In this document: positions 1-64,000 of the stretch, piece by piece
Position numbering within the stretch: position 1 is the first letter of the stretch
Layout: every line of letters begins with the position of its first letter
NCBI RefSeq assembly: GCF_003144095.1
Contig: NZ_NSKH01000003.1
Location: forward strand, 568,086 to 632,085
DNA from: Streptomyces sp. ICBB 8177
Lineage (GTDB): Bacteria; Actinomycetota; Actinomycetes; Streptomycetales; Streptomycetaceae
Direction of reading: 5' to 3'
DNA: 64,000 nt
The notes under the pieces: generated by a model
What the model was told of the DNA's origin: nothing
The model's database searches: none
Seen by the model: only the letters and a program-made list of their open reading frames with translations
Translations under genes and position numbers: made by a program

Positions 1-1158
1 GCGCATCGCCTGCGGGGTCTCGCGGCGGTCCGGGTCGGGGCCCTCGTACTCGCGGATGATCTCGTAGCGGGTGTTGCGCTCCACCGGGCGGAAGCCCGCG
101 TCCCGGATCAGGTCCAGGATGTCGTCGCGGGTCAGCTTGTTCGGCGTGCCGAAGTCGTCCGCGTCATGGGTGATCTTGTACTCGACCACCGAGCCGTCCA
201 TGTCGTCGGCGCCGTGGTTGAGCGCGAGCTGCGCGGTCGACAGCCCGTGCATCACCCAGAACACCTTCACGTGCGGCACGTTGTCGAACAGCAGCCGCGA
301 GACCGCGAAGGTCTTCAGCGCCTCCGCGCCGGTCGCCATCGTGGTGCGCGCCTGAAGGGTGTTGCGGATCTTGCCGTCGGCCATGTCCACGAAGTCGTGC
401 TGGTAGCGCAGCGGGATGAAGACCTGGAAGCCGCCGGTCTCGTCCTGGAGTTCGCGCAGCCGCAGCACGTGGTCGACGCGGTGCCGGGGCTCCTCGATGT
501 GCCCGTACAGCATCGTGCACGGGGTCTTGAGACCCTTGGAGTGCGCGAGGCGGTGGATGCGGGACCAGTCCTCCCAATGGGTGCGGTGGTCCACGATGTG
601 CTGCCGGACCTCCCAGTCGAAGATCTCCGCGCCGCCGCCGGTCAGCGACTCGAGCCCCGCGTCGATCAGTTCGTCCAGGATCTCCGAGGCGCTCAGGCCC
701 GAGATGGTCTCGAAGTGGTGGATCTCGGTCGCGGTGAACGCCTTCAGCGCCACGTGCGGCAGCGCCTCCTTCAGCGCCCGCAGCGACCGCGGGTAGTACC
801 GCCACGGCAGCGTCGGGTGGAGGCCGTTGACGATGTGCAGCTCGGTCAGGCTCTCGTTCTCCATCGCCTTCGCCAGCCGCACCGCCTCCTCGATGCGCAT
901 GGTGTACGCGTCCTTCTCGCCCGGCTTGCGCTGGAACGAGCAGTACGCGCACGACGCGGTGCACACGTTGGTCATGTTGAGGTGGCGGTTGACGTTGAAG
1001 TGGACGACGTCGCCGTTCTTCTTCGTGCGCACGTGGTGGGCGAGGCCGCCCAGCCAGGCCAGGTCGTCGGACTCGTAGAGGGCGATCCCGTCCTCGCGGG
1101 TCAGCCGCTCCCCTGCGTAGACCTTCTCCTCCAGCTCGCGCTTGAGCCCCGCGTCCAT
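1..1158 (-). CDS. mqnE: Aminofutalosine synthase MqnE (C-terminal end cut by window edge)
   Basis: Radical SAM enzyme of the futalosine menaquinone pathway. It joins the enolpyruvyl product of MqnA (from chorismate) with adenosine chemistry from SAM to give aminofutalosine in the cytosol. The visible 386 codons start at an ATG at 1158 and are still open at base 1, so only the last residues and the stop are missing. The cluster motif CxxxCxxC is seen as C66, C70, C73 (CTASCAYC), followed by a TIM-barrel-like body with a GGGAEIFD stretch. It heads a block with ubiX, a UbiA prenyltransferase and a UbiD decarboxylase on the same strand, which fits menaquinone synthesis. MqnC is the nearest relative, but overall sequence and length match MqnE better. 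Confidence 0.95.
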   Translation of the reverse strand, partial: MDAGLKRELEEKVYAGERLTREDGIALYESDDLAWLGGLAHHVRTKKNGDVVHFNVNRHLNMTNVCTASCAYCSFQRKPGEKDAYTMRIEEAVRLAKAMENESLTELHIVNGLHPTLPWRYYPRSLRALKEALPHVALKAFTATEIHHFETISGLSASEILDELIDAGLESLTGGGAEIFDWEVRQHIVDHRTHWEDWSRIHRLAHSKGLKTPCTMLYGHIEEPRHRVDHVLRLRELQDETGGFQVFIPLRYQHDFVDMADGKIRNTLQARTTMATGAEALKTFAVSRLLFDNVPHVKVFWVMHGLSTAQLALNHGADDMDGSVVEYKITHDADDFGTPNKLTRDDILDLIRDAGFRPVERNTRYEIIREYEGPDPDRRETPQAMR

Positions 1159-1214
1159 CCGCCCTCCTTCGTCAACCGGGCCCGCACGGCTTTCGGCGCG
1201 GGCCCCGACCGAGC

Positions 1215-1676
1215 CTACGCCTGCGTTTCGCCCGGAAGCTCCCCGACCCGGTTCTCCCACTTGGTGGACAGCACCACGGTGGTCCGGGTGCGCGCCACCC
1301 CGCGCAGGCCGGACAGCCTGCGGATGGTGTGCTCCAGGCCGTCCACGTCGGCGACCCGCACCTTGAGCATGTAGGAGTCGTCGCCGGCGATGAACCAGCA
1401 GTCCTCGATCTCCTCCAGGTCGTGCATCCGCCGCGCCACGTCCTCGTGGTCGGCGGCGTCGCTGAGCTGGATGCCGATCAGCGCCGTCGCGCCCAGGCCC
1501 AGGCTGGCCGGGGCCACGGTGGCGCGGTAGCCGGTGATCACCCCCGCCTGCTCCAGGCGGTTGATGCGATCGGTGACGCTCGGGCCGGACAGGCCCACGA
1601 GCCTGCCCAGCTCGGCGTAGGAGGCCCTGCCGTTCTCGCGCAGCGCCTGGATGAGCTGCCTGTCCACCGCGTCCAT
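1215..1676 (-). CDS. Lrp/AsnC-family transcriptional regulator
   Basis: A 153-residue feast/famine regulator. The N-terminal winged helix (about residues 3-50, with LSGPSVTDRINRLEQAGVI) is followed by an AsnC-type RAM ligand domain (about 65-150). The reading frame extends 18 bases further to a TTG at 1694, but the ATG at 1676 has GGAAGG about ten bases upstream and gives the usual MDAVDRQLI start, so I chose it. It lies between mqnE and ubiX on the same strand. Family members sense amino acids or related small molecules and often act on a neighbouring gene; the target here is not evident. Confidence 0.9.
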   Translation of the reverse strand: MDAVDRQLIQALRENGRASYAELGRLVGLSGPSVTDRINRLEQAGVITGYRATVAPASLGLGATALIGIQLSDAADHEDVARRMHDLEEIEDCWFIAGDDSYMLKVRVADVDGLEHTIRRLSGLRGVARTRTTVVLSTKWENRVGELPGETQA

Positions 1677-1742
1677 GTACTCGGGGCCTTCCAATCCTGC
1701 TGAAGTCGGGCGGGTTACGGTTCGAATCTAAGGCACGCACCG

Positions 1743-2498
1743 TCAGGTGCTGACATCCGTACCGCCGCCCAGCGTCCCGGTCCACCGGCGGTACAGCTCG
1801 TGCGGGACCCCGGCGGCGTCCAGCGCGCGGCCCGCCACGAAGTCCACCAGCTGCTGCGCGGTGACGGCGCCGGAGTAGAAGGCGGGGGACGCGGGCAGCA
1901 CGACCGCGCCCGCCTCGTCGAGGGCGACCAGCTGGCGCAGCACCGGGCCGCCCAGCGGGGTCTCGCGCACCACGACGACCAGCGGGCGGCGCTCCTTCAG
2001 GGTCACGCTCGCGGTGCGCTGGAGCAGGTCCTTCGACAGCCCGAGCGCGACCCCGGCGACGCACGCCGTGCTGGCCGGGACGATCAGCATCCCCTTGGCC
2101 GGGTACGAGCCCGACGAAGGCCCGGCGGCCAGGTCGCCCGCGGGCCAGTACCGCACCCCGCCGCCGTCCCCCGGACCGCCGCCGAAGCTGCCGTCCGCGC
2201 CCTCGTACGCCTTCAGCTCGGCGGCGAACGCCTCGGGGTCGCCGTCCGCGCCGCGCGCCAGCCAGCGCCGCAGGTCCTCGCGCCAGTGCGCGTCACGGAA
2301 CGGGCCGCCGGTCTCGTCCAGCAGCGTCAGCCGGGCCGCGCGGCTGACGACCAGGTCGACCGCCTCGCCCGCGCGCAGCAGCGCGCGGATTACCGAGGCC
2401 GCGTACGGCGTGCCCGACGCGCCGGAGACGCCGACCACCCAGGGACGCCGCTCGCTCGGGCGGCCGTCGCGGGGTGCGCGGGGCGGGATCGCGTTCAC
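1743..2498 (-). CDS. ubiX: Flavin prenyltransferase UbiX
   Basis: Makes prenylated FMN, the cofactor UbiD-type decarboxylases need, from FMN and dimethylallyl phosphate. The flavoprotein fold begins with the glycine motif GVSGASGT at residues 23-30. The C-terminal part has the family's conserved serine-rich and LKERRPLVVVVRETPL segments. At 251 residues it is longer than the usual 190-210, because of a leader of about 20 residues and a glycine-rich insert near residues 100-115 (GGGPGDGGG). Start is GTG at 2498. The prenyltransferase gene ends 22 bases upstream and the UbiD decarboxylase lies one gene further, so cofactor maker and user are in one operon-like row. Confidence 0.93.
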   Translation of the reverse strand: MNAIPPRAPRDGRPSERRPWVVGVSGASGTPYAASVIRALLRAGEAVDLVVSRAARLTLLDETGGPFRDAHWREDLRRWLARGADGDPEAFAAELKAYEGADGSFGGGPGDGGGVRYWPAGDLAAGPSSGSYPAKGMLIVPASTACVAGVALGLSKDLLQRTASVTLKERRPLVVVVRETPLGGPVLRQLVALDEAGAVVLPASPAFYSGAVTAQQLVDFVAGRALDAAGVPHELYRRWTGTLGGGTDVST

Positions 2499-2520
2499 AC
2501 GCCGAGCCTATCCGGGTGCC

Positions 2521-3444
2521 TCACGCGCCCAGGCCGCGCACCAGCAGGTCCAGCAGCGCGCAGACGAACAGCGCGATGCCGATGAAGCCGTTGACCGTGA
2601 AGAACGCCCGGTTCAGGCGGCTCAGGTCGTGCGGCTTGACGATGGAGTGCTCGTAGAGGAACGCCACCGCCACGATCGTCAGGCCGATCCACCAGAACAC
2701 CCCGGCGCCGGTGAGCAGCCCGTACCAGACCAGCAGTCCGGTGGTGACCACGTGGGCGGCGCGGGCGCCGTGCAGGGCGGCGGGGATGCCGAAGCGGGCC
2801 GGGACCGACTTCACGCCGTGCGCCCGGTCGGCGGCGACGTCCTGGCAGCCGAAGATCAGGTCGAAGCCGCCGATCCACACGCCGACCGCGAGCCCCAGCA
2901 CGACCGCGTCCCACGACCACGACCCGGTCACCGCGAGCCACGCGCCGATCGGGCCCATGGCCTGCGCGAGACCGAGGATGGCGTGCGGGAAGTTGGTGAA
3001 CCGCTTGCCGTACGGATAGACCACCATCGGGACCACCGCGATCGGCGCCAGCGCCAGGCACAGCGGGTTGAGCAGCGCGGCGGCGCCCAGGAAGACCACG
3101 ACGGCCACCAGCGCGCCGGTCCACGCCGAGCGCACCGACACCGCGCCGGTGACCAGCTCGCGCCCTGCGGTGCGGGGGTTGCGGGCGTCGATCTCGCGGT
3201 CGATGATCCGGTTCGCGGCCATGGCGAAGGTGCGCAGGCCCACCATCGCGACGGTCACCAGCAGCAGTTGCCACCAGTGCACGGACGCGCTCTGGCGCCG
3301 CATCGCGGTGAGGGCGGCGATGTAGGCGAAGGGCAGCGCGAAGACCGAGTGCTCGATCATCACCAGGCGCAGGAAGGCCCTGATCCGGCCGGGCCGCGCG
3401 GGCTCCGGCGAGAACAGGTCGGGGGAGGCGGACTCGGCGCTCAC
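2521..3444 (-). CDS. mqnP: UbiA-family prenyltransferase, menaquinone pathway (MqnP)
   Basis: Integral membrane prenyltransferase of 307 residues that attaches the polyprenyl tail to an aromatic acid intermediate of menaquinone. The two aspartate-rich motifs of the family are seen: NRIIDREID around residue 80 and CQDVAADRAHGVKS around residue 200. Several hydrophobic segments, such as the GALVAVVVFLGAAALL stretch, are consistent with eight or nine membrane helices. Start is GTG at 3444 with AAGGCT just upstream. Its position between UbiX and UbiD genes supports the futalosine-branch role over 4-hydroxybenzoate/ubiquinone, which streptomycetes do not make. Confidence 0.9.
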   Translation of the reverse strand: MSAESASPDLFSPEPARPGRIRAFLRLVMIEHSVFALPFAYIAALTAMRRQSASVHWWQLLLVTVAMVGLRTFAMAANRIIDREIDARNPRTAGRELVTGAVSVRSAWTGALVAVVVFLGAAALLNPLCLALAPIAVVPMVVYPYGKRFTNFPHAILGLAQAMGPIGAWLAVTGSWSWDAVVLGLAVGVWIGGFDLIFGCQDVAADRAHGVKSVPARFGIPAALHGARAAHVVTTGLLVWYGLLTGAGVFWWIGLTIVAVAFLYEHSIVKPHDLSRLNRAFFTVNGFIGIALFVCALLDLLVRGLGA

Positions 3445-3514
3445 AGCCTTGGACCATCCCCGCAGGCGCGGGGAGCGGCTGCGCGCCGCCCTCGTTCCAT
3501 GATGGACTGAGCGC

Positions 3515-4966
3515 TCACAGCCCGTACTCCTTCCAGCGTCGGGTCACCCGTTCGGCGACCTCCGGGTCGGACACCACCATCTGCGGCCAGCCGCCGTCCC
3601 GCGTGTACCCCTCCTCGGGCAGCTTGCGCGTGGCGTCGATGCCCGCCTTGCCGCCCCAGAACTGCTGGTACGAGGCGTGGTCGAGGTGGTCGACGGGGCC
3701 CTCGACCACGGTGAGGTCGCGCGCGTAGTCGGTGTTGCCGAAGGCCCGCCAGGCGACCTCGTGGTAGTCGTGCACGTCGCAGTCGGCGTCCACCACGACG
3801 ATCAGCTTGGTCAGCGACATCATGTGGGCGCCCCAGATGGCGTGCATCACCTTCTGGGCGTGCTTGGGGTACTTCTTGTCGATGGAGACGATCGCGCAGT
3901 TGTGGAAGCCGCCCGCCTCCGGCAGGTCGTAGTCCACGATGTCGGGGATGATCACCTTCAGCAGCGGCAGGAAGAACCGCTCGGTGGCCTTGCCCAGCGG
4001 CCCGTCCTCGGTCGGCGGGCGCCCCACCACGATGGACTGCAGCAGCGGGCGGCGCCGCGTCGTGACGCAGTCGATGGTGAGCGCGGGGAACGGCTCGCGC
4101 GGCGTGTAGAAGCCGGTGTGGTCGCCGAACGGCCCCTCCGGCAGCGTCTTCCCGGGCTCCAGCCAGCCCTCGATCACCACCTCGGCGGCGGCCGGCACCT
4201 GGAGCGGCACGGTCACGCAGTCGACCATCTCGACCCGCTTGCCCTGCACGAACCCGGCGAACAGGTACTCGTCGATGTCGCCGGGCAGCGGCGCGGTGGC
4301 CGCGTAGGTGACGGCGGGCGGGCAGCCGAAGGCGATGGCGACCGGCAGGCGTTCGCCGCGCCGCATCGCGGTCTGGTAGTGGTTGCGGCTGTCCTTGTGG
4401 ATCTGCCAGTGCATGCCGATGGTGCGGCGGTCGTGGCGCTGGAGCCGGTACAGGCCCAGGTTGCGCACTCCGGTCTCGGGGTCCTTGGTGTGGGTCAGGC
4501 CCAGGTTGAAGAACGAGCCGCCGTCCTGCGGCCAGGTGAACAGCGCGGGCAGCGCGTCCAGGTCGACGTCGTCGCCCTTGAGGACGACCTCCTGCACCGG
4601 CGCGTCCTTGACCTTCCTCGGCGGCACGTGCGTCATCCCGGCGAGCTTGCCGAACGCCTCGCGCACCCCGGTGAAGCCGTGCGGCAGTTCAGGCCTCAGC
4701 AGCCCGGCGATCTTGCCGCTGATGTCGTCGTACGAGGTCAGGCCCAGCGCCTTGAGCATCCGGCGGTCGGTGCCGAAGACGTTCATGGCCAGCGGCATCG
4801 ACGCGCCGCGCACGTTCTCGAACAGCAGGGCCGGGCCGCCGGCCTTGTTGACGCGGTCGACGATCTCGCCGACCTCCAGGTGGGGGTCGACCTCGGCCCT
4901 GACGCGCCGCAGGTCGCCGTCGCGCTCCAGCGCTCGCAGGAACGAGCGAAGATCGTCGTAAGCCAT
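3515..4966 (-). CDS. mqnL: UbiD-family decarboxylase, menaquinone pathway (MqnL-type)
   Basis: Prenyl-FMN-dependent decarboxylase of 483 residues, the length usual for UbiD. Recognisable segments are GLYRLQRHDRRTIGMHWQ near residues 165-185 and the EGPFGDHTGFY loop near 275, which carries the acidic active-site residues. A carboxy domain of UbiD type follows. Start is ATG at 4966 with GGAGGG six bases upstream. In the futalosine pathway this step removes the carboxylate from the prenylated 1,4-dihydroxy-6-naphthoate ring. UbiX, which supplies the cofactor, is two genes away. Choosing MqnL over a generic UbiD rests on this context. Confidence 0.9.
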   Translation of the reverse strand: MAYDDLRSFLRALERDGDLRRVRAEVDPHLEVGEIVDRVNKAGGPALLFENVRGASMPLAMNVFGTDRRMLKALGLTSYDDISGKIAGLLRPELPHGFTGVREAFGKLAGMTHVPPRKVKDAPVQEVVLKGDDVDLDALPALFTWPQDGGSFFNLGLTHTKDPETGVRNLGLYRLQRHDRRTIGMHWQIHKDSRNHYQTAMRRGERLPVAIAFGCPPAVTYAATAPLPGDIDEYLFAGFVQGKRVEMVDCVTVPLQVPAAAEVVIEGWLEPGKTLPEGPFGDHTGFYTPREPFPALTIDCVTTRRRPLLQSIVVGRPPTEDGPLGKATERFFLPLLKVIIPDIVDYDLPEAGGFHNCAIVSIDKKYPKHAQKVMHAIWGAHMMSLTKLIVVVDADCDVHDYHEVAWRAFGNTDYARDLTVVEGPVDHLDHASYQQFWGGKAGIDATRKLPEEGYTRDGGWPQMVVSDPEVAERVTRRWKEYGL

Positions 4967-5126
4967 GCCCTCCAGTATCCGGTACGCACTACGCTGGATC
5001 CGTCATGGGTCGGCGTCCCGCGGGTGGGTACCCGAGCCCGTGGCGTACGCGGGGCGCAGCGGGACCGGGCCGGGCGGCACCGGGACCGGCGGGGCTGGTT
5101 CGACGGGACTGGGGGGACGGCTCGGT

Positions 5127-5513
5127 ATGGCAGGCGGCTCTTCTACCTTCCTGATGGCGGTGACCGTGTGGTCGGTCACGCTGCTGCTGGTCCTCGCCCT
5201 GTGGGTCTACACGTTCGTCGACTGCGTCAACACCCCGGAGGACCGGGTGCGCACCCTGCCCAAGGTGGTGTGGGTGGTGGTGATCGTGCTGTTCGGGATG
5301 GTCCCGTTGGCGTCGGCCGCGTGGTTCGCGGTGGGGCGTCCGGCGCGCAGGTCGATGGAGGCCGACGCGTTCGCCGGCTGGCCGCCGCCCGAGGAGCGGT
5401 GGGTCCCGCCGGACGACAACCCCGCGTTCCTGCGCTCCCTCGACGCGGCCAACCGCGCCCGCCGGGGCGACGACGGCGCCGAGAGCGGCGAGGCGCCGCA
5501 GGGCCAGGACTGA
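5127..5513 (+). CDS. Small PLDc_N-type membrane protein
   Basis: A 128-residue protein with two hydrophobic spans (about residues 5-28 and 43-65). The pattern WVYTFVDCVNTPEDRVRTLPK is typical of the PLD-nuclease N-terminal (PLDc_N) membrane domain, which occurs without any phospholipase part in many actinobacteria. The C-terminal half is hydrophilic and acidic. The frame runs back to 4965 but that part is low-complexity glycine/threonine; the ATG at 5127 has a GGGGGGACGG ribosome site and starts just before the first span. It diverges from the UbiD-type gene. Function unknown. Confidence 0.8.
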   Translation: MAGGSSTFLMAVTVWSVTLLLVLALWVYTFVDCVNTPEDRVRTLPKVVWVVVIVLFGMVPLASAAWFAVGRPARRSMEADAFAGWPPPEERWVPPDDNPAFLRSLDAANRARRGDDGAESGEAPQGQD

Positions 5514-5744
5514 GCCCGTCGCGGAGGGCGGAACCGGCCCCCGGCACGCCTGCGTCAACCTCCGCCAACTCCCTTCCCACGCACGGGTGATGGCGTCGCA
5601 ATCGTTCCCCATCAGTTGCGGAAGCGTTCACGCGCTGCCTCCTCTCCTTGACGAGTACGCGCCAGCAGAGTCGTGAGCGGCCCTCACGGGCTCCGCTCGC
5701 GACGGCTCTCGATGACCGTCGATGACAGGGAGAGGGGAACACCC

Positions 5745-7175
5745 ATGCCCGACATCACCCGGCGCAGACTTCTCGGTTCGGCGGCGGGCGCCGTCGGCGG
5801 CGCCGCGGCGCTGTCGCTGCTGCCGCCCAGCGTCCAGCAGGCGGTCGCCGCCGGACCCGCCCGGCACGGTTCGCTGGACGACGTCGAACACGTCGTCATG
5901 CTGATGCAGGAGAACCGCTCCTTCGACCACTACTTCGGCACCCTCAAGGGCGTGCGGGGCTTCGCCGACCCGGACGCCCTGACGCTGAGCACCGGCAGGT
6001 CCGTCTTCCACCAGCCGGACGCGGTCAACCCGGACGGCTACCTCCTCCCCTTCCACCTCGACACCAAGAAGACCTCCGCGCAGGCCATCCCGTCGACCTC
6101 GCACGCCTGGTCGGTGCAGCACCAGGCGTGGAACGGCGGCAGGATGGACAACTGGCTGCCCGCGCACCGCGCGGCCGACGGCTCAGACGGCCCCTACGTG
6201 ATGGGCTACTACACGCGCGAGGACATCCCGTTCCAGTTCGCGCTGGCCGAGTCGTTCACCGTCTGCGACAACTACTTCTGCTCGATCATGGGTCCGACCT
6301 GGCCCAACCGGATGTACTGGATGACCGGCACGATCGACCCCGACGGGCGGCACGGCGGCCCGATCCTCAGCAACGTCGCCCCGAACGGCGGCTACACCTG
6401 GACCACGTACGCCGAGCGCCTCCAGGCGGCGGGCGTGAGCTGGAAGGTCTACCAGCAGACCGACAACTACGGCTGCAACATGCTGGCGAACTTCGCGCAG
6501 TTCCAGAACGCCAAGCCGGGCGACCCGCTGTACGACAACGGCATGGCGTTCCAGCCGGAGGGCACCTTCGAGGACGACGCCCGGGCCGACCGCCTGCCCA
6601 CCGTCTCCTGGCTGATCTGCACCAGCACGCAGTCCGAGCACCCCGACTACCTGCCCGCGGCCGGGGCGGACTTCGTCGCCTCCAAGATCGAGGCGATCGC
6701 GTCCAACCCGAAGGTGTGGGCGAAGACCGCGTTCATCCTCAACTACGACGAGAACGACGGCCTGTTCGACCACGTGCCGCCGCCCACCCCGAAGCCCGGC
6801 ACGCCCGACGAGTGGGTGCAGGGGCTGCCCATCGGCGGCGGCTTCCGGGTGCCGTGCATCGTGATCTCGCCGTGGACGGTGGGCGGCTGGGCGGCCGGTG
6901 AGGCCTTCGACCACACCTCCGTACTGCGCTTCCTCGAACGCGTCACGGGCGTGACGGAGCCCAACATCAGCCAGTGGCGCCGCCGCACCTTCGGCGACCT
7001 GACCTCCGCCTTCGGCTTCCGCCAGCCGGCCAAGCGCCCGCCGCACCTGCCCACGAACACCGCGGCGCAACTGGCCGAGGCCGAGCAGGAGGTCGCGACC
7101 CTCCCCAAGCCCACCCTCCCCGGCGCCCGGCAGACCCCGCCCCACCAGGAACCGGGCCGGCGCAAGCGCCGCTGA
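5745..7175 (+). CDS. Tat-exported phospholipase C-type phosphoesterase
   Basis: A 476-residue secreted enzyme of the phosphoesterase/alkaline phosphatase superfamily close to bacterial phosphatidylcholine phospholipase C and acid phosphatase. The N-terminus shows a twin-arginine signal (TRRRLLGSAAGA, residues 4-15) ending near AVAA at about 36. The metal-site region MQENRSFDHYFGTLKGV follows at about residue 50, and further signature pieces are NYDENDGLFDHVPPP and SPWTVGGW. Start ATG at 5745 follows GGGAGAGGGG. The proline- and lysine/arginine-rich tail after residue 430 looks disordered. Probable role is phosphate scavenging from phospholipids or phosphate esters outside the cell; the substrate cannot be read from sequence. 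Confidence 0.88.
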   Translation: MPDITRRRLLGSAAGAVGGAAALSLLPPSVQQAVAAGPARHGSLDDVEHVVMLMQENRSFDHYFGTLKGVRGFADPDALTLSTGRSVFHQPDAVNPDGYLLPFHLDTKKTSAQAIPSTSHAWSVQHQAWNGGRMDNWLPAHRAADGSDGPYVMGYYTREDIPFQFALAESFTVCDNYFCSIMGPTWPNRMYWMTGTIDPDGRHGGPILSNVAPNGGYTWTTYAERLQAAGVSWKVYQQTDNYGCNMLANFAQFQNAKPGDPLYDNGMAFQPEGTFEDDARADRLPTVSWLICTSTQSEHPDYLPAAGADFVASKIEAIASNPKVWAKTAFILNYDENDGLFDHVPPPTPKPGTPDEWVQGLPIGGGFRVPCIVISPWTVGGWAAGEAFDHTSVLRFLERVTGVTEPNISQWRRRTFGDLTSAFGFRQPAKRPPHLPTNTAAQLAEAEQEVATLPKPTLPGARQTPPHQEPGRRKRR

Positions 7176-7195
7176 CGGCCGCCCGTCACGTAGGC

Positions 7196-7231
7196 GAAGG
7201 GGTCCGGGAGCACACGCTCCCGGACCCCTTC
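7196..7231. terminator. Bidirectional hairpin terminator
   Basis: A perfect 16-bp stem (7196-7211 with 7216-7231, left arm GAAGGGGTCCGGGAGC) with a four-base ACAC loop. It lies 20 bases after the phosphoesterase stop and 21 bases after the convergent cytochrome c gene stop. It has no long T run, as is common for streptomycete terminators. Confidence 0.85.
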
Positions 7232-7252
7232 AGCGTGCCGGCGTCGCCGGAC

Positions 7253-8329
7253 TCACACGCCCGCGTAGGAGTGCTTGCCGACGATGAAGACGTTGACGCC
7301 GTAGTAGTTGAACAGGAAGCACGCGAAGCCGATCAGGGCCAGGTAGGCGGCCTTGCGGCCCTTCCAGCCGGCGGTGGCGCGGGCGTGCAGGTAGCAGGCG
7401 TAGGCGACCCAGGTGATGAACGACCAGGTCTCGGTGGGGTCCCAGCCCCAGTAGCGGCCCCACGCGGACTCCGCCCAGATCGAGCCCGCCATGATCGTGA
7501 ACGTCCACAGCGGGAAGACCGCCGCGTTGATCCGGTAGGCGAACTTGTCCAGCGTCGCCGCCGCGGGCAGCCGGGCCCACACCGAGGAGAAGCGCCCGCC
7601 CGCGCGGCCCGCCGCCAGCGCCACCTCGTAGCGGTCGCGGAACAGGTAGAGGATCGTGGCGACCGCGCCCAGGTGGAAGATCGCGCCGCAGATGATGGCG
7701 CAGGAGACGTGGATCCACAGCCAGTACGAGTGCAGCGCGGGCACCAGCTGGTCGGAGGAGGTGTAGAGCACCGAGACCGCGAGGCCCAGGTCGAGCAGGA
7801 CCGCGGTGACCAGGAATAGGCCGATCCACCGCACGCTGCGGCCCAGCGCCAGCAGCACCAGGTACGCGCCGACCGCGACCAGGCCGAGCGTGACCGAGAA
7901 CTCGTACATGTTGCCCCACGGCGCCCGGTCCACCGAAAGGCCGCGGAAGACCACGCCGCCGAAGTGCAGCGCGAACGCCAGCACGGTCAGCGAGATGGCG
8001 ATCCGCCCGTACAGCTCGCCCTGCTCGTCGTCGCCGGCCGCGCCCTTGCCGTCCTCGATGTTGCGGTCGTCGCCGCCGCGGGTGACGACCTTGGGGCGCT
8101 CCAGCACCGCGGTGCCGCCGCCGCGCTTGGCGACCTTGACGGCGGGCGCGCTCGTCGCGGGGGACGCGGGCAGCGCCGCCGAGGAGCGGGCGACCTTGCT
8201 GCGGCTGCCGAACGTCCACTCCGCGATGTGGGCGAGGAAGGCCAGCGTGTAGACGGCCATGGCCGAATAGACCAGGTAGTTGCTGAGGTTGGCGAACTGC
8301 TCGTTCACCCCGGCGGCGATGTCGATCAC
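7253..8329 (-). CDS. ccsB: Cytochrome c biogenesis protein CcsB/CcsA-type (system II haem export)
   Basis: A 358-residue membrane protein of the CcsA/ResC family. With ResB it forms the system II synthetase that brings haem across the membrane and attaches it to apocytochrome c. The tryptophan-rich haem-handling WWD motif is seen as WGRYWGWDPTETWSFITW near residues 290-308, between membrane spans. A charged, low-complexity loop lies around residues 50-110. The GTG start at 8329 overlaps the resB stop (GTGA), so translation is coupled. It is the last gene of the ResA-CcdA-ResB-CcsB operon. In this family nomenclature (CcsA, CcsB, ResC) varies. Confidence 0.93.
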   Translation of the reverse strand: MIDIAAGVNEQFANLSNYLVYSAMAVYTLAFLAHIAEWTFGSRSKVARSSAALPASPATSAPAVKVAKRGGGTAVLERPKVVTRGGDDRNIEDGKGAAGDDEQGELYGRIAISLTVLAFALHFGGVVFRGLSVDRAPWGNMYEFSVTLGLVAVGAYLVLLALGRSVRWIGLFLVTAVLLDLGLAVSVLYTSSDQLVPALHSYWLWIHVSCAIICGAIFHLGAVATILYLFRDRYEVALAAGRAGGRFSSVWARLPAAATLDKFAYRINAAVFPLWTFTIMAGSIWAESAWGRYWGWDPTETWSFITWVAYACYLHARATAGWKGRKAAYLALIGFACFLFNYYGVNVFIVGKHSYAGV

Positions 8330-10131
8330 GCGTGCTCCTTGTCCGAGCTGTCGTCAGGGGCGGTGGTGGACGGCGATGCGGGTTCTTCGGCTACGGACGG
8401 CGCCTTGGCGTGCACCACGTCCACGAGGCGGGCGAGTTCCTCGGCGGCCTTGGGCGACTCGGTGCGGCCGAGCCCGGCCAGCTCCACCACCGTGCGCCCG
8501 TCCTCACCGGGCAGCGCCCGCACCCAGATGCGGCGGCGCTGGATGAACAGCGAGGCGGCGAGACCGACGAGCATGGCGAGCGCGCTGCCCAGGGCCAGGT
8601 CGATGCCGGGCTGGTGGACGATCTCGAAGTCGGCCCACTGGCTGACGCCGTCGAGCGTTATCGAGCCGGCGCCGTTCGGCAGCTTGAGGGTGTCGCCGAC
8701 GACCATCGGCATCTTCAGCGGCTGCCCGCCCACCGTGAACTGGTGCAGGTTCTTGTTGCCGGTGTCCAGCACGTAGACGTTCTGCGGGAGCCCTGCGTCC
8801 ATGCCGAGGTCGCCGTAGTACGCGGTGAGGAAGAGCGTGGGCTTGTTCAGCGCGGGGAAGGTCGACTGCGGGCCCATGACCGGGTCGATCGTCGTGGTCG
8901 GGGTGAACAGGCCCGCGAAGCCCAGCTGCTCCGGCTTGCCCTTGCTGTCGGTCGCGTCGGGGACCTTGATGACGCCCTGCGAGGTGAGGTTGCCGTCCTC
9001 CGGCAGGAACGGCACCGGGCCGCTGTAGGCGACGTTGCCCTTGCCGTCCTTGACGGTCACGTTCATCGCGTAGCCGTGGGACGTCAGGTAGACCTTGTTG
9101 CCCTCGATGTCCAGCGGGTCGTTGACGCGGATCCGGGTCTTGTGGTCCTTGTCGTCAGCGCCGAAGTAGGTGACGTCCGCGTAGAACGTGGTCGGGGTGC
9201 CCTTGGTCGGACCCGAGGTCTGGTACGCGGCGTGGAAGTCGTCGAGCGTGAAGCCGAAGTGCGCCATGTCGTCGGGGTTGAACAGGGCGCCGTGGCTGAG
9301 GTCGTCGTACTGCGTCTGGTTGTTGGTGAAACCGCCCGCGGGTCCCGGGACGACCAGCTTGGTGCCGTCGGACTTCCACAGCGTGCCCCAGGCGAAGGCG
9401 ATCAGCAGGCCGAACAGGGCGATGTGGAAGAGCAGGTTGCCCGCCTCGCGCAGGTAGCCCTTCTCGGCGGCGAGCGAGCCGGTGCCCGGCGCGACCCGGT
9501 AGCGGCGGCGGCGCAGGGTGCCGCGGGCGGCGCCGAGCACGTCCTCGGGGGCGGCGTCGGTGACCCAGCTCGCGTAGGCGGGCATCCGGTCGAGCTTGCG
9601 CGGCGCGCGCGGCGGGTTGCCGCGCAGCTGGCCGATGAACTGCCAGCTGCGGGGCAGGATGCAGCCCGCGAGCGAGACGAACAGCAGGATGTAGATCGCG
9701 GAGAACCACACCGAGCTGTAGACGTGGAAGAGGCCGAGCTTGGTGTAGATCGGGCCCAGGACGCTGTGGTTCTTCAGGAAGTCGGAGACCTTCACCGGGT
9801 TGGTGGAGGTCTGCGGGATGATCGAGCCGGGGATGGCGGCCAGCGACAGCAGGAACAGCAGGATCAGCGCGACCCGCATCGAGGTCAGCTGCCGCCAGAA
9901 CCAGCGGGCCCAGCCGAGCACGCCGAGCCGCGGCCCGCCGGACGGCCCCTCCCCGGAGCCGTCCTGCGGCTCCGGTTCCTCGACCGGCGCGGTGCTCAGC
10001 GCCCGCGCGGCGGCGTCGGACGCCCCGGCGTCAGCCGCACGGCTGTCGGCCGCGCCGGTGCCGGACGCCTTCGCGGTGCCGGACGTGTCCGGCGGCCCGC
10101 CCGCGGTCGCGTCGGTGTCAGTCGTGCTCAT
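8326..10131 (-). CDS. resB: ResB-family cytochrome c biogenesis protein
   Basis: A 601-residue ResB-like component of the system II haem lyase. The first 85 residues are alanine/proline-rich and disordered. Three hydrophobic spans follow in the region of about 95-270 (for example ALILLFLLSLAAIPGSII and LLFHIALFGLLIAFAWGTLW), then a large extracytoplasmic domain (about 275-540), and a last span near 545-565 (ALGSALAMLVGLAASLFI). It sits between ccdA (3-base gap) and ccsB (overlap), so the three are certainly cotranscribed. ResB holds apocytochrome and haem for CcsB. Confidence 0.93.
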   Translation of the reverse strand: MSTTDTDATAGGPPDTSGTAKASGTGAADSRAADAGASDAAARALSTAPVEEPEPQDGSGEGPSGGPRLGVLGWARWFWRQLTSMRVALILLFLLSLAAIPGSIIPQTSTNPVKVSDFLKNHSVLGPIYTKLGLFHVYSSVWFSAIYILLFVSLAGCILPRSWQFIGQLRGNPPRAPRKLDRMPAYASWVTDAAPEDVLGAARGTLRRRRYRVAPGTGSLAAEKGYLREAGNLLFHIALFGLLIAFAWGTLWKSDGTKLVVPGPAGGFTNNQTQYDDLSHGALFNPDDMAHFGFTLDDFHAAYQTSGPTKGTPTTFYADVTYFGADDKDHKTRIRVNDPLDIEGNKVYLTSHGYAMNVTVKDGKGNVAYSGPVPFLPEDGNLTSQGVIKVPDATDSKGKPEQLGFAGLFTPTTTIDPVMGPQSTFPALNKPTLFLTAYYGDLGMDAGLPQNVYVLDTGNKNLHQFTVGGQPLKMPMVVGDTLKLPNGAGSITLDGVSQWADFEIVHQPGIDLALGSALAMLVGLAASLFIQRRRIWVRALPGEDGRTVVELAGLGRTESPKAAEELARLVDVVHAKAPSVAEEPASPSTTAPDDSSDKEHA

Positions 10132-10134
10132 TGA

Positions 10135-10902
10135 TCAGATCCCCACATTGAAGCCGTTGGACCAGATCTGCATCTGGTAGACGATCCGGTCCCAGCCCCC
10201 CGTCACCAGCAGGACGCCGACCGCGATGAGCATGCCGCCGCCGATCCGCATCACCCACGCATAGTGCCGCTTGACGAAGGCGAACGCGCCGAGCGCGCGC
10301 CGGAACGCTATCGCGGCGACGATGAACGGCACCCCGAGCCCGAAGCAGTACATCGCGGTGAGCAGCGCGCCGCGCCCGGCGCTCGCCTGGTTGGCGGACA
10401 GCGCCAGCGAGGCGGACAGCGTCGGGCCGAGGCACGGCGTCCAGCCCAGGCCGAACAGCACCCCGAGCACCGGGGCGCCGGCCAGCCCGATGGAGGGCCG
10501 CTTGTGCAGCCGGAACTCGCGCTGGAAGAGCCCCGGCACGACGCCCATGAAGGCGATGCCGAGCAGGATGGTGACGGCTCCCAGCACCCGGGTGATCGGC
10601 TCCCGGTACTCCTGGAGCGTGTAGCCGAAGGTGCCGAACAGCGCGCCGCCGGAGACGAAGACCGCGGTGAAGCCGAGCACGAACAGCGACGCGCCGGCCG
10701 CCATCCGCCCGCGCCGCGCGTCGCCGAGGTCGGCGCCGGACACCCCGGTGACGTACGACAGGTAGCCCGGCACCAGCGGCAGCACGCACGGGGAGAAGAA
10801 CGACACCAGGCCGCCCAGCAGCGCCACCGGGATCGCCAGCAGCAGCGCCCCGGACAGCACCGTCTGGTTGGGACCGGTGGCCCCGGCGGCCAGCAGTGTC
10901 AC
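10135..10902 (-). CDS. ccdA: CcdA-type thiol-disulfide membrane transporter
   Basis: A 255-residue member of the DsbD transmembrane family. It passes electrons from cytosolic thioredoxin through the membrane to the extracytoplasmic ResA-like protein, keeping apocytochrome c haem-site cysteines reduced. Six or so hydrophobic spans are visible, with the two redox cysteines in the family motifs FFSPCVLPLVPGYLSY (about residue 40) and GWTPCLGPTL (about residue 155). Start is GTG at 10902, immediately after the ResA-like stop codon at 10904, and resB follows after three bases. Confidence 0.93.
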   Translation of the reverse strand: MTLLAAGATGPNQTVLSGALLLAIPVALLGGLVSFFSPCVLPLVPGYLSYVTGVSGADLGDARRGRMAAGASLFVLGFTAVFVSGGALFGTFGYTLQEYREPITRVLGAVTILLGIAFMGVVPGLFQREFRLHKRPSIGLAGAPVLGVLFGLGWTPCLGPTLSASLALSANQASAGRGALLTAMYCFGLGVPFIVAAIAFRRALGAFAFVKRHYAWVMRIGGGMLIAVGVLLVTGGWDRIVYQMQIWSNGFNVGI

Positions 10903-10903
10903 G

Positions 10904-11524
10904 TCACTTCTCCGCGATGATCGGGTCGAGCGCCTTGTTCAGCTGGTCGGTGCTGAGCGCCTCCAGAGCGCGCACCGCGATCTTCCCGTGCCGGTCGATG
11001 ACCAGCGTGGTCGGGATGGACTGCGGGGGGAGGCTGCCGTTGGGGAACTTCACCAGCAGCTTGCCCTCGGGGTCGTAGAAGCTCGGGTAGGTGATCCCGA
11101 AGCTGCGCTCGAAGCTCTTGGACTGCGCGGTGGAGTAGTCGCGGATGTTGATGCCGACGAACTGCACGCCCTTGGCCGCGTCCTGCTTCGAGACCTGGGC
11201 GAGGTTGGGCGCCTCGGCGCGGCACGGGTCGCACCACGACCCCCACACGTTCAGGACGACGACCTTGCCCTTGAACTGGTCGAGGGACAGCTGCTTGCCG
11301 TCGACCGTGGTGCCCGAGATGTCCGGGGCGGTGGGCCGCTTGCCCTGCGGGACGGTGGTGATGACCTTGCTGCTCTGGACGAAACTGGTGCCCGACGCGT
11401 TCGACGCGGACCCTCCGGAGGAGGCGCTGCACCCGGCCAGGGCGAGCACGAGAGCGGCGCCCGTGGCCGACGCGAAGGCGGCGCGGTGTCGGGGGCGCGG
11501 ATGCGGGGCGCGCGGCAGACTCAT
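10904..11524 (-). CDS. ResA/TlpA-like thioredoxin lipoprotein
   Basis: A 206-residue extracytoplasmic thiol-disulfide oxidoreductase, first gene of the cytochrome c maturation operon. An arginine-rich N-terminus and a hydrophobic span lead to a lipobox (LALAGC, cysteine 32), so it should be membrane-anchored. The thioredoxin fold carries the active site WCDPC at residues 97-101 and the cis-proline region SIPTTLVIDRHGKI. Family proteins reduce the CxxCH cysteines of apocytochrome c before haem attachment. No clear ribosome-binding site stands before the ATG at 11524. The 200 bases upstream contain a Rex-operator-like palindrome (11704-11717). Confidence 0.9.
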   Translation of the reverse strand: MSLPRAPHPRPRHRAAFASATGAALVLALAGCSASSGGSASNASGTSFVQSSKVITTVPQGKRPTAPDISGTTVDGKQLSLDQFKGKVVVLNVWGSWCDPCRAEAPNLAQVSKQDAAKGVQFVGINIRDYSTAQSKSFERSFGITYPSFYDPEGKLLVKFPNGSLPPQSIPTTLVIDRHGKIAVRALEALSTDQLNKALDPIIAEK

Positions 11525-11703
11525 GTGAAAAGTTTCGCATGGGGCTTCTGGCGCGTTTTAGCACCCCCCGCCAACGTCGGCCGCGCGTCGCTCACCAGCG
11601 TGAACGGCCCGCCGCGCGCCGCGGTGGCGGCGGACGGCGAGCCGGTGGGGTGGCGGCGGTCACACGGCGCGGGACCGGGCGTCGCGCATGTCACACGCGC
11701 GTG

Positions 11704-11717
11704 GTGAACGCGTTCAC
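11704..11717. promoter_or_regulatory. Rex-operator-like palindrome before the cytochrome c operon
   Basis: The 14 bases GTGAACGCGTTCAC are a perfect palindrome and match the core of the known streptomycete Rex operator (TGTGAACGCGTTCACA). It lies about 180 bases upstream of the ResA-like gene and just beyond the end of the deacetylase gene. The outermost T and A of the consensus are not conserved. Confidence 0.6.
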
Positions 11718-11725
11718 GGTCGGCG

Positions 11726-12955
11726 TCACACGTTCCTGGTGAACTCGCTCCAGCCCTCCGTGGGCTTCTCGCCGACGTTCAGGGTGCGCAGCTTGGCCAG
11801 CAGCCTGGGGTCCTGGGCGTCGAGCCAGTTGACGTACTGGTGGAACGAGACCATCCGGACGTCCTTCTTGCCCTGCGCGGAGATGTGCTTGAGGGCGTTC
11901 TCGACGGCGTCCATGTAGATGCCGCCGTTCCACTGCTCGAAGTGGTTGCCGATGTAGAAGGGCGCGCGGTTGGTCTGGTAGGCGCGTTCGAAGCCGGCGA
12001 TGTAGGAGGCGGTGGCCTGGTCGCGCCAGCCGGGGTAGTTGGACGGGTCGGACTTGGTGGCCGCGTGGGACTGGTTGGCCAGCATGTTGTAGTCCATGGA
12101 CAGGACCTCGAAGTCGTGCCCGGGGAAGGGAATGGCCTGGAGCGGCAGGTCCCAGATGTCGTGCTTCTTCGAGGGCCAGATCTGCAGGCCGCCGGGCGAG
12201 CTCGCGTCGTAGCGGAAGCCCATCTTCTTGGCGGTGGGCAGCCACTGGTTCTGGCCGAGCAGGCAGGGCGTGCGGCCGCCGATCAGTTCCTTGCGGTAGT
12301 CGAACGGCAGGGTCTCGACGTCGGTGAAGCCGGTGTTGGTCTTCCACTGGGTGACGAAGTCGACCGCCTGCTGGATCTCGCTCTCCCACTGGGCGGAGGT
12401 CCAGTTGCCGACGGTGCCGGTGCCGTCGCAGAAGTGGCCGTTGAAGTGGGTGCCGATCTCGTGGCCCTCCAGCCAGGCGAGGCGCACCTGCTCCAGGGTC
12501 ATCTTGATGTGCTCGTCCTTGAAGTACCCGATCGCCGAGGCGCCGACCGGGTTGTTCGGCGGGCGGTACAGGTGCTTCTTGGACTCGGGCAGGCAGTACA
12601 GGCCGGACAGGAAGAAGGTCATCTTCGCGTCGTGGTCCTGGGCGAGCTGGCGGAAGCGGGCGAACAGCCCGTTGTCCAGCTCGCCCGCGCCGTCCCAGGA
12701 GAAGATCACGAACTGCGGCGGGGTCTGGCCGGGCTCCAGACGCTCGGCCACCGGCTGGTAGGGCTGGGCTCCGGTGTACGAGGTGGAGCCGTCGCCGATC
12801 GGGGTGCCGGCGGGCTGGGCCGGGCCGTTCGGGCGGCCGGCGGGAGTCCCGCCGGCCTTCGACTTCGAGGTCCCGCCGGCCGAGCAGCCGGCCGCGGCGC
12901 CCACGGCGGCGCCGGCTGTGAGCGCGAGCATTCCCCTTCGTGTCATCGAGCGCAT
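11726..12955 (-). CDS. Lipoprotein polysaccharide deacetylase-like protein
   Basis: A 409-residue exported protein. The N-terminus combines a twin-arginine pattern (TRRGMLALTAG) with a lipobox ending at cysteine 24 (AAGCSAGG), followed by a threonine/glycine/proline-rich linker to about residue 75. The rest resembles NodB-type polysaccharide deacetylases: FVIFSWDGAGELDNG near residue 82 (an aspartate in the first metal motif) and HEIGTHFNGHFC near 170 (the H-x3-H metal motif). Substrate is unknown; cell-wall or extracellular glycan is likely. ATG at 12955. It is read toward the cytochrome c operon, but a 200-base gap and a clear functional break separate them. Confidence 0.8.
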   Translation of the reverse strand: MRSMTRRGMLALTAGAAVGAAAGCSAGGTSKSKAGGTPAGRPNGPAQPAGTPIGDGSTSYTGAQPYQPVAERLEPGQTPPQFVIFSWDGAGELDNGLFARFRQLAQDHDAKMTFFLSGLYCLPESKKHLYRPPNNPVGASAIGYFKDEHIKMTLEQVRLAWLEGHEIGTHFNGHFCDGTGTVGNWTSAQWESEIQQAVDFVTQWKTNTGFTDVETLPFDYRKELIGGRTPCLLGQNQWLPTAKKMGFRYDASSPGGLQIWPSKKHDIWDLPLQAIPFPGHDFEVLSMDYNMLANQSHAATKSDPSNYPGWRDQATASYIAGFERAYQTNRAPFYIGNHFEQWNGGIYMDAVENALKHISAQGKKDVRMVSFHQYVNWLDAQDPRLLAKLRTLNVGEKPTEGWSEFTRNV

Positions 12956-13000
12956 GCTGTAACCCCGCCATCCACGGTCGTGTTCCGGTCCACTGACGCC

Positions 13001-13044
13001 GTGTCACAGACACGGGAGATCCCATGTCACATGGGAATCCCATG
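13001..13044. repeat. Cluster of short inverted repeats upstream of the deacetylase gene
   Basis: Three interlocking palindromes: GTGTC-ACA-GACAC (13001-13013), then CCCATG-TCA-CATGGG (13021-13035), which shares its right arm with CATGGG-AAT-CCCATG (13030-13044). The CCCATG/CATGGG arms repeat at a nine-base step. It lies 46-89 bases before the deacetylase start, where an operator would sit. Confidence 0.5.
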
Positions 13045-13191
13045 CCACAGCGGCAACTGTGGGCACCTTGTGAGGCGCACAACCCATTAGACGTGATGTT
13101 CGGTTTGGCGGTTCCTGGCAAACGGCTGAATTTATATGCTGATTGACTCCGACATACGCCACACAGGGGACATTTTGTAACTAACCGTCAG

Positions 13192-13884
13192 CTAAGCCCC
13201 GAAGCTCTTCGATCCGCTTGGTGCGTCCTTTGCCTTGGCGCCCGCCAGCAGATGCGCCGGGACGAGGTCGCGGGCGGGCTCGCTGTAGCCCACCGAGACG
13301 ATCCTGTCACCGCGATAGGTGAAGCTGGTGAGGCTGGCCAGCGTGCACTGCCGCTTGCGCGGGTCGTGCCAGAGCCTGCGTCGCTCGACGAAGCTGCGCA
13401 CCACCCAGATCGGCAGCTGGTGGCTGACGCAGACCGCCTCGTGGCCACGCGCTGCGTCCTTGGCGGCGTCCAGCGCGGCGCTCATCCGCACCACCTGGTC
13501 CACGTACGGCTCGCCCCAGCTCGGGCGGAACGGGTTGGTCAGGTACTTCCAGTTCGCCGGCCTGCGCAGCGCGCCGTCCCCGACGCCGAAGGTCTTGCCC
13601 TGGAAGACGTTCTCCGCCTCGATCAGCCGCCCGTCGGTGGCGACCTGGAGGCCGTGCGACGCGGCGATCGGGGCCGCGGTCTCCTGCGCCCGCTCCAGCG
13701 GGGAGGCGACGACGTACGTGATGTCACGGTCCGTCAGGTGCTCCGCGACCCGGTCGGCCATCTTCCGGCCCAGCTCGGACAGGTGGTAGCCGTCGAGACG
13801 GCCGTAGAGCACGCCGTCGGGGTTGTGGACCTCGCCGTGCCGCATCAGGTGGACGACGGTGAGCTCCTGGTCGCGGTCGGTCAT
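13192..13884 (-). CDS. Histidine phosphatase family protein (phosphoglycerate mutase-like)
   Basis: A 230-residue member of the histidine phosphatase superfamily. The catalytic RHG motif is at residues 15-17 ([11 protein letters not shown]), and the second catalytic histidine is in [10 protein letters not shown] near residue 155. [15 protein letters not shown] near residue 70 is the usual phosphate-pocket segment. The ATG at 13884 has GGAGAGGGAG upstream and overlaps the hemL stop by ATGA, so it is coupled to hemL; the longer upstream frame lies inside hemL and is spurious. The substrate is not predictable. The hemL pairing is conserved in streptomycetes as far as I recall. Confidence 0.9.
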
Positions 13885-15209
13885 CGCCGCTCCCTCTCCT
13901 GGTCGGCCCGCGCGGCGGCGCGGGCGGCGGCCGGCAGCGCGGCGGCGATCCGCTCGACGGCGGCGGAGTCGTGCGCGGCCGAGACGAACCACGACTCGAA
14001 CGCGGACGGCGGCAGGTAGACGCCCTGCGACAGCATCGAGTGGAAGAACGCGGTGAAGCGGTGCGCCTCCTGTGCCTTGGCCTCGGCGTAGTTGGTGACC
14101 GGCGCGTCGGTGAAGAAGACGGAGAACATGTTCCCCGCGCGCTGCACGCGATGCGCCACGCCCTCCTTGGCCAGCGCCTCGGTGACCGCGCCGCTGACCT
14201 CGTCGGCCACCCGGTCCAGATGCGCGTAGACGGCGTCGTCCAGCAGCCGCAGCTGCGCCACGCCGGCCGCGGTGGCCACCGGGTTACCGGAGAGCGTGCC
14301 CGCCTGGTAGACCGGCCCGGCCGGGGCCAGCTTCTCCATCACGTCGGCCCGGCCGCCGAAGGCCGCCGCCGGGAAGCCGCCGCCCATCACCTTGCCGAAG
14401 GTCATCAGGTCCGGCGTGACGCCGTCGAGCCCGTACCAGCCCGCCTTGGAGACCCGGAAGCCGGTCATCACCTCGTCGGAGACGTACAGCGCGCCGTTGG
14501 TACGGCACAAATCAGCCAATCCCTGGTTGAATCCCGGGAGCGGCGGGACGACGCCCATGTTGCCCGGCGACGCCTCGGTGATGACGCAGGCGATCTGGCC
14601 GGGGTTCGCCTCGAAGGCGGCCCGTACGGCGTCCAGGTCGTTGTACGGCAGCACGATCGTGTCGCCCGCCTGGGCACCGGTGACGCCGGGGGTGTCGGGC
14701 AGCGCGAAGGTGGCGACACCGGAACCGGCGGCGGCCAGCAGCGCGTCTACGTGACCGTGGTAACAGCCGGCGAACTTGATCACCTTGGCCCGCCCGGTGA
14801 ACCCGCGCGCCAGCCGGATCGCGGACATCGTCGCCTCGGTCCCGGAGGACACCAGCCGGACCCGCTCCACGGGCGCCACCCTGGCCACGATCTCCTCCGC
14901 CAGTTCGACCTCGCCCTGCCCGGGCGTGCCGAACGACGTGCCGCGCGCCACGGCGGCCAGCACGGCCTCGGTCACCCGGGGGTGGGCGTGGCCGAGGATC
15001 ATCGGGCCCCACGAGCACACCAGGTCGACGTACTCCCGGCCGTCCGCGTCGGTCAGGTACGGACCGGTACCGGACACCATGAACCGGGGCGTTCCGCCCA
15101 CGGCGCCGAAGGCACGGACCGGAGAGTTCACGCCACCCGGCGTCACCGCGGCAGCCCGGTCGAAGAGGGTCTGAGAAACTGGGGCTTCGTACTCGTACGG
15201 ATTGGTCAC
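13881..15209 (-). CDS. hemL: Glutamate-1-semialdehyde 2,1-aminomutase HemL
   Basis: PLP enzyme of 442 residues that converts glutamate-1-semialdehyde to 5-aminolevulinate, the second committed step of the C5 haem pathway. The family opening [17 protein letters not shown] is near residue 25. The PLP-binding lysine is in [18 protein letters not shown] near residue 270. The aldehyde-handling glycine/serine region [15 protein letters not shown] is also present. Start is GTG at 15209. HemA, HemC, HemD and HemB are encoded about 33 kb away in this window, so the early pathway is split over two loci. Confidence 0.97.
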
Positions 15210-15499
15210 GTACCCATCGTCTCAGAGCGCCGCGGCGTTCCCTCGGGGCGGGCGGTACGGGACGGAATCCACGTGATCAGGTCTCGACCCTGCATCGCCG
15301 GACATCTGAGACGATGATCGGGTTGCGCGGTTGGGCTTGCGAATGGTCGGGTAGTGAAATGCAGCCAGGTGGCGAACTGGGCGAAGGGGCGGGTGACAGC
15401 GGCCCCGAGCGCGCCCGCCCCACCGGCAAGAGGCGCCGGCCGTCCGGCAGTGAGCGTCCGCGAGCCGCGGAGGGTGGAAGCAGGGGTGGCCGAGTGGGG

Positions 15500-15928
15500 G
15501 TGACCTACAAGTACTTCGGCGCGCCCGACGGCGCCACGGCGGCCCGCGTGCCGATCTCCATGCGCCCCGAGGAGCTCGGCGGCGACGAACTCGGCAACGG
15601 CATGTTCACGAAGGTCAAGCCGGAAACGATGTCGGCGATGGTCCTCACCGGCATCGAGGGCATCCCGCTGGCCAAGGTCCCCCCGCTCGAACTCGTCGTC
15701 CTCCACCCCGACTACGCGGTCGTCAAGCTCCCGGTCAACGTGGTGGAACCGCTGCGCAAGGCGGGCGAGGAGGAGTTGGGCGCCGCCGCCTTCATCTGGT
15801 CCACGGTCCCCGACCGCCGCGGCCCGCGCGACGCGTTCGTCATCTACCAGATGCTCCACGAGTGGCAGGACTTCGCCCACCGCCTCCACGAGGCGGGCCA
15901 CCAGCTGTACTGCCTGGTGTGGCCGTAG
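15500..15928 (+). CDS. Conserved hypothetical protein (unknown family)
   Basis: I do not recognise a family for this 142-residue protein. It starts TYKYFGAPDGATAARVPISM and ends HRLHEAGHQLYCLVWP, and reads as one compact soluble domain with no membrane span or signal. I placed the start at GTG 15500; an in-frame GTG at 15494 is possible and both follow a GGGGTGG sequence. The frame remains open back to 15314 but that part is arginine/glycine-rich and unlike protein. It diverges from hemL and converges with hypX. The preceding 290 bases hold no other gene that I can support. Confidence 0.7.
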   Translation: MTYKYFGAPDGATAARVPISMRPEELGGDELGNGMFTKVKPETMSAMVLTGIEGIPLAKVPPLELVVLHPDYAVVKLPVNVVEPLRKAGEEELGAAAFIWSTVPDRRGPRDAFVIYQMLHEWQDFAHRLHEAGHQLYCLVWP

Positions 15929-15952
15929 GCCGCCGACGCGGCCCGGTGGCCG

Positions 15953-17650
15953 TCAACCCGGGTGGTTGCGGCGGGCGTTGAGGTGTTCCGGGGTCGCGTC
16001 GGGGCGGTCCTTGTGTACGAACGCGCGGCGCAGGGCGTGGTACGGGTCCTGCGGGTCGGCGAACGTCTCCCGCATTCGCCGCAGTTCGTCCGCGCGGTAC
16101 GCGCTGAGCGGCCGCCGTGCCTCGTCGCGTTCGCGCAGCGCCTTCTTCTCGCCGACCCGCCGCTGGGTGAGCGGGGCGGTCGCCAGGCCCGACGCGAGGT
16201 GGGCCACCGTGCCGGGGAAGGACTCGGGGGTGGTGTGCAGGACGCGGTCGACCAGGCCGATGTCGTGCGCCCGCGCGCTGGAGACGGGCAGCGCGTCCTC
16301 CGTCAGCCGCCGGGCCCGCTCCGCGCCGACCTTGCGCGGCAGCGTGTACGTCCACAACTCCGAGCCGTACAGCCCCATCAGCCGGTAGTGCGGGTTGAGG
16401 ACGACGCCCGCTCTGCACCACACCTCGTCGGCGGCGAGCGCCAGCATCGCCCCGCCCGCCGCCGCGTTGCCGCCGAGCGCGGCGACGGTGAGCCGGTCGG
16501 TGGTGGTCAGCACCGCCTCGGCCAGGTCGTCGATGGCGTTGATGTTGCGCCAGGACTCCTCGGCCGGGTCGTCGGCGGCCTCGATGACGTTGAGGTGGAT
16601 GCCGTTGGAGAAGAAGTCCCGGCCGCCGCCGAGCACCAGCACCGACGTCGGCCGCGTCAACGCGTGGCGGTAGGCGGCCAGCAGGCGGCGGCACTGGCCG
16701 GTGCTCATCGCGCCCCCGGGGAACGAGAACGTCAGCACGCCCGCCGCGCCGTACTCGCGGTAGCGGATCTCCGACCAGGTGCGGCGGTGCGCGGGCAGCG
16801 CGAGCGGCACGTGCGAGTCCGGCACGCCGCGCGGCAGCCGGTCGCCGAGCGCCAGGACGGCCGGGAGCTTGAAGGTGGCGGGACCGCCGGGCGCGCGGCG
16901 CGGGCGCAGCTGCGGGATCCACACCGCGCCGTCGACCGTGGCCCGGCACAGCGCCCCCGCCCGCACCGCCAGCAGCTCCCCGGGCACGCCGCGCAGGCAG
17001 TCCTCGACGTGGCCCCCGTGCAGGTACCACTCGCCGCCGAGGAATGCGTCGAGCACACCCGGGTGCGAGTCCGCGGCGCGCAGCTTGCGCAGCACGGTCG
17101 CGGTGTCGTCGTGCGACCAGTCGATACGGCGGTCGGCCTGGCCGCAGTACGGGCGGGTGCGCACGGCGTCCGGCGGCTGCGGGACGGGGGTGTACGTGCC
17201 GGAGGCGAAGCGGTCGACGGCCAGGGTGACGGCCTCCAGCGCGGCGTCGGCCACCTCGTTGCGGTACGTGTCGCTCTTGCCTGCGTCCGGCGGCAGCGGG
17301 CACGGCACGCTCGCCCACACCTCGCCCGCGTCCATCTCCCCGACCGCCCGCAGCACGGTGACGCCCCACTCGGCGGCGCCCTCGGTGATCGCCCAGTCCA
17401 GCGAGGACGGCCCCCGGTCGCCCACCGGGCCGGGGTGGACGATCATGCAGGGTCGCCGCGACCACACCTCGGGCGGGATCGCGGTCTTCAGCATCGGGGC
17501 GACGATCAGGTCGGGGTCGTGCGCGCGCACCGCCTCGGTCAGCGGCCCGACCGCCAGTTCCACGCGGACGCGGTGGCCGCGGTCGCCGAGTTCGGCGAAG
17601 ACGCGTTGGGTCAGGCTGTTGAAGGCGCTGGCGACCAGCAGGATGTCCAC
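15953..17650 (-). CDS. hypX: HypX/HoxX-type hydrogenase maturation protein (formyltransferase + enoyl-CoA hydratase)
   Basis: A 565-residue two-domain enzyme. The N-terminal half has the formyltransferase fold, with VASAFNSLTQRVFAEL at the start, PMLKTAIPPEVW near residue 72 and VHPGPVGDRGPSSLDWA near 90. A linker domain (DDTATVLRKLRAADSHPGVLD) follows. The C-terminal half is crotonase-like, with GGGRDFFSNGIHLNVIE and AAAGGAMLALAADEVW. HypX proteins use a C1-formyl donor to make the CO ligand of NiFe-hydrogenase in aerobes. Start GTG at 17650, chosen because the protein then begins at the conserved strand; a much longer open frame upstream overlaps femX and is spurious. No other hyp or hydrogenase gene is in the window. 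Confidence 0.85.
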   Translation of the reverse strand: MDILLVASAFNSLTQRVFAELGDRGHRVRVELAVGPLTEAVRAHDPDLIVAPMLKTAIPPEVWSRRPCMIVHPGPVGDRGPSSLDWAITEGAAEWGVTVLRAVGEMDAGEVWASVPCPLPPDAGKSDTYRNEVADAALEAVTLAVDRFASGTYTPVPQPPDAVRTRPYCGQADRRIDWSHDDTATVLRKLRAADSHPGVLDAFLGGEWYLHGGHVEDCLRGVPGELLAVRAGALCRATVDGAVWIPQLRPRRAPGGPATFKLPAVLALGDRLPRGVPDSHVPLALPAHRRTWSEIRYREYGAAGVLTFSFPGGAMSTGQCRRLLAAYRHALTRPTSVLVLGGGRDFFSNGIHLNVIEAADDPAEESWRNINAIDDLAEAVLTTTDRLTVAALGGNAAAGGAMLALAADEVWCRAGVVLNPHYRLMGLYGSELWTYTLPRKVGAERARRLTEDALPVSSARAHDIGLVDRVLHTTPESFPGTVAHLASGLATAPLTQRRVGEKKALRERDEARRPLSAYRADELRRMRETFADPQDPYHALRRAFVHKDRPDATPEHLNARRNHPG

Positions 17651-17935
17651 GGCACGCACTCCCGTCCGTACGGCGCCGCGCCGGACGTGGGCGCCGACCA
17701 CGCGAGCGAGGATGGGCCATCGCGGGCCTCCGGGCGCCGCCGCCCCGCCCGGCGGGGGGCACGGATCACACGGGCGGCGGGGCGCACGGCGGGGCGCGGC
17801 GGGCGTCGCGAGGGGCGTACCGGAGGCGCCGCGAGGCGATCGGGCCGTCACGCGGACGGCGGCGGGCGGCGGGCGGGGGCGCCGGACGCCGACTAGGCTC
17901 CCCGCGGGGGCCCCCGCCTTAAGGAGCAGGCCGTC

Positions 17936-19075
17936 ATGACTCTCCGCCTGAGGACCATCTCCCGCGAGGAGCACCTCGCGTTCGTCGACAGCCTGCCGTC
18001 TGCCAGCCACCTCCAGGTGCCGTCCTGGGGCGAGGTGAAGGCCGGGTGGGAGCCGGAGAGCCTGGGGTGGGTGGACGACCGCGGGCGGATCGTGGGGACC
18101 GCGCTGGTGCTGTACCGCGGGCTGCCCAGGGTGCGCCGCTCCCTCGCCTATCTGCCGCAGGGCCCGGTGATCGACTGGACGGACACCGACCTCGGCCGGT
18201 GGCTGGAGCCGCTGGTGGATCACGTGCGCACCCGGCGGGCGTTCGCCGTGAAGATGGGGCCGCCGGTGATCGTGCGGCGCTGGGACGCGGCGACCGTTAA
18301 GGACGCGATCGCCGACCCGGACGTGCGGTCGCTGGCCGACGTCGAGCCGACCACCACGGACCCGGTGGGCCTGGCGGTGCCGGAGCGGCTGCGGGCGCTG
18401 GGCTGGCGGCCGGCGGACGACGCGGAGGACGGCGGTGGCGGCGAGCACGGATTCGCGGCGGGCCAGCCGCGCCACGTCTTCCAACTCCCGCTGTTCGGGC
18501 GCACGTTGGAGGAGATCCAGCAGGGCTTCAACCAGCAGTGGCGGCGCAACGTCAAGAAGGCGGAGAAGGCGGGCGTGAAGGTGGTCCGCGGCGACCTCGA
18601 CGACCTGACCGCGTTCTACGAGCTGTACGAGGAGACCGCGGGGCGTGACCGCTTCGTGCCGCGCCCGCCCGAGTACTTCCGCCGCATGTGGCGCGCGCTG
18701 GCCGCCGAGCACCCCGACCGCATCCGCCTCTACCTTGCCTCGCACGACGGCGACACGCTCGCGGCCGCCATCATGATCACCGTCGGCCGGCACGTCTGGT
18801 ACTCCTACGGCGCCTCCACGTCCCGCAAGCGCGAGGCCCAGCCGAGCAACGCCGTCCAGTGGCAGATGATCCGCGACGCCCACGACCTCGGCGCCGACGT
18901 CTACGACCTGCGCGGCATCACCGGCACCCTGGACGAGTCCGACCCCCTGGTGGGCCTCCTGCGCTTCAAGGCCGGCACGGGCGGCGAGGCGGCCGAGTAC
19001 GCGGGCGAGTGGGACCTGCCCCTCAACTCCGCCCTGTACAGGGCGTTCCGCTTCTGCCTGACCCGCAGGGGCTGA
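17936..19075 (+). CDS. FemX-type lipid II:glycine/aminoacyl transferase
   Basis: A 379-residue FemAB-family protein with the two GNAT-like halves of that family. Recognisable pieces are SHLQVPSWGEVKAGW (about residue 22), GFNQQWRRNVKKAEKAGVKV (about 195) and YDLRGITGTLDESDPLVGLLRFK (about 322). In streptomycetes FemX attaches the first glycine to the stem peptide of lipid II using glycyl-tRNA. Start ATG at 17936 follows AAGGAGCAG. It diverges from hypX. An insert of glutamate/glycine residues near 165-175 (DGGGGEHG) is slightly unusual. The exact amino acid transferred is inferred from the genus. Confidence 0.85.
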   Translation: MTLRLRTISREEHLAFVDSLPSASHLQVPSWGEVKAGWEPESLGWVDDRGRIVGTALVLYRGLPRVRRSLAYLPQGPVIDWTDTDLGRWLEPLVDHVRTRRAFAVKMGPPVIVRRWDAATVKDAIADPDVRSLADVEPTTTDPVGLAVPERLRALGWRPADDAEDGGGGEHGFAAGQPRHVFQLPLFGRTLEEIQQGFNQQWRRNVKKAEKAGVKVVRGDLDDLTAFYELYEETAGRDRFVPRPPEYFRRMWRALAAEHPDRIRLYLASHDGDTLAAAIMITVGRHVWYSYGASTSRKREAQPSNAVQWQMIRDAHDLGADVYDLRGITGTLDESDPLVGLLRFKAGTGGEAAEYAGEWDLPLNSALYRAFRFCLTRRG

Positions 19076-19101
19076 GCGGGTGGCCTGATCGCGCCACCCG
19101 C
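19076..19101. terminator. Hairpin after femX
   Basis: GCGGGTGGC (19076-19084) pairs perfectly with GCCACCCGC (19093-19101) across an eight-base loop. It begins immediately after the femX stop and is probably its terminator. Confidence 0.6.
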
Positions 19102-19229
19102 GGCCTGATCACATCGGGCCCGCGGGGGACCGTGGGCTCCCGGGGGTGGAGGGGCCGTAGGGTGGATCTTGACGCCTCGGCGGCGCACCCCTCGGACATC
19201 GGCCGCCGGTGGGAAGGAGACGCGCAGCA

Positions 19230-19982
19230 ATGACCCGTACCGCAGTGGTCACCGGAGCAAGCAGTGGGATCGGGGCCGCGACCGCGCGCCGGCTCGCGGC
19301 GGCCGGATACCTCGTCGTCCTCGCCGCGCGGCGCGAGGACCGCGTCAAGGAACTCGCCGCCGAACTGCGCGACGCCGGCCACGAGGCCCGCGCGCAGGCG
19401 CTGGACGTGACCGACCGCGCCGCCGTGGACGCCTTCGCGGCCTCGCTGGAGCGGTGCGACGTGCTGGTGAACAACGCGGGCGGCGCGCTCGGCGCCGACC
19501 CGGTCGAGAGCGCCGACCCGGCCGACTGGCGGGCGATGTTCGAGGTCAACGTGATGGGCGTGCTCCACCTCACGCAGGCCCTGCTGCCCGCGCTGCGCGC
19601 CTGCGGCGACGGCACCGTCGTCGTGCTCTCCTCCACCGCGGGCTTCACCGCGTACGAGGGCGGTGGCGGCTACGTCGCCGCCAAGCACGGCTCGCACGCC
19701 ATCGCCGCCACCCTGCGCCTGGAGCTGTGCGGCGACCCGATCCGGGTCGTCGAGATCGCCCCGGGCATGGTGCAGACCGAGGGCTTCGCGCTGACCCGGT
19801 TCGGCGGGGACGAGGAGAAGGCCGCCGCGGTCTACGCGGGCGTTCCGGACCCGCTGACCGCCGACGACGTCGCCGACACCATCGCCTGGGCGGTGACCCG
19901 CCCGCCGCACGTCAACGTGGACCTCCTCGTGGTGCGGCCCCGGGCGCAGGCCGCGCAGCACAAGGTGCACCGGGAGGCGTGA
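19230..19982 (+). CDS. SDR-family NAD(P)-dependent oxidoreductase
   Basis: A 250-residue classical short-chain dehydrogenase of the YdfG type. The nucleotide-binding TGASSGIG is at residues 8-15, NNAGG near 84, and the catalytic serine-tyrosine-lysine set is S138 region (VVLSSTAGF) plus YVAAKHG. Start ATG at 19230 with GGAAGGAG upstream; the frame upstream to 19209 lacks a better site. Family members of this branch often oxidise beta-hydroxy acids such as serine or 3-hydroxypropionate. It is followed within five bases by the DCC-family gene and is probably cotranscribed. Confidence 0.9.
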   Translation: MTRTAVVTGASSGIGAATARRLAAAGYLVVLAARREDRVKELAAELRDAGHEARAQALDVTDRAAVDAFAASLERCDVLVNNAGGALGADPVESADPADWRAMFEVNVMGVLHLTQALLPALRACGDGTVVVLSSTAGFTAYEGGGGYVAAKHGSHAIAATLRLELCGDPIRVVEIAPGMVQTEGFALTRFGGDEEKAAAVYAGVPDPLTADDVADTIAWAVTRPPHVNVDLLVVRPRAQAAQHKVHREA

Positions 19983-19986
19983 CGCC

Positions 19987-20361
19987 GTGCGGCGGACGCG
20001 GCCGGTCCTGGTCTACGACGGCGACTGCGGGTTCTGCGCGGCCTGCGTGCGGTTCACCGAGCGCCGGCTGCGTCCCGGCGCCGACATCGTGGCGTTCCAG
20101 TCCGCCGACCTCGGCGCGCTCGGCGTGAGCCGGGAGCGCGCCGAGCACGAGGCGCTGTGGGTCACCCCGCCGGGCACGGTGTACGGCGGGGCCCAGGCGG
20201 TGGCGCGGCTGCTGCTGCGCGCGGGCGGCGGCTGGGCCCCGCTCGGCGCCGCGCTGACCCTGCCGCCCCTGCGCTGGATCGCCCACGGCGCCTACCGCGT
20301 CATCGCCCACAACCGCGGACGGCTGCCGGGGGCAGGCGGGGCGTGCTCGGTGCGGCGCTGA
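19987..20361 (+). CDS. DCC-family (DUF393) thiol-disulfide oxidoreductase-like protein
   Basis: A 124-residue protein with the family signature DGDCGFCAACVRF at about residues 11-23, giving two possible redox cysteines (CGFC) and a third close by. Other family segments are GTVYGGAQAVARLLL and RWIAHGAYRVIAHNR. Function is unproven; the name reflects a predicted thioredoxin-like fold. Start is GTG at 19987, four bases after the SDR stop. No signal peptide is visible. Confidence 0.82.
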   Translation: MRRTRPVLVYDGDCGFCAACVRFTERRLRPGADIVAFQSADLGALGVSRERAEHEALWVTPPGTVYGGAQAVARLLLRAGGGWAPLGAALTLPPLRWIAHGAYRVIAHNRGRLPGAGGACSVRR

Positions 20362-20430
20362 CGTCGCGTCAGGGGCGCGAACTCCCGGCGCGCGCACACG
20401 AGTGGCCGGCCCGGCGTCTCCCGGCGGCGC

Positions 20431-21624
20431 TCAGCCCTTGACGCAGACGACCTGCTTGAGCTGGGCGACCACCTCGACCAGGTCGCGCTGCTGGTCGATG
20501 ACCTGCTCGATCGGCTTGTACGCGCCGGGGATCTCGTCCACCACGCCCGCGTCCTTGCGGCACTCGACGCCCTGCGTCTGGTCCTCCAGATCGCGGGTGG
20601 TGAAGCGCTTCTTCGCCGCGTTGCGGCTCATGCGCCTGCCCGCGCCGTGCGAGGCGGAGTTGAAGGCGGCGGTGTTGCCGAGGCCGCGCACGATGTACGA
20701 ACCGGTGCCCATCGAGCCGGGGATGATCCCGTACTCGCCGGAGCCCGCCCGGATCGCGCCCTTGCGGGTGACCAGCAGGTCCGCCCCGTCGTAGCGCTCC
20801 TCGCTGACGTAGTTGTGGTGGCAGGAGATCACCTCGTCGAAGCCGACCTTCGCCGTCTTGAACTCCTTGCGCAGCACGTCCTGCAGCAGCGCCATCATGA
20901 TCGCGCGGTTGCGCCGGGCGTAGTCCTGCGCCCAGAACAGGTCGCGCCGGTAGGCGGCCATCTGCGGGGTGTCCGCGATGAAGACCGCGAGGTCGCGGTC
21001 GATCAGGTCCTGGTTGTGCGGAAGCTTCTGCGCCTCGCCGATGTGGTGGTCGGCGAGTTCCTTGCCGATGTTGCGCGAGCCGGAGTGCAGCATCAGCCAG
21101 ACCGAACCGGTCGTGTCCAGGCAGACCTCGATGAAGTGGTTGCCGGAACCGAGCGTCCCCATCTGCTTGGTGGCCCGCTCGCGACGGAATCCGACCGCCT
21201 TGGCCAGCCCGTCGAAGCCCGCCCAGAAGTCGTCCCAGCCGGCGGTGGCGAAGCCGCGCAGCCCGCGCGGGTCGACCGGCTCGTCGTGCAGGCCGCGGCC
21301 GACCGGGATCGCCCGCTCGATCCTGGAGCGCAGCCGCGACAGGTCGCCGGGCAGGTCGTTCGCGGTGAGCGAGGTCCGCACCGCGCTCATGCCGCACCCG
21401 ATGTCCACGCCGACCGCGGCGGGGCAGACCGCGCCGCGCATCGCGATCACGGATCCCACCGTGGCGCCCTTGCCGTAGTGCACGTCCGGCATCACGGCCA
21501 GGCCCTCGATCCACGGCAGCGACGAGACGTTGCGAAGCTGCCGCATCGCCACGTCCTCGACGCCCGACGGATCGGCCCACATCCGGATCGGCACCCGGAC
21601 GCCCGGGACCTCGGTGTACGTCAT
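20431..21624 (-). CDS. rtcB: RNA-splicing ligase RtcB
   Basis: A 397-residue GTP-dependent RNA ligase joining 3'-phosphate or 2',3'-cyclic-phosphate ends to 5'-OH ends. Metal-site motifs are seen: VGVDIGCGMSAVR near residue 73, GTLGSGNHFIEV near 147, LHSGSRNIGK near 165. HHNYVSEE and the guanylylation-loop region SHGAGRRMSR near 330 follow. Start ATG at 21624 has GGGGGAAAG upstream. No RtcA or archease partner is nearby. The gene converges with the DCC gene and diverges from the lipoprotein gene. In streptomycetes its physiological RNA substrate is uncertain (tRNA or ribosomal RNA repair). Confidence 0.95.
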   Translation of the reverse strand: MTYTEVPGVRVPIRMWADPSGVEDVAMRQLRNVSSLPWIEGLAVMPDVHYGKGATVGSVIAMRGAVCPAAVGVDIGCGMSAVRTSLTANDLPGDLSRLRSRIERAIPVGRGLHDEPVDPRGLRGFATAGWDDFWAGFDGLAKAVGFRRERATKQMGTLGSGNHFIEVCLDTTGSVWLMLHSGSRNIGKELADHHIGEAQKLPHNQDLIDRDLAVFIADTPQMAAYRRDLFWAQDYARRNRAIMMALLQDVLRKEFKTAKVGFDEVISCHHNYVSEERYDGADLLVTRKGAIRAGSGEYGIIPGSMGTGSYIVRGLGNTAAFNSASHGAGRRMSRNAAKKRFTTRDLEDQTQGVECRKDAGVVDEIPGAYKPIEQVIDQQRDLVEVVAQLKQVVCVKG

Positions 21625-21836
21625 CTTTCCCCCTTGGGTGCTCACCCTCGGCATCCTTACCGGGGCGAAGCGGTCATCTATCCGCACAACACTGTCAAAG
21701 CGTGTCACAAAAGGAATCGAGGACGAAGCGACTCAATCAGCACGCGAAACCGGCGGCGGCACAGAACTCTGCGGTAGACATTGTGTCGGGCGGGTGCGAG
21801 GCGGCGGCAACACGTTTTCCGGAAGGGGCCAGGTCA

Positions 21837-22721
21837 GTGGCGGCAAGGGGAGAGCCCACGGGGAAGCCGGCACGCGACCGCGCCCTCGCCGGCGGCGTAC
21901 TCGTGGGCGCGTTCGCGCTCACCGCGATCGCCGCGCTCAGCGCGTGCAGCTCCTCCACCGCCGACGGCAGCGACGGCGGCTCGGGCACCGCAGCGCGGAC
22001 CGGTTCGGTGAGCGCCGCGCCGCCCGGCAAGTACCAGACACTCCCCGAGCCCTGCGGCAGCGTGAGCCAGGACACCCTGCACGACCTGCTTCCCGGTGCC
22101 TCCGACTACTCCGGCCAGTCCGCGCTCACCTACGACACCGACCGCGTCGTCGGCTGCAAGTGGTCCGGCGTCCTGTCCGGCCAGGAGCGCCGCCTGCACG
22201 TCACGCTGGAGCGGGTGGTCTCCTACGACCCCGCGGTCAGCGACGAGGACAAGGCCGAGCAGGACTACGAGCAGAGGGCGTCCGCCGCGCACATCCCCGA
22301 CGCGATCCCGTCGACGTCCACTTCGGCGTCCACGTCGACGTCCACCTCGGCGCCCCCTTCGGCCTCCGGCCCTTCGCCGGCGCCGTCCGACTCCCCCTCC
22401 ACGCGCCCGAGTTCGAGCCCGTCGGGCGCCGCGGGCCCGTCGGCGTCCAGCGGTGGCCCGGGCGCCGACGACGCGGACACCGCGCCGCGCCGGGTGGGCG
22501 GTATCGGCGACGAGGCCTACCTGAACGACGTCCTCACGGCCGAGGACTCCGGGGTCCGGCGCGAGGTCACGATCGTCTTCCGCGAGTCCAACGTCCTGGT
22601 CACCGTGGTCCTCTCGCAGTCGTCCACCGACAAGACGCAGGTCCCGTCCTCCGGCCCGCTGCAACTCGGCGCGGACGACGTGGCCCACGAACTGGCGAAG
22701 AAGATCGAGGAAGCGGAGTAG
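21837..22721 (+). CDS. DUF3558-type lipoprotein with serine/proline-rich insert
   Basis: An exported lipoprotein of 294 residues. After a basic N-terminus and a hydrophobic stretch (GVLVGAFALTAIAALSAC) the lipobox cysteine is near residue 34. The mature part resembles DUF3558 actinobacterial lipoproteins (YQTLPEPCGSVSQDTLHDLLPGA, two cysteines). It is interrupted near residues 160-210 by a low-complexity Ser/Thr/Pro segment (SASTSTSTSAPPSAS). The frame runs back to 21702, but GTG at 21837 has GGAAGGGG seven bases upstream and gives a normal signal peptide. A second DUF3558 lipoprotein follows on the same strand. Function unknown. Confidence 0.8.
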   Translation: MAARGEPTGKPARDRALAGGVLVGAFALTAIAALSACSSSTADGSDGGSGTAARTGSVSAAPPGKYQTLPEPCGSVSQDTLHDLLPGASDYSGQSALTYDTDRVVGCKWSGVLSGQERRLHVTLERVVSYDPAVSDEDKAEQDYEQRASAAHIPDAIPSTSTSASTSTSTSAPPSASGPSPAPSDSPSTRPSSSPSGAAGPSASSGGPGADDADTAPRRVGGIGDEAYLNDVLTAEDSGVRREVTIVFRESNVLVTVVLSQSSTDKTQVPSSGPLQLGADDVAHELAKKIEEAE

Positions 22722-23021
22722 CCCCACCGGGACCCCTCGGGACGGCTACGGGGGGTGGCTGCCCGCTGGGCCGCCGGGGCCGACTACGCGGGTCTGCTAC
22801 GCGGGACGGCCACGGGCACGGCGACCGCGCTCATCGCCCCCGCGATACGGCCACGGCGGCCAGCCGCACAAACCCCTCCGCCCCGCCACCAATCCCCCAC
22901 CAAACCGGACAGACACCCCCATCACTCAACCCTCCGGAACGAAAAGGGCGTTCGACTGGACGAACAGGGCGAAGCACGTATCGTGGCCGTCCGTACGACG
23001 ACCTACCGAAGGACCCGACCC
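22722..23021. promoter_or_regulatory. Intergenic region with overlapping inverted repeats
   Basis: No gene is supported in these 300 bases. Close to the next gene, two overlapping palindromes share an arm: GAACG (22937-22941) with CGTTC (22949-22953), and GTTCG (22950-22954) with CGAAC (22961-22965). They lie about 60-85 bases before the second lipoprotein start, a plausible operator position. Confidence 0.4.
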
Positions 23022-23690
23022 ATGCACGCAACCGCCCCGCGCCTCGCCCGCCTGATCGCCTGCGCGGCAGTGCCGGCGATGCTCATCGCCGGCTGCTCGT
23101 CGGGCTCCAAGGCCTCCTCCGGCGACGCGAGCGGCTCCTCCGCGCCGTCCTCCACCACCGCCGCGCCCACCCTGGCCGCCGCCCGCTACACCAAGCTGCC
23201 CGACCCGTGCCGGGCGATAGCGCAGGCCACCGTGAAGACGATGGTGCCCAGCGCCCAGGACGCGGACGGCAAGGCGGTCAGCTCCGGCACCGACAGCCAC
23301 GCGGGCTGCTCGTGGACCGGCCTGGACGGCTACCAGTACCGCTTCCTCGACGACACCTTCCAGCGCTTCGACACCATCGCGAACACCACGTCCGCCGAGG
23401 ACCAGGCGCGGTCCGCGTACCAGCTCGCGGTGCAGACCGCGGCGAAGGCCTCCGGTGCGAAGACCGCGGCCGCGCCGGGCCTGGGCGACCAGGCGTCGCT
23501 GATCACCTGGGACGCGAAGAAGGACGGCGCGCAGTACCACTACGCCACCGTGATCGCGCGTTCCGCCAACGCCGTCGTCACCGTCGACTTCAGCGGCGCG
23601 GGCCTTCAGGGCGACGAGCAGCCCAAGACCGACCGCATGAACGAGGACGCCCAGCAGGCCGCGAAGGAAGCGCTGGCGGCGCTCAAGTAG
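23022..23690 (+). CDS. DUF3558-type lipoprotein
   Basis: A 222-residue lipoprotein. The signal peptide (LIACAAVPAMLIAGC) ends at a lipobox cysteine near residue 25, then comes a Ser/Thr linker and a domain with YTKLPDPCRAIAQATVKTMVP and AGCSWTGLDGYQYRF. It shares this layout with the gene before it: LPxPC near the start of the domain and a second cysteine about 45 residues on. The two look like diverged paralogues. ATG at 23022 with GAAGGACC upstream. Function unknown. Confidence 0.82.
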   Translation: MHATAPRLARLIACAAVPAMLIAGCSSGSKASSGDASGSSAPSSTTAAPTLAAARYTKLPDPCRAIAQATVKTMVPSAQDADGKAVSSGTDSHAGCSWTGLDGYQYRFLDDTFQRFDTIANTTSAEDQARSAYQLAVQTAAKASGAKTAAAPGLGDQASLITWDAKKDGAQYHYATVIARSANAVVTVDFSGAGLQGDEQPKTDRMNEDAQQAAKEALAALK

Positions 23691-23807
23691 CCGCCCGCGC
23701 CCGCCGCGTTCACGCCGCGGCCGGACTCGGCCGTACCGGCCCGCACCCTCCCGCACACGTGTGCCAGGCTGTCGCCCGCAACAGCCCGAACAGGGAGGGG
23801 TTCCCAA

Positions 23808-25091
23808 GTGACCGCGCCACTGAAGGTCACACGCGCACACCGCGTACTCATCGGGGTGGTCGTCGCGGGTGCGCTGGTCATCGCCGGCATCGGCTTCGCC
23901 GGTTCCTACGCTGCCGTGCGCGCGCTGGCCCTCAGGAAGGGATTCGGCGACTTCGCCTACTTCTTTCCGATCGGCATCGACGCGGGCATCTGCGTGCTGC
24001 TCGCCCTGGACCTGCTGCTGACCTGGATCCGCATGCCGTTCCCGCTGCTGCGGCAGACGGCGTGGCTGCTGACCGTCGCGACCGTGGTGTTCAACGCCGC
24101 GTCGGCCTCCGACCCGCTGGGCATGGGCATGCACGCCGTCATCCCGGTGCTGTTCGTCGTCACCGTCGAGGCCGCGCGCCACGCGGTCGGGCGGATCGCC
24201 GACATCACCGCCGACAAGCACATGGAAGGCGTGCGCCTCACCCGCTGGCTGCTGGCGCCGGTCCCGACGTTCCTGCTGTGGCGGCGGATGAAGCTGTGGG
24301 AGCTGCGCTCGTACGACCAGGTCATCAAGCTGGAGCAGGAGCGGCTCGTGTACCAGGCGCGGCTGCGGTCGCGCTTCGGGCGCGCCTGGCGGCGCAAGGC
24401 ACCGGTCGAGTCCCTGATGCCGCTGCGCCTCGCGCGCTACGGCGTACCGCTCGCGGAGACCGCGCCCGCCGGGCTCTCGGCGGCGGGGATCGAACCGCAG
24501 CTGCTGCCCGAGCTGCCGGCGCGGCCCACGACACCGCAGGCGCAGGCCCGGCCCGCCCGGCCGATCGACCACGACCGGCCCGTCGAGCCCGCCCAGTACG
24601 ACGAGCCGGTCGCGCCCGCCGAGGAAGGGCCGAGCCAGTGGTTCGCCACGCCTCAGCACGTGGAGTACACCGGCGACTACGACCCGCACTACGAACCGCC
24701 CGCGTACGACGTACCCGTACAGGAGCCGCAGCCGCAGGAGATCCCGGTCCCCGAACCCCGCGCGGCGGAACCCGTGCCGGACCCGGCCGAGGTCCAGGCC
24801 GAGGACCGACCCCCCGCCTCCGCCCCCGAGCCCCCGCTCCAGGTGCCCAACGGGGCGGGCGGCGTACGGCCGTTGGGCAAGGGCGCTCAGGAGGCGGGGT
24901 CCTCGGAGGAGGAGCTGTACCAGGTGTTCCGGCGCTCGATAGCGGGCGAGGGCATGCCGACGCCCGGCGCGTTCGCCGCCAACGTCGAGGCCGAGTACGG
25001 GCTGCGCCTGAAGTCCCGCGAAGTGAACCACTACATGGACCAGTTCACGGCCCGTCTCAACAACGAGCTGATGGAGGACCACATCGCGTGA
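23808..25091 (+). CDS. DUF2637 membrane protein with C-terminal helical domain
   Basis: A 427-residue protein. The N-terminal third has about four hydrophobic spans (residues 13-35, 45-68, 80-100, 108-125) and matches DUF2637, a family common on actinomycete plasmids near spread (spd) and transfer genes and also found on chromosomes. A basic segment follows, then a long disordered stretch rich in Pro/Glu/Ala (about 230-345). The last 65 residues (GMPTPGAFAANVEAEYGLRLKSREVNHYMDQF broken here) form a compact helical domain like those of plasmid replication/transfer regulators. Start GTG at 23808 after AGGGAGGGG. No other plasmid-type gene is close. Function unknown. Confidence 0.75.
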   Translation: MTAPLKVTRAHRVLIGVVVAGALVIAGIGFAGSYAAVRALALRKGFGDFAYFFPIGIDAGICVLLALDLLLTWIRMPFPLLRQTAWLLTVATVVFNAASASDPLGMGMHAVIPVLFVVTVEAARHAVGRIADITADKHMEGVRLTRWLLAPVPTFLLWRRMKLWELRSYDQVIKLEQERLVYQARLRSRFGRAWRRKAPVESLMPLRLARYGVPLAETAPAGLSAAGIEPQLLPELPARPTTPQAQARPARPIDHDRPVEPAQYDEPVAPAEEGPSQWFATPQHVEYTGDYDPHYEPPAYDVPVQEPQPQEIPVPEPRAAEPVPDPAEVQAEDRPPASAPEPPLQVPNGAGGVRPLGKGAQEAGSSEEELYQVFRRSIAGEGMPTPGAFAANVEAEYGLRLKSREVNHYMDQFTARLNNELMEDHIA

Positions 25092-25095
25092 GGCG

Positions 25096-25143
25096 CGCCG
25101 GGGGCGCCGGACCGCTCACGTGAACGGTCCCGCGCCCCCGGCG
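25096..25143. terminator. Bidirectional hairpin terminator
   Basis: CGCCGGGGGCGC (25096-25107) pairs perfectly with 25132-25143. An inner GACCG/CGGTC pair extends the stem after a two-base mismatch. It lies between the convergent DUF2637 and lysS genes. Confidence 0.8.
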
Positions 25144-25168
25144 GCGGGCTTCCGGACGGCTCCGCGAC

Positions 25169-26836
25169 TCAGCCGGCCGCCAGCAGCTCGCGCACCCGCT
25201 GCTCGCCGACCGCCAGCAGCAGCGTGGGCAGCCGGGGGCCGGTGTCCCGGCCGACCAGCAGCTGGTAGAGCAGGGCGAAGAACGAGCGCTGCGCCGCCTT
25301 CAGTTCGGGCGTCGGCTTGGCGTCGGCGTCCAGACCCGCCTGGAGCTTCGGCACCGCGTAGACCAGCGTGGTCAGGCCGTCGAGCGACCAGTGGTCGGAC
25401 AGCCCGTCCAGCAGCAGGCGCAGCGCCTCGCGGTCGGAGTCGCCGAGCGAGTCCAGCGTCTCCTTGTCGGGCTCGGTGCGCACCCGGGTGCGCTGCTCGT
25501 CCTCGACGTGGGTGTTGACCCAGGTCTCCGCCTTGTCCAGGCGCGGGCGGGTCTCGTCCAGCGACGCGATCGGGTCCTCGATGGTGAAGTCCCGCAGGAT
25601 GCGCAGCGTCTGCTCGTCGTCCCCGGTGGTGATGTCCACGACCGAGGCGAGCGTGCGGAACGGCAGCTTGCGCGGGGTGACCGGCAGCTCGCCGAGCGCG
25701 GTGCGGGCGGCGCGGCCGTGGACGGCGGCGTCGACCGGGGCGGCCGAGCCGTCGGCGATCTTCCGCTCCAGCGCGTCCCACTCGTCGTAGGTGCGGCTGA
25801 TCTCCTGGTCGAAGGAGATGTTGAACGCCTGCTTCGGCTGGCGGCGCGCGTACAGCCAGCGCAGCAGCTGCGGTTCCATGATCCGCAGCGCGTCCTCGGC
25901 GGTCGGCACACCGCCCTTGGAGCTGCTCATCTTGGCCATGCCGCTGATGCCGACGAAGGAGTACGGCAGGTAGACCGGCGGCAGCCCGCCGAAGATCTCC
26001 CGGACCAGCTGCCCGCCCACGGTGAACGACGACCCCGGCGAGGAGTGGTCCACGCCGCCGGACTCGAAGGTCACGCCCTCGTACGCCCAGCGCATCGGCC
26101 AGTCGACCTTCCACACCAGCTTGCCGCTGTTGTGCTCCGACAGCCGCACGGTCTCGGTGTGGCCGCACTCGCACACGTAGGTCAGCTCGGTGGTCGCGTC
26201 GTCGTACGCGGTGACCCTGGTCAGGTCGCGGGTGCACACGCCGCAGTACGGCTTGTACGGGTAGTAGGCGCTGCCCGCGCCACCCTCGTCGTCCTCGGCC
26301 GCGCCCTCGCCCGCCTCGGCGGCCTTCGCCTTCTTGGTGCGGTAGCGGCCGAGCACCTCGTCGATGCGGTGCCGCTCGCGCATCGCCAGCAGGATCTGCT
26401 CGCGGTAGGCGCCCGAGGTGTACTGCTCGGTCTGGCTGATCTCGCGGACCTCGACGCCGAGCGCGGCCAGCGCGGCCCGGAACGGCGCCTTGAAGTGGTC
26501 CGACCAGCTGGCGTACGCGCCCGACGGGTCGGGCACCGAGGTCAGCGGGCGGCCGATGTGCTCGGCGAACTCGGCGGGCTGCCCGGCCGGCACCTTGCGC
26601 AGCCGGTCGTAGTCGTCCCACGACAGGATGTGCTCGCAGTCGACGCCGCGGCTCTTGATCTCGTCGGCGATCAGGTGCGGGACCATGATCTCGCGCAGGT
26701 TGCCGAGGTGGATCGGGCCCGAGGGGCTGATCCCGGAAGCGCAGACGATTTTCGCGCCCGGAGCCCGCCGCTCGGCTTCCGCGATGACGTCGTCCGCGGC
26801 ACGGGCGACCCAGTCGGCTTCGGTGCTCTTGGCCAC
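25169..26836 (-). CDS. lysS: Class I (archaeal-type) lysyl-tRNA synthetase
   Basis: A 555-residue synthetase charging tRNA-Lys, of the class I LysK type rather than the usual bacterial class II enzyme. The HIGH-like motif is PIHLGN near residue 43 and the KMSKS-like motif is KMSSSKGG near 295. Cysteine pairs (CGVC, CECGHTE) between them form the zinc site typical of this group. An acidic insert (EAGEGAAEDDEGG) near 175-190 is not family-typical. GTG at 26836 follows AAGGACA. Class I LysRS occurs in archaea and scattered bacteria, including streptomycetes. It diverges from argS. Confidence 0.94.
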   Translation of the reverse strand: MAKSTEADWVARAADDVIAEAERRAPGAKIVCASGISPSGPIHLGNLREIMVPHLIADEIKSRGVDCEHILSWDDYDRLRKVPAGQPAEFAEHIGRPLTSVPDPSGAYASWSDHFKAPFRAALAALGVEVREISQTEQYTSGAYREQILLAMRERHRIDEVLGRYRTKKAKAAEAGEGAAEDDEGGAGSAYYPYKPYCGVCTRDLTRVTAYDDATTELTYVCECGHTETVRLSEHNSGKLVWKVDWPMRWAYEGVTFESGGVDHSSPGSSFTVGGQLVREIFGGLPPVYLPYSFVGISGMAKMSSSKGGVPTAEDALRIMEPQLLRWLYARRQPKQAFNISFDQEISRTYDEWDALERKIADGSAAPVDAAVHGRAARTALGELPVTPRKLPFRTLASVVDITTGDDEQTLRILRDFTIEDPIASLDETRPRLDKAETWVNTHVEDEQRTRVRTEPDKETLDSLGDSDREALRLLLDGLSDHWSLDGLTTLVYAVPKLQAGLDADAKPTPELKAAQRSFFALLYQLLVGRDTGPRLPTLLLAVGEQRVRELLAAG

Positions 26837-27046
26837 TGTCCTTGCTTCCTTCCGCTCACGGCATACCACCGCTCATTCTCCCACCCCTAGGAGTCGCTCC
26901 GGTGCCACGCGGTTGCCTGGGCCCGGCGGGTATCGCTCCGCGGGGCCGCGGCACCGGTGCCGCTTGACAAACGATTAGGCACCACCGCTTCCCATGGGAT
27001 ACTCGGCCCGTACCCCTTTCCCTTTGACAGGAACGGCACACAGCCC

Positions 27047-28798
27047 ATGGCTTCGGTCCCCGCCCTCTCCGCCTCGATCCAGCAGCGCGTATCGGCCGCC
27101 CTCGCGGCAGCCGTGCCGTCGGCCGCCGATGCCGACCCGCTGCTGCGACGAAGCGACCGGGCGGACTTCCAGGCCAACGGAGTGCTGGGCCTGGCCAAGC
27201 GGAACAAGGCGAACCCGCGCGAGCTGGCCGCCGAGGTCGCCGCGCACCTGCCCAAGGACGACGTGCTGGCGGACGTCGAGGTCTCCGGCCCCGGCTTCCT
27301 CAACCTGACCGTCTCCGACGCCGCGATCCTGCGCAATCTCGCCGCGCGCGCCGAGGACGACCGGCTCGGCGTGCCGGCCGCCGCCGAACCGCGCCGGATG
27401 ATCATCGAGTACTCCCAGCCCAACGTGGCCAAGGAGATGCACGTCGGCCACCTGCGCTCGACGGTGATCGGCGACGCGCTGGTGCGGATCATGGAGTTCC
27501 GGGGCGAGACGGTGATCCGGCGCAACCACGTCGGCGACTGGGGCACCCAGTTCGGCATGCTCGTGCAGTACCTGATCGAGCACCCGCACGAGCTGGACCA
27601 CGACGGCGGGGAGACCGGCGGCGCCGCGATGTCCCGGCTCGACCGGCTCTACAAGGCGTCCCGGGCGCTGTTCGACTCCGACGCGGAGTTCAAGGAGCGC
27701 GCGCGGCGCCGGGTGGTGGACCTCCAGGCCGGGGACCCGCGGACCACCGAGCTGTGGCAGAAGATCGTCGACGAGTCGAAGATCTACTTCAACGCGGTCT
27801 ACGACCGGCTGGACGTGCTGCTCACCGACGACGACCTGGTCGGCGAGAGCGCGTACAACGACGATCTGCCGGTGCTGGCCAAGGAGTTGGAGGACTCCGG
27901 TGTCGCGGTGCGCTCCAACGGCGCGTTGTGCGTGTTCTTCGACGACGTCCTGGGGCCGGACGGGCAGCCGGTGCCGCTGATCGTGCGGAAGGCGGACGGC
28001 GGTTTCGGCTACGCGGCCACCGACCTGGCGGCGATCCGCAACCGGGTCGGCGTGCTGAAGGCCGACACCCTGCTGTACCTGGTGGACTCACGCCAGGCGC
28101 TGCACTTCAAGATGGTCTTCGAGACCGCGCGCCGGGCGGGCTGGCTGCCCGAGGGCGCCGCGCACCACCTGCCGTTCGGCACGGTGCTGGGCAAGGACGG
28201 CAAGCCGTTCAAGACCCGCTCCGGCGAGACGGTCCGGCTGATGGACCTGCTGGACGAGGCGGTGGACCGGGCGCGGGCGGTCGTGGAGGAGAAGAGCGCG
28301 GGCCTGGGCGCCGACGAGGTCGGCGAGCGGTCGGTGCAGGTCGGCATCGGCGCGGTCAAGTACGCGGACCTGTCGACGTCGCGCGCCCGCGACTACGTCT
28401 TCGACCTCGACCGCATGGTCTCGCTCAACGGCGACACCAGCGTCTACCTCCAGTACGCCTACGCGCGCATCCGCTCCATCCTGCGCCGGGCGCAGGAGCG
28501 CACGCCGAAGGCCCACCCGCAGCTCGAACTCGCCCCGGCGGAGCGCGCGTTGGGCCTGCACCTGGACGAGCTGGCGGCCACGCTCGACGGCGTCGCGGAG
28601 ACCTACGAGCCGCACAAGCTGGCGTCGTACCTGTACGGGCTGGCCTCGGCCTACACGACGTTCTACGACCAGTGCCCGGTGCTGAAGGCGCCGACGCCCG
28701 AGATGGTGGAGAACCGGCTGTTCCTGTGCGACCTCACCGCGCGGACGCTGAGCCGGGGCATGGGCCTGCTGGGCATCAGGACGCCGGAACAGCTGTGA
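27047..28798 (+). CDS. argS: Arginyl-tRNA synthetase
   Basis: A class I synthetase of 583 residues. The N-terminal additional domain (about 1-110) recognises tRNA. The HIGH motif is [16 protein letters not shown] near residue 130. Further ArgRS signatures are [10 protein letters not shown] and [17 protein letters not shown] near 390. The C-terminal anticodon-binding helical domain ends [16 protein letters not shown] at 27047; ACAGGAAC upstream is a weak, slightly distant ribosome site. It diverges from lysS over about 210 bases and ends before a very strong hairpin. The lysS-argS pair is a stable streptomycete neighbourhood. Confidence 0.97.
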
Positions 28799-28825
28799 CC
28801 GGCGCACGGTAGGCGCGGTCTTCCA

Positions 28826-28875
28826 GGGCCGCCCGCGGGGGGTGGACGCGTCAGTCCACCCCCCGCGGGCGGCCC
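28826..28875. terminator. Very strong bidirectional terminator
   Basis: A perfect 22-bp stem (28826-28847 with 28854-28875, nearly all G/C) closing a six-base loop, followed by TTCCTCT. It stands between argS and the convergent TetR gene. Confidence 0.9.
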
Positions 28876-28910
28876 TTCCTCTGTGTCCGGGTGCGCGGCG
28901 GCCCCGGTGC

Positions 28911-29561
28911 TCAGGTCCCGCCGGCCCTGCCCGGGCGCGCCGTCTCCCAGCCCCGTTCCAGCAGCGCGAACACCCGCCGCACCGCCTCCTGCGGGTCGGG
29001 CTGCCGCCGGGCGAGGAAGGACGACTCCAGGGTGAAGCGGGCGAGCGCCGCGCAGACCACGTCGTCCGGCGGCGCGCCCTCCTCCTCGGCGATGGCCCGG
29101 GCGAGCGCGGCCTCGTGGCGCAGCCACATGCGGTGGCGGTAGTCGATCAGCGCGGGCGTGCTCTCCACCATGCGCGAGAACGCGGCGAACTCCTCGTCGT
29201 CCTCCGCCGACGGCCACTCGGGCCCGTTCAGGAGGCGGTCGCGCAGCGCCTCGGGGACGGACTGCCCGGCGGGGCGGTCGCGCACGGCCGCGACGAGAGA
29301 GGCCTCGATGTCGTCGTCGAGGTCGAAGACGAGCGCTTCCTTGCAGGGGAAGTGCTTGAACAGCGTCGTCACCGACACGTCGGCGGCGTCGGCGACCTCC
29401 TTGACGCCGACCTGGTCGTAACCGCGTTCGAGGAAGAGCCGCAGGGCCGCGTCGGCCAGCGCCTGGCGGGTCCGGGCCTTCTTGCGCTCCCGGCGGCCGA
29501 CCGGAGGGACGCCCGCCCGGGGGCCGGCGGCCGGGGGGTCCTGGTTCACGTCGACGTTCAC
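28911..29561 (-). CDS. TetR-family repressor, divergent from the TetX-like gene
   Basis: A 216-residue one-component regulator. The N-terminal helix-turn-helix (about residues 25-75: RQALADAALRLFLERG, GVKEVADAADVSVTTLFKHFP) is typical TetR, and the remainder is a helical ligand domain. GTG at 29561. It shares a 130-base divergent promoter region with the flavin monooxygenase at 29694, the usual layout when such a repressor controls the neighbouring resistance or catabolic enzyme. The inducer is unknown. I do not find the GAAC-NNN-GTTC operators of the 34-37 kb monooxygenases in this gap. Confidence 0.9.
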   Translation of the reverse strand: MNVDVNQDPPAAGPRAGVPPVGRRERKKARTRQALADAALRLFLERGYDQVGVKEVADAADVSVTTLFKHFPCKEALVFDLDDDIEASLVAAVRDRPAGQSVPEALRDRLLNGPEWPSAEDDEEFAAFSRMVESTPALIDYRHRMWLRHEAALARAIAEEEGAPPDDVVCAALARFTLESSFLARRQPDPQEAVRRVFALLERGWETARPGRAGGT

Positions 29562-29693
29562 CGGATCAGGGTACCTCCCTCTAGGTTGTCTCGCTGCGAA
29601 AGTTTATCCGTTGCACTTTTTTAGTCGCTGTGCTTTCGTGGAGGAGCCCGGCCGGTCCCCTCGACTCCCGGCCTCCAGAGAAAGGGCAGCCTC

Positions 29694-30806
29694 ATGACGA
29701 ATCCCGCCCGCTCCCCCCGTATCGCCGTCTCCGGTGCCGGCCCCGGCGGCCTGACCTGCGCCCGCGTGCTCCAGCTGCACGGGTTCGACGTCACCGTGCT
29801 CGAACTCGACGCCTCCCCCGACGCCCGGCCGCAGGGCGGCACGCTCGACCTGCACGAAGGGGACGGCCAAGTGGCCCTGAAGGCGGCCGGGTTGCTCGAC
29901 CGGTTCCTCGAACTGGCGCGGCCCGAGGGCCAGGAATGGCGGACGCTCGACGCGTACAGCGCGCGGCGGCTGGACGTCCGGGTGCCTGCCGAGGGCGCGA
30001 CCGAGCGGCCCGAGATCGACCGGGGCACGCTGCGCGCGATGCTGCTGGAGTCGCTGGCGCCGGGCACGGTGTGCTGGGGCAAGGGCGTGGCGTCGGCGCA
30101 GCCGCTGGACGGCGCGGGCTGCCGGGTCGCGTTCCGGGACGGCTCTAGCGAGGAGTTCGACCTGGTCGTCGGCGCGGACGGCGCCTGGTCGCGGGTGCGC
30201 GCGGCGGTCTCGGAAGCGGTGCCCGCGTACACCGGGGTGACCTTCGTCAGCACCGGCTTCGAGGACGCGGACGTCCGCCACCGGGCGCTGGCGGAGCTGG
30301 TCGGCCCGGGCACGATGATGGCGCGGGCGGACGGCAAGGGCCTGTGCGTGCAGCGCAACAGCGGCGGCTACCTTGACTGCGCGGCGATGCTGCGCGTGCC
30401 CGAGCAGTGGCGGCGCGACGGGTTCGAGGACCAGGAGGGGGTGCGCGCGGAGCTGCTGGAGCTGTACGGCGACTGGCACGAGGACCTGCGCCACGTGTTG
30501 CGCGCCGGCGAACGCCCGCTGCTGCGGCGGCCGTTGTACGCCCTGCCGGTGCCGCACGAGTGGCGGCACGTCCCCGGCGTGACGCTGCTGGGCGACGCGG
30601 CGCACCTGATGCCGCCGCTGGGCGTCGGCGCGAACCTCGCCATGCTGGACGGGGCGGAACTGGCGCTGGCCGTCGCCACCGCCGCCACGGTCGACGAAGG
30701 CGTCCGCGCCTACGAGTCCGTCATGCTCCCGCGCTCCGCGAAGTACGCGAGGGACTGCGAGGAGGGCCTGAAGACCTTCCTGCCGGAGGCCGAAGCGATC
30801 GCCTGA
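29694..30806 (+). CDS. TetX-like FAD-dependent monooxygenase
   Basis: A 370-residue group A flavoprotein monooxygenase. The FAD-binding GAGPGGL is at residues 15-21, the DG motif region VVGADGAWSRVR near 160, and GDAAHLMPPLGVGANLAMLDG near 300. The segment RPQGGTLDLHEGDGQVALKAAGL near residue 50 closely follows the pattern of TetX, the tetracycline-inactivating hydroxylase ([21 protein letters not shown] as I recall it). Together with the divergent TetR gene this suggests a drug- or aromatic-compound-modifying enzyme. Many TetX relatives do not act on tetracycline, so the substrate is open. ATG at 29694 after GAAAGGG. Confidence 0.82.
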   Translation: MTNPARSPRIAVSGAGPGGLTCARVLQLHGFDVTVLELDASPDARPQGGTLDLHEGDGQVALKAAGLLDRFLELARPEGQEWRTLDAYSARRLDVRVPAEGATERPEIDRGTLRAMLLESLAPGTVCWGKGVASAQPLDGAGCRVAFRDGSSEEFDLVVGADGAWSRVRAAVSEAVPAYTGVTFVSTGFEDADVRHRALAELVGPGTMMARADGKGLCVQRNSGGYLDCAAMLRVPEQWRRDGFEDQEGVRAELLELYGDWHEDLRHVLRAGERPLLRRPLYALPVPHEWRHVPGVTLLGDAAHLMPPLGVGANLAMLDGAELALAVATAATVDEGVRAYESVMLPRSAKYARDCEEGLKTFLPEAEAIA

Positions 30807-30849
30807 GGCCGCTCCCGGTCACGGCGCCCTTTGCCTCACGCGCGGTCGC

Positions 30850-31154
30850 TCAGCCTCGCAGCAGCCCCCTCGCCAGGGCCTCCGTGACCGCCGCCGTGCC
30901 GCTGGAGACGCCCAGCTCGCCGTAGGCGCGCAGCAGGTGGGTCTTGACCGTCGCCTCGCTGATGAACAACCGTCTGCCGATCTCGGCGTTCGTCGCGCCC
31001 TTGGACGCGAGCGTGAGGACCTGGGTCTCCCGGGCGGACAGCGGGGGGCCCGCGGGGTGCGCAGGTGGGTGACCAGGCGGCCCGCCACCGTCGGGGACAG
31101 GACCGTCTCGCCGCGGGCCGCCGCCCGGACCGCGTCGGCCAGTAACCGCCCGGC
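30850..31154 (-). pseudogene. Broken NarL/LuxR-type response regulator remnant
   Basis: Two frames together give the C-terminal part of a NarL-family response regulator. 31154-31053 reads GRLLADAVRAAARGETVLSP and the end of the receiver linker (TVAGRLVTHLRTP). Then, after a one-step frame change near 31052 in a C-rich run, 31050-30850 reads the LuxR helix-turn-helix (PLSARETQVLTLASKGATNA, ISEATVKTHLLRAYGELGV). The receiver domain with its phospho-aspartate is absent; the preceding bases belong to the end of the monooxygenase gene at 31190. So the gene has lost its N-terminus and is frameshifted. No histidine kinase gene is nearby. Confidence 0.8.
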
Positions 31155-31189
31155 CACACCCGTTGTCCACCGAACGGTGGACAACGGGG

Positions 31190-32791
31190 TCAGGGCGCGG
31201 CCGAGTCCGGCGCGGGCGCGCCGAACCACCGGGCGAGCGCGTCGCGCAGCGCGGGCACGGCGGCCGACGCCGGTTCGCCGAGGGCGGCGGCCCAGGCGAC
31301 GTGGGCGTCCGGGCGGATCAACAGGGCGTCGGCAGGCGGTTGTCCGGTGGTGGCGGACACGACGTCCACGCGATCGCGCCAGCCGTACGCGGCCTCGCGC
31401 AGGTCGTCGCCCTCGCCGAGCAGAAGCAGCACCGGCCGCGCGGTGTGCAGGAGCCGGGCGACGCTCGTCGTGCCCTCACCGGTGGTCAGGCTCAGATCGG
31501 GCGCGAAGTCACCGGACAACGCGTGCCCGTTGGGGTTCGGCAGCCGGTAGCGGACGTCCGTGCCCGCGACGAGGGCCGCGATCCTGCGCAACGCCCCCTC
31601 GTCCGCGCACAGTTCCCGGAACACCTCGCGCAGCGCGTCACCCGCCGCGTCGTGTGAGCGCCGCAACGCCACCTGCGCCTGGGTCTGGAGCATCGTCCGC
31701 TCTCCGGCGAAGCGGCGTTCGTCGTGGTACGTCTCCAGCAGCACGTCGGGCACGCGGCCGTGGACGACGGCGGCCAGCTTCCAGCCGAGGTTGACCGCGT
31801 CGAGCATCCCCACGTTGAGGCCGATGCCGGTGGCCGGGAACTGGTGGGCCGCGTCGCCCGCCAGCAGAACCCGCCCCTCGCGGTAGCGCTCGGCCAGCCG
31901 GGCCTGGAACCGGTAGCGCGACAGCCGCGTCGCGCCGTCGAACGGCAGGTCCGCGCCGAGCACCCGGCGGATGCTCGCCCGCAGTTCGTCCAGCGTCATG
32001 GGCACGTCGCCCTCGTCCGTCACCGACTCGTCCTCGGTGGTCTGCACGAGCAGGTCACCCCCGCTCAGCGCGCCGAACGCGAACACCCCGCGATCCGTGC
32101 GCGTGAAGCCCGCCCGGAGCCGGCCGAGGCCGGGCACGTCGAGGCCGCCGTCGTCCCGCAGCGTCAGCGCGTCGGGCACGGGGACCTGCGCGAGCCGGTT
32201 GACCTCCGGGTACGCCGTGCCGGGGAAGGCGATGCCGGCCGCCTCGCGGACCCGGCTCCAGCCGCCGTCGCATCCCACGAGGTAGCGCGCGGTGATCGCG
32301 TCCGTGCCGTCGGGGCCGCTGACGTGCGCGGTCACCGCGGTCTCGTCCTGGGTCAGCCCGGTCACCGTCCGGCCTCGCAGCACCCGCGCGCCGAGGTCGC
32401 GCGCGCGTGCGTCGAGCAGGCGTTCAAGCCGTGGCTGGGGGAGGTGGAGCGCCTGGAGCGGGGAGTCGGGCAGGCGGCCGAGGTCCAGCTGCATGCCGCC
32501 GAACGGGATCGAGGGACTCGGCACGAGGCCGCGCCCGCCCTCGCTGAACCCGTCCAGCAGCCCCCGGTAGCGGAGGAGTTGGACGATCCGCCCGTTCATG
32601 CCGCTCGCCCTCGGCGTGTCCCCGGGGCCCTCCCTCCGGTCGAGGACGAGCACGTTCGCGCCGGCGAGCCGAAGTTCGGCGGCGAGCATCAGCCCCGTCG
32701 GCCCCGCGCCGACCACGATGACGTCGGCGTTGGTGACGGCGGCGTTCCCGCCCGGCTCGCGCTCGGGTCGTCCTTCAGCGGCGGCGTGCAA
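31190..32791 (-). CDS. FAD-dependent aromatic monooxygenase (PgaE/Rox-like)
   Basis: A group A flavoprotein hydroxylase of about 533 residues. The FAD motif VIVVGAGPTGLMLAAELRLAG is near residue 25, the DG motif (LVGCDGGWSRVREAAGI) near 200, and GDAAHQFPATGIGLNVGMLDAVNLGWKL near 315. The C-terminal thioredoxin-like domain (about 420-533) is typical of aromatic polyketide and rifampicin monooxygenases. The start is uncertain: the valine before TNADV is GTC, not GTG. I chose TTG at 32791, which has GGGAG six bases upstream; TTG at 32863 is the alternative. Substrate unknown. A dead regulator lies downstream. Confidence 0.82.
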   Translation of the reverse strand: MHAAAEGRPEREPGGNAAVTNADVIVVGAGPTGLMLAAELRLAGANVLVLDRREGPGDTPRASGMNGRIVQLLRYRGLLDGFSEGGRGLVPSPSIPFGGMQLDLGRLPDSPLQALHLPQPRLERLLDARARDLGARVLRGRTVTGLTQDETAVTAHVSGPDGTDAITARYLVGCDGGWSRVREAAGIAFPGTAYPEVNRLAQVPVPDALTLRDDGGLDVPGLGRLRAGFTRTDRGVFAFGALSGGDLLVQTTEDESVTDEGDVPMTLDELRASIRRVLGADLPFDGATRLSRYRFQARLAERYREGRVLLAGDAAHQFPATGIGLNVGMLDAVNLGWKLAAVVHGRVPDVLLETYHDERRFAGERTMLQTQAQVALRRSHDAAGDALREVFRELCADEGALRRIAALVAGTDVRYRLPNPNGHALSGDFAPDLSLTTGEGTTSVARLLHTARPVLLLLGEGDDLREAAYGWRDRVDVVSATTGQPPADALLIRPDAHVAWAAALGEPASAAVPALRDALARWFGAPAPDSAAP

Positions 32792-32911
32792 TGCGTACTC
32801 CCGTTTGCGCAGGTCATAGGCGTCGGTCAGCGATTGTGCGGCACGACGGGGGCCTTGCCGCAAGGCCCCCTGTGCGCTATACGTTGAAGTGGCGGAACAG
32901 GCCCCGCCTTG

Positions 32912-33658
32912 TCAGGAGGACCGGCCCAGCACGCAGAACTCGTGGCCCTCCGGATCCGCCAGGCACGTCCACGGGACGTCGCCCTGCCCCAGGTCGAGGT
33001 CGGTGGCGCCGAGCCCCCGCAGCCTGGCGACCTCCTCCGCCTTGTCGTCGCCGGGATACGGCAGCAGGTCGAGGTGGACGCGGTCCGGCACGGTCTTCGG
33101 CCCGGGCGCGCGCAGGAACTCCAGATACGGCCCGACGCCCCGCGCGGAGCGCAACACCGCGCGGTCGTCCGCCACTTCGCGCACGTCCCAGTCCGTCGCC
33201 TCGCCCCAGAACCGGGCCATGGCGCGCGGATCCACGCAGTCGGCCACCACGGCCGCGATCGGCCCGGTGTCCCGGTAGGTCTCCCGGGGCTCCAGCACGC
33301 AGAACTCGTTGCCCTCCGGGTCGGCCAGGACCGTCCACGGCACGTCGCCCTGACCCACGTCCGCGGGCGTCGCGCCGAGCGTCTTCAGGCGGGCGACCAG
33401 TTCGGCCTGGTGAGCGGCGGAGGTGGTGGCGAAGTCGAGGTGCACGCGGTTCTTGGTGGCCGTCTTGGCTTCCGGTACGGCGACGACGTCGATGCACAGG
33501 ACGGCCGGGTCGGGCCAGACGAAGTCGCCGCCGGGCTCGACGTTGATCACACCGGGCCCTTCGCTGGAGACGCCCCAGCCGAGCGCGTCCGCCCAGAACC
33601 GCCCGACCACCTCGCAGTCGAGGGCCTTGAAGTTCACCTGAACAGGTCGCAGTGCCAT
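32912..33658 (-). CDS. Two-domain VOC (glyoxalase-like) protein
   Basis: A 248-residue protein made of two vicinal-oxygen-chelate domains of the glyoxalase-like type. The repeats are plain: VGQGDVPWTVLADPEGNEFCVLE ends the first half (about residues 102-124) and LGQGDVPWTCLADPEGHEFCVLG ends the second (about 222-245), each broken here only for comparison. RVHLDFATT and RVHLDLLPY carry the metal-ligand histidine of each half. ATG at 33658 after AGGAT. Such proteins are often lyases, dioxygenase-like or drug-binding; no activity can be assigned. It sits among flavin monooxygenases on the same strand. Confidence 0.85.
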   Translation of the reverse strand: MALRPVQVNFKALDCEVVGRFWADALGWGVSSEGPGVINVEPGGDFVWPDPAVLCIDVVAVPEAKTATKNRVHLDFATTSAAHQAELVARLKTLGATPADVGQGDVPWTVLADPEGNEFCVLEPRETYRDTGPIAAVVADCVDPRAMARFWGEATDWDVREVADDRAVLRSARGVGPYLEFLRAPGPKTVPDRVHLDLLPYPGDDKAEEVARLRGLGATDLDLGQGDVPWTCLADPEGHEFCVLGRSS

Positions 33659-33914
33659 GCGGCGATCCTAGGCACGCCCCGCACCCGGGACCCGCGGCTT
33701 ACCGGGCAGCGACCGCGCCGCCGCCCCGCGATGCCCGTCTGGGCCCTGCCCCGGGGTTCGTCGTCAAGCGTGTGGGCGGATTCGGCCGGAGGCCCGCTCT
33801 CAGCCGTGGGGCCTGGTGGATCATGGGGACGGCAGCATCCGACCGAGGGCGTGGAACGGCGACCGGCCGCGAGTCGGGCACCTTCCGCCCTCCGCCAGTG
33901 GAACGAGGAACCGC

Positions 33915-34355
33915 ATGCCTCTCAGCGGCGAGTACGAACCGAGTCCGGCGCAGTTCGTGCGCGACCAGGTCGCGTTGTACGAACGTTCCGGCGGCACCGA
34001 GGGAACGACCTTGCGGGGCAAGCCCGTTGTGGTTCTCACCAGCCTGGGCGCCAAGAGCGGCAAGCTGCGCAAGACGCCGCTGATGCGCGTCGAGCACGAC
34101 GGCTCGTACGCCCTCGTGGCCTCGCAGGGCGGCGCGCCCAGGCATCCGACCTGGTACTTCAACCTGGTCGCGCACCCGGTCGCCGAGTTGCAGGACGGGC
34201 CCGTGCGGCAGGACATGCGCGCCCGCGTGGTCGAGGGCGCGGAGCGGGACGCGTGGTGGGCGCGGGCGGTCGAGGCGTGGCCCGACTACGCGGAGTACGC
34301 GAAGAAGACGGACCGCGTGATCCCCGTCTTCGTCCTGGAGCCGGTGGCGGGCTGA
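33915..34355 (+). CDS. DDN-type (F420-dependent nitroreductase family) protein
   Basis: A 146-residue member of the deazaflavin-dependent nitroreductase/quinone reductase family (DUF385). Typical segments are [39 protein letters not shown] (shown in pieces: [22 protein letters not shown]) and [16 protein letters not shown]. Relatives in mycobacteria use reduced F420 to reduce quinones or nitro-compounds, and streptomycetes make F420. ATG at 33915 with GAGGAA upstream. It ends three bases from the convergent monooxygenase at 34358. Confidence 0.85.
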
Positions 34356-34357
34356 CG

Positions 34358-35899
34358 TCAGCTCGCGGGTTCGCCCGCCCAGCGGCGCAGCGCGGTCTTC
34401 AGGCCCGCGCCGTCGGTGGCGTCCGTGGCCCAGGCGATCACGCCGTCCGGGCGGACCAGCACGCCGGCCGGCGTCGCGCGGCCGTCGGCCACGATGGTCA
34501 CCTGGCCGGTCCAGGGCGCGGCGACGCGGGCGAACGCGCCGTCCGGCGTGCGGTCGAGCAGCAGGAACCCACCGTCGTGGCCGTGGTCGACCAGCCGTGA
34601 GCCGTCGTGCAGCCGCAGATCGGGCACGTAGCGGCCGGTCAACGGGTGGTCGCCGGGCAGGGCGACCCGCTGACCGACGCCGGAGATCAGCTTGACGGCG
34701 TAGGTCGCGCCTTCTCCGGTGGCCAGCAGGTCGGCGACGACCTTGCGGAGCGCCGTGGACTTCGCGTCGCCGCGCAGCACGCCGATCTGGGCGCGGGTCC
34801 AGTCCAGCACCCAGGCGCCGAGGGGGCGGCGCTCGGCGTCGTAGGTGTCGAGCAGTTCCTCGGTCGCGCGCCCGGTGGCGACCGCGCCGAGCTTCCAGCC
34901 GAGGTTCATCGCGTCGCCGACCCCGAGGTTGAGCCCCTGGCCGCCGAACGGCGGGTGCACGTGGGCGGCGTCACCGGCCAGCAGCACCCGGCCCAGGCGG
35001 TAGTCGGCGGCCTGCCGGGCGTTGTCGCTCCAGCGGGTCGCGGCGCCGCGCAGCGCGGTCAGCGTGACGTCGGTGCCGGAGACGCGCCGCAGGCTCTCCT
35101 GCACGTCCTCCAACGTGACCGGCGCCGAGCGGTCGGCCGGGAGGCGCCCGAACTCGACGGTGACCACGCGCCCCGGCTGCGGCCCGTAGCGGTAGGCGCC
35201 GCGCGGCGACCACGTCCAGCCGTCGGCGAGCTTGCCCGGGTCCTCGATGTCGGCGAGCGCCATGTGGCCGGTCAGCTCGGGGTCGGTGCCGGGGAAGCCG
35301 ATGCCCGCGAGGCGGCGCACGGTGCTGTGCCCGCCGTCGCAGCCGGCCAGCCAGCGGGTGCGCACCGTGCCGTCGGTGGTGCCGACGAGCACGCCGTCGA
35401 CGGTGTCCTCCAGCGCCGTCACCTCGACCCCGCGGATCACCGGGACGCCGAGCCGGGCGACGTGCGCGGCCAGCAGTTCCTCCAGCTCGCGCTGCGGCAC
35501 CATGCGCGCGCCGTCGACGGCGGCGTGCGCGGCGAGGTCGGGGTCGGACCAGTCCACGAGGCCGGGGTCGAGGACCATCCCGGCGAAGTGCCCGGTGAAG
35601 CGCGGCACGCCGCCGGGCTCGCGGTCGCCGGACTCACGGCCGCCGGCCCCGCGGTGGAACGATCCCACCCGCTCCAGCGTCTCCCGCTGCACCCGCTCGG
35701 CGGCGGGCAGCAGGCCGCGGCGGTCGAGCGCTGCGGCGGTCGTCACGTTGATCGCGCCCGCCTTCATCCCCTCGTCCGGGTCGGTCCGCCGCTCGATCAC
35801 CTGCACCGACGCCCCGGCGAGCGCCAGCTCGGCGGCGAGCACGAGCCCCACCGGTCCGGCCCCGACCACGGTCACGTCCGCGTCCTGCTTCACTCGCAT
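34358..35899 (-). CDS. FAD-dependent aromatic monooxygenase
   Basis: A group A flavoprotein hydroxylase of about 513 residues with the same three motifs as its relatives: VTVVGAGPVGLVLAAELALAG near residue 10, LAGCDGGHSTVRRLAGI near 190, and GDAAHVHPPFGGQGLNLGVGDAMNLGWKL near 305. A C-terminal thioredoxin-like domain follows. The first methionines are crowded (35908 GTG, 35905 and 35899 ATG); none has a ribosome site, because the operators and promoter occupy the space. Transcription may start just before or at the start codon, giving a nearly leaderless message. Substrate unknown. Confidence 0.83.
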   Translation of the reverse strand: MRVKQDADVTVVGAGPVGLVLAAELALAGASVQVIERRTDPDEGMKAGAINVTTAAALDRRGLLPAAERVQRETLERVGSFHRGAGGRESGDREPGGVPRFTGHFAGMVLDPGLVDWSDPDLAAHAAVDGARMVPQRELEELLAAHVARLGVPVIRGVEVTALEDTVDGVLVGTTDGTVRTRWLAGCDGGHSTVRRLAGIGFPGTDPELTGHMALADIEDPGKLADGWTWSPRGAYRYGPQPGRVVTVEFGRLPADRSAPVTLEDVQESLRRVSGTDVTLTALRGAATRWSDNARQAADYRLGRVLLAGDAAHVHPPFGGQGLNLGVGDAMNLGWKLGAVATGRATEELLDTYDAERRPLGAWVLDWTRAQIGVLRGDAKSTALRKVVADLLATGEGATYAVKLISGVGQRVALPGDHPLTGRYVPDLRLHDGSRLVDHGHDGGFLLLDRTPDGAFARVAAPWTGQVTIVADGRATPAGVLVRPDGVIAWATDATDGAGLKTALRRWAGEPAS

Positions 35900-35908
35900 C
35901 GTCATCAC

Positions 35909-35944
35909 GAACACTGTTCTATAAACGAACGCTGTTCGTGTCAA
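35909..35944 (-). promoter_or_regulatory. Promoter with two GAAC-NNN-GTTC operators (monooxygenase at 34358)
   Basis: On the minus strand TTGACA (35944-35939) is followed after 17 bases by TAGAAC (35921-35916), or after 15 by TATAGA. The palindrome GAACGCTGTTC (35927-35937) fills the spacer and GAACACTGTTC (35909-35919) covers the -10 box and probable start. Centres are 18 bases apart. This is the classic layout of a repressor-blocked promoter. Confidence 0.75.
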
Positions 35945-36030
35945 GCGGCACGGAACCCGCCGCCCCCGAGAGCCGAAAGCCCCGCGTCCCCTTGGGGCGG
36001 CGCGCGGGCACGGCGCCGTGCGTTCCGCCC

Positions 36031-37155
36031 TCAGGACAGCTTCGCCTCAGGAGCGAACGCGGGCAGCTTCGCGAGACTGCCGCGCACGGCCTCGGCGCCG
36101 TACGCGAACATCTGCCGCTCGTACTCGCCGACCGCGCCGAGCAGATCCGTGCGGCCTTCTTCAGCCTCGATCAGGCGGCGGCGCAGCAGGTCGGCGTCGC
36201 GCAGCGCGGTGTTCGCGCCGTTGCCGCCGGTCGGCGAGGTGGCGTGGATCGCGTCGCCGAGCAACGTGACCGGTCCGGGCGCCCAGCGCTCACCGGGCTC
36301 GACCACCCGGATGGACAGCAGCGTGCTGTTGTCCGGGTCGGCCTGCTCGATCAGCGCGCGCAGCTGAGGGTGCCAGCCCTCCATCCTGGACAGCACGGCC
36401 TCCTGAGCGGACGCCTCCCCCAGCGTGCCGTTCGGCGGCAGGATCATGGCCCAGCGCACGTAGTCGCCGATGTCGGGCAGCGTGACGTCGGGGGCCAGTC
36501 GCTCGGCGGCCTGCTTCGGCGGAGTACGGAAACGCATCGCGCCGAGCAGCAGGCTGACGCCGTCGCCCGTGATCTTCGAGCCGTAGGCCTTGGACAGACC
36601 GGAGAACTCGTCGGTCAGCGGGGTGCGGCCGATGACGAACCGGACGCCGGTGTCGGTCGGGACGGTCCGCGGCGTCAACACCCCGCGGACCGCGGAGTTC
36701 ACGCCGTCCGCGCCGACGAGCAGGTCGGCGGTGGCCGGATCGCGGCGCGCGAACCGGGCTCGGACCGTACCGTCGGCCAGCACGTCGTAGCCGGTCAGCG
36801 CGGCGTCCGTGTGCACGGTGAGCCCGGTCAGCAGCAGGTGCCGCAGCACCTGCCGGTCGACCACGATGCCGGTCCGGCCGGCACCGAGCCTGCCGATCTC
36901 GTTCAGCCGCGGGTCCAGGATCAGCTGCTCGGCGGAGGCGTCCATGACGATCTCGTCCAGCAACGGGTGCCAGCGCGCCGGCAGGCAGTCGCGCACCGCC
37001 TGGAATCCGGCCGGGTCCAGCACGAGCCGGTAGCCCTGGAACCGCGCCACGATCCCCGGATCGCGCTCGAACACCTCGGCCTCGATCCCGGCCCCCCGCA
37101 GACCCTGCGCGAGAGCCAGGCCTCCCAGACCGGCTCCGATTACGGAAACTCGCAT
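36031..37155 (-). CDS. FAD-dependent monooxygenase (salicylate-hydroxylase-like)
   Basis: A 374-residue single-domain flavin monooxygenase. The FAD motif SVIGAGLGGLALAQGLRGAG is near residue 4, LVGADGVNSAVRGVLTP near 155, and TLLGDAIHATSPTGGNGANTALRDADLL near 295. Start ATG at 37155 has an excellent site (GGAGGTGTG); the frame further up is leader. Unlike the genes at 31190 and 34358 it lacks the C-terminal thioredoxin-like domain. Its promoter is nearly a copy of the one before the 34358 gene, so the two are probably controlled by the same repressor. Substrate unknown. Confidence 0.85.
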   Translation of the reverse strand: MRVSVIGAGLGGLALAQGLRGAGIEAEVFERDPGIVARFQGYRLVLDPAGFQAVRDCLPARWHPLLDEIVMDASAEQLILDPRLNEIGRLGAGRTGIVVDRQVLRHLLLTGLTVHTDAALTGYDVLADGTVRARFARRDPATADLLVGADGVNSAVRGVLTPRTVPTDTGVRFVIGRTPLTDEFSGLSKAYGSKITGDGVSLLLGAMRFRTPPKQAAERLAPDVTLPDIGDYVRWAMILPPNGTLGEASAQEAVLSRMEGWHPQLRALIEQADPDNSTLLSIRVVEPGERWAPGPVTLLGDAIHATSPTGGNGANTALRDADLLRRRLIEAEEGRTDLLGAVGEYERQMFAYGAEAVRGSLAKLPAFAPEAKLS

Positions 37156-37189
37156 CACACACCTCCAGGACATCGTCACCACGACTGAG

Positions 37190-37246
37190 GAACGCCGTTC
37201 TAGCTATACGATCACTGTTCTACTCAACGAACGACGTTCGAGTCAA
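37190..37246 (-). promoter_or_regulatory. Promoter with three GAAC-NNN-GTTC-type operators (monooxygenase at 36031)
   Basis: Minus-strand TTGACT (37246-37241) is followed after 18 bases by TAGAAC. GAACGACGTTC (37229-37239) lies in the spacer, GATCACTGTTC (37210-37220, one mismatch) over the -10, and GAACGCCGTTC (37190-37200) downstream. Centres are 19-20 bases apart. Matches the promoter at 35909-35944 almost base for base in its first 40 positions. Confidence 0.75.
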
Positions 37247-37446
37247 CTTCCAGCGGCCTGCCCTCCCGCCGATCCCCAGGTCGTGTGGGTGAGCTCATGG
37301 GTGGTCCTGACTCCGGCCCGGGCCCGCGTGCCGCGAATCCCGCCGGATACAATCCGGCGATTCTGCAGGGCTGAGGCCTCGGAGGGGCGCTCGGCTCCGC
37401 CCACTTCCGCGTGCTTACGCGCGACAATTCCGGGGGGCAATCGTCC

Positions 37447-39120
37447 ATGGTGTTCAGACCTCGTCCCATGAGACGGCTCGCCGTCATGGCCACAGCCACC
37501 GCCCTGGCCTTGGGGGCCATGACCGGTGCCGCCAACGCGACGAGCCCCGCCTCGTCGACGGTGAAGCCGCCCGAACGAGTGACGACGCGACAGGGCGTCC
37601 TCTTCGCCAAGCCGGCCGCCGCCGGCGCCACCACCGGCGAGGGCAAGGCCGCGGCCACCGGCTGGGCCGAGCCGTCCAGCATGACCGCGCAGACGTATTC
37701 CATGGCGCTGCTGACCTTCGACGACCAGGGCGGTACGTCCGTCGCATCCGGCGCCGACGAGTACCGTCAACTCCTGGACATCGGCGACGTCAGCGGCGGC
37801 AAGGGTGACGACCTGCTGGCGATCACCGAGTCAGGCCAGTTCCGGCTCTTCCCGAGCACTTACTCGCGGCCCAGTTCCAAATACCTCGTGATCGGCTGGG
37901 GTTGGCAGACCTACAACCAGGTCGCGGTCGTCGGGGACCTCACCGGCGACGGCCGTCCCGACCTGGTGGCCCGTGACACGCACGGCAGGCTCTGGTTCTA
38001 CCCCAGCAGGAACAGCCTCACCCAGCCCTTCGGCCCGCGCGTCCAGGTCGGCAGCGGCTGGAACATGTACGACCAGGTGGTCGGGGCCGCCCACTTCGAC
38101 GGCACGGCCACCGGTTCGCTGCTCGCCCGGGACCAGCAGGGCCGCCTGTGGCTCTACGACGGCCGCGGCGACGGCACGTTCGGCCCGCGCAAGCTCGTCG
38201 ACGCCGGCTGGGGCACCTACAACCAGCTGATCGGCCTGGACTACAACGGCGATGGCCACGGCGACGTCATCGCCCGCACCGAGTCCGGCGACCTGTACGC
38301 GTACGAGAGCGACGGCGCGGGGGGCCTGACCGCTCCCACGCGGATCGGCAGCGACTGGTCCGAGTACAACGCGCTGGGCAACGAGGGGCACCAGCCCGAC
38401 TTCGGCAAGGGTGAGATCTTCGCGCGCTACTCCAACGGCGACGCGTACTGGTACACCAGCGAGGAGAACGGCAAGCTCGACACGCGCTCCACGGCCGCGA
38501 CGGGCTTCACCCCCGCGACCTGGCCGACGATGACCGCGACCGTCGCGCCGACCGACAACGGCATGACGGACATCGCCACGATCGCCTACGACCACGCCCT
38601 GACGTACCTGGAAGCGTTCACCAGCGGGACGATCCCCACGGTCGCGTACAACGTGGTGGTCGGCCCCGGCGACCTGAACGGCGACGGCAAGCCCGATCTG
38701 CTGGGCCGCAACCCCAGCGGCTACCTGTGGTTCATCCCCGGGGACGGCAAGGGCTCGACCGACGGCAAGCCGGTGTCGCTGGGCGGCGGCTGGAACGCGT
38801 ACAACCACATCGTCGGCGCGGGCGACCTCACCGGCGACGGCGTCCCCGACATCGTCGCCACCACGCCGGGCGGAACGCTCTACCTCTACCCCGGCCTGGG
38901 CAACGGCGCGTTCGGCTCCCGCAGGGCCATCGGCAGCGGCTGGCAGATGTACGGCAGGATCGCCGCCCCCGGCGACCTCACCGGCGACGGCAAGTCCGAC
39001 CTGGTCGCCGTCGACTCCGCCGGACGGCTGTGGCTCTACCCCGGCCTGGGCGACGGCACGTTCGCCAAGCGCGAGGAGATCGGCACAAGCGGCTGGAACG
39101 GCTTCCACGACATCTCCTGA
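37447..39120 (+). CDS. Secreted FG-GAP/VCBS-repeat beta-propeller protein
   Basis: A 557-residue exported protein. The signal peptide (RRLAVMATATALALGAMTGAANA) should be cut after ANA near residue 37. The rest is mainly tandem VCBS/FG-GAP repeats of roughly 45-55 residues, each with a calcium-binding-like DxxGDGxxD loop (DLTGDGRPD, DYNGDGHGD, DLNGDGKPD, DLTGDGVPD, DLTGDGKSD) and a LWxYP strand, separated by GWxxYN linkers. Seven or so blades are visible, one or two degenerate, so a seven-bladed propeller is likely. ATG at 37447 after GGGGGG. Such proteins bind ligands or surfaces; there is no catalytic domain. Confidence 0.85.
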   Translation: MVFRPRPMRRLAVMATATALALGAMTGAANATSPASSTVKPPERVTTRQGVLFAKPAAAGATTGEGKAAATGWAEPSSMTAQTYSMALLTFDDQGGTSVASGADEYRQLLDIGDVSGGKGDDLLAITESGQFRLFPSTYSRPSSKYLVIGWGWQTYNQVAVVGDLTGDGRPDLVARDTHGRLWFYPSRNSLTQPFGPRVQVGSGWNMYDQVVGAAHFDGTATGSLLARDQQGRLWLYDGRGDGTFGPRKLVDAGWGTYNQLIGLDYNGDGHGDVIARTESGDLYAYESDGAGGLTAPTRIGSDWSEYNALGNEGHQPDFGKGEIFARYSNGDAYWYTSEENGKLDTRSTAATGFTPATWPTMTATVAPTDNGMTDIATIAYDHALTYLEAFTSGTIPTVAYNVVVGPGDLNGDGKPDLLGRNPSGYLWFIPGDGKGSTDGKPVSLGGGWNAYNHIVGAGDLTGDGVPDIVATTPGGTLYLYPGLGNGAFGSRRAIGSGWQMYGRIAAPGDLTGDGKSDLVAVDSAGRLWLYPGLGDGTFAKREEIGTSGWNGFHDIS

Positions 39121-39128
39121 GGAGACCT

Positions 39129-39153
39129 CGCGGCCCGGCTCCGCGGGGCCGCG
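39129..39153. terminator. Hairpin between convergent genes
   Basis: CGCGGCCC (39129-39136) pairs with GGGCCGCG (39146-39153), nine bases after the VCBS-protein stop and before the convergent oxidoreductase stop. Confidence 0.55.
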
Positions 39154-39189
39154 CGACCGGCAAGCCTCGCGCCGGGCCCGCCTCGTCCG

Positions 39190-39768
39190 TCACTCCTCGT
39201 ACGGGAACCGGGCGAGCGGCGCCTCCTGGGCGAAGAACGTCTTGGCCCGGGTGACCGCCCGCTCGTCGGCGAGCACCTGGCCCGGCCGGGAGCCGTTGCC
39301 GAGCAGTACACCGCCGAAGCGCATCCCCATGTACGCGGCGGTGTGCTGGAGCGTGCCCACCAGCGGCTCGGCGACCACCTCCTCGCGGTGCGCCATCACC
39401 GTCACGCCCCACAGCGTGCGTCCGGTCATCTCCGCCCGGAAGCCCGGGTCCGGGGTGGCCAGCCACTTCGACCAGTAGTCGAGGTAACGCTTGGCGTAGG
39501 ACGACACCGAGTACCAGTACAGGGGCGACGCGATCACGATGTCGGTGGCGGCGAGTGTCGCCCGCCGCAGCAGTTCCTCGTTCTCCTGCTCCGGCCAGGG
39601 CGCGTCGGCGTGCCGCGCGTCGACGTAGTCGGGCAGGGCCAGCTGGGCCAGGTCCAGCCAGCGCTGTTCGGTGTCGCCGGGCAATTGCTCCGCCGCGGCC
39701 CGGGCCAGCAGCTCGGTGTTGCCGTCCGATCGGGCGCTGGCGAGGAGGAAGAGAAACGAGCGGCTCAC
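39190..39768 (-). CDS. NAD(P)H-dependent FMN reductase/quinone reductase-like protein
   Basis: A 192-residue flavodoxin-fold oxidoreductase. The N-terminal strand and phosphate loop (FLFLLASARSDGNTELLARAAAEQL) bind FMN. ASPLYWYSVSSYAKRYLDYWSKW near residue 83 is the typical substrate-side segment of NADPH-dependent FMN reductases. GTG at 39768 with TGGAG upstream. It could supply reduced flavin to the nearby monooxygenases, but those of group A reduce their own FAD, so this is only a possibility. Convergent with the VCBS-protein gene. Confidence 0.85.
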   Translation of the reverse strand: MSRSFLFLLASARSDGNTELLARAAAEQLPGDTEQRWLDLAQLALPDYVDARHADAPWPEQENEELLRRATLAATDIVIASPLYWYSVSSYAKRYLDYWSKWLATPDPGFRAEMTGRTLWGVTVMAHREEVVAEPLVGTLQHTAAYMGMRFGGVLLGNGSRPGQVLADERAVTRAKTFFAQEAPLARFPYEE

Positions 39769-40153
39769 GTGAACTCCAGTCGTCGCAGTAGGCTCGCCTC
39801 CCCCAACCCCACCCGCTCACCCGGTATTTCCTCCGGTCTCAGCCACCCCGGAAAGCCTGCTCCCGGCAGTTCACCCGATGGCACGACCGCCGACGAGGCG
39901 TTCCGCGGTGCTCCACTCCAACAGGGGCCGGTGGCGTCGCGCAGGGACCTGCCCGGCACATCCACTGCGTCGGCACGGCACCGGAGGGCATCGTGCGACG
40001 CCCCGTGCCCGCCACCGCTAGAACTCACCCCGTGAGCCAGAGGCGAGCCGCGACCCGCTCACACGTACGGGTCAGGTTTTCCGGAACCCGTACGAACGCA
40101 ACGTACGGGCGTGGTTACGGTGCGCTGGGAAACGCGTGGGGAGTTGATGGGAC
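39769..40153. promoter_or_regulatory. 385-base intergenic region with CGTACGGG elements
   Basis: No gene is supported here. Near the right end are an inverted pair, CGTACGGGT (40064-40072) and ACCCGTACG (40086-40094), and a third direct copy CGTACGGG (40102-40109). They lie 45-90 bases before the XRE regulator start and look like an operator for that gene or its partner. The left 270 bases show nothing I can name. Confidence 0.5.
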
Positions 40154-40981
40154 ATGCAGCCACAACGAAAGCGCAGGAAGAAGCCGACGACCGCGTGGGG
40201 GCTCGTGGGCGCGCAGGTCGCGCTGTTCCGGGGCCTCAACGGACTGACGCAGGTCGAACTCGCGAACCGCGTGACGATCAGCGGGGAGTTGATGTCGTCC
40301 ATCGAACAGGGACGGCGCCCGTTGCTGCCCGATCTGGCCCGCAGGCTGGACCGCGTGCTCGACACGAAGGGTGTGTTCGAGGTCGCCACGGACAACATGC
40401 CGGAGGTGGACCGCTATCCCGTCTGGGCCGAGGAGTTCATGCTCTACGAGCGGACGGCGGTCGCGCTCTCATCGTTCGAGAACCAGGTGCTGCCCGGACT
40501 GCTGCAAACCGAGAACTACGCGCGTGCCGTGTTCCGCAACGAAATCCCGCTGCTCAGTGACGCAGAGATCGAAGAACGCGTAGCGGCTCGCGTGGAGCGT
40601 CAGGAGATCCTGCATCGTGCTGTGCCCGTGTCTGCCAGCTTCATCTTCTCCATGGCCACGCTCAAGGACCGTTTCGGCGGCGATGACGTCCACCGCGAGC
40701 AGTTGGCGCACCTTCGCGCGTGCGCGGATCTGCCCGGTGTCACGATCCAGGTGATGCCTGAAGGCCGCACCACGCACGCCGGGTTGTCGGGCCCGTTCGT
40801 ACTGCTGGAAACCTCCGAACACGTACACCTCGCCTACACGGAAACGCAGCGCGGCAGCCACTTGATCTCCGACCCGGACGAGGTAAGCATCCTGGCACGG
40901 AAGTATGCGATGCTGCGATCCCAGGCCTGCAATCCCGAGGAGACCAAGGGCCTGTTGGACAGCCTGCTAGGAGAGCGATGA
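40154..40981 (+). CDS. XRE-family regulator with DUF5753 domain (WhiJ-like)
   Basis: A 275-residue regulator. The N-terminal helix-turn-helix (about residues 14-70: FRGLNGLTQVELANRVTIS, SSIEQGRRPLLPDLARRL) is XRE-type. The rest is DUF5753 (about 85-265) with the usual FENQVLPGLLQTENYARAVF and ILHRAVPVSASFIFS segments. In streptomycetes these proteins stand next to DUF397 genes and include WhiJ, a developmental regulator. Here the ATG of the DUF397 gene overlaps its stop (ATGA at 40978), so the two are translated together. ATG at 40154. Confidence 0.9.
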   Translation: MQPQRKRRKKPTTAWGLVGAQVALFRGLNGLTQVELANRVTISGELMSSIEQGRRPLLPDLARRLDRVLDTKGVFEVATDNMPEVDRYPVWAEEFMLYERTAVALSSFENQVLPGLLQTENYARAVFRNEIPLLSDAEIEERVAARVERQEILHRAVPVSASFIFSMATLKDRFGGDDVHREQLAHLRACADLPGVTIQVMPEGRTTHAGLSGPFVLLETSEHVHLAYTETQRGSHLISDPDEVSILARKYAMLRSQACNPEETKGLLDSLLGER

Positions 40982-41235
40982 ACGGCGCACTGCAATGGTT
41001 CAAGTCCAGCTACAGCAGCGAGCAAGGCGGCAACTGCGTCGAAGTCGCCTACGCGTGGCACAAGTCCAGCTATAGCAGCGAAGAGGGCGGCGCCTGCGTC
41101 GAGGTGGCCGCCTGCCCCTCCGTCGTCCATGTCCGCGACTCCAAAGACCCCGAAGGCCCCGCCCTGGCCTTCACCCCCACCGCCTGGGCCGCGTTCACCA
41201 GCTTCGCCGCGCAACACCCCGCCCCTGAGGCGTAA
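40978..41235 (+). CDS. DUF397 protein with duplicated N-terminal motif
   Basis: An 85-residue DUF397 (BldB-related) small protein. The usual opening WFKSSYSSEQGGNCVEVA (residues 7-24) is followed directly by a second copy, WHKSSYSSEEGGACVEVA (about 27-44). The normal VHVRDSKDPEGPALAFTPTAWAAF tail comes after it (broken: VHVRDSKDPEG, FTPTAWAAF). Family proteins are usually 60-70 residues with one copy, so this is an internal duplication of about 60 bases. Overlaps the XRE gene by four bases. Such proteins are thought to bind and antagonise the XRE-DUF5753 partner. Confidence 0.88.
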   Translation: MNGALQWFKSSYSSEQGGNCVEVAYAWHKSSYSSEEGGACVEVAACPSVVHVRDSKDPEGPALAFTPTAWAAFTSFAAQHPAPEA

Positions 41236-41256
41236 GCGCCGCCCCCGGGGAGAGGG

Positions 41257-41439
41257 ATGAACGACGCACTGCGTTGGTTCAAGTCCACCCACAGCGGTGA
41301 CGAAGGCGGCGCCTGCGCCGAGGTAGCCGCCTGCCCCTCCGTCGTCCACGTCCGGGACTCCAAGGAGCCGCAGGGTCCCACCCCGCACAACGCCCTGTCC
41401 CCGACGCGTAAGCGTCAACAGCTCATCCTTGAGGCCTGA
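41257..41439 (+). CDS. Second, C-terminally altered DUF397 protein
   Basis: A 60-residue DUF397 protein starting MNDALRWFKSTHSGDEGGA and sharing CAEVAACPSVVHVRDSKEPQGP with the gene before it. The conserved tail (FTPTAWAAF) is replaced by an unrelated PHNALSPTRKRQQLILEA end, so the C-terminus has diverged by frameshift or recombination. ATG at 41257 with GGGGAGAGGG upstream, 21 bases after the first copy. It appears to be a tandem duplicate, perhaps losing function. Confidence 0.78.
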   Translation: MNDALRWFKSTHSGDEGGACAEVAACPSVVHVRDSKEPQGPTPHNALSPTRKRQQLILEA

Positions 41440-41507
41440 GTTAACGCGAGGTTTAATCTCCCCCAAGCCTTTAATCATCTTCCAAGGGCCCAGGGCTACG
41501 GTCCACC

Positions 41508-41525
41508 GACCCGCGTGAGCGGGTC
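41508..41525. terminator. Short hairpin after the DUF397 pair
   Basis: GACCCGC (41508-41514) and GCGGGTC (41519-41525) pair across GTGA. It is 70 bases downstream of the second DUF397 gene. Confidence 0.45.
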
Positions 41526-41562
41526 CGGCAGGACGAAGAACCCGCCGCCCTGGGATTGCGCA

Positions 41563-41584
41563 CACTTGCTACATTGCGCAAGTG
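41563..41584. promoter_or_regulatory. Inverted repeat upstream of the LCP gene
   Basis: CACTTGC (41563-41569) and GCAAGTG (41578-41584) are separated by eight bases; TTGCGCA also occurs twice as a direct repeat here. It lies 66-87 bases before the LCP start, so it may be an operator. Confidence 0.4.
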
Positions 41585-41649
41585 GAAACCGCAGCCCGGG
41601 CCCCCACCGTCTTCCTGAAGCAGGAAGCCGCGCGACAAAGGGTGTGAGG

Positions 41650-43296
41650 ATGACAGGCAGCCACGGACAGCGGGCAGGGGTGCACGACGCCCGCGAGGGC
41701 GGGCGGGCCGCGGCCCGGCAGGCTGCGCGGCGGGGCCGGGTGCCGGCCCAGGGCGGCTCCGGCGGCCGCATGGACGGGAGCGGCGGCCCGGGCCGCCGTG
41801 ACGCGCGCGGACGTCCGAAGCGGACCCGCAAGAGGTTCGCGCTCGCCGTCACGGCGTCGGTCGTCGTGCTGGTGGTCGCCGCGGTGGGCGCCATCTACCT
41901 CAAGCTGAACGGCAACATCTCGACGTTCGACGCGAACGGCCTGAGCAAGAACCGCCCGGCCGACTCCTCCGCCGGCCAGAACATCCTGCTGATCGGCTCC
42001 GACTCGCGCGCCGGGGACAACAGCGACTTCGCGGGCGGCACCGGGGACATCGGCCGCAGCGACACCACGATCCTGCTGCACGTCTACTCGGACAACAAGC
42101 ACGCGGTGGGCGTCTCGATACCCCGGGACGCGCTGGTGACCGTTCCGCCGTGCCTGCTGCCGAACGGGCAGTGGACGCAGCCCGCGTACAACCAGATGTT
42201 CAACTCGGCCTTCTCCGTGGGCAACACGGTCAAGGGCAACCCGGCCTGCACGCAGAACACCGTGGAGCAGCTGACCGGGATGCGGGTGGACCACACGATG
42301 GTCGTCAACTTCGCCGGGTTCGCGGCGATGACGGACGCCGTGCACGGCGTGCAGGTGTGCGTGCCGAACGACATCTACCAGGGCGACGTGAACCCGAACC
42401 TCGGCTACAAGGGCAACCTGGTCTTCGCCAAGGGCCTCCAGACCGTCTCCGGTACGAAGGCGCTGGACTACGTGCGCCTTCGGCACGGCATCGGGGACGG
42501 CTCGGACATCGGCCGCATGCAGCGCCAACAGGCCTTCCTGTCCAGCCTGATCAAGAAGGTCGAGGCGCAGGGGCTGAACCCGACCTCGCTGCTGCCGCTG
42601 GCGAACGCGGCGACCAAGTCGCTGACGGTCGACCCTGGGCTGGGGTCGGCGGAGAAGCTGATCTCGTTCGCGATGTCGCTCAAGGGCATCGACCTGAAGA
42701 ACATCCAGTTCATCACGACGCCGTGGAAGTACGTAGGCGCGCGCGTGGACCTCGTGCACCCGGACGTGGACGCGCTGTGGGCGACGCTGCGTGCCGACCG
42801 CACGCTGGACGGCAAGGAGGCGGGCGGCGGCAAGAAGGGCAAGCAGGCCCCGGCACCCTCATCCGCCCCGCCCACCGCGGCCTCGGTGAACGGCGCGGGC
42901 ATCAGCGTCGCGGTCTACAACGGCACGACCGCGGGCGGTCTCGCGGCGAAGGCGGCGCAGGCCCTTCAGGCAGACGGCTTCACGGTGACCGGCGCGACGA
43001 CGGCCGCCCAGCAGGACCACCAGGTGACGCTGATCGAGTACGGCTCCGCGCACCTGCAGGGCGCGCAGGCGCTGGCGAAGCTGTTCCCCGGCGCCCAGTT
43101 GGAGCCGACCGCGACCTCCGGGATCAACCTCGTGCTCGGGCGGGACTACGCGAACGGCACCACGGGCCCGTCGGTCGGCGGCGCCCCCGCCGCGGCCGGG
43201 CCCACGCCCTCGGTGCTGCCGTCGAAGGACGCCGGGAGCGCCCGCAGCGCCGCCGACAACCCGTGCTCCAACCTCAGCTACGGCGCGGGCGGCTGA
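41650..43296 (+). CDS. LytR-CpsA-Psr (LCP) family glycopolymer ligase
   Basis: A 548-residue membrane-anchored enzyme. The N-terminus is cytoplasmic, basic and disordered (about 1-60), then a single span (FALAVTASVVVLVVAAVGAIYL, about 62-83). The LCP domain (about 105-290) has the family motifs LLIGSDSRAG, RSDTTILLHV, SIPRD and LDYVRLRHGIGDGSDIGRMQRQQ. A LytR_C domain (about 415-500) follows. LCP enzymes transfer wall polymers such as teichoic acids from lipid carriers to peptidoglycan outside the membrane. ATG at 41650 after AAAGGG. Its last 23 bases overlap the convergent P-ATPase gene. Confidence 0.93.
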   Translation: MTGSHGQRAGVHDAREGGRAAARQAARRGRVPAQGGSGGRMDGSGGPGRRDARGRPKRTRKRFALAVTASVVVLVVAAVGAIYLKLNGNISTFDANGLSKNRPADSSAGQNILLIGSDSRAGDNSDFAGGTGDIGRSDTTILLHVYSDNKHAVGVSIPRDALVTVPPCLLPNGQWTQPAYNQMFNSAFSVGNTVKGNPACTQNTVEQLTGMRVDHTMVVNFAGFAAMTDAVHGVQVCVPNDIYQGDVNPNLGYKGNLVFAKGLQTVSGTKALDYVRLRHGIGDGSDIGRMQRQQAFLSSLIKKVEAQGLNPTSLLPLANAATKSLTVDPGLGSAEKLISFAMSLKGIDLKNIQFITTPWKYVGARVDLVHPDVDALWATLRADRTLDGKEAGGGKKGKQAPAPSSAPPTAASVNGAGISVAVYNGTTAGGLAAKAAQALQADGFTVTGATTAAQQDHQVTLIEYGSAHLQGAQALAKLFPGAQLEPTATSGINLVLGRDYANGTTGPSVGGAPAAAGPTPSVLPSKDAGSARSAADNPCSNLSYGAGG

Positions 43297-45877
43297 CCCG
43301 TACGGCGCGCCGCCGCCTTGACCGGTGGCGGCGCGCCAGCGCGAGCCCCGTGCCGTACGCGGCCAGGACGACGGCCAGCAGCCCGTAGTACAGCGGGGGC
43401 AGCGCGCGCAGCCGCAGGGGCGCGGCGAGCGGGCTGAACGGCAGCAGCAGCCCGATGGCGGCGAGCGCGGCCACGGCGAGCCGCACCGGCCTCGGCGGCA
43501 CCGTCCGCTCACCGTGGTCCCGGGCGGAACCGGAACGCAGCATCACCATGATCATTGCCTGGGTGATGAGGTTTTCGGTGAACCACCCGGCGTGGAAGGC
43601 GCGTTCACCGGAGGCGACCACCGCGAGCACGCCGAACGTCGCGAGGTCGGCCGCCGCGTTGAACACCCCGTAGAGCGTGACGAAGCGGGTGAACGCCTCC
43701 GGCCGCAGCCGCGCGGGGCGTCGCAGCACCGAGGGGCCGGGGCGGTCGTAGGCGAACGCGAGTTGGGCCGCGTCGAAGCAGAGGTTCTGCGCGAGCACCT
43801 GCGCGGGCAGCATCGGCAGGAACGGCAGCAGCACGCCCGCGACCAGCATGGAGATGACGTTGCCGAGGTTGGAGGAGACGGCGACGCGCAGGTAGGTCGC
43901 GATGTTGCCGGTGGCGCGGCGGCCCGCGGCGACCGCCGTGCCGATGGCGGACAGGTCCTTGGCGGCCAGCACCACGTCGGCCGCCGCGCGGGCCGCGTCG
44001 GCGCCGTCGCGGGGGCTGACGCCGACGTCGGCGGCGCGCAACGCGGGCAGGTCGTTGACGCCGTCGCCGAGGTATCCGGCGACCCGGCCCGCGCGGCGCA
44101 GCGCGTCCACCACTCGGGCCTTGTGGGCGGGCGTGCAGCGGGCGAACAGGACGGCTCGGGAGGCGAGTTCGGTGAGCGCCTCGTCGTCGAGGGTGTCGAC
44201 GCGGTCGCCGGTCAGGACGAGGGCGGACCCGCGGGCGGGATCGGCGTGCGGGCCGTCCGGGTCCGCCCACGCGTCCGGGCCGAGGTCCAGGCCGAGGTCG
44301 TGGCAGACGCGGGCGGCGGTGCCGGGGTGGTCGCCGGTGAGGACCTTGACCTCCACCCCGGCGGCGGCGAGCGCGGCGAGGGCGGCACGGGCGCCGGGCG
44401 CGGTCTCGTCGCGCAGGGCCAGCAGACCGCGCGGGGTCAGCCCGCGTTCGTCGGCCGGGGTGAACGGCCGCCCCCGATGCGGGCGTTCCGCGGTGGCCAC
44501 CGCCAGCACACGCAGACCGCCGCCCGCGAGCGCGTCGGCCCTGCGGCGCAGCGCCTCGCGTTCCGCCTCGTCCACGGCGCACCGCGCGAGGACGTCCTCC
44601 ACCGCGCCCTTGACGACCAGCACCCGTACGCCGGGCCGGGCGGGCCGCGTGAGCACCACGGTGGACAGGCGGCGCGCGGGGGTGAACGGGAGGACGTCGA
44701 CGCACGTGTGGCCGGGCGGCAACGGCTCGGGGACGTCCGGCGGATGCGCGAGCAGCGCCTCGTCCACCGCGTCGAGGCCGAGGCCGTCAGAACCGTCCAG
44801 CAGCCACCGGCTGCCCAGCGCCGCCCACGCCACCGCGTCCCGGTCACCGGCCGCCGGGTCGACCACCAGGGTGCCCCGGGTGAGGGTGCCGGTCTTGTCG
44901 GTGCACAGCACGTCCATCGCACCCAGGTCGTGCAGCGCGGGCAGCCGCTTGACGATGACGCCCTCGTCGCGGGCCAGGTCGCGCGCGCCGCGCACGAACG
45001 CGGCGGTCACCACGACCGGCAGCATCTCCGGGGTGAGGCCCACCGCGACCGCCACGGCGAACGGCAGCGTCTCCCAGCCCCGGCCGCGCACGGCCGCGTT
45101 GACGGCGAGCACGACCGGCACGGCCAGCGCCATGATGCGCACCAGCGTCCACGACACCCCGTTGACGGCACGGCCGAACGCGGTGGTGCGGCGGCGGCGC
45201 AGCGGCTCGCCGGTGGCGGCCAGCACCGTTCCCGCGCCGGTGGCGGTGACCACGCCGGACGCGGTGCCGGAGGCCACGTCGCTGCCCGCGAAGCACAGCC
45301 GCTCGTCCTCGTCCGCCCCGTCCGGCGACTTGGGCACCGGCGCCGACTCGCCGGTGAGCGCGGCCTGGTGGACGGTGAGGCCCCGCGAGCGCAGCAGCCG
45401 CACGTCCGCCGGGACCACGTCACCGGGGGCGAGCTGCACCACGTCCCCGGGCACGATCTCCTCGACCGGCACCTCCCGGGCGAGCGGCGCGCAGGACTCG
45501 GTGGCCCGGCGCCGCACGGTCGCCGTCGACGGCACCAGCCGCCCCAGCGCCGCCGCGGCCCGGTCGGCGCGCAGCTCGCCCCAGGCGCGCAGCACACAAC
45601 TGACGCCCACCAGCGCCAGGATGACCCCGGCCGTGCCCCAGGCCCGGTCCAGCGCGGAGACCACGCCGAGCCCGAACAGCACGCCGGTGAACGGATCGCG
45701 GGTGGCCAGCAGCAGGCGCGGCGCCCACCCGGGGGCGGGCAGCGGGCGCACCACGTTCTCCCCGGCCCACGACAGCCGTTCGGCCGCCTCGCCCTCGGTC
45801 AGCCCGCGCGGCCGGGTGCCCAGCCCCCGCAGGACGCCGACGACCGACGCCCCGGCCCGTTCGTTCACCTGCCGCAC
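43274..45877 (-). CDS. P-type ATPase, magnesium-transport (MgtA, P3B-like) type
   Basis: An 867-residue P-type cation ATPase. Seen in order are TGES (ALTGESAPVPKS, about residue 175), LTPEMLPVVVTAAF (about 300, the M4 motif typical of Mg-type P3B pumps rather than the CPx of heavy-metal pumps), and the phosphorylation site DKTGTLT (about 335). KGA and TGDHPGTA (nucleotide domain) and GDGVNDLPALRAADVG (about 620) follow, then the C-terminal membrane bundle. GTG at 45877; a second GTG lies nine bases on. It follows an ArsR-family gene by 22 bases on the same strand and probably forms an operon with it. Confidence 0.9.
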   Translation of the reverse strand: MRQVNERAGASVVGVLRGLGTRPRGLTEGEAAERLSWAGENVVRPLPAPGWAPRLLLATRDPFTGVLFGLGVVSALDRAWGTAGVILALVGVSCVLRAWGELRADRAAAALGRLVPSTATVRRRATESCAPLAREVPVEEIVPGDVVQLAPGDVVPADVRLLRSRGLTVHQAALTGESAPVPKSPDGADEDERLCFAGSDVASGTASGVVTATGAGTVLAATGEPLRRRRTTAFGRAVNGVSWTLVRIMALAVPVVLAVNAAVRGRGWETLPFAVAVAVGLTPEMLPVVVTAAFVRGARDLARDEGVIVKRLPALHDLGAMDVLCTDKTGTLTRGTLVVDPAAGDRDAVAWAALGSRWLLDGSDGLGLDAVDEALLAHPPDVPEPLPPGHTCVDVLPFTPARRLSTVVLTRPARPGVRVLVVKGAVEDVLARCAVDEAEREALRRRADALAGGGLRVLAVATAERPHRGRPFTPADERGLTPRGLLALRDETAPGARAALAALAAAGVEVKVLTGDHPGTAARVCHDLGLDLGPDAWADPDGPHADPARGSALVLTGDRVDTLDDEALTELASRAVLFARCTPAHKARVVDALRRAGRVAGYLGDGVNDLPALRAADVGVSPRDGADAARAAADVVLAAKDLSAIGTAVAAGRRATGNIATYLRVAVSSNLGNVISMLVAGVLLPFLPMLPAQVLAQNLCFDAAQLAFAYDRPGPSVLRRPARLRPEAFTRFVTLYGVFNAAADLATFGVLAVVASGERAFHAGWFTENLITQAMIMVMLRSGSARDHGERTVPPRPVRLAVAALAAIGLLLPFSPLAAPLRLRALPPLYYGLLAVVLAAYGTGLALARRHRSRRRRAVRVSRPRRS

Positions 45878-45899
45878 GCCACTGGCGCGACGCGGGGAC

Positions 45900-46238
45900 T
45901 CACGCGCCCAGCCCGCGCACCCGCTCGCGCGCGGTGAGCTGGCCGACCATGAGGCGGACGATGGTGACGACGTCGGGATCGTCGACGTAGTAGACCTGCC
46001 GGCGGCCCTCGCGCCGGGAGCGCACCAGACCGGCCAGTTTCAGCTTGGCCAGATGCTGGCTGACCGCGGGCAGCGCGCCGCCCACCCGCTCGGCGAGACC
46101 GCTGACGTCGCACTCGCCGCGCGAGAGCACCCACACGATGTGCAGCCGGGCGGGCGAGGCGAGCAGGCCGAACGCGGCGGCGGCCTCCTGGAGCACCTCG
46201 GCGGGAGGGTCGTCGAAGCGCGTGGCGTCGCCACCCAC
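45900..46238 (-). CDS. ArsR-family transcriptional regulator
   Basis: A 112-residue winged-helix repressor of the SmtB/ArsR group. The DNA-binding part (about residues 25-95) reads LLASPARLHIVWVLSRGECDVSGLAERVG and LPAVSQHLAKLKLAGLVRSRREGRRQVYY (in pieces). The ECDVSGL helix keeps one cysteine where CadC/ArsR proteins hold ELCVCDL, so metal sensing is possible but the full site is not obvious. GTG at 46238 follows GGGAGG; the frame above it is leader. It directly precedes the P-type ATPase gene and probably regulates it. Confidence 0.87.
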   Translation of the reverse strand: MGGDATRFDDPPAEVLQEAAAAFGLLASPARLHIVWVLSRGECDVSGLAERVGGALPAVSQHLAKLKLAGLVRSRREGRRQVYYVDDPDVVTIVRLMVGQLTARERVRGLGA

Positions 46239-46282
46239 CAGTCGTCCTCCCGTCCGCGAAGGGGCCCTGCGAAGGCCCAAGT

Positions 46283-47890
46283 CTACGCGTCGGCCGGTCC
46301 CGGGGAACGGCGTTGCGCCAGGCCCGGCAGCGCCTCGGTGAGCGGCCGCACCTGCTCCTCCAGGCTGGCCGAGCGGATCCGGGCGGCGATCTGGAGGGCC
46401 TGATCCGCCGTCTCGTACGCGCCCTGCGGATCGCCGAGACGCAGCCTCGCCTGCGCGGACCTGGCCAGCGCCAGACCCCGCGCCCGCGACCGCCCGGGCC
46501 CGAGGCGCGTCGCCGCGAGGTCCAGCAGGTGCGCGGCCTCACGGTGGTCGCCGAGGTCGAGGTGGCAACTGCCCGCCTGCGCCTGGATGTCGCCTTCGCC
46601 CAGCGGCGGCAGCCACTGCGGCTCCTCGCCGCCCCGACCGCGTACGCACAGCTCCGCGGCGAGCCCCAGCGCGCGCAACGTCTCGCGGCGGCGCCCCAGC
46701 CGGGCGTGCCCGCGCGCCTCCCAGGTGAGCAACGCGGCGTGCAGGGCGGGGGCGTCGTACTCCCGGGTGCCCTCGCGGGCCGCCCTGGCCAGGTCCACCG
46801 TGGCCACCGGCTGCCCGGTGCGGCAGGCGCCCACCGCGAGCCCCAGCAGCACGCCCGCGCCCACCCGGGCGTCGTCGGCGACGTGCGCGACGCGCAGCGC
46901 GGCCAGCAGCAGCCGCAGCGAGGCGGCGACCGGGCGGCCCGATTCCACCTGGAACCAGGCGGCCTGCCCGGCGGCGTCGGCGGCCACGGCGGCCAGCTCC
47001 CGCCCGGTCCCGGCGTCGTAGCTCCCACCGCGCAACAGGCCGACGACGACGCCCAGATGGGCGGTCGCGGCGGGCGCGAGGCTGCCGCCGCCGTGCTCCT
47101 CGTCCATGCCGCGCAACACCTCGGTGGTCGCCCGCAGCCGCTCCGGCAGCCCCGCCGCGACCTCGGCGCCCGCGCCGTCGCGGCGGGCGGCGTCGCACGG
47201 CCCCGCGGTCGCCCAGCGGTGCGCGTGACCGGTCAGCTCCGGCAGCCTCGGCACGGCGGCGCAGGCCACGCCGGAGGTCAGCGCGGCGGTGGCGTCGGCG
47301 AGGGCGGTGACCGCGTACTCCGCGGTCCACGGCGCATCGGCGTCCGAGCGCCGCGAGTCCAACTCCGTCACGGAGGACGTGCGTTGCGCGGGCAACGACA
47401 CCGTGCCGCGCGGCACCGACGCGAGCGAGGCGGATCGCGGCGCGGCGGCGGCCGGGGCGGTCCTGGGCACCGGCCGGCGGCGCGGGACGCGGACCAGGTC
47501 GGCGGGGACGGCGAGCCCGTCGAGGAAGTCGACGATGCGGTCGATGCTGGTCAGGCGGCGGGCCCCGGACTCCAGCATGGACAGGAAGCCCTGGCTCAGC
47601 CCGGTCAGTTGGGCCACGTCCTCCTGCCGGATCGACCCGCGCTGCCGGACCAGACGGGAGACCTGGCCGAAGTTCCAGGCGGCCAGCGCCTCGCGGATCT
47701 CCGGGTCGGACCACACCCGGGCGGGCACCTTCGGCGTGTCGTCGGCGGGCGGCAGCGCGGCACGGGTGCAGGCGCCGCACGTCTCGTCGGTGTTGTACGC
47801 GCTGAGCACACAGCCGCACCGAGCGCACCGGCGGCCCTGGGACGTCACCGGCCCGCCGGCCGGGGCGGGCGACTTCGCCGTCGTGGTCAT
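46283..47890 (-). CDS. XRE-type regulator with zinc-ribbon and tetratricopeptide-like region
   Basis: A 535-residue regulator of a kind abundant in streptomycetes. The N-terminus has a small zinc-ribbon (CARCGC and CGAC, residues about 23-42). An XRE helix-turn-helix (about 70-125: LVRQRGSIRQEDVAQLTGLSQG, SMLESGARRLTSIDRI) follows. The C-terminal two-thirds are helical, TPR-like, alanine/arginine-rich repeats (about 200-520). ATG at 47890 after GGAGGAG. It runs toward arsR with 44 bases between. Target and ligand unknown. Confidence 0.8.
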   Translation of the reverse strand: MTTTAKSPAPAGGPVTSQGRRCARCGCVLSAYNTDETCGACTRAALPPADDTPKVPARVWSDPEIREALAAWNFGQVSRLVRQRGSIRQEDVAQLTGLSQGFLSMLESGARRLTSIDRIVDFLDGLAVPADLVRVPRRRPVPRTAPAAAAPRSASLASVPRGTVSLPAQRTSSVTELDSRRSDADAPWTAEYAVTALADATAALTSGVACAAVPRLPELTGHAHRWATAGPCDAARRDGAGAEVAAGLPERLRATTEVLRGMDEEHGGGSLAPAATAHLGVVVGLLRGGSYDAGTGRELAAVAADAAGQAAWFQVESGRPVAASLRLLLAALRVAHVADDARVGAGVLLGLAVGACRTGQPVATVDLARAAREGTREYDAPALHAALLTWEARGHARLGRRRETLRALGLAAELCVRGRGGEEPQWLPPLGEGDIQAQAGSCHLDLGDHREAAHLLDLAATRLGPGRSRARGLALARSAQARLRLGDPQGAYETADQALQIAARIRSASLEEQVRPLTEALPGLAQRRSPGPADA

Positions 47891-48234
47891 CGGGATGCGC
47901 TCCTCCAGCTCAGGCACGGCCAGCTAAGGCACGACGTGGAGACATGAGTCCGGGGGCGCTCGCGTACGCCCGACTCCGCGTCATGCGCGTTCCCCGCCGA
48001 ACACCCTTACAACTCCCGTACTTTAAAGGGGAGTTGACCGCAGACGTTAACGGGGTGGCCGAATATGCGCTTTCCTTGCGGGCGCTCGTGGAGCAAATTC
48101 GCCATCGCCGTCCCGGCAGGCGGGCCCGGCGGATCGGGAAAAGCCCCGCAACGGCGGAGGGCGGGCACCGGCCGAACACGGCTGTGCGCCGTCTCGCCGA
48201 TGACCCGCCCACCTGTGCAAGCGTCAAGAACCGG
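47891..48234. promoter_or_regulatory. 344-base intergenic region with an inverted repeat
   Basis: No gene is supported. The AT-richest part holds CAACTCCC (48010-48017) and GGGAGTTG (48029-48036) around an 11-base spacer containing TACTTTAAA. It is about 120-145 bases before the XRE/TPR regulator start and looks like an operator or promoter element for it. Confidence 0.45.
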
Positions 48235-49236
48235 TCAGTCGGAACGCAGCCGCTCCGCGACCTCGGTCGCCCAGTAGGTCAGCACCATGCCCGCTCCGGC
48301 ACGCCGCACGCCGAGAAGCGTCTCCATGATCATCCGGTCCCGGTCCACCCAGCCGTTGGCCGCGGCGGCCTCCACCATCGCGTACTCGCCCGACACCTGG
48401 TAGGCCGCGACCGGCACGTCCACCGCGTCGGCGACCTGCCGCAGGATGTCGAGGTACGGCAGCGCGGGCTTGACCATCACCATGTCCGCGCCCTCGGCCA
48501 GGTCCAGCGCCAGTTCCCGCAGGGATTCGCGAGCATTGGCCGGATCCTGCTGGTACGTCTTGCGGTCGCCCTTCAGCGAGGAGTCGACCGCCTCGCGGAA
48601 CGGGCCGAAGAACGCCGAGGCGTACTTGGCGGTGTACGCCAGGATCGACACGTCCTGGTACCCGGCGCCGTCCAGCGCGTCACGGACCACCCGCACCTGG
48701 CCGTCCATCATGCCGCTGGGGCCGACCACGTCGACGCCCGCCGCCGCCTGGACCCGGGCCATCTCCGCGTACCGCTCCAGCGTCGCGTCGTTGTCCACGC
48801 GGCCCGCCGCGTCCAGCACACCGCAGTGGCCGTGGTCGGTGAACTCGTCCAGGCACAGGTCGGACATGACGACCAGCGCGTCGCCGGTCTCCGCCTTCAC
48901 GTCCTGGATGGCGACCTGAAGGATCCCCTCGGGGTCCGTACCGCCCGACCCGATCGCGTCCTTGTGCTCCGGCACGCCGAACAGCATGATGCCGCCCACC
49001 CCGGCCGCGGCCGCCTCGGCGGCGGCCTTGCGGAGGCTGTCGCGGGTGTGCTGGAGGACTCCCGGCATCGAGGAGACCGGCCGCGGTTCCCTGATCCCCT
49101 CGCGCAGGAACGCGGGGAGGATCAGGTCGGCCGGGTGCAGGCGCGTCTCCGCGACCATCCGCCGCATTGCGGGGGTCGTCCGCAGGCGGCGCGGACGCTC
49201 GATCGGCACGAGCGGTCCGCCGTCTTCGTGGGTCAT
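48235..49236 (-). CDS. hemB: Porphobilinogen synthase (delta-aminolevulinate dehydratase) HemB
   Basis: A 333-residue enzyme condensing two 5-aminolevulinates to porphobilinogen. Signature parts are [26 protein letters not shown] near the start, [16 protein letters not shown] (metal-binding region, about 125), and the two Schiff-base lysine regions [15 protein letters not shown] (about 200) and [13 protein letters not shown] (about 255). ATG at 49236 with AAGGAG. It points the same way as hemD-hemC-hemA-rex but is separated from hemD by 540 bases of repeats, so it probably has its own promoter. Confidence 0.97.
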
Positions 49237-49329
49237 CGTGCGGCTCCTTCTCTTCTGCGGTTCGGCTACGCGCCACGCGTCTCCCGGCCGTCCCCCGGCC
49301 CGGCGGGGCCCATCCGATCGCGCGAGTCC

Positions 49330-49740
49330 GAAAGGGGCGCGGGAAACGGCGCGCTCAACCAGTGACGGCCAGTGGTCCTGAAACGACCGTAGCCCCACGG
49401 CGAGTGGCCCTCTGCCCCTCCGCCCCGGCTGGTCGCGCAGTTCCTCGCGCCCCTTCGAAGTCACGAAGATCGCATGAGCCCCGAGGGGCGCGGCCGGTGG
49501 GCCCTGAAACGACCGTAACGCGCACGGCGAGTGGCCCCCTACCCGTCCGTCCCGGCTGGTCGCGCAGTTCCCCGCGCCCCCTTCGAAGTCACGCGATCGC
49601 ATAAGCCCCGCAAGGGGCGCGGGGAACTGCGCGCTCAGCCACTGACGGCCGGTGGTCCTGAAACGACCGTAACCGCGACGGCGAGTGGCCCTCTATCCGT
49701 CCGTCCCGGCTGATCGCGCAGTTCCCCGCGCCCCTTACGG
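49330..49740. repeat. Three tandem copies of a streptomycete intergenic repeat
   Basis: The hemB-hemD gap (49237-49775) carries no gene but three units of about 90 bases. They begin near 49366, 49491 and 49644. Each contains CCTGAAACGACCGTA, CGGCGAGTGGCCC and GGCTGGTCGCGCAGTTCC followed by CGCGCCCC. Between them lie the inverted counterparts (GGGGCGCGGGGAACTGCGCG at about 49615), so each unit can fold into a long hairpin with its neighbour. Similar GGGGCGCGGGGAACTGCGCGA elements are, from memory, widespread between streptomycete genes. Confidence 0.85.
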
Positions 49741-49775
49741 GGCCCAGGCGATCGTTTCCTTCGGGCCCGAGGCGG

Positions 49776-51395
49776 TCAGCCTCGGGCTCGCCTGCGGGAG
49801 CCGGGGCGGCGTTCGCTGGGGCGGGTCACCGGGTCGCCCGCCTCCAGGGCCGCGGCCCTGCGGGAGCGGCCGAAGTCCGCCAGGGCTTCGGCCAGCGCGT
49901 GGACCGACGGCTCCGGTGCCATGACGTCGACCCGCAGCCCGTGCTCCTGCGCGGTCTTCGCCGTGGCGGGCCCGATGCACGCGATGACGGTGACGTTGTG
50001 CGGCTTGCCGGCGATGCCGACAAGATTCCGTACCGTGCTCGACGAAGTGAACAGCACCGCGTCGAACCCGCCGCCCTTGATCGCCTCCCGCGTCTCGGCC
50101 GGCGGCGGCGACGCCCGCACCGTGCGGTACGCGGTGACGTCGTCCACCTCCCAGCCCAGCTCGATCAGGCCCGCCACCAGCGTCTCGGTGGCGATGTCCG
50201 CGCGCGGCAGGAACACCCGGTCGATCGGGTCGAAGACCGGGTCGTACGGCGGCCAGTCCTCCAGCAGCCCGGCCGCCGACTGCTCGCCGGACGGCACAAG
50301 GTCGGGCTTGACGCCGAACTCGATCAGCGACCGCGCGGTCGACTCGCCGACCGCCGCGACCTTTATCCCCGCGAAGGCGCGGGCGTCCAGGCCGTACTCC
50401 TCGAACTTCTCGCGAACCGCCTTGACCGCGTTGACCGAGGTGAACGCGATCCACTCGTAGCGGCCGGTCACCAGGCCCTTGACCGCGCGCTCCATCTGCT
50501 GCGGGGTGCGCGGCGGCTCCACCGCGATGGTCGGCACCTCGTGCGGCACGGCGCCGTAGGAACGCAGCTGCTCCGAGAGCGACGCGGCCTGCTCCTTGGT
50601 GCGCGGCACCAGCACCCGCCAGCCGAACAGCGGCTTGGTCTCGAACCAGGAGAGCTGGCCGGGCTCACCGGCCGCCCGCTCGCCCACCACGGCTATCGCC
50701 GCCTGGCCCGGCTCCGCCGCGGGCAGCGCCCGGGCCGCCTTCAGCTCGGCCGCGATCGTCGAGAGGGTCGCGTTCCAGGTGCGCTGCCGGGTCGTGGTGC
50801 CCGCCACCGTGACGGTGAGGGTCGTGTCCGGCTTGCGGCCCGCCGCCATCAGCTCGCTCGCGGTGGCGGCCACCGACTCCAGCGTGGTGGAGACCACCAG
50901 CGTGGCGTCGGAGGACCCCACCTCGGTCCAGCACCGGGTGTCCGCGGTCGCGGCGTCGATGAACCGCACGTCCTGCCCGATCGGCACGCCCGCGTAGGCC
51001 GGCACGCCCACCGCGGTCGCGACGCCCGGCACCACCTCGAACGGGATGCCGGCCTGCGCGCAGGCGAGCATCTCCTCGGCGGCGCCGCCGTCAAGGCCGG
51101 GGTCGCCCGCGACGGCACGCACCACCCGCTTGCCGTTGCTCGCGGACGCCATGACAAGCTTGGAGGCATGCGCGGCGGCACCCACGACGCCGTCCAGCGC
51201 CGCGAGTTCGGGTGCCTCCGCGGCGGCCCGCGCGTGCACGCGCACCACGTCGAGCACCCGGGGGTCGGCGACCAGGACATCCGCGTCGGCCAGCGCCTCG
51301 ACGGCGCGCAGTGTCAGCAGCCCGGGATCCCCGGGCCCGGCACCGAGGAAGGTGACGTGCCCCTGGACGGGCTTGTGCGTGGCGGTGGGGCTCAA
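49776..51395 (-). CDS. hemD: Uroporphyrinogen-III synthase fused to a CobA-like methyltransferase domain
   Basis: A 539-residue fusion. The N-terminal part (about 10-245) has the SUMT/CobA fold: TFLGAGPGDPGLLTLRAVEAL near residue 13 and VVPGVATAVGVPAYAGVPIG near 118. The RLKGGDPFVFGRGGEE-type SAM loop, however, reads VVRAVAGDPGLDGGAAEEM and is degenerate. The C-terminal part (about 265-515) is HemD: WRVLVPRTKEQAASL, ITFT-like IAFTSVNAVKAV and VLFTSSSTVRNLVG. HemD closes the tetrapyrrole ring. TTG start at 51395 overlaps the hemC stop by TTGA. Basic tail at the C-terminus. Confidence 0.92.
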   Translation of the reverse strand: MSPTATHKPVQGHVTFLGAGPGDPGLLTLRAVEALADADVLVADPRVLDVVRVHARAAAEAPELAALDGVVGAAAHASKLVMASASNGKRVVRAVAGDPGLDGGAAEEMLACAQAGIPFEVVPGVATAVGVPAYAGVPIGQDVRFIDAATADTRCWTEVGSSDATLVVSTTLESVAATASELMAAGRKPDTTLTVTVAGTTTRQRTWNATLSTIAAELKAARALPAAEPGQAAIAVVGERAAGEPGQLSWFETKPLFGWRVLVPRTKEQAASLSEQLRSYGAVPHEVPTIAVEPPRTPQQMERAVKGLVTGRYEWIAFTSVNAVKAVREKFEEYGLDARAFAGIKVAAVGESTARSLIEFGVKPDLVPSGEQSAAGLLEDWPPYDPVFDPIDRVFLPRADIATETLVAGLIELGWEVDDVTAYRTVRASPPPAETREAIKGGGFDAVLFTSSSTVRNLVGIAGKPHNVTVIACIGPATAKTAQEHGLRVDVMAPEPSVHALAEALADFGRSRRAAALEAGDPVTRPSERRPGSRRRARG

Positions 51396-52408
51396 AGTGC
51401 TCGCTCCCCCATCAGACCGGCCGCGCCCTTGGCCAGCATCTCCTCGGCGAGTTCGCGGCCCAGGGCCACCGCCTCGTCGTGGGATGCCGGAAGGCCGCCG
51501 GTGGCGGACATCTGCATCAGCGTGGTGCCGTCGGTCGTGCCGACGACCCCCCGCAGACGCAGCTCGGTTACTTGGTGCGCGCCGGACCCGTGGGTGCTGG
51601 GCTCGGCGAGCGCGCCCACGGGGGCGGAACAGCCGGCTTCCAGGGCGGCGAGCAGGGATCGCTCCGCGGTCACGGCGGCCCGGGTCGCCGGGTCGTCGAG
51701 CCGCGCGAGCGCGTCGGCCAGCGCGGTGTCGCGGGCCGCGCACTCCACGGCCAGGGCGCCCTGGCCGGGCGCGGGCAGGACGGCGTCGGTGTCGATGAAC
51801 TCGGTCACCGGCCCCAGCCGCCCGATCCGGGTCAGTCCCGCCGCGGCCAGCACCACGGCGTCCAGCTCACCGGAGGTGACGTACCCGACCCGGGTGTCGA
51901 TGTTGCCGCGGATCGCGACGGTCTCGATCCGGCGGTCCAGCTGTCGCGCCCAGGCGTTCAGCTGGGCCATCCGGCGCGGCGAGCCGGTGCCGACCCGCGC
52001 GCCGTCCGGCAGCTGTTCGAAGGTCAGCCCGTCGCGGGCGACCAGCACGTCGCGCGGGTCCTCCCGGCGCGGCACGGCGGCGAGCGTCAGGCCCTCGGGC
52101 GCGGCGGTCGGCAGGTCCTTCAGGGAGTGCACGGCGAAGTCCACGTCCCCGGCGAGCAGCGCGTCGCGCAGCGCGGAGACGAACACACCGGTGCCGCCGA
52201 TCTGCGCCAGCGCCTCACGCGAGGTGTCGCCGTACGTGGTGATCTCGACCAGCTCGACGGGCCGGCCGGTCAACTCCCGCACCGCGTCGGCCACCTGGCC
52301 GGACTGGGCCATGGCGAGCTTGCTGCGGCGGGTACCGAGCCGCAGTGGTGCCGCGCCCTCCCGTCGCCCGCCACCGCCCTCGACGGAGGCGCTCCGCGCC
52401 GCGGTCAT
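51392..52408 (-). CDS. hemC: Hydroxymethylbilane synthase HemC
   Basis: A 338-residue enzyme joining four porphobilinogens. Signature parts are PLRLGTRRSKLAMAQSGQV (about residue 22), VHSLKDLPT (about 95), VGTGSPRRMAQL and RGNIDTRV. The dipyrromethane cofactor cysteine is in LLAALEAGCSAPVGA near 255. ATG at 52408 overlaps the hemA stop (ATGA), and its own stop overlaps the hemD start, so hemA-hemC-hemD are translated as a chain. Confidence 0.97.
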   Translation of the reverse strand: MTAARSASVEGGGGRREGAAPLRLGTRRSKLAMAQSGQVADAVRELTGRPVELVEITTYGDTSREALAQIGGTGVFVSALRDALLAGDVDFAVHSLKDLPTAAPEGLTLAAVPRREDPRDVLVARDGLTFEQLPDGARVGTGSPRRMAQLNAWARQLDRRIETVAIRGNIDTRVGYVTSGELDAVVLAAAGLTRIGRLGPVTEFIDTDAVLPAPGQGALAVECAARDTALADALARLDDPATRAAVTAERSLLAALEAGCSAPVGALAEPSTHGSGAHQVTELRLRGVVGTTDGTTLMQMSATGGLPASHDEAVALGRELAEEMLAKGAAGLMGERAL

Positions 52409-53736
52409 GATGTTCCTCGATTCGGGTCGTTCGGGCCCACGGCGTCGGCGCGGCTGACGGCGACGACCGCTTGCGGGTCGAGGTCGAACAGTTCGCGCAG
52501 CGCGTCGGCGTACCCGGCGCCGCCGGGCTCGCCCGCGAGCTGTTTGGCCCGCACGGTGGGCGCGTGCAGGAGCTTGTCGACGACGCGGCGCACGGTCTGG
52601 GTGACCTCCGCGCGCGACCGGTCGTCCAGGTCGGGAAGGCGCCCGTCCAGGCGGGCGAGTTCCGCGCTGACCACGTCGGCGGCCATGGTTCGCAGCGCGA
52701 CGACGGTCGGCGTGATGCGTTCGGCCCGCAGGGCGGCGCCGAACGCCTCGACCTCCGACGAGACGATACGCCGAACCGCGTCCACGTCGGCGGCCATCGG
52801 CGCGTCGGCGGAGGCGGCGGCCAGGTCCTCGATGTCGACGAGGTGGACGCCGGGCAGGTCGTGCACCGCGCCGTCCACGTCGCGCGGCATGGCCAGGTCC
52901 AGCAGTCCGAGCGGCGCGGCGTCCGGCGCCCGCTCGGGCAGTACGGCGGCGACCGCGTCCCGGTCGAGCACCAGGCCGGTCGCCCCGGTGCACGAGACGA
53001 CCACGTCGGCGCGGACCAGCTCGCGGCCGACGTCCGCGAACGGCACCGCCCGCCCGCCGAGCTGCGCGGCGAGGCGCTCGGCGCGCTCCAGGGTGCGGTT
53101 GGCGACCACCAGGTCGGCGACGCCGGAACGGGACAGCGTGGTGGCGGCCAGCGAGGACATCGAGCCCGCGCCGACCACCAGGGCGCGCTTGCCCGGCAGT
53201 TGGCCGATCAGGGCGGTGAGCCGGTCCAGGCCGAAGGTGACCAGCGACTGGCCCGCCTTGTCGATCCCGGTCTCGCTGTGGGCCCGCTTGCCGACCCGAA
53301 GGGCCCGCTGGAACAGGTCGTTCAGGCCGCGGCCCGCGGTGTGCAGCTCCTGCCCGAGGCTGAGCGCGTCCTTGATCTGGCCGAGGATCTGGCCCTCGCC
53401 GACCACCATCGAGTCCAGGCCGCAGGCCACCGAGAACAGGTGGTGCACCGCCCGGTCCTCGTAGTGCACGTAGAGGTGCTCGGTCAGCTCGTCCAGGCCG
53501 ACGCCGCTGTGCAGCGACAGCAGGGTGGACAGCTCGGCGACGCCGGCGTGGAACTTGTCCACCTCCGCGTACAGCTCGATGCGGTTGCAGGTGCCCAGCA
53601 CGGCGGCCTCGGTGGCCGGTTCGGCGGCGAGGGTGTCCTGGAGCAGCTTGGCCTTGGCGTCCTCGGTCAGCGCGGCACGCTCCAGCACCGTCACCGGAGC
53701 GCTGCGATGACTCAGGCCGACGACGAGCAGACTCAT
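52405..53736 (-). CDS. hemA: Glutamyl-tRNA reductase HemA
   Basis: A 443-residue enzyme reducing glutamyl-tRNA to glutamate-1-semialdehyde, the entry step of the C5 haem pathway. The catalytic cysteine is in VLGTCNRIELYAEV near residue 50. GLDSMVVGEGQILGQIKDA near 107, GAGSMSSLAATTL (NADP-binding, about 190) and the helical dimerisation domain at the end are all in place. ATG at 53736 overlaps the rex stop (ATGA). Co-transcription with rex ties haem supply to the NADH/NAD ratio. Confidence 0.97.
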   Translation of the reverse strand: MSLLVVGLSHRSAPVTVLERAALTEDAKAKLLQDTLAAEPATEAAVLGTCNRIELYAEVDKFHAGVAELSTLLSLHSGVGLDELTEHLYVHYEDRAVHHLFSVACGLDSMVVGEGQILGQIKDALSLGQELHTAGRGLNDLFQRALRVGKRAHSETGIDKAGQSLVTFGLDRLTALIGQLPGKRALVVGAGSMSSLAATTLSRSGVADLVVANRTLERAERLAAQLGGRAVPFADVGRELVRADVVVSCTGATGLVLDRDAVAAVLPERAPDAAPLGLLDLAMPRDVDGAVHDLPGVHLVDIEDLAAASADAPMAADVDAVRRIVSSEVEAFGAALRAERITPTVVALRTMAADVVSAELARLDGRLPDLDDRSRAEVTQTVRRVVDKLLHAPTVRAKQLAGEPGGAGYADALRELFDLDPQAVVAVSRADAVGPNDPNRGTS

Positions 53737-54482
53737 ACGGGCATCACGGCGGGAACGTCCCCGTCCGATCCCGGGCGCCTGACGGCCTTGCGGGCGGTGG
53801 CGACCGCCTCGCCCAGTTCCTCGCCCGCCTTGCGCTGCTCGTGGAAGGCGAGGATCTGCAGCTCGATCGACAGGTCGACCTTGCGCACGTCCACCCCGTC
53901 CGGCACGGACAGCACGGTGGGCGCGAAGTTGAGGATGGAGGTGACCCCGGCGGCCACCAGCCGGTCGCAGACCTCCTGGGCGGCACCGGCCGGGGTGGCG
54001 ATCACGCCGATCGACACCAGGTTGTCCGAGATGATCGATTCCAGCTCGTCGGTGTGGCGGATCGGCAGGCCCGCGACCATCTTGCCGGTCTGCGCCGCGT
54101 CGGCGTCTATCAGCGCCGCGACCCGGAAGCCGCGCGAGGCGAAGCCGCCGTAATTGGCCAGCGCCGCGCCGAGGTTGCCGATGCCGACGATGACGACCGG
54201 CCAGTCCTGGGTCAGGCCCAGCTCACGGGAGATCTGGTAGACGAGGTACTCGACGTCGTAGCCGACACCGCGGGTGCCGTAGGAACCGAGGTAGCTGAAG
54301 TCCTTGCGCAGCTTGGCGGAGTTGACGCCCGCCGCGGTGGCGAGTTCCTCGGAGGAGACCGTGGGTACGGACCGCTCCGACAGAGCGGTGAGCGCCCGCA
54401 GGTACAGCGGAAGCCTGGCGACGGTGGCCTCGGGAATCCCTCGGCTCCGGGTCGCCGGTCGGTGAGTTCGGCCAGTTGCCAC
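53733..54482 (-). CDS. rex: Redox-sensing repressor Rex
   Basis: A 249-residue NADH-responsive repressor. The winged helix (about residues 15-75: ATVARLPLYLRALTAL, NSAKLRKDFSYLGSYGTRGVGY) binds operator DNA. The Rossmann domain starts VVIVGIGNLGAALANYGGF near 93 and binds NAD(H). GTG at 54482 with CAGGAG upstream; the longer frame runs into the operator region. It is first in rex-hemA-hemC-hemD and has its operator 75-96 bases upstream, so it represses its own operon when NADH is low and releases when NADH rises. Confidence 0.97.
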   Translation of the reverse strand: MATGRTHRPATRSRGIPEATVARLPLYLRALTALSERSVPTVSSEELATAAGVNSAKLRKDFSYLGSYGTRGVGYDVEYLVYQISRELGLTQDWPVVIVGIGNLGAALANYGGFASRGFRVAALIDADAAQTGKMVAGLPIRHTDELESIISDNLVSIGVIATPAGAAQEVCDRLVAAGVTSILNFAPTVLSVPDGVDVRKVDLSIELQILAFHEQRKAGEELGEAVATARKAVRRPGSDGDVPAVMPV

Positions 54483-54556
54483 GATGCTCCTGCGGGTAGA
54501 GCTGGGCTGCGGACGCACGCCTTCCCTGGCGTGGCCCTGTACTCGCCAGGCTATGT

Positions 54557-54578
54557 CTTTGTGAACGCGTGCACAAAG
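54557..54578. promoter_or_regulatory. Rex operator (ROP) of rex-hemACD
   Basis: A near-perfect palindrome with core TGTGAACGCGTGCACA, flanked by CTT and AAG. One position (G for T in the right half) departs from symmetry. The streptomycete Rex operator is TGTGAACGCGTTCACA. Position upstream of rex supports autoregulation. Confidence 0.9.
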
Positions 54579-54613
54579 ATGGTGTCCGATTTGCCCCTGT
54601 GAAGTGATGGGCA

Positions 54614-55288
54614 TCACGCACCCCCGTCACGGCCGGAGGAAACCATTCGGCGGTCTCGTTCGTCCCCATTTCCGGCGCCCGCGAGGGGACGGAAACCGGC
54701 CCGCCGGGCTATCCAGCGGGCATCCGCGTCCGTCATATGCGCCGACACGGGCCACCGCACCGCGGCGGCCTCGGCCAGCTCCCCGCGGTCCTCGGGAGCG
54801 CACCGGGCGAACAGCTGCCCCGAGGCGCGCGCGTCGCCCAGCGCGGTGTGCGCGGCCCAGCCGGATATCCCCGCCGCGCGGGCGCAGGCGCGCAGGCTCA
54901 GGCCGTAGGGCGCGCCGAAGGACTCCTGCGCCAGCCGCATCGTGCACACGGTGGGGACGTCGGGCATCGCGATCCCGGCGCGGTCGAACTCGGCGGCGAG
55001 GAAGGCGCGGTCGCAGCCCACGTTGTGGCCGACCAGGACCCGGCCGCGCAGGAGGGCGGCGAGGCGGGCGGCGATGCCGGGGAAGCGGGGGGCGGGCAGC
55101 AGGTGGTGCGGCTCGATGCCGTGGATGTGGGTCGGGCCGACCGGGCCCTCGGGGTCGATCAGGGTGCTGAACTCGCCCTGGACGCGGCGCTCGGCGTCCA
55201 GCTGGACGACGGCGACCTCGACGACGCGGTGCCTGCGCGAGCTGGATCCGGTGGCCTCGACGTCGACCACCGCGTAGCCGGGAAGCAC
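54614..55288 (-). CDS. DnaQ-like 3'-5' exonuclease (DEDDh)
   Basis: A 224-residue exonuclease of the DNA polymerase III epsilon type. Exo I is seen as VVDVEATGSS (D-x-E, about residue 9), Exo II as VGHNVGCDRAFLAAEFD (about 85) and Exo III as HTALGDARA (H-x4-D, about 140). GTG at 55288 with AAGGACGG upstream, giving a start just before the first strand; the frame stays open to 55876 but that part is GC-rich low complexity. It probably trims or proofreads DNA or RNA ends. Not linked to a polymerase gene. Confidence 0.88.
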   Translation of the reverse strand: MLPGYAVVDVEATGSSSRRHRVVEVAVVQLDAERRVQGEFSTLIDPEGPVGPTHIHGIEPHHLLPAPRFPGIAARLAALLRGRVLVGHNVGCDRAFLAAEFDRAGIAMPDVPTVCTMRLAQESFGAPYGLSLRACARAAGISGWAAHTALGDARASGQLFARCAPEDRGELAEAAAVRWPVSAHMTDADARWIARRAGFRPLAGAGNGDERDRRMVSSGRDGGA

Positions 55289-55919
55289 CCGTTCACCGTC
55301 CTTGCGTATGCCCCCAGCCCGAACAAAACGCCTCGATGGTAGTCGAAGGCAACCGAATACGCGACCAGGAGGAAAACCCGGGGAAGACGGCGTAAGACGC
55401 CCCGAAGACGCCCGTATGACCACGGAAGGCAACGCGACGGGAACGGGCCGTAGCGGCCCGTCCGACGGGAGGTGGGGTGCGAGGTCGGGGCCGGCCGGGT
55501 GGACGGGGGCGAGGCGCCCAGGCCTCATGCCGCAGCCGCACTCACGGCGACTCCGCGGGCGCTGGGCCCGGGCCGCGGGCCCATAGTCCGGCGCGGTCGC
55601 GCGGGGCGCGGGGCGCGGGGCGCAGCTCAGGCTCGGGCCGCAGGCTCGCGGCCCGGCGGAGCCGGAAGCGCACCCACCGAGACGCGGGCCGCAGGCCCAT
55701 CGCCCTGGCGCAGCCGCAAGCCGCCGGCAGGGAGGGGAGCGAGCCGATCCCGTGCGCGGACCACAGGCCGACAGCCCGGCACCGCCGCAGCCAAAACGGC
55801 CCCGCGCTATCGCCAAGCGCGCGCACACAAGCCGCGGGCCCGCACACCAAGCCCGGGCCGCAGGCCCGCAGGGCACCGGGGTGCGGGCTCGTCCCCGGCA
55901 GGGGCCGCCAGGCCCCGGG
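55289..55919. other. 631-base GC-rich intergenic region, no supported gene
   Basis: All six frames are unusually open, but the translations are Arg/Ala/Pro/Gly-rich and resemble nothing. The sequence is simple: GGGGCGC is repeated about four times near 55600-55626, and GGGCCGCAGGCCC-type palindromes recur (near 55687 and 55856). I see no tRNA or clear promoter. Confidence 0.6.
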
Positions 55920-56207
55920 TCAGGCCCCGAGCGCCTTGCGCAGGCGCCGTTCGTCGACGCGCCAGAAGTCGTGCTGTTCGCCGTCGATCAGGACGACCGG
56001 GATCTGCTCCCAGTACGTACGGAACAGCTCCTCGTCGCGCGTGATGTCCCGCTCCTCCACCGTCGCGCCCACCTCGGAAGCGACCTTCGTCACGATCGCC
56101 CGCGCGTCGTCGCACAGGTGGCAGTCCGGCTTGCCGATCAGCGTCACGACGCGGTCGGCGGGGTTCTTGGCGGCGCTGCGGCCGAACAGAGGGCTCACGC
56201 CCGCCAT
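55920..56207 (-). CDS. Glutaredoxin-like (DUF836) protein
   Basis: A 95-residue small thioredoxin-fold protein. The redox motif CHLC is near residues 29-32 (GKPDCHLCDDARAIV) and the cis-proline segment is EQIPVVLIDGEQHDFW near 68. ATG at 56207. In streptomycetes this gene is a neighbour of the HAD phosphatase and the rex-hem region. It converges with nothing; the HAD gene diverges from it. Likely a cytosolic thiol-disulfide protein, partner unknown. Confidence 0.88.
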   Translation of the reverse strand: MAGVSPLFGRSAAKNPADRVVTLIGKPDCHLCDDARAIVTKVASEVGATVEERDITRDEELFRTYWEQIPVVLIDGEQHDFWRVDERRLRKALGA

Positions 56208-56333
56208 TGTCCCCCGCCCCGCCCGCGCGCGGCGTCCCGCCCGCGTACCCCGTCACACCCGCGTCCTGAGGAGTTCACGTCAGCGCGCGGCGCCCGTCCC
56301 TGACCGGTCGAACGCAATGGCTATGCTCGCCCT

Positions 56334-57281
56334 ATGCCCGCTCTTGGATGGCTCACCGCGCGGCGCCGTTCCGCGAGTCCGCGCAGCGTGCTGGCCGGAG
56401 AGGCCGCCGCCGAGGCCGCTCTCGCGGTGCGCGAACAGGCGGCGCCCGCCGAGGCGGCCGACGACGCGCGCGAGGCGGAGGACCGGGAGTCCCGCTTCCC
56501 CGTCGCCGGGGACCCCAGGGCCGCCGCGTTCTTCGACCTCGACAACACCGTGATGCAGGGCGCGGCGATCTTCCACTTCGGCCGCGGCCTGTACAAGCGC
56601 AAGTTCTTCCACAAGCGCGACCTGCTGCGCTTCGCCTGGCAGCAGACCTGGTTCCGGGTCGCGGGCACCGAGGACCCGGGCCACATGGAGGACGTGCGCA
56701 ACAGCGCGCTGTCCATCGTCAAGGGCCACCGCGTCGAGGAACTGATGGCCATCGGCGAGGAGATCTACGACGAGTACATGGCGGGCAAGATCTGGCCCGG
56801 CACCCGCGCCCTCGCCCAGGCCCACCTGGACGCGGGCCAGCCGGTCTGGCTGGTGACCGCCGCCCCCGTCGAGACCGCCACCATCATCGCCCGCCGCCTG
56901 GGCCTGACCGGTGCGCTGGGCACCGTCGCCGAATCGGTCGGCGGCGTCTACACCGGCCGCCTGGTCGGCGAACCGCTGCACGGGCCCGCCAAGGCCGAGG
57001 CGGTCAAGGCGCTGGCCGCCGCCCGCGGCCTCGACCTGGCCCGCTGCGCCGCGTACAGCGACTCCGCCAACGACATCCCGATGCTGTCGCTGGTCGGTCA
57101 TCCGTACGCGATCAATCCTGACAGCGCGCTGCGCAAGCACGCCCGCGAACACGACTGGCGACTGCGCGACTACCGAACCGGCCGCAAGGCGGCCCGCATC
57201 GGCCTTCCGGCGGCGGCCGGCGTGGGCGCGGTGGCGGGCGGCGCGGTGGCCGCCGCCGCCATACAGCGCCGCAGGCGGTAG
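56334..57281 (+). CDS. HAD-IB family hydrolase (SerB-like phosphatase)
   Basis: A 315-residue phosphatase. An alanine/glutamate-rich leader (about 1-60) precedes the HAD motif [12 protein letters not shown] near residue 66. [14 protein letters not shown] (motif II) is near 170, and [25 protein letters not shown] (motifs III/IV) near 240. The C-terminus has a hydrophobic glycine/alanine span ([16 protein letters not shown], about 290-308) that may touch the membrane. HAD-IB relatives include phosphoserine phosphatase and wall-related CicA-type enzymes; the substrate is open. ATG at 56334. It precedes bldN on the same strand. Confidence 0.88.
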
Positions 57282-57639
57282 CCGGATCAACGGCCCCGCA
57301 CGCGCGGTGCGGACGGCCGCGTCCGCACCGTCCGCGCGGGCATCCCCGTCCCGTACCCCGGCGCGGCCCGCGCCACTCCCCGGGCCGCCACATCGGCACA
57401 ACACGCCCTGGTTCCGGACATTCCACGCACCCAAACGGTCAACTTAGGCCGCTCACCCCGTAATTGACCGGTCATCAATGCGATACGGAACGAGCGCATC
57501 CGGCTAATTCGGCAACTCGGTGTAGCGTCGTCTGTACGAAGCGTTATTCTCCTCAGACGCACACCGGTACCCACGCGTCCCTACGGCGGGTGAACGGTTC
57601 CGTACTGATCGTGATGGAAGTCCTGCATCTGGGAGTCCC
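57282..57639. promoter_or_regulatory. bldN upstream region
   Basis: 358 bases without a gene, falling to lower GC near 57460-57560. The palindrome TGACCGGTCA (57465-57474) is perfect and sits in ATTGACCGGTCATCAAT. BldD is known to repress bldN, but this site does not match the BldD consensus I remember, so I leave the binder open. Confidence 0.5.
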
Positions 57640-58467
57640 GTGTACCCACTCGTCGGGGTTGACGCCTCGGGCCTGGCCGCGCTGCGGGCACAGGTTGCCG
57701 ACCGCTTGCGCCAGGTCCTCCCCACGTACGCCGTCCCCGCGTACGCCGTCCCCGCAACCGCGTTCGCCATGGCCGCCGGCGGCACCTCCGCCGTCGGCAG
57801 AGCAGTTCCGCGCACCTCCCGCCTCGGCAGCCCGGCGGCGCAGCGCACCGGTACCCGCGCCCCCGGAACCCGGTCCCCCGGCGCCGGCGCCTCCTCGCGG
57901 CGTCCGCCCGCCGACAGCGACAGCCTGCGGATGATGGAACTGGTCGAGCGCGCGCAGGCCGGCGAGACCGAGGCGTTCGGCCGGCTCTACGACCATTACT
58001 GCGACACCGTCTACCGGTACATCTACTACCGGGTCGGCGGTAAGGCGACGGCCGAGGACCTCACGAGCGAGACGTTCCTGCGGGCGCTGCGCAGGATCGG
58101 CACGTTCACCTGGCAGGGCCGGGACTTCGGCGCCTGGCTGGTCACGATCGCGCGCAACCTGGTCGCGGACCACTTCAAGTCGAGCAGGTTCCGGCTGGAA
58201 GTGACCACCGGCGAAATGCTCGACGCCAACGAGGTCGAGCGCAGCCCGGAGGACTCGGTGCTGGAGCACCTGTCCAACGAGAGCCTGCTCCAGGCGGTCA
58301 AGAAGCTCAACCCGCAGCAGCAGGAGTGCGTGACCCTGCGCTTCCTCCAGGGCCTGTCGGTGGCCGAGACCGCCCGGATCATGGGCAAGAACGAGGGCGC
58401 GATCAAGACCCTCCAGTACCGCGCCGTCCGCACCCTGGCCCGGCTGCTGCCGGAAGACGCCCGCTGA
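57640..58467 (+). CDS. bldN: ECF-type developmental sigma factor BldN (pro-sigma)
   Basis: A 275-residue sigma factor needed for aerial growth in streptomycetes. The N-terminus MYPLVGVDASGLAALR and the long extension (about 90 residues, Ala/Pro/Arg-rich) are BldN hallmarks; the extension is removed proteolytically in S. coelicolor. Region 2 (LYDHYCDTVYRYIYYRVGGK, AEDLTSETFLRALRRIGTF) lies at about 115-165. Region 4 (LNPQQQECVTLRFLQGLSVAETARIMG) lies at about 225-255. GTG at 57640 follows GGGAG. Known targets are bldM, chaplin and rodlin genes. The anti-sigma gene follows. Confidence 0.95.
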   Translation: MYPLVGVDASGLAALRAQVADRLRQVLPTYAVPAYAVPATAFAMAAGGTSAVGRAVPRTSRLGSPAAQRTGTRAPGTRSPGAGASSRRPPADSDSLRMMELVERAQAGETEAFGRLYDHYCDTVYRYIYYRVGGKATAEDLTSETFLRALRRIGTFTWQGRDFGAWLVTIARNLVADHFKSSRFRLEVTTGEMLDANEVERSPEDSVLEHLSNESLLQAVKKLNPQQQECVTLRFLQGLSVAETARIMGKNEGAIKTLQYRAVRTLARLLPEDAR

Positions 58468-58552
58468 CCTTCCGGTGACCCGGCGCCGGAAGACGCCCGC
58501 CGACCCGAGGTCGGCAGGCGTCCGCTGGTCCGACGTCGGCAGGCGTCCGCTG
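58450..58552. repeat. Direct and inverted repeats at the 3' end of bldN
   Basis: CCGGAAGACGCCCGC occurs at 58450-58464 (inside the bldN end) and again at 58486-58500. GTCGGCAGGCGTCCGCTG occurs at 58510-58527 and 58535-58552. The second of the first set can pair with the first of the second set: 58492-58504 and 58510-58522 form a 13-bp stem with one mismatch and a five-base loop, a probable terminator. Confidence 0.75.
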
Positions 58553-58635
58553 ACCCGGCACGCCCCCGCGCGCCGGGCCGAACTCCCCACCGCATAACGG
58601 AATTTCTGCATGTACCGGTCACATCATCAGTGCCG

Positions 58636-58664
58636 CGTAACCCGCGTGCCACGACGCTCGTTGC
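58636..58664 (+). promoter_or_regulatory. Candidate sigma-BldN promoter of rsbN
   Basis: CGTAAC (58636-58641) and CGTTGC (58659-58664) are 17 bases apart. The sigma-BldN consensus as I remember it is CGTAAC and CGTTGA with about 16 bases between. It lies 130-160 bases before the rsbN start, and rsbN is reported to be a sigma-BldN target in S. venezuelae. Confidence 0.65.
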
Positions 58665-58794
58665 ATGGAGTGCGGACTCCCCGTGGCCGCACGACGCCTC
58701 GCTCCACTCACTCGATCGAGTGGTCACACGCACCGTGCGCAACCCTCCGGGCGCCCGCGGGAGTCGAAGGTGATGACGAGAGGAGGTGCCGCCC

Positions 58795-60039
58795 GTGATC
58801 GGACAAGCAACGGCGCACCGGCGGGCGAACGCCTTCGCCCAGGGTCTGGAGTCGATGGAGTCGGCGGGCACGCGGCCGGCGGGCGAGAGGGAGTCCGCCG
58901 ACGGCCATCCGGCGCACGCCGCGGACCGGCACGCCGACCCCCAGCAGGGTCAGCTGCTCGCCGTGGCCCGGGCCGTCACGGCCCTGCCCAAGCCGCAGAT
59001 GGACGCCGAGACCAAGACGGTGCAGCGCGCCCAGCTGATCGCGGCCATGGAGGCGGCGATCGCCGACGGCTCCCTGGAGACCGCCGGCCGGGTGCCCGAG
59101 CAGCGCGCCACCCGCGCCGGTTCCCGCCGGGACCTGGGGCGGCTGCGGCCGCGGACCCGCTGGTCCCGGCGGCTGGCGGCGGGTGGTCTGGCGGTCGGCG
59201 TGACGGCCGGCGCGTTCACCGGCGTCGCCGCCGCCAGCACCAACGCGCTGCCGGGCGACACGCTCTACGGCCTCAAGCGCGGCATGGAGGACCTGCGCCT
59301 CGGCATGGCGGGCGACGACGCCGCCCGCGGCCAGGTGCTGCTGGACATGGCCTCCACGCGGATGCAGGAGGCCCGCCGCCTGATGGAACGCGGGCGTTCC
59401 GGACCGCTGGACGCCGAGTCGGTGCGCGAGGTGCGCGGCGCCCTGCTCGGCATGCACAACGAGGCGGCCGAGGGCCACCAGCTGCTCAGCGCCGCCTACA
59501 AGCGGGACGGCTCGCTCGCCCCCATCGAGGCGCTCAACGCGTTCCAGCAGCAGCACGGCGTGGCCTGGGACCAGATGCGCAAGCACCTGCCCTCGCAGCT
59601 GACCGGCGTGGGCGACCAGGTGACCTCGGTCTTCACCGCCATACAGCGCGAGGTCGCACCGCTGCGCCACCTGCTGCCCGCCACCTCCGGCGCCGTCCAC
59701 CACGACACCCGGGGCGGCGGTTCCGAGAACTCCGCGCCCGGCGACAGCGGCCACGAGCCGTCCGGCGTGAGCGGCAGCCCGTCCGGCGACCAGGGCCGCA
59801 CCGGCCACGGCAAGGGCAGCGCGGCACCGTCCGCGTCGACCACCTCGGGCCAGGGCCTGATCGGCGGCAACACCGGCGGCCTGCTCAACCCGGCCCCGAC
59901 CAGCGGCAGCCAGCCCCCCGCCTCGGGTGGCTCGGGCAGCGGCGGCGACGGCAGGTCGCAGCCCGGTGTCACCGTGCCGCCGCTCCTGCCCGGTCTGCTG
60001 CCGGGCCTGGGCATCACCGGCGGGGACGACAGCAAGTAG
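58795..60039 (+). CDS. rsbN: Anti-sigma factor RsbN (DUF5667 protein)
   Basis: A 414-residue single-pass membrane protein whose cytoplasmic N-terminus (about 1-125, beginning MIGQATAHRRANAFAQGLE) binds and holds sigma-BldN. The membrane span is at about 127-148 (RLAAGGLAVGVTAGAFTGVAAA). DUF5667 follows (about 150-250: LPGDTLYGLKRGMEDLRLGM, ARGQVLLDMASTRMQEA), then a long Gly/Ser/Pro-rich outer tail. GTG at 58795 follows AGGAGG with ideal spacing; GTG at 58786 lies inside that site. Position directly after bldN is diagnostic. Confidence 0.93.
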   Translation: MIGQATAHRRANAFAQGLESMESAGTRPAGERESADGHPAHAADRHADPQQGQLLAVARAVTALPKPQMDAETKTVQRAQLIAAMEAAIADGSLETAGRVPEQRATRAGSRRDLGRLRPRTRWSRRLAAGGLAVGVTAGAFTGVAAASTNALPGDTLYGLKRGMEDLRLGMAGDDAARGQVLLDMASTRMQEARRLMERGRSGPLDAESVREVRGALLGMHNEAAEGHQLLSAAYKRDGSLAPIEALNAFQQQHGVAWDQMRKHLPSQLTGVGDQVTSVFTAIQREVAPLRHLLPATSGAVHHDTRGGGSENSAPGDSGHEPSGVSGSPSGDQGRTGHGKGSAAPSASTTSGQGLIGGNTGGLLNPAPTSGSQPPASGGSGSGGDGRSQPGVTVPPLLPGLLPGLGITGGDDSK

Positions 60040-60093
60040 CGCGTACGCACGCACTTATCGGAAGGCCCGCACGCTGGTTGCGCCGCGGCTCGG

Positions 60094-61359
60094 TCAGAAG
60101 AACACCGAGCGGCGGCGCACCAGCAGCTTGTAGAGCGTGTGCTGAATCGTTTCCCGCACCTGGTCGGTCAGGTTGAAGACCAGCATCGGGTCGTCCGCCG
60201 CCTCGGGCGCGTAGCCGTCGGTGGGGATCGGCTCGCCGAACTGGATCGTCCACTTCGTCGGCAGCGGCACCAGCCCCAGCGGCCCCAGCCACGGGAACGT
60301 CGGCGTCACCGGGAAGTACGGGAAGCCCAGCAGCCGGGCCAGGATCTTCGCGTCCCCGACCATCGGGTAGATCTCCTCCGCGCCCACGATCGAGCACGGC
60401 ACGATCGGCACGCCGGTGCGCAGCGCGGTCGAGACGAAGCCGCCGCGCCCGAACCGCTGGAGCTTGTAGCGCTCGGAGAACGGCTTGCCCAGCCCTTTGA
60501 AGCCCTCCGGCATCACCCCGACCACCTCGCCGCGTTCCAGCAGCAGTTGGGCGTCCTCGGCGCAGGCCAGGGTGTGTCCGGCCTTGCGCGCCAGCTCGTT
60601 GACGAGCGGCAGCACGAAGACCAGGTCGGCCGCGAGCAGCCGCAGATGGCGCCCCGAGGGGTGGTGGTCGTGCACCGCCACCTGGGCCATCAGCGCGTCC
60701 AGCGGCAGCGTCCCGGAGTGGTTGCCGACCACCAGCGCGCCGCCGGCGGACGGGATGTTCTCCACGCCCTTCACCTCGACCCGGAAGTACGAGTCGAACA
60801 GCGGCCGCAGCAGTGACATCAGGACCTGGTCGGTCAGCTCCTCGTCGAAGCCGAACTCGTCGACCTCGTAGTCGCCGGTGATCCGCCGGCGCAGGAACGA
60901 CAGCCCGCCCGCGACCCTGCGGTCCCAACGCCCGCCCAGCACGCGGTCGGCGGCCCCTGCGACCGCGTCGGTGAGGGCACCGGCTACCGCGCCGAGCGCG
61001 GAACCCGGCGAGGCGCTCTCCGGCTCGTCGGGGGCGTGCGCGCAAGGAGCGCCGGCGTCGCCGTCGTCCCTGGGCCCCTCCAACGCGGCCTCGGCGACGG
61101 CGGCCTCCCCGCGTGCGGCGCCTTCACGTGCGGTGTCCTCGCGTCCCGCTTCCCCACGTGCCGCGTCCCCACGTGCCGTGCCCTCACGGGTCCCGTCGTC
61201 GCGGGACGCGTCACCGCGCGCCGCCGCCTCGTCCGTGCGGACCGCCGCCAGGCCCGGGCGGCCGGTGGTCCTGCCCCGGGGCCGCCCGCCGCCTCCCGCC
61301 CGCGCACCACGCCGAGCGCGGGTGTCCTCGTCGAGTGGGATGACCTTGGCGTCCGCCAT
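60094..61359 (-). CDS. PlsC-like 1-acyl-glycerol-3-phosphate acyltransferase
   Basis: A lysophospholipid acyltransferase of 421 residues. The N-terminal 135 residues are disordered, with repeats of a six- to seven-residue Ala/Arg/Gly/Glu unit (TAREGAARGEA-like). The PlsC domain holds the catalytic H-x4-D as VGNHSGTLPLDALM (about residue 210). VGVMPEGFKGLGK (about 270) and a VPIVPCSIVGAEEIYP segment follow. ATG at 61359 has GGGAGGAG upstream; an ATG at 61416 overlapping the epimerase stop is an alternative with a poor site. Likely operon with the epimerase gene. Confidence 0.87.
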   Translation of the reverse strand: MADAKVIPLDEDTRARRGARAGGGGRPRGRTTGRPGLAAVRTDEAAARGDASRDDGTREGTARGDAARGEAGREDTAREGAARGEAAVAEAALEGPRDDGDAGAPCAHAPDEPESASPGSALGAVAGALTDAVAGAADRVLGGRWDRRVAGGLSFLRRRITGDYEVDEFGFDEELTDQVLMSLLRPLFDSYFRVEVKGVENIPSAGGALVVGNHSGTLPLDALMAQVAVHDHHPSGRHLRLLAADLVFVLPLVNELARKAGHTLACAEDAQLLLERGEVVGVMPEGFKGLGKPFSERYKLQRFGRGGFVSTALRTGVPIVPCSIVGAEEIYPMVGDAKILARLLGFPYFPVTPTFPWLGPLGLVPLPTKWTIQFGEPIPTDGYAPEAADDPMLVFNLTDQVRETIQHTLYKLLVRRRSVFF

Positions 61360-61412
61360 CGTGCGGCTCCTCCCGGTAGAACGCTTGAGGGTGCTGGAAG
61401 TGTCGGCGGTGC

Positions 61413-62453
61413 TCATGCCTCGTGCGGCAGCGCCGCGGCGATCCGGTCGACGGCCCGGGCCAGCCGGTCGGGCGGCAGGAGTCCGGGGCCCCGGCACGCC
61501 GCGAAGTCCTCGAACGTGCCCGCGGTGGTGTACCGCGGGGTGAATCCGAGCGTCTCACGCATCTGCGTGGTGTCCACCACCCGCCCGTGCGTCAGCAGCC
61601 TGATCTGCTCCCGCGAGAAGTCGGTCACCCCGACCCCGCGCAGCGCGGCGCCCACCCAGCGCACCGCGGGCAGCAGCACCGGCACGGTCGGCTTGCCCAG
61701 CCGCCGCGCGGTCTGCGACAGCAACAGCACGCCGTCGCCCGCGATGTTGAACGTGCCGCTGTTGAGGGTGCCGCGTTCCGGCTCGCGGGAGGCCACCCGC
61801 AGCACTTCCAGCACGTCGTCCTCGTGGACGAACTGCAACCGCGGGTCGTAGCCGAGGACGGTCGGCAGCACCGGCAGCGAGAAGTACTCGGCGAGCGGCG
61901 AGTCGGCGCTCGGCCCCAGGATGTTGGCGAACCGCAGCACCGCCACCGCCACGTCGGGCCGCCGCCGGGCGAACCCGCGCACGTACCCCTCGACCTCGAC
62001 GGCGTCCTTGGCGAAGCCGCCGCCGGGCAGCGACTTGGGCGAGGTGGTCTCGCGGAAGACCGCCGGGTCGCGCGGGGCGGACCCGTAGACCGTGGTGGTC
62101 GACTTCACCACCAGCCGCCGTACGCTCGGCGCCTTCTGGCAGGCGCCGAGCAGCTGCATGGTGCCGATGACGTTGGTCTCCTTGACCAGCGCGCGCCCGC
62201 CCCTGGCGCGGCCGAGCGGCATGCCGGTCACGTCCAGGTGGACGACCGTGTCGACCGCGTGCTCGGCCAGCACCTTGGCGATCATCGGGTGCCGGATGTC
62301 GGCCCGTACGAACTCCGCGTCGCCGATGGGATGTTCCGGCGGCACGGAGTCCACCCCGATCACCCGGTCCACGCCGGGCTCGCGCTGGACGCTCCGGATG
62401 AACCGGCCGCTCAGCCGCCGAGCCACTCCCGTGACGAGCACGACGTTGCCCAA
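61413..62453 (-). CDS. NAD-dependent epimerase/dehydratase (extended SDR)
   Basis: A 346-residue extended SDR. The start region VVLVTGVARRLSGRFIRSVQ differs from the usual GxxGxxG: the second and third glycines are displaced (TGVARRLSG). TTVYGSAP and FAKDAVEVEGYVRG replace the strict YxxxK (only the lysine-like K and a tyrosine five residues on are visible). So NAD binding is likely but catalysis is less certain. TTG at 62453 with GAAGGC upstream; alternative GTG near 62474. It shares the strand with the acyltransferase gene and overlaps its alternative start. Confidence 0.8.
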   Translation of the reverse strand: MGNVVLVTGVARRLSGRFIRSVQREPGVDRVIGVDSVPPEHPIGDAEFVRADIRHPMIAKVLAEHAVDTVVHLDVTGMPLGRARGGRALVKETNVIGTMQLLGACQKAPSVRRLVVKSTTTVYGSAPRDPAVFRETTSPKSLPGGGFAKDAVEVEGYVRGFARRRPDVAVAVLRFANILGPSADSPLAEYFSLPVLPTVLGYDPRLQFVHEDDVLEVLRVASREPERGTLNSGTFNIAGDGVLLLSQTARRLGKPTVPVLLPAVRWVGAALRGVGVTDFSREQIRLLTHGRVVDTTQMRETLGFTPRYTTAGTFEDFAACRGPGLLPPDRLARAVDRIAAALPHEA

Positions 62454-62668
62454 GGTCGAAGCCTTCCTTCTCACCCGGCTGTTCGAGCCACCGTTACGCC
62501 ACCGTATCGGTTCGATATTGCGCTGTGGTGTCAGGGGAACGCGGGACGTGACGGACGATGTACGCCAAGTGTCGGCGCGGTGGCCCCCACGCACCACACC
62601 GGACGCGGGCGTTTCGGCCACGAACCACCGGGGCGGGCCCCACGTGGTGACGCCCCCGCCATACACCA

Positions 62669-62714
62669 CTGCCCCCGGTCCGCCGTCGTATGACCGACGG
62701 TGGCCCGGGGGCAG
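62669..62714. terminator. Hairpin terminator of the bS22 gene
   Basis: CTGCCCCCGG (62669-62678) pairs with CCGGGGGCAG (62705-62714), and an inner CCGTCG/CGACGG pair (62683-62688 with 62695-62700) extends the fold. It is 50 bases past the small gene's stop. The rest of the 310-base gap up to 62763 shows no gene. Confidence 0.75.
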
Positions 62715-62763
62715 GGAGAGCCCACGAACGGCTCGCTAACGCATGGCGCTCGCTCGCTTGGCC

Positions 62764-62862
62764 TTACTTCTTGTTACGGCGCTGCACACGCGTCCGCTTG
62801 AGCAGCTTGCGGTGCTTCTTCTTGGCCATGCGCTTGCGGCGCTTCTTGATGACAGAGCCCAC
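62764..62862 (-). CDS. Small basic ribosome-associated protein (bS22/AURKAIP1-COX24 type)
   Basis: A 32-residue peptide, [20 protein letters not shown] and then [12 protein letters not shown], nearly half Lys/Arg. This is the AURKAIP1/COX24 C-terminal motif, found in actinobacteria as ribosomal protein bS22. GTG at 62862 follows GAGGGTAGTC. It is too short for usual ORF cut-offs and easily missed. In streptomycetes it lies next to the BdtA-like gene. Confidence 0.9.
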
Positions 62863-62997
62863 GACTACCCTCGCTCACGATTGGAATCACTCGGTGCGGG
62901 GCGTCCGAGCCCACACGACCTACGTCGGCCAAGACTACCCGCCCGATCGCGGCGGACGTAATCCGGGGTGACGCCAGGCCGTCGGCGCGGGTGAACT

Positions 62998-63207
62998 CTA
63001 AGCCGATTCCACCCCCACGTAGGACTCCCTGAGGTAGTCGTGGACGGCCTTCTCAGGCACGCGGAAGGACCTGCCCACCCGGATCGCCGGCAGATGACCG
63101 CTGTGCACCAGCCGGTACACGGTCATCTTGGAGACGCGCATCACTGCGGCCACTTCGGCCACGGTCAGGAACTGGATCTGGCCGAGAGAACTTTCGTCTG
63201 TCGCCAT
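62998..63207 (-). CDS. bdtA: BldC/BdtA-like excisionase-type helix-turn-helix regulator
   Basis: A 69-residue MerR/excisionase-type DNA-binding protein: TVAEVAAVMRVSKMTVYRLV (helix-turn-helix, about residues 15-35) then HSGHLPAIRVGRSFRVPEKAV (wing). It has no effector domain. In S. coelicolor the gene in this place (SCO3328) was named bdtA, a target of the developmental repressor BldD. I give that name on position and sequence from memory. It is related to but distinct from bldC. ATG at 63207. Confidence 0.85.
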   Translation of the reverse strand: MATDESSLGQIQFLTVAEVAAVMRVSKMTVYRLVHSGHLPAIRVGRSFRVPEKAVHDYLRESYVGVESA

Positions 63208-63336
63208 GACAACACCTGAACCTTCCGCACATGACGGCCACCGGCTTCCCCTCCGGCGACTCGGGCACTCACGTGCGCTCTACACCAGACTAGGTGCGGG
63301 TGAGGCAAGTGGGGAAGAGGAGTACCGTTCGGTTGC

Positions 63337-64000
63337 CTACTGTGACAGACACGCTCGATTGAGTACATAGCGAGTAAGCGGCCGGTAGTAATCAGATCGC
63401 ACAGCGTCATCAAGCGGAACGGCGACCGCCACTCTCCCCTCCGCCTCACCGACGAAGAGCGCCGGATCGTTGACGTCCGCCAGCCCGATCGCCTCGACCC
63501 CCAGCTGACCTGCCCCGCAGACCCATCCGTGGTCACCGATCACCAGCCCGGGCAGCGGCCCCTCACCCTCGGCGGCGGCCGCGAGCGCCGCCCGGACCGG
63601 CAGCGGCGAGTGGCTGTGCGCCCCCGGACCGCTCCCGTTCGCGCCGCCGTCCGCGGGGCGCACCACGGCCACACCGTGCAGGTAGTCCAGGGTGTGGGTA
63701 CGTAGCCCGAATCGGGTCGAGATGTCGATACATCGACCGTACGCGGGGGTGAGTACCGGACAGCCCGCCGCCGACAGCGCACCCGCCAACACGGCGTAGA
63801 ACCCCAGGAGTCGCTGCGGGTGCCCGGTCCCCAGCAGCACCGGCGACCGCTCCCGCGCGGCCGCCCCGATCCGGCCCGCGAACGCGTCCAGCGCCGCCAC
63901 CGTACGGTCCGGGTCGATGAACTCCTGCCCGGTGACGCGGAACGGATCGGGCGAGTTGCCGCAGCGCTCCGACATCAGCCGTAACAACTCGCCCCGGGTC
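63337..64000 (-). CDS. Phosphatase-like protein (N-terminus cut by window edge)
   Basis: The C-terminal 220 residues of a longer protein whose start lies beyond 64000; the frame is open to the edge (DRGELLRLMSERCGNSPD). Conserved parts are PVLLGTGHPQRLLGFYAVL, GCPVLTPAYG, THSPLPVRAALAAA, GLVIGDHGWVCGAGQLG and PLTRYVLNRACLSQ at the end. Streptomycete homologues are annotated as phosphatases; I see no classical catalytic motif. It is read toward bdtA. Function uncertain. Confidence 0.72.
   Translation of the reverse strand, partial: TRGELLRLMSERCGNSPDPFRVTGQEFIDPDRTVAALDAFAGRIGAAARERSPVLLGTGHPQRLLGFYAVLAGALSAAGCPVLTPAYGRCIDISTRFGLRTHTLDYLHGVAVVRPADGGANGSGPGAHSHSPLPVRAALAAAAEGEGPLPGLVIGDHGWVCGAGQLGVEAIGLADVNDPALFVGEAEGRVAVAVPLDDAVRSDYYRPLTRYVLNRACLSQ

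Follow-up and report, generated by a model that had tools for sequence, protein, structure and literature searches.

The closest described regulatory systems are the TetR/TetA, ActR/ActA and TcmR/TcmA pairs, in which the repressor gene is divergent to its target and is autoregulated. Paralogous repressors are thought to be insulated from one another by minor divergence of the recognition helix and the operator, and the transfer of a gene from one repressor to another has usually only been inferred. The locus described here comprises two monooxygenase genes, A and B, located in the window, i.e., the whole 64,000-nucleotide stretch of Streptomyces sp. ICBB 8177 DNA that was analyzed. From sequence comparison, it is quite probable that a TetR-family protein, R, controls A, B and its own gene, and that the operators of B were rewritten from TnA to RnY cores around the loss of B's own repressor. 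The features of the two genes and their promoters are as follows.

34358 to 35908, minus strand: gene A, a FAD-dependent monooxygenase of the aromatic hydroxylase type; 513 aa from the ATG at 35899, with an upstream in-frame GTG at 35908.
35909 to 35919, minus strand: predicted operator A2, GAACAGTGTTC, overlapping the -10 TAGAAC (35916 to 35921) and kept in nearly all close A orthologs.
35927 to 35937, minus strand: predicted operator A1, GAACAGCGTTC, conserved, lying between the -35 and the -10 at a step of 18 bp from A2.
35939 to 35944, minus strand: -35 TTGACA of the A promoter, with a 17-bp spacer to TAGAAC; TTGACAC is kept in most orthologs.
36031 to 37155, minus strand: gene B, a FAD-dependent monooxygenase of 374 aa (Pfam FAD_binding_3, 3.9e-18), with orthologs at 86-91% in relatives.
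37190 to 37200, minus strand: predicted operator B3, GAACGGCGTTC, with an RnY core (TnA in most B orthologs).
37210 to 37220, minus strand: predicted operator B2, GAACAGTGATC, with an RnY core, overlapping the -10 TAGAAC (37217 to 37222).
37229 to 37239, minus strand: predicted operator B1, GAACGTCGTTC, lying between the -35 and the -10; the ancestral form is GATCTAAGTTC.
37241 to 37246, minus strand: -35 TTGACT of the B promoter, with an 18-bp spacer, assigned from sequence.

The product of A matched FAD_binding_3 (1e-70) and Rng_hyd_C (1.4e-20), and in this FAD_binding_3 plus aromatic hydroxylase C-terminal architecture it resembles rifampin monooxygenase (Rox/Iri) and the angucycline hydroxylases PgaE and CabE. 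Its best PDB matches were polyketide oxygenases, with rifampin monooxygenase close behind; the score against the NCBIfam model for the latter (NF033145, rif_monoox) was 329.7 bits, below the cut-off of 800. The product of B belongs to the same broad family of single-component flavin monooxygenases as the tetracycline destructase Tet(X) and the AbsH3-type enzymes, and scored 52.7 bits against the Tet(X) model NF033111 (cut-off 750). PADLOC returned no match for A, B or R. The fold is evident from the sequence matches to Pfam and the PDB.

The sequence-only reading had described five GAAC-n3-GTTC palindromes at 18-20 bp steps on the promoters of A and B, and these were confirmed by the sequence and by shuffling. 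Exact matches to GAACNNNGTTC were found at 35909-35919, 35927-35937, 37190-37200 and 37229-37239, i.e., four in the window against 0.67 expected, a count reached in none of 100 shuffles. The fifth, GATCACTGTTC at 37210-37220, has one mismatch. The steps are 18 bp at A and 20 and 19 bp at B. On the minus strand, the promoters read TTGACA-17-TAGAAC for A and TTGACT-18-TAGAAC for B, each with one operator inside the -35/-10 spacer and the next one across the -10. The same reading had proposed a near-leaderless message. For A, the second palindrome is immediately followed by an in-frame GTG (35906-35908) and ATG (35897-35899), which makes a leaderless or near-leaderless transcript plausible from the sequence, whereas B has a leader with a Shine-Dalgarno-like GGAGG and the proposal does not extend to it.

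Random scatter of the motif across the genome had been named as an outcome that would speak against a regulon. Single palindromes did occur at about the level of chance (52 in the 6.33-Mb genome against approximately 66 expected from the shuffle rate of the window), but tandem palindromes were found at only three loci in the 6.33 Mb, namely A, B and the promoter of a TetR gene; the reversed control pattern of the tandem motif gave no match in the whole genome. The earlier suggestion to look for paired motifs, and for a TetR gene carrying them in its own promoter, thus led to R.

G000:C24:361526-362236, on another contig than A and B: R, a TetR-family gene of 237 aa with TetR_N and TetR_C_1 domains.

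Both Pfam domains of R scored above their cut-offs, TetR_N (PF00440) at 4.7e-09 and 36.3 bits (cut-off 24) and TetR_C_1 (PF02909) at 4e-12 and 46.6 bits (cut-off 21). A profile of the A-linked TetRs gave R 397.8 bits and the next-ranked protein of the genome 112.6, making R the sole member of the family there. As the first reading had stated, no such regulator adjoins A or B, the only member being on the other contig; given an assembly of 27 contigs that is 99.99% complete, an overlooked second member is possible but unlikely. The R promoter contains GAACAGCGTTC, GAACAACGTTT and GAATGCCGTTC at 20-bp steps, ending just before the start codon, with a half-site mismatch in two of the three. Since the tandem motif is limited to A, B and the R promoter, R is likely to be the repressor and to be autoregulated through the three palindromes before its own gene, which gives computational support to the claim that one TetR-type repressor controls both A and B. 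A single palindrome near a TetR gene at C17:903565 (L127) was also considered, but that TetR belongs to another group. The A paralog at C22:344093, preceded by a single GAACTCCGTTC, was considered as a fourth target, but the match was put down to chance because the sister species has GAACTCCACTC instead. Elsewhere in the same genome, tandem palindromes with a two-base spacer (CGAACATGTTCGTTGCGAACAAGTTCG) adjoin another TetR_C_1-like gene (L132, near 1360-1400).

No efflux pump gene was found beside R in this genome, so R is an orphan regulator gene. In a sister clade and in some R orthologs, the TetR gene is divergent to a DHA2-type MFS efflux gene and shares up to four operators with it. The sister clade, from Streptomycetaceae (L191-L199), has up to four RnY operators in common with the divergent pump, an arrangement that would form a compact autoregulated efflux switch; no such switch was found in the papers searched.

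The association of A with this repressor family was supported by its orthologs. Nearly all of the 26 close orthologs (65-80% identity) with upstream sequence, from Streptomyces, Kitasatospora, Amycolatopsis, Pseudonocardia, Nocardia, Mycobacterium and other genera, carry TTGACACGAACnnnGTTCGTnnnTAGAACnnnGTTCGTG tandem sites, which were absent from relatives of A at 45-56% identity. A divergent TetR of R's family shares the promoter with A in 24 of the 26, the exceptions being Amycolatopsis sacchari (L055), with no TetR nearby, and Streptantibioticus rubrisoli (L071), where the TetR is approximately 4 kb away. This adjacent gene, TetR-A, is kept in G017, G084, G102 and G113. All seven relatives without an intact A-adjacent TetR (G001, G006, G014, G026, G034, G052 and G098) have an R ortholog elsewhere, adjacency being less certain in some of them because of contig ends or 1.5-kb flanks, above all in G052, where the A match lacks the first 72 residues and the promoter is outside the view. 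TetR-A is reduced to a 5' remnant in G014 and is a pseudogene broken after approximately residue 109 in G026, where R is intact. In relatives with an unlinked R, the tandem motif was mainly on A and R. G026 is a separate case of a local repressor lost and an unlinked one retained, and both its TetR-A (L244:16012-16350) and the MFS pump gene beside its R (L244:3596-4861) look degraded.

Two classes of operator core were distinguished, GAAC-RnY-GTTC for A and R and GAAC-TnA-GTTC for most B orthologs. The helix signature MRR..V, which is that of R, was present in 46 family TetRs, whose neighboring sites were RnY in 114 cases and TnA in none, while 12 proteins with I/V-R-R/S..I had 28 TnA sites and one RnY site; three MRS..V proteins had mixed classes. 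The TnA proteins form one clade (support 100/98). By these counts the core class tracks the helix-turn-helix signature of the repressor, the classes resting on few independent events, i.e., one TnA clade and one rewired promoter. In TetR-operator structures, an arginine at the signature position contacts bases near the operator center, and this fits discrimination at core positions +/-1. In G125 and G133, which have TnA B promoters, the family search found no TetR-B beside B; as a control, both genomes proved to have an unlinked family TetR of the TnA type, whose own gene is preceded by a TnA site.

An ortholog of B at 86-91% identity is usually accompanied by a divergent TetR-B of its own and by three operators whose cores are TnA, the ancestral-type sequences being GATCTAAGTTC, GAACTTAGATC and GAACTAAGTTC. 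TnA cores were present in 25 of 27 sites from nine genomes with the B promoter type (among them G125, without an adjacent TetR-B). A later search added eight orthologs; every one was of the TnA class, and in seven of them TetR-B adjoins B. The cores at B in the window are GTC, AGT and GGC, all three of the RnY class of A and R, making this the sole all-RnY case among orthologs with the B promoter layout. Relative to the majority ortholog form, 23 of 24 half-site bases are kept and the one change is towards the consensus, while all six core-flanking bases are changed, each time to R...Y. An operator switch at B was deduced because the half-sites are kept and the discriminating core bases are changed. 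The sister species G001, of the same genus, still has TetR-B, yet its third B site already resembles the RnY class (GAACAATGTTC). The change may therefore have begun before TetR-B was lost; it may have come about gradually, or a degree of cross-binding may be ancestral. In B orthologs at lower identity (73-77%; L239, L240 and L241), the tandem palindrome is of another kind (TTGAACACTGTTCAA-like), and two of the three have a weakly similar divergent TetR; from these differences, B appears to be paired with several different TetRs across its orthologs.

Two further features record the rearrangement of the locus.

37247 to 37277, plus strand: fossil of TetR-B, consisting of the side that held its promoter and start together with the first five codons; both the -10 and the start codon are destroyed.
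33811 to 35968, no strand assigned: segment inverted relative to the sister species G001, containing an F420-type reductase gene, A and the A promoter, by orientation of the blastn blocks.

The 31 bases of the fossil align without gaps to eight orthologous promoters with 18-22 identities, and none of 100,000 random 31-mers from the window matched as well. In G001, TetR-B is divergent to B; the blastn alignment of the window to G001 runs through B and its promoter, ends at 37277, approximately 16 bases into TetR-B, and homology resumes near 39900, past an FG-GAP gene. The inversion spans 2.15 kb (window 33811-35968 against L232:8667-10813 of the sister species).

This inversion occurred next to both promoters, and the promoters of A and B are near-identical in places (TAGAACAGTG-TCGT), as would be expected if the B promoter had been copied from that of A by gene conversion or recombination rather than altered base by base. 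However, B keeps its ancestral layout, with three sites, the 18-bp spacer, GTTGAGTAGAAC and the GATC half-site of site 2 placed as in relatives (GAACAGTGATC retains this half-site from the ancestral GAACTTAGATC), which argues that the B promoter was altered in place and not replaced by that of A. A narrower form would confine the conversion to a short tract across the center of B2; taken as a whole, including this form, copying is considered unlikely. Somewhat less probable still is that the B promoter simply drifted after the loss of TetR-B, its likeness to the A operators being coincidental and B being constitutive. A promoter freed of its repressor is expected to drift, and decay is indeed seen in the start codon and -10 that once belonged to TetR-B, but drift would not spare the half-sites yet target the cores.

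The possibility that another regulator binds the A and B sites is very slight. No TetR gene lies closer to A and B than the one at 28911-29561, which the first reading had put forward as a candidate, but its product gave no TetR_C_1 match and scored a marginal 23.5 bits against the R family, and it is a different TetR, divergent to a Tet(X)-like gene across a promoter that lacks GAACnnnGTTC. That LexA binds the palindromes as SOS boxes is scarcely credible, for although their half-sites are nearly identical to those of the Gram-positive box, CGAAC-n4-GTTCG, the spacer is three rather than four bases in all conserved sites, the sites are in tandem arrays and travel with TetR genes, and CGAACN4GTTCG occurs ten times elsewhere in the genome and never at A, B or R. 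As a separate observation, the Tet(X)-like monooxygenase of the 28911-29694 region scored 155 bits against the Tet(X) model (below the cut-off), and the spacer between it and its TetR resembles the TTTTAGTnnCTA-type promoters before 50-55% relatives of gene A, which suggests a second conserved TetR-monooxygenase operator family.

Returning to control by R with rewriting of the B operators, we hypothesize the following for binding, repression, induction and the order of events. Dimers of R would sit on the tandem GAAC-RnY-GTTC operators, two or three per promoter, across the -35/-10 of A, B and R and thereby block RNA polymerase. Release would come when the TetR_C_1 domain is occupied by a small molecule, probably an aromatic xenobiotic or antibiotic. 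Upon induction, A and B would be made together and oxidize the inducer, with R regulating itself. Detoxification of an aromatic compound would be in keeping with the enzyme and pump families. Ancestrally, A and B would have been separate modules, each with a divergent local TetR, both of which were presumably lost in this lineage. The RnY operators of A would have suited R already and required no change, while those of B would have gone from TnA to RnY at three sites, placing B under R, and B's own repressor would have been deleted apart from its first codons.

With somewhat less confidence, though still as the favored interpretation, the locus is proposed to represent a natural operator-specificity switch in one lineage, in which a relative of pump-guarding repressors ceased to have the pump as its neighbor and took over two monooxygenase genes that formerly had paralogous repressors. 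B would then be a rare visible instance of a control site rewritten for a new controller, with the starting condition (sister species), the outcome (window), the repressor fossil and the covarying helix residues visible together. The specificity-setting operator bases and residues (the MRR versus IRR/MRS positions at the start of the helix-turn-helix) are directly testable, and RnY versus TnA would provide a simple rule for predicting which efflux or oxygenase gene an orphan TetR controls in Streptomycetaceae and relatives. The regulon had been thought undescribed, and a literature search of open-licence papers, operator sequences included, likewise returned no description of the regulon or the motif.

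Compared with the TetR/TetA, ActR/ActA and TcmR/TcmA systems, R likewise combines TetR_N and TetR_C_1, and the closest solved structure to its family is that of ActR (2opt, 1.2e-39). As in TetR/TetA-type pairs, relatives of R are divergent to DHA2-type MFS pumps, with operators common to both genes. Unlike such pairs, R itself adjoins no target, its predicted targets A and B being on another contig, and its operators, unlike those of all three systems, are two or three tandem 11-bp palindromes.
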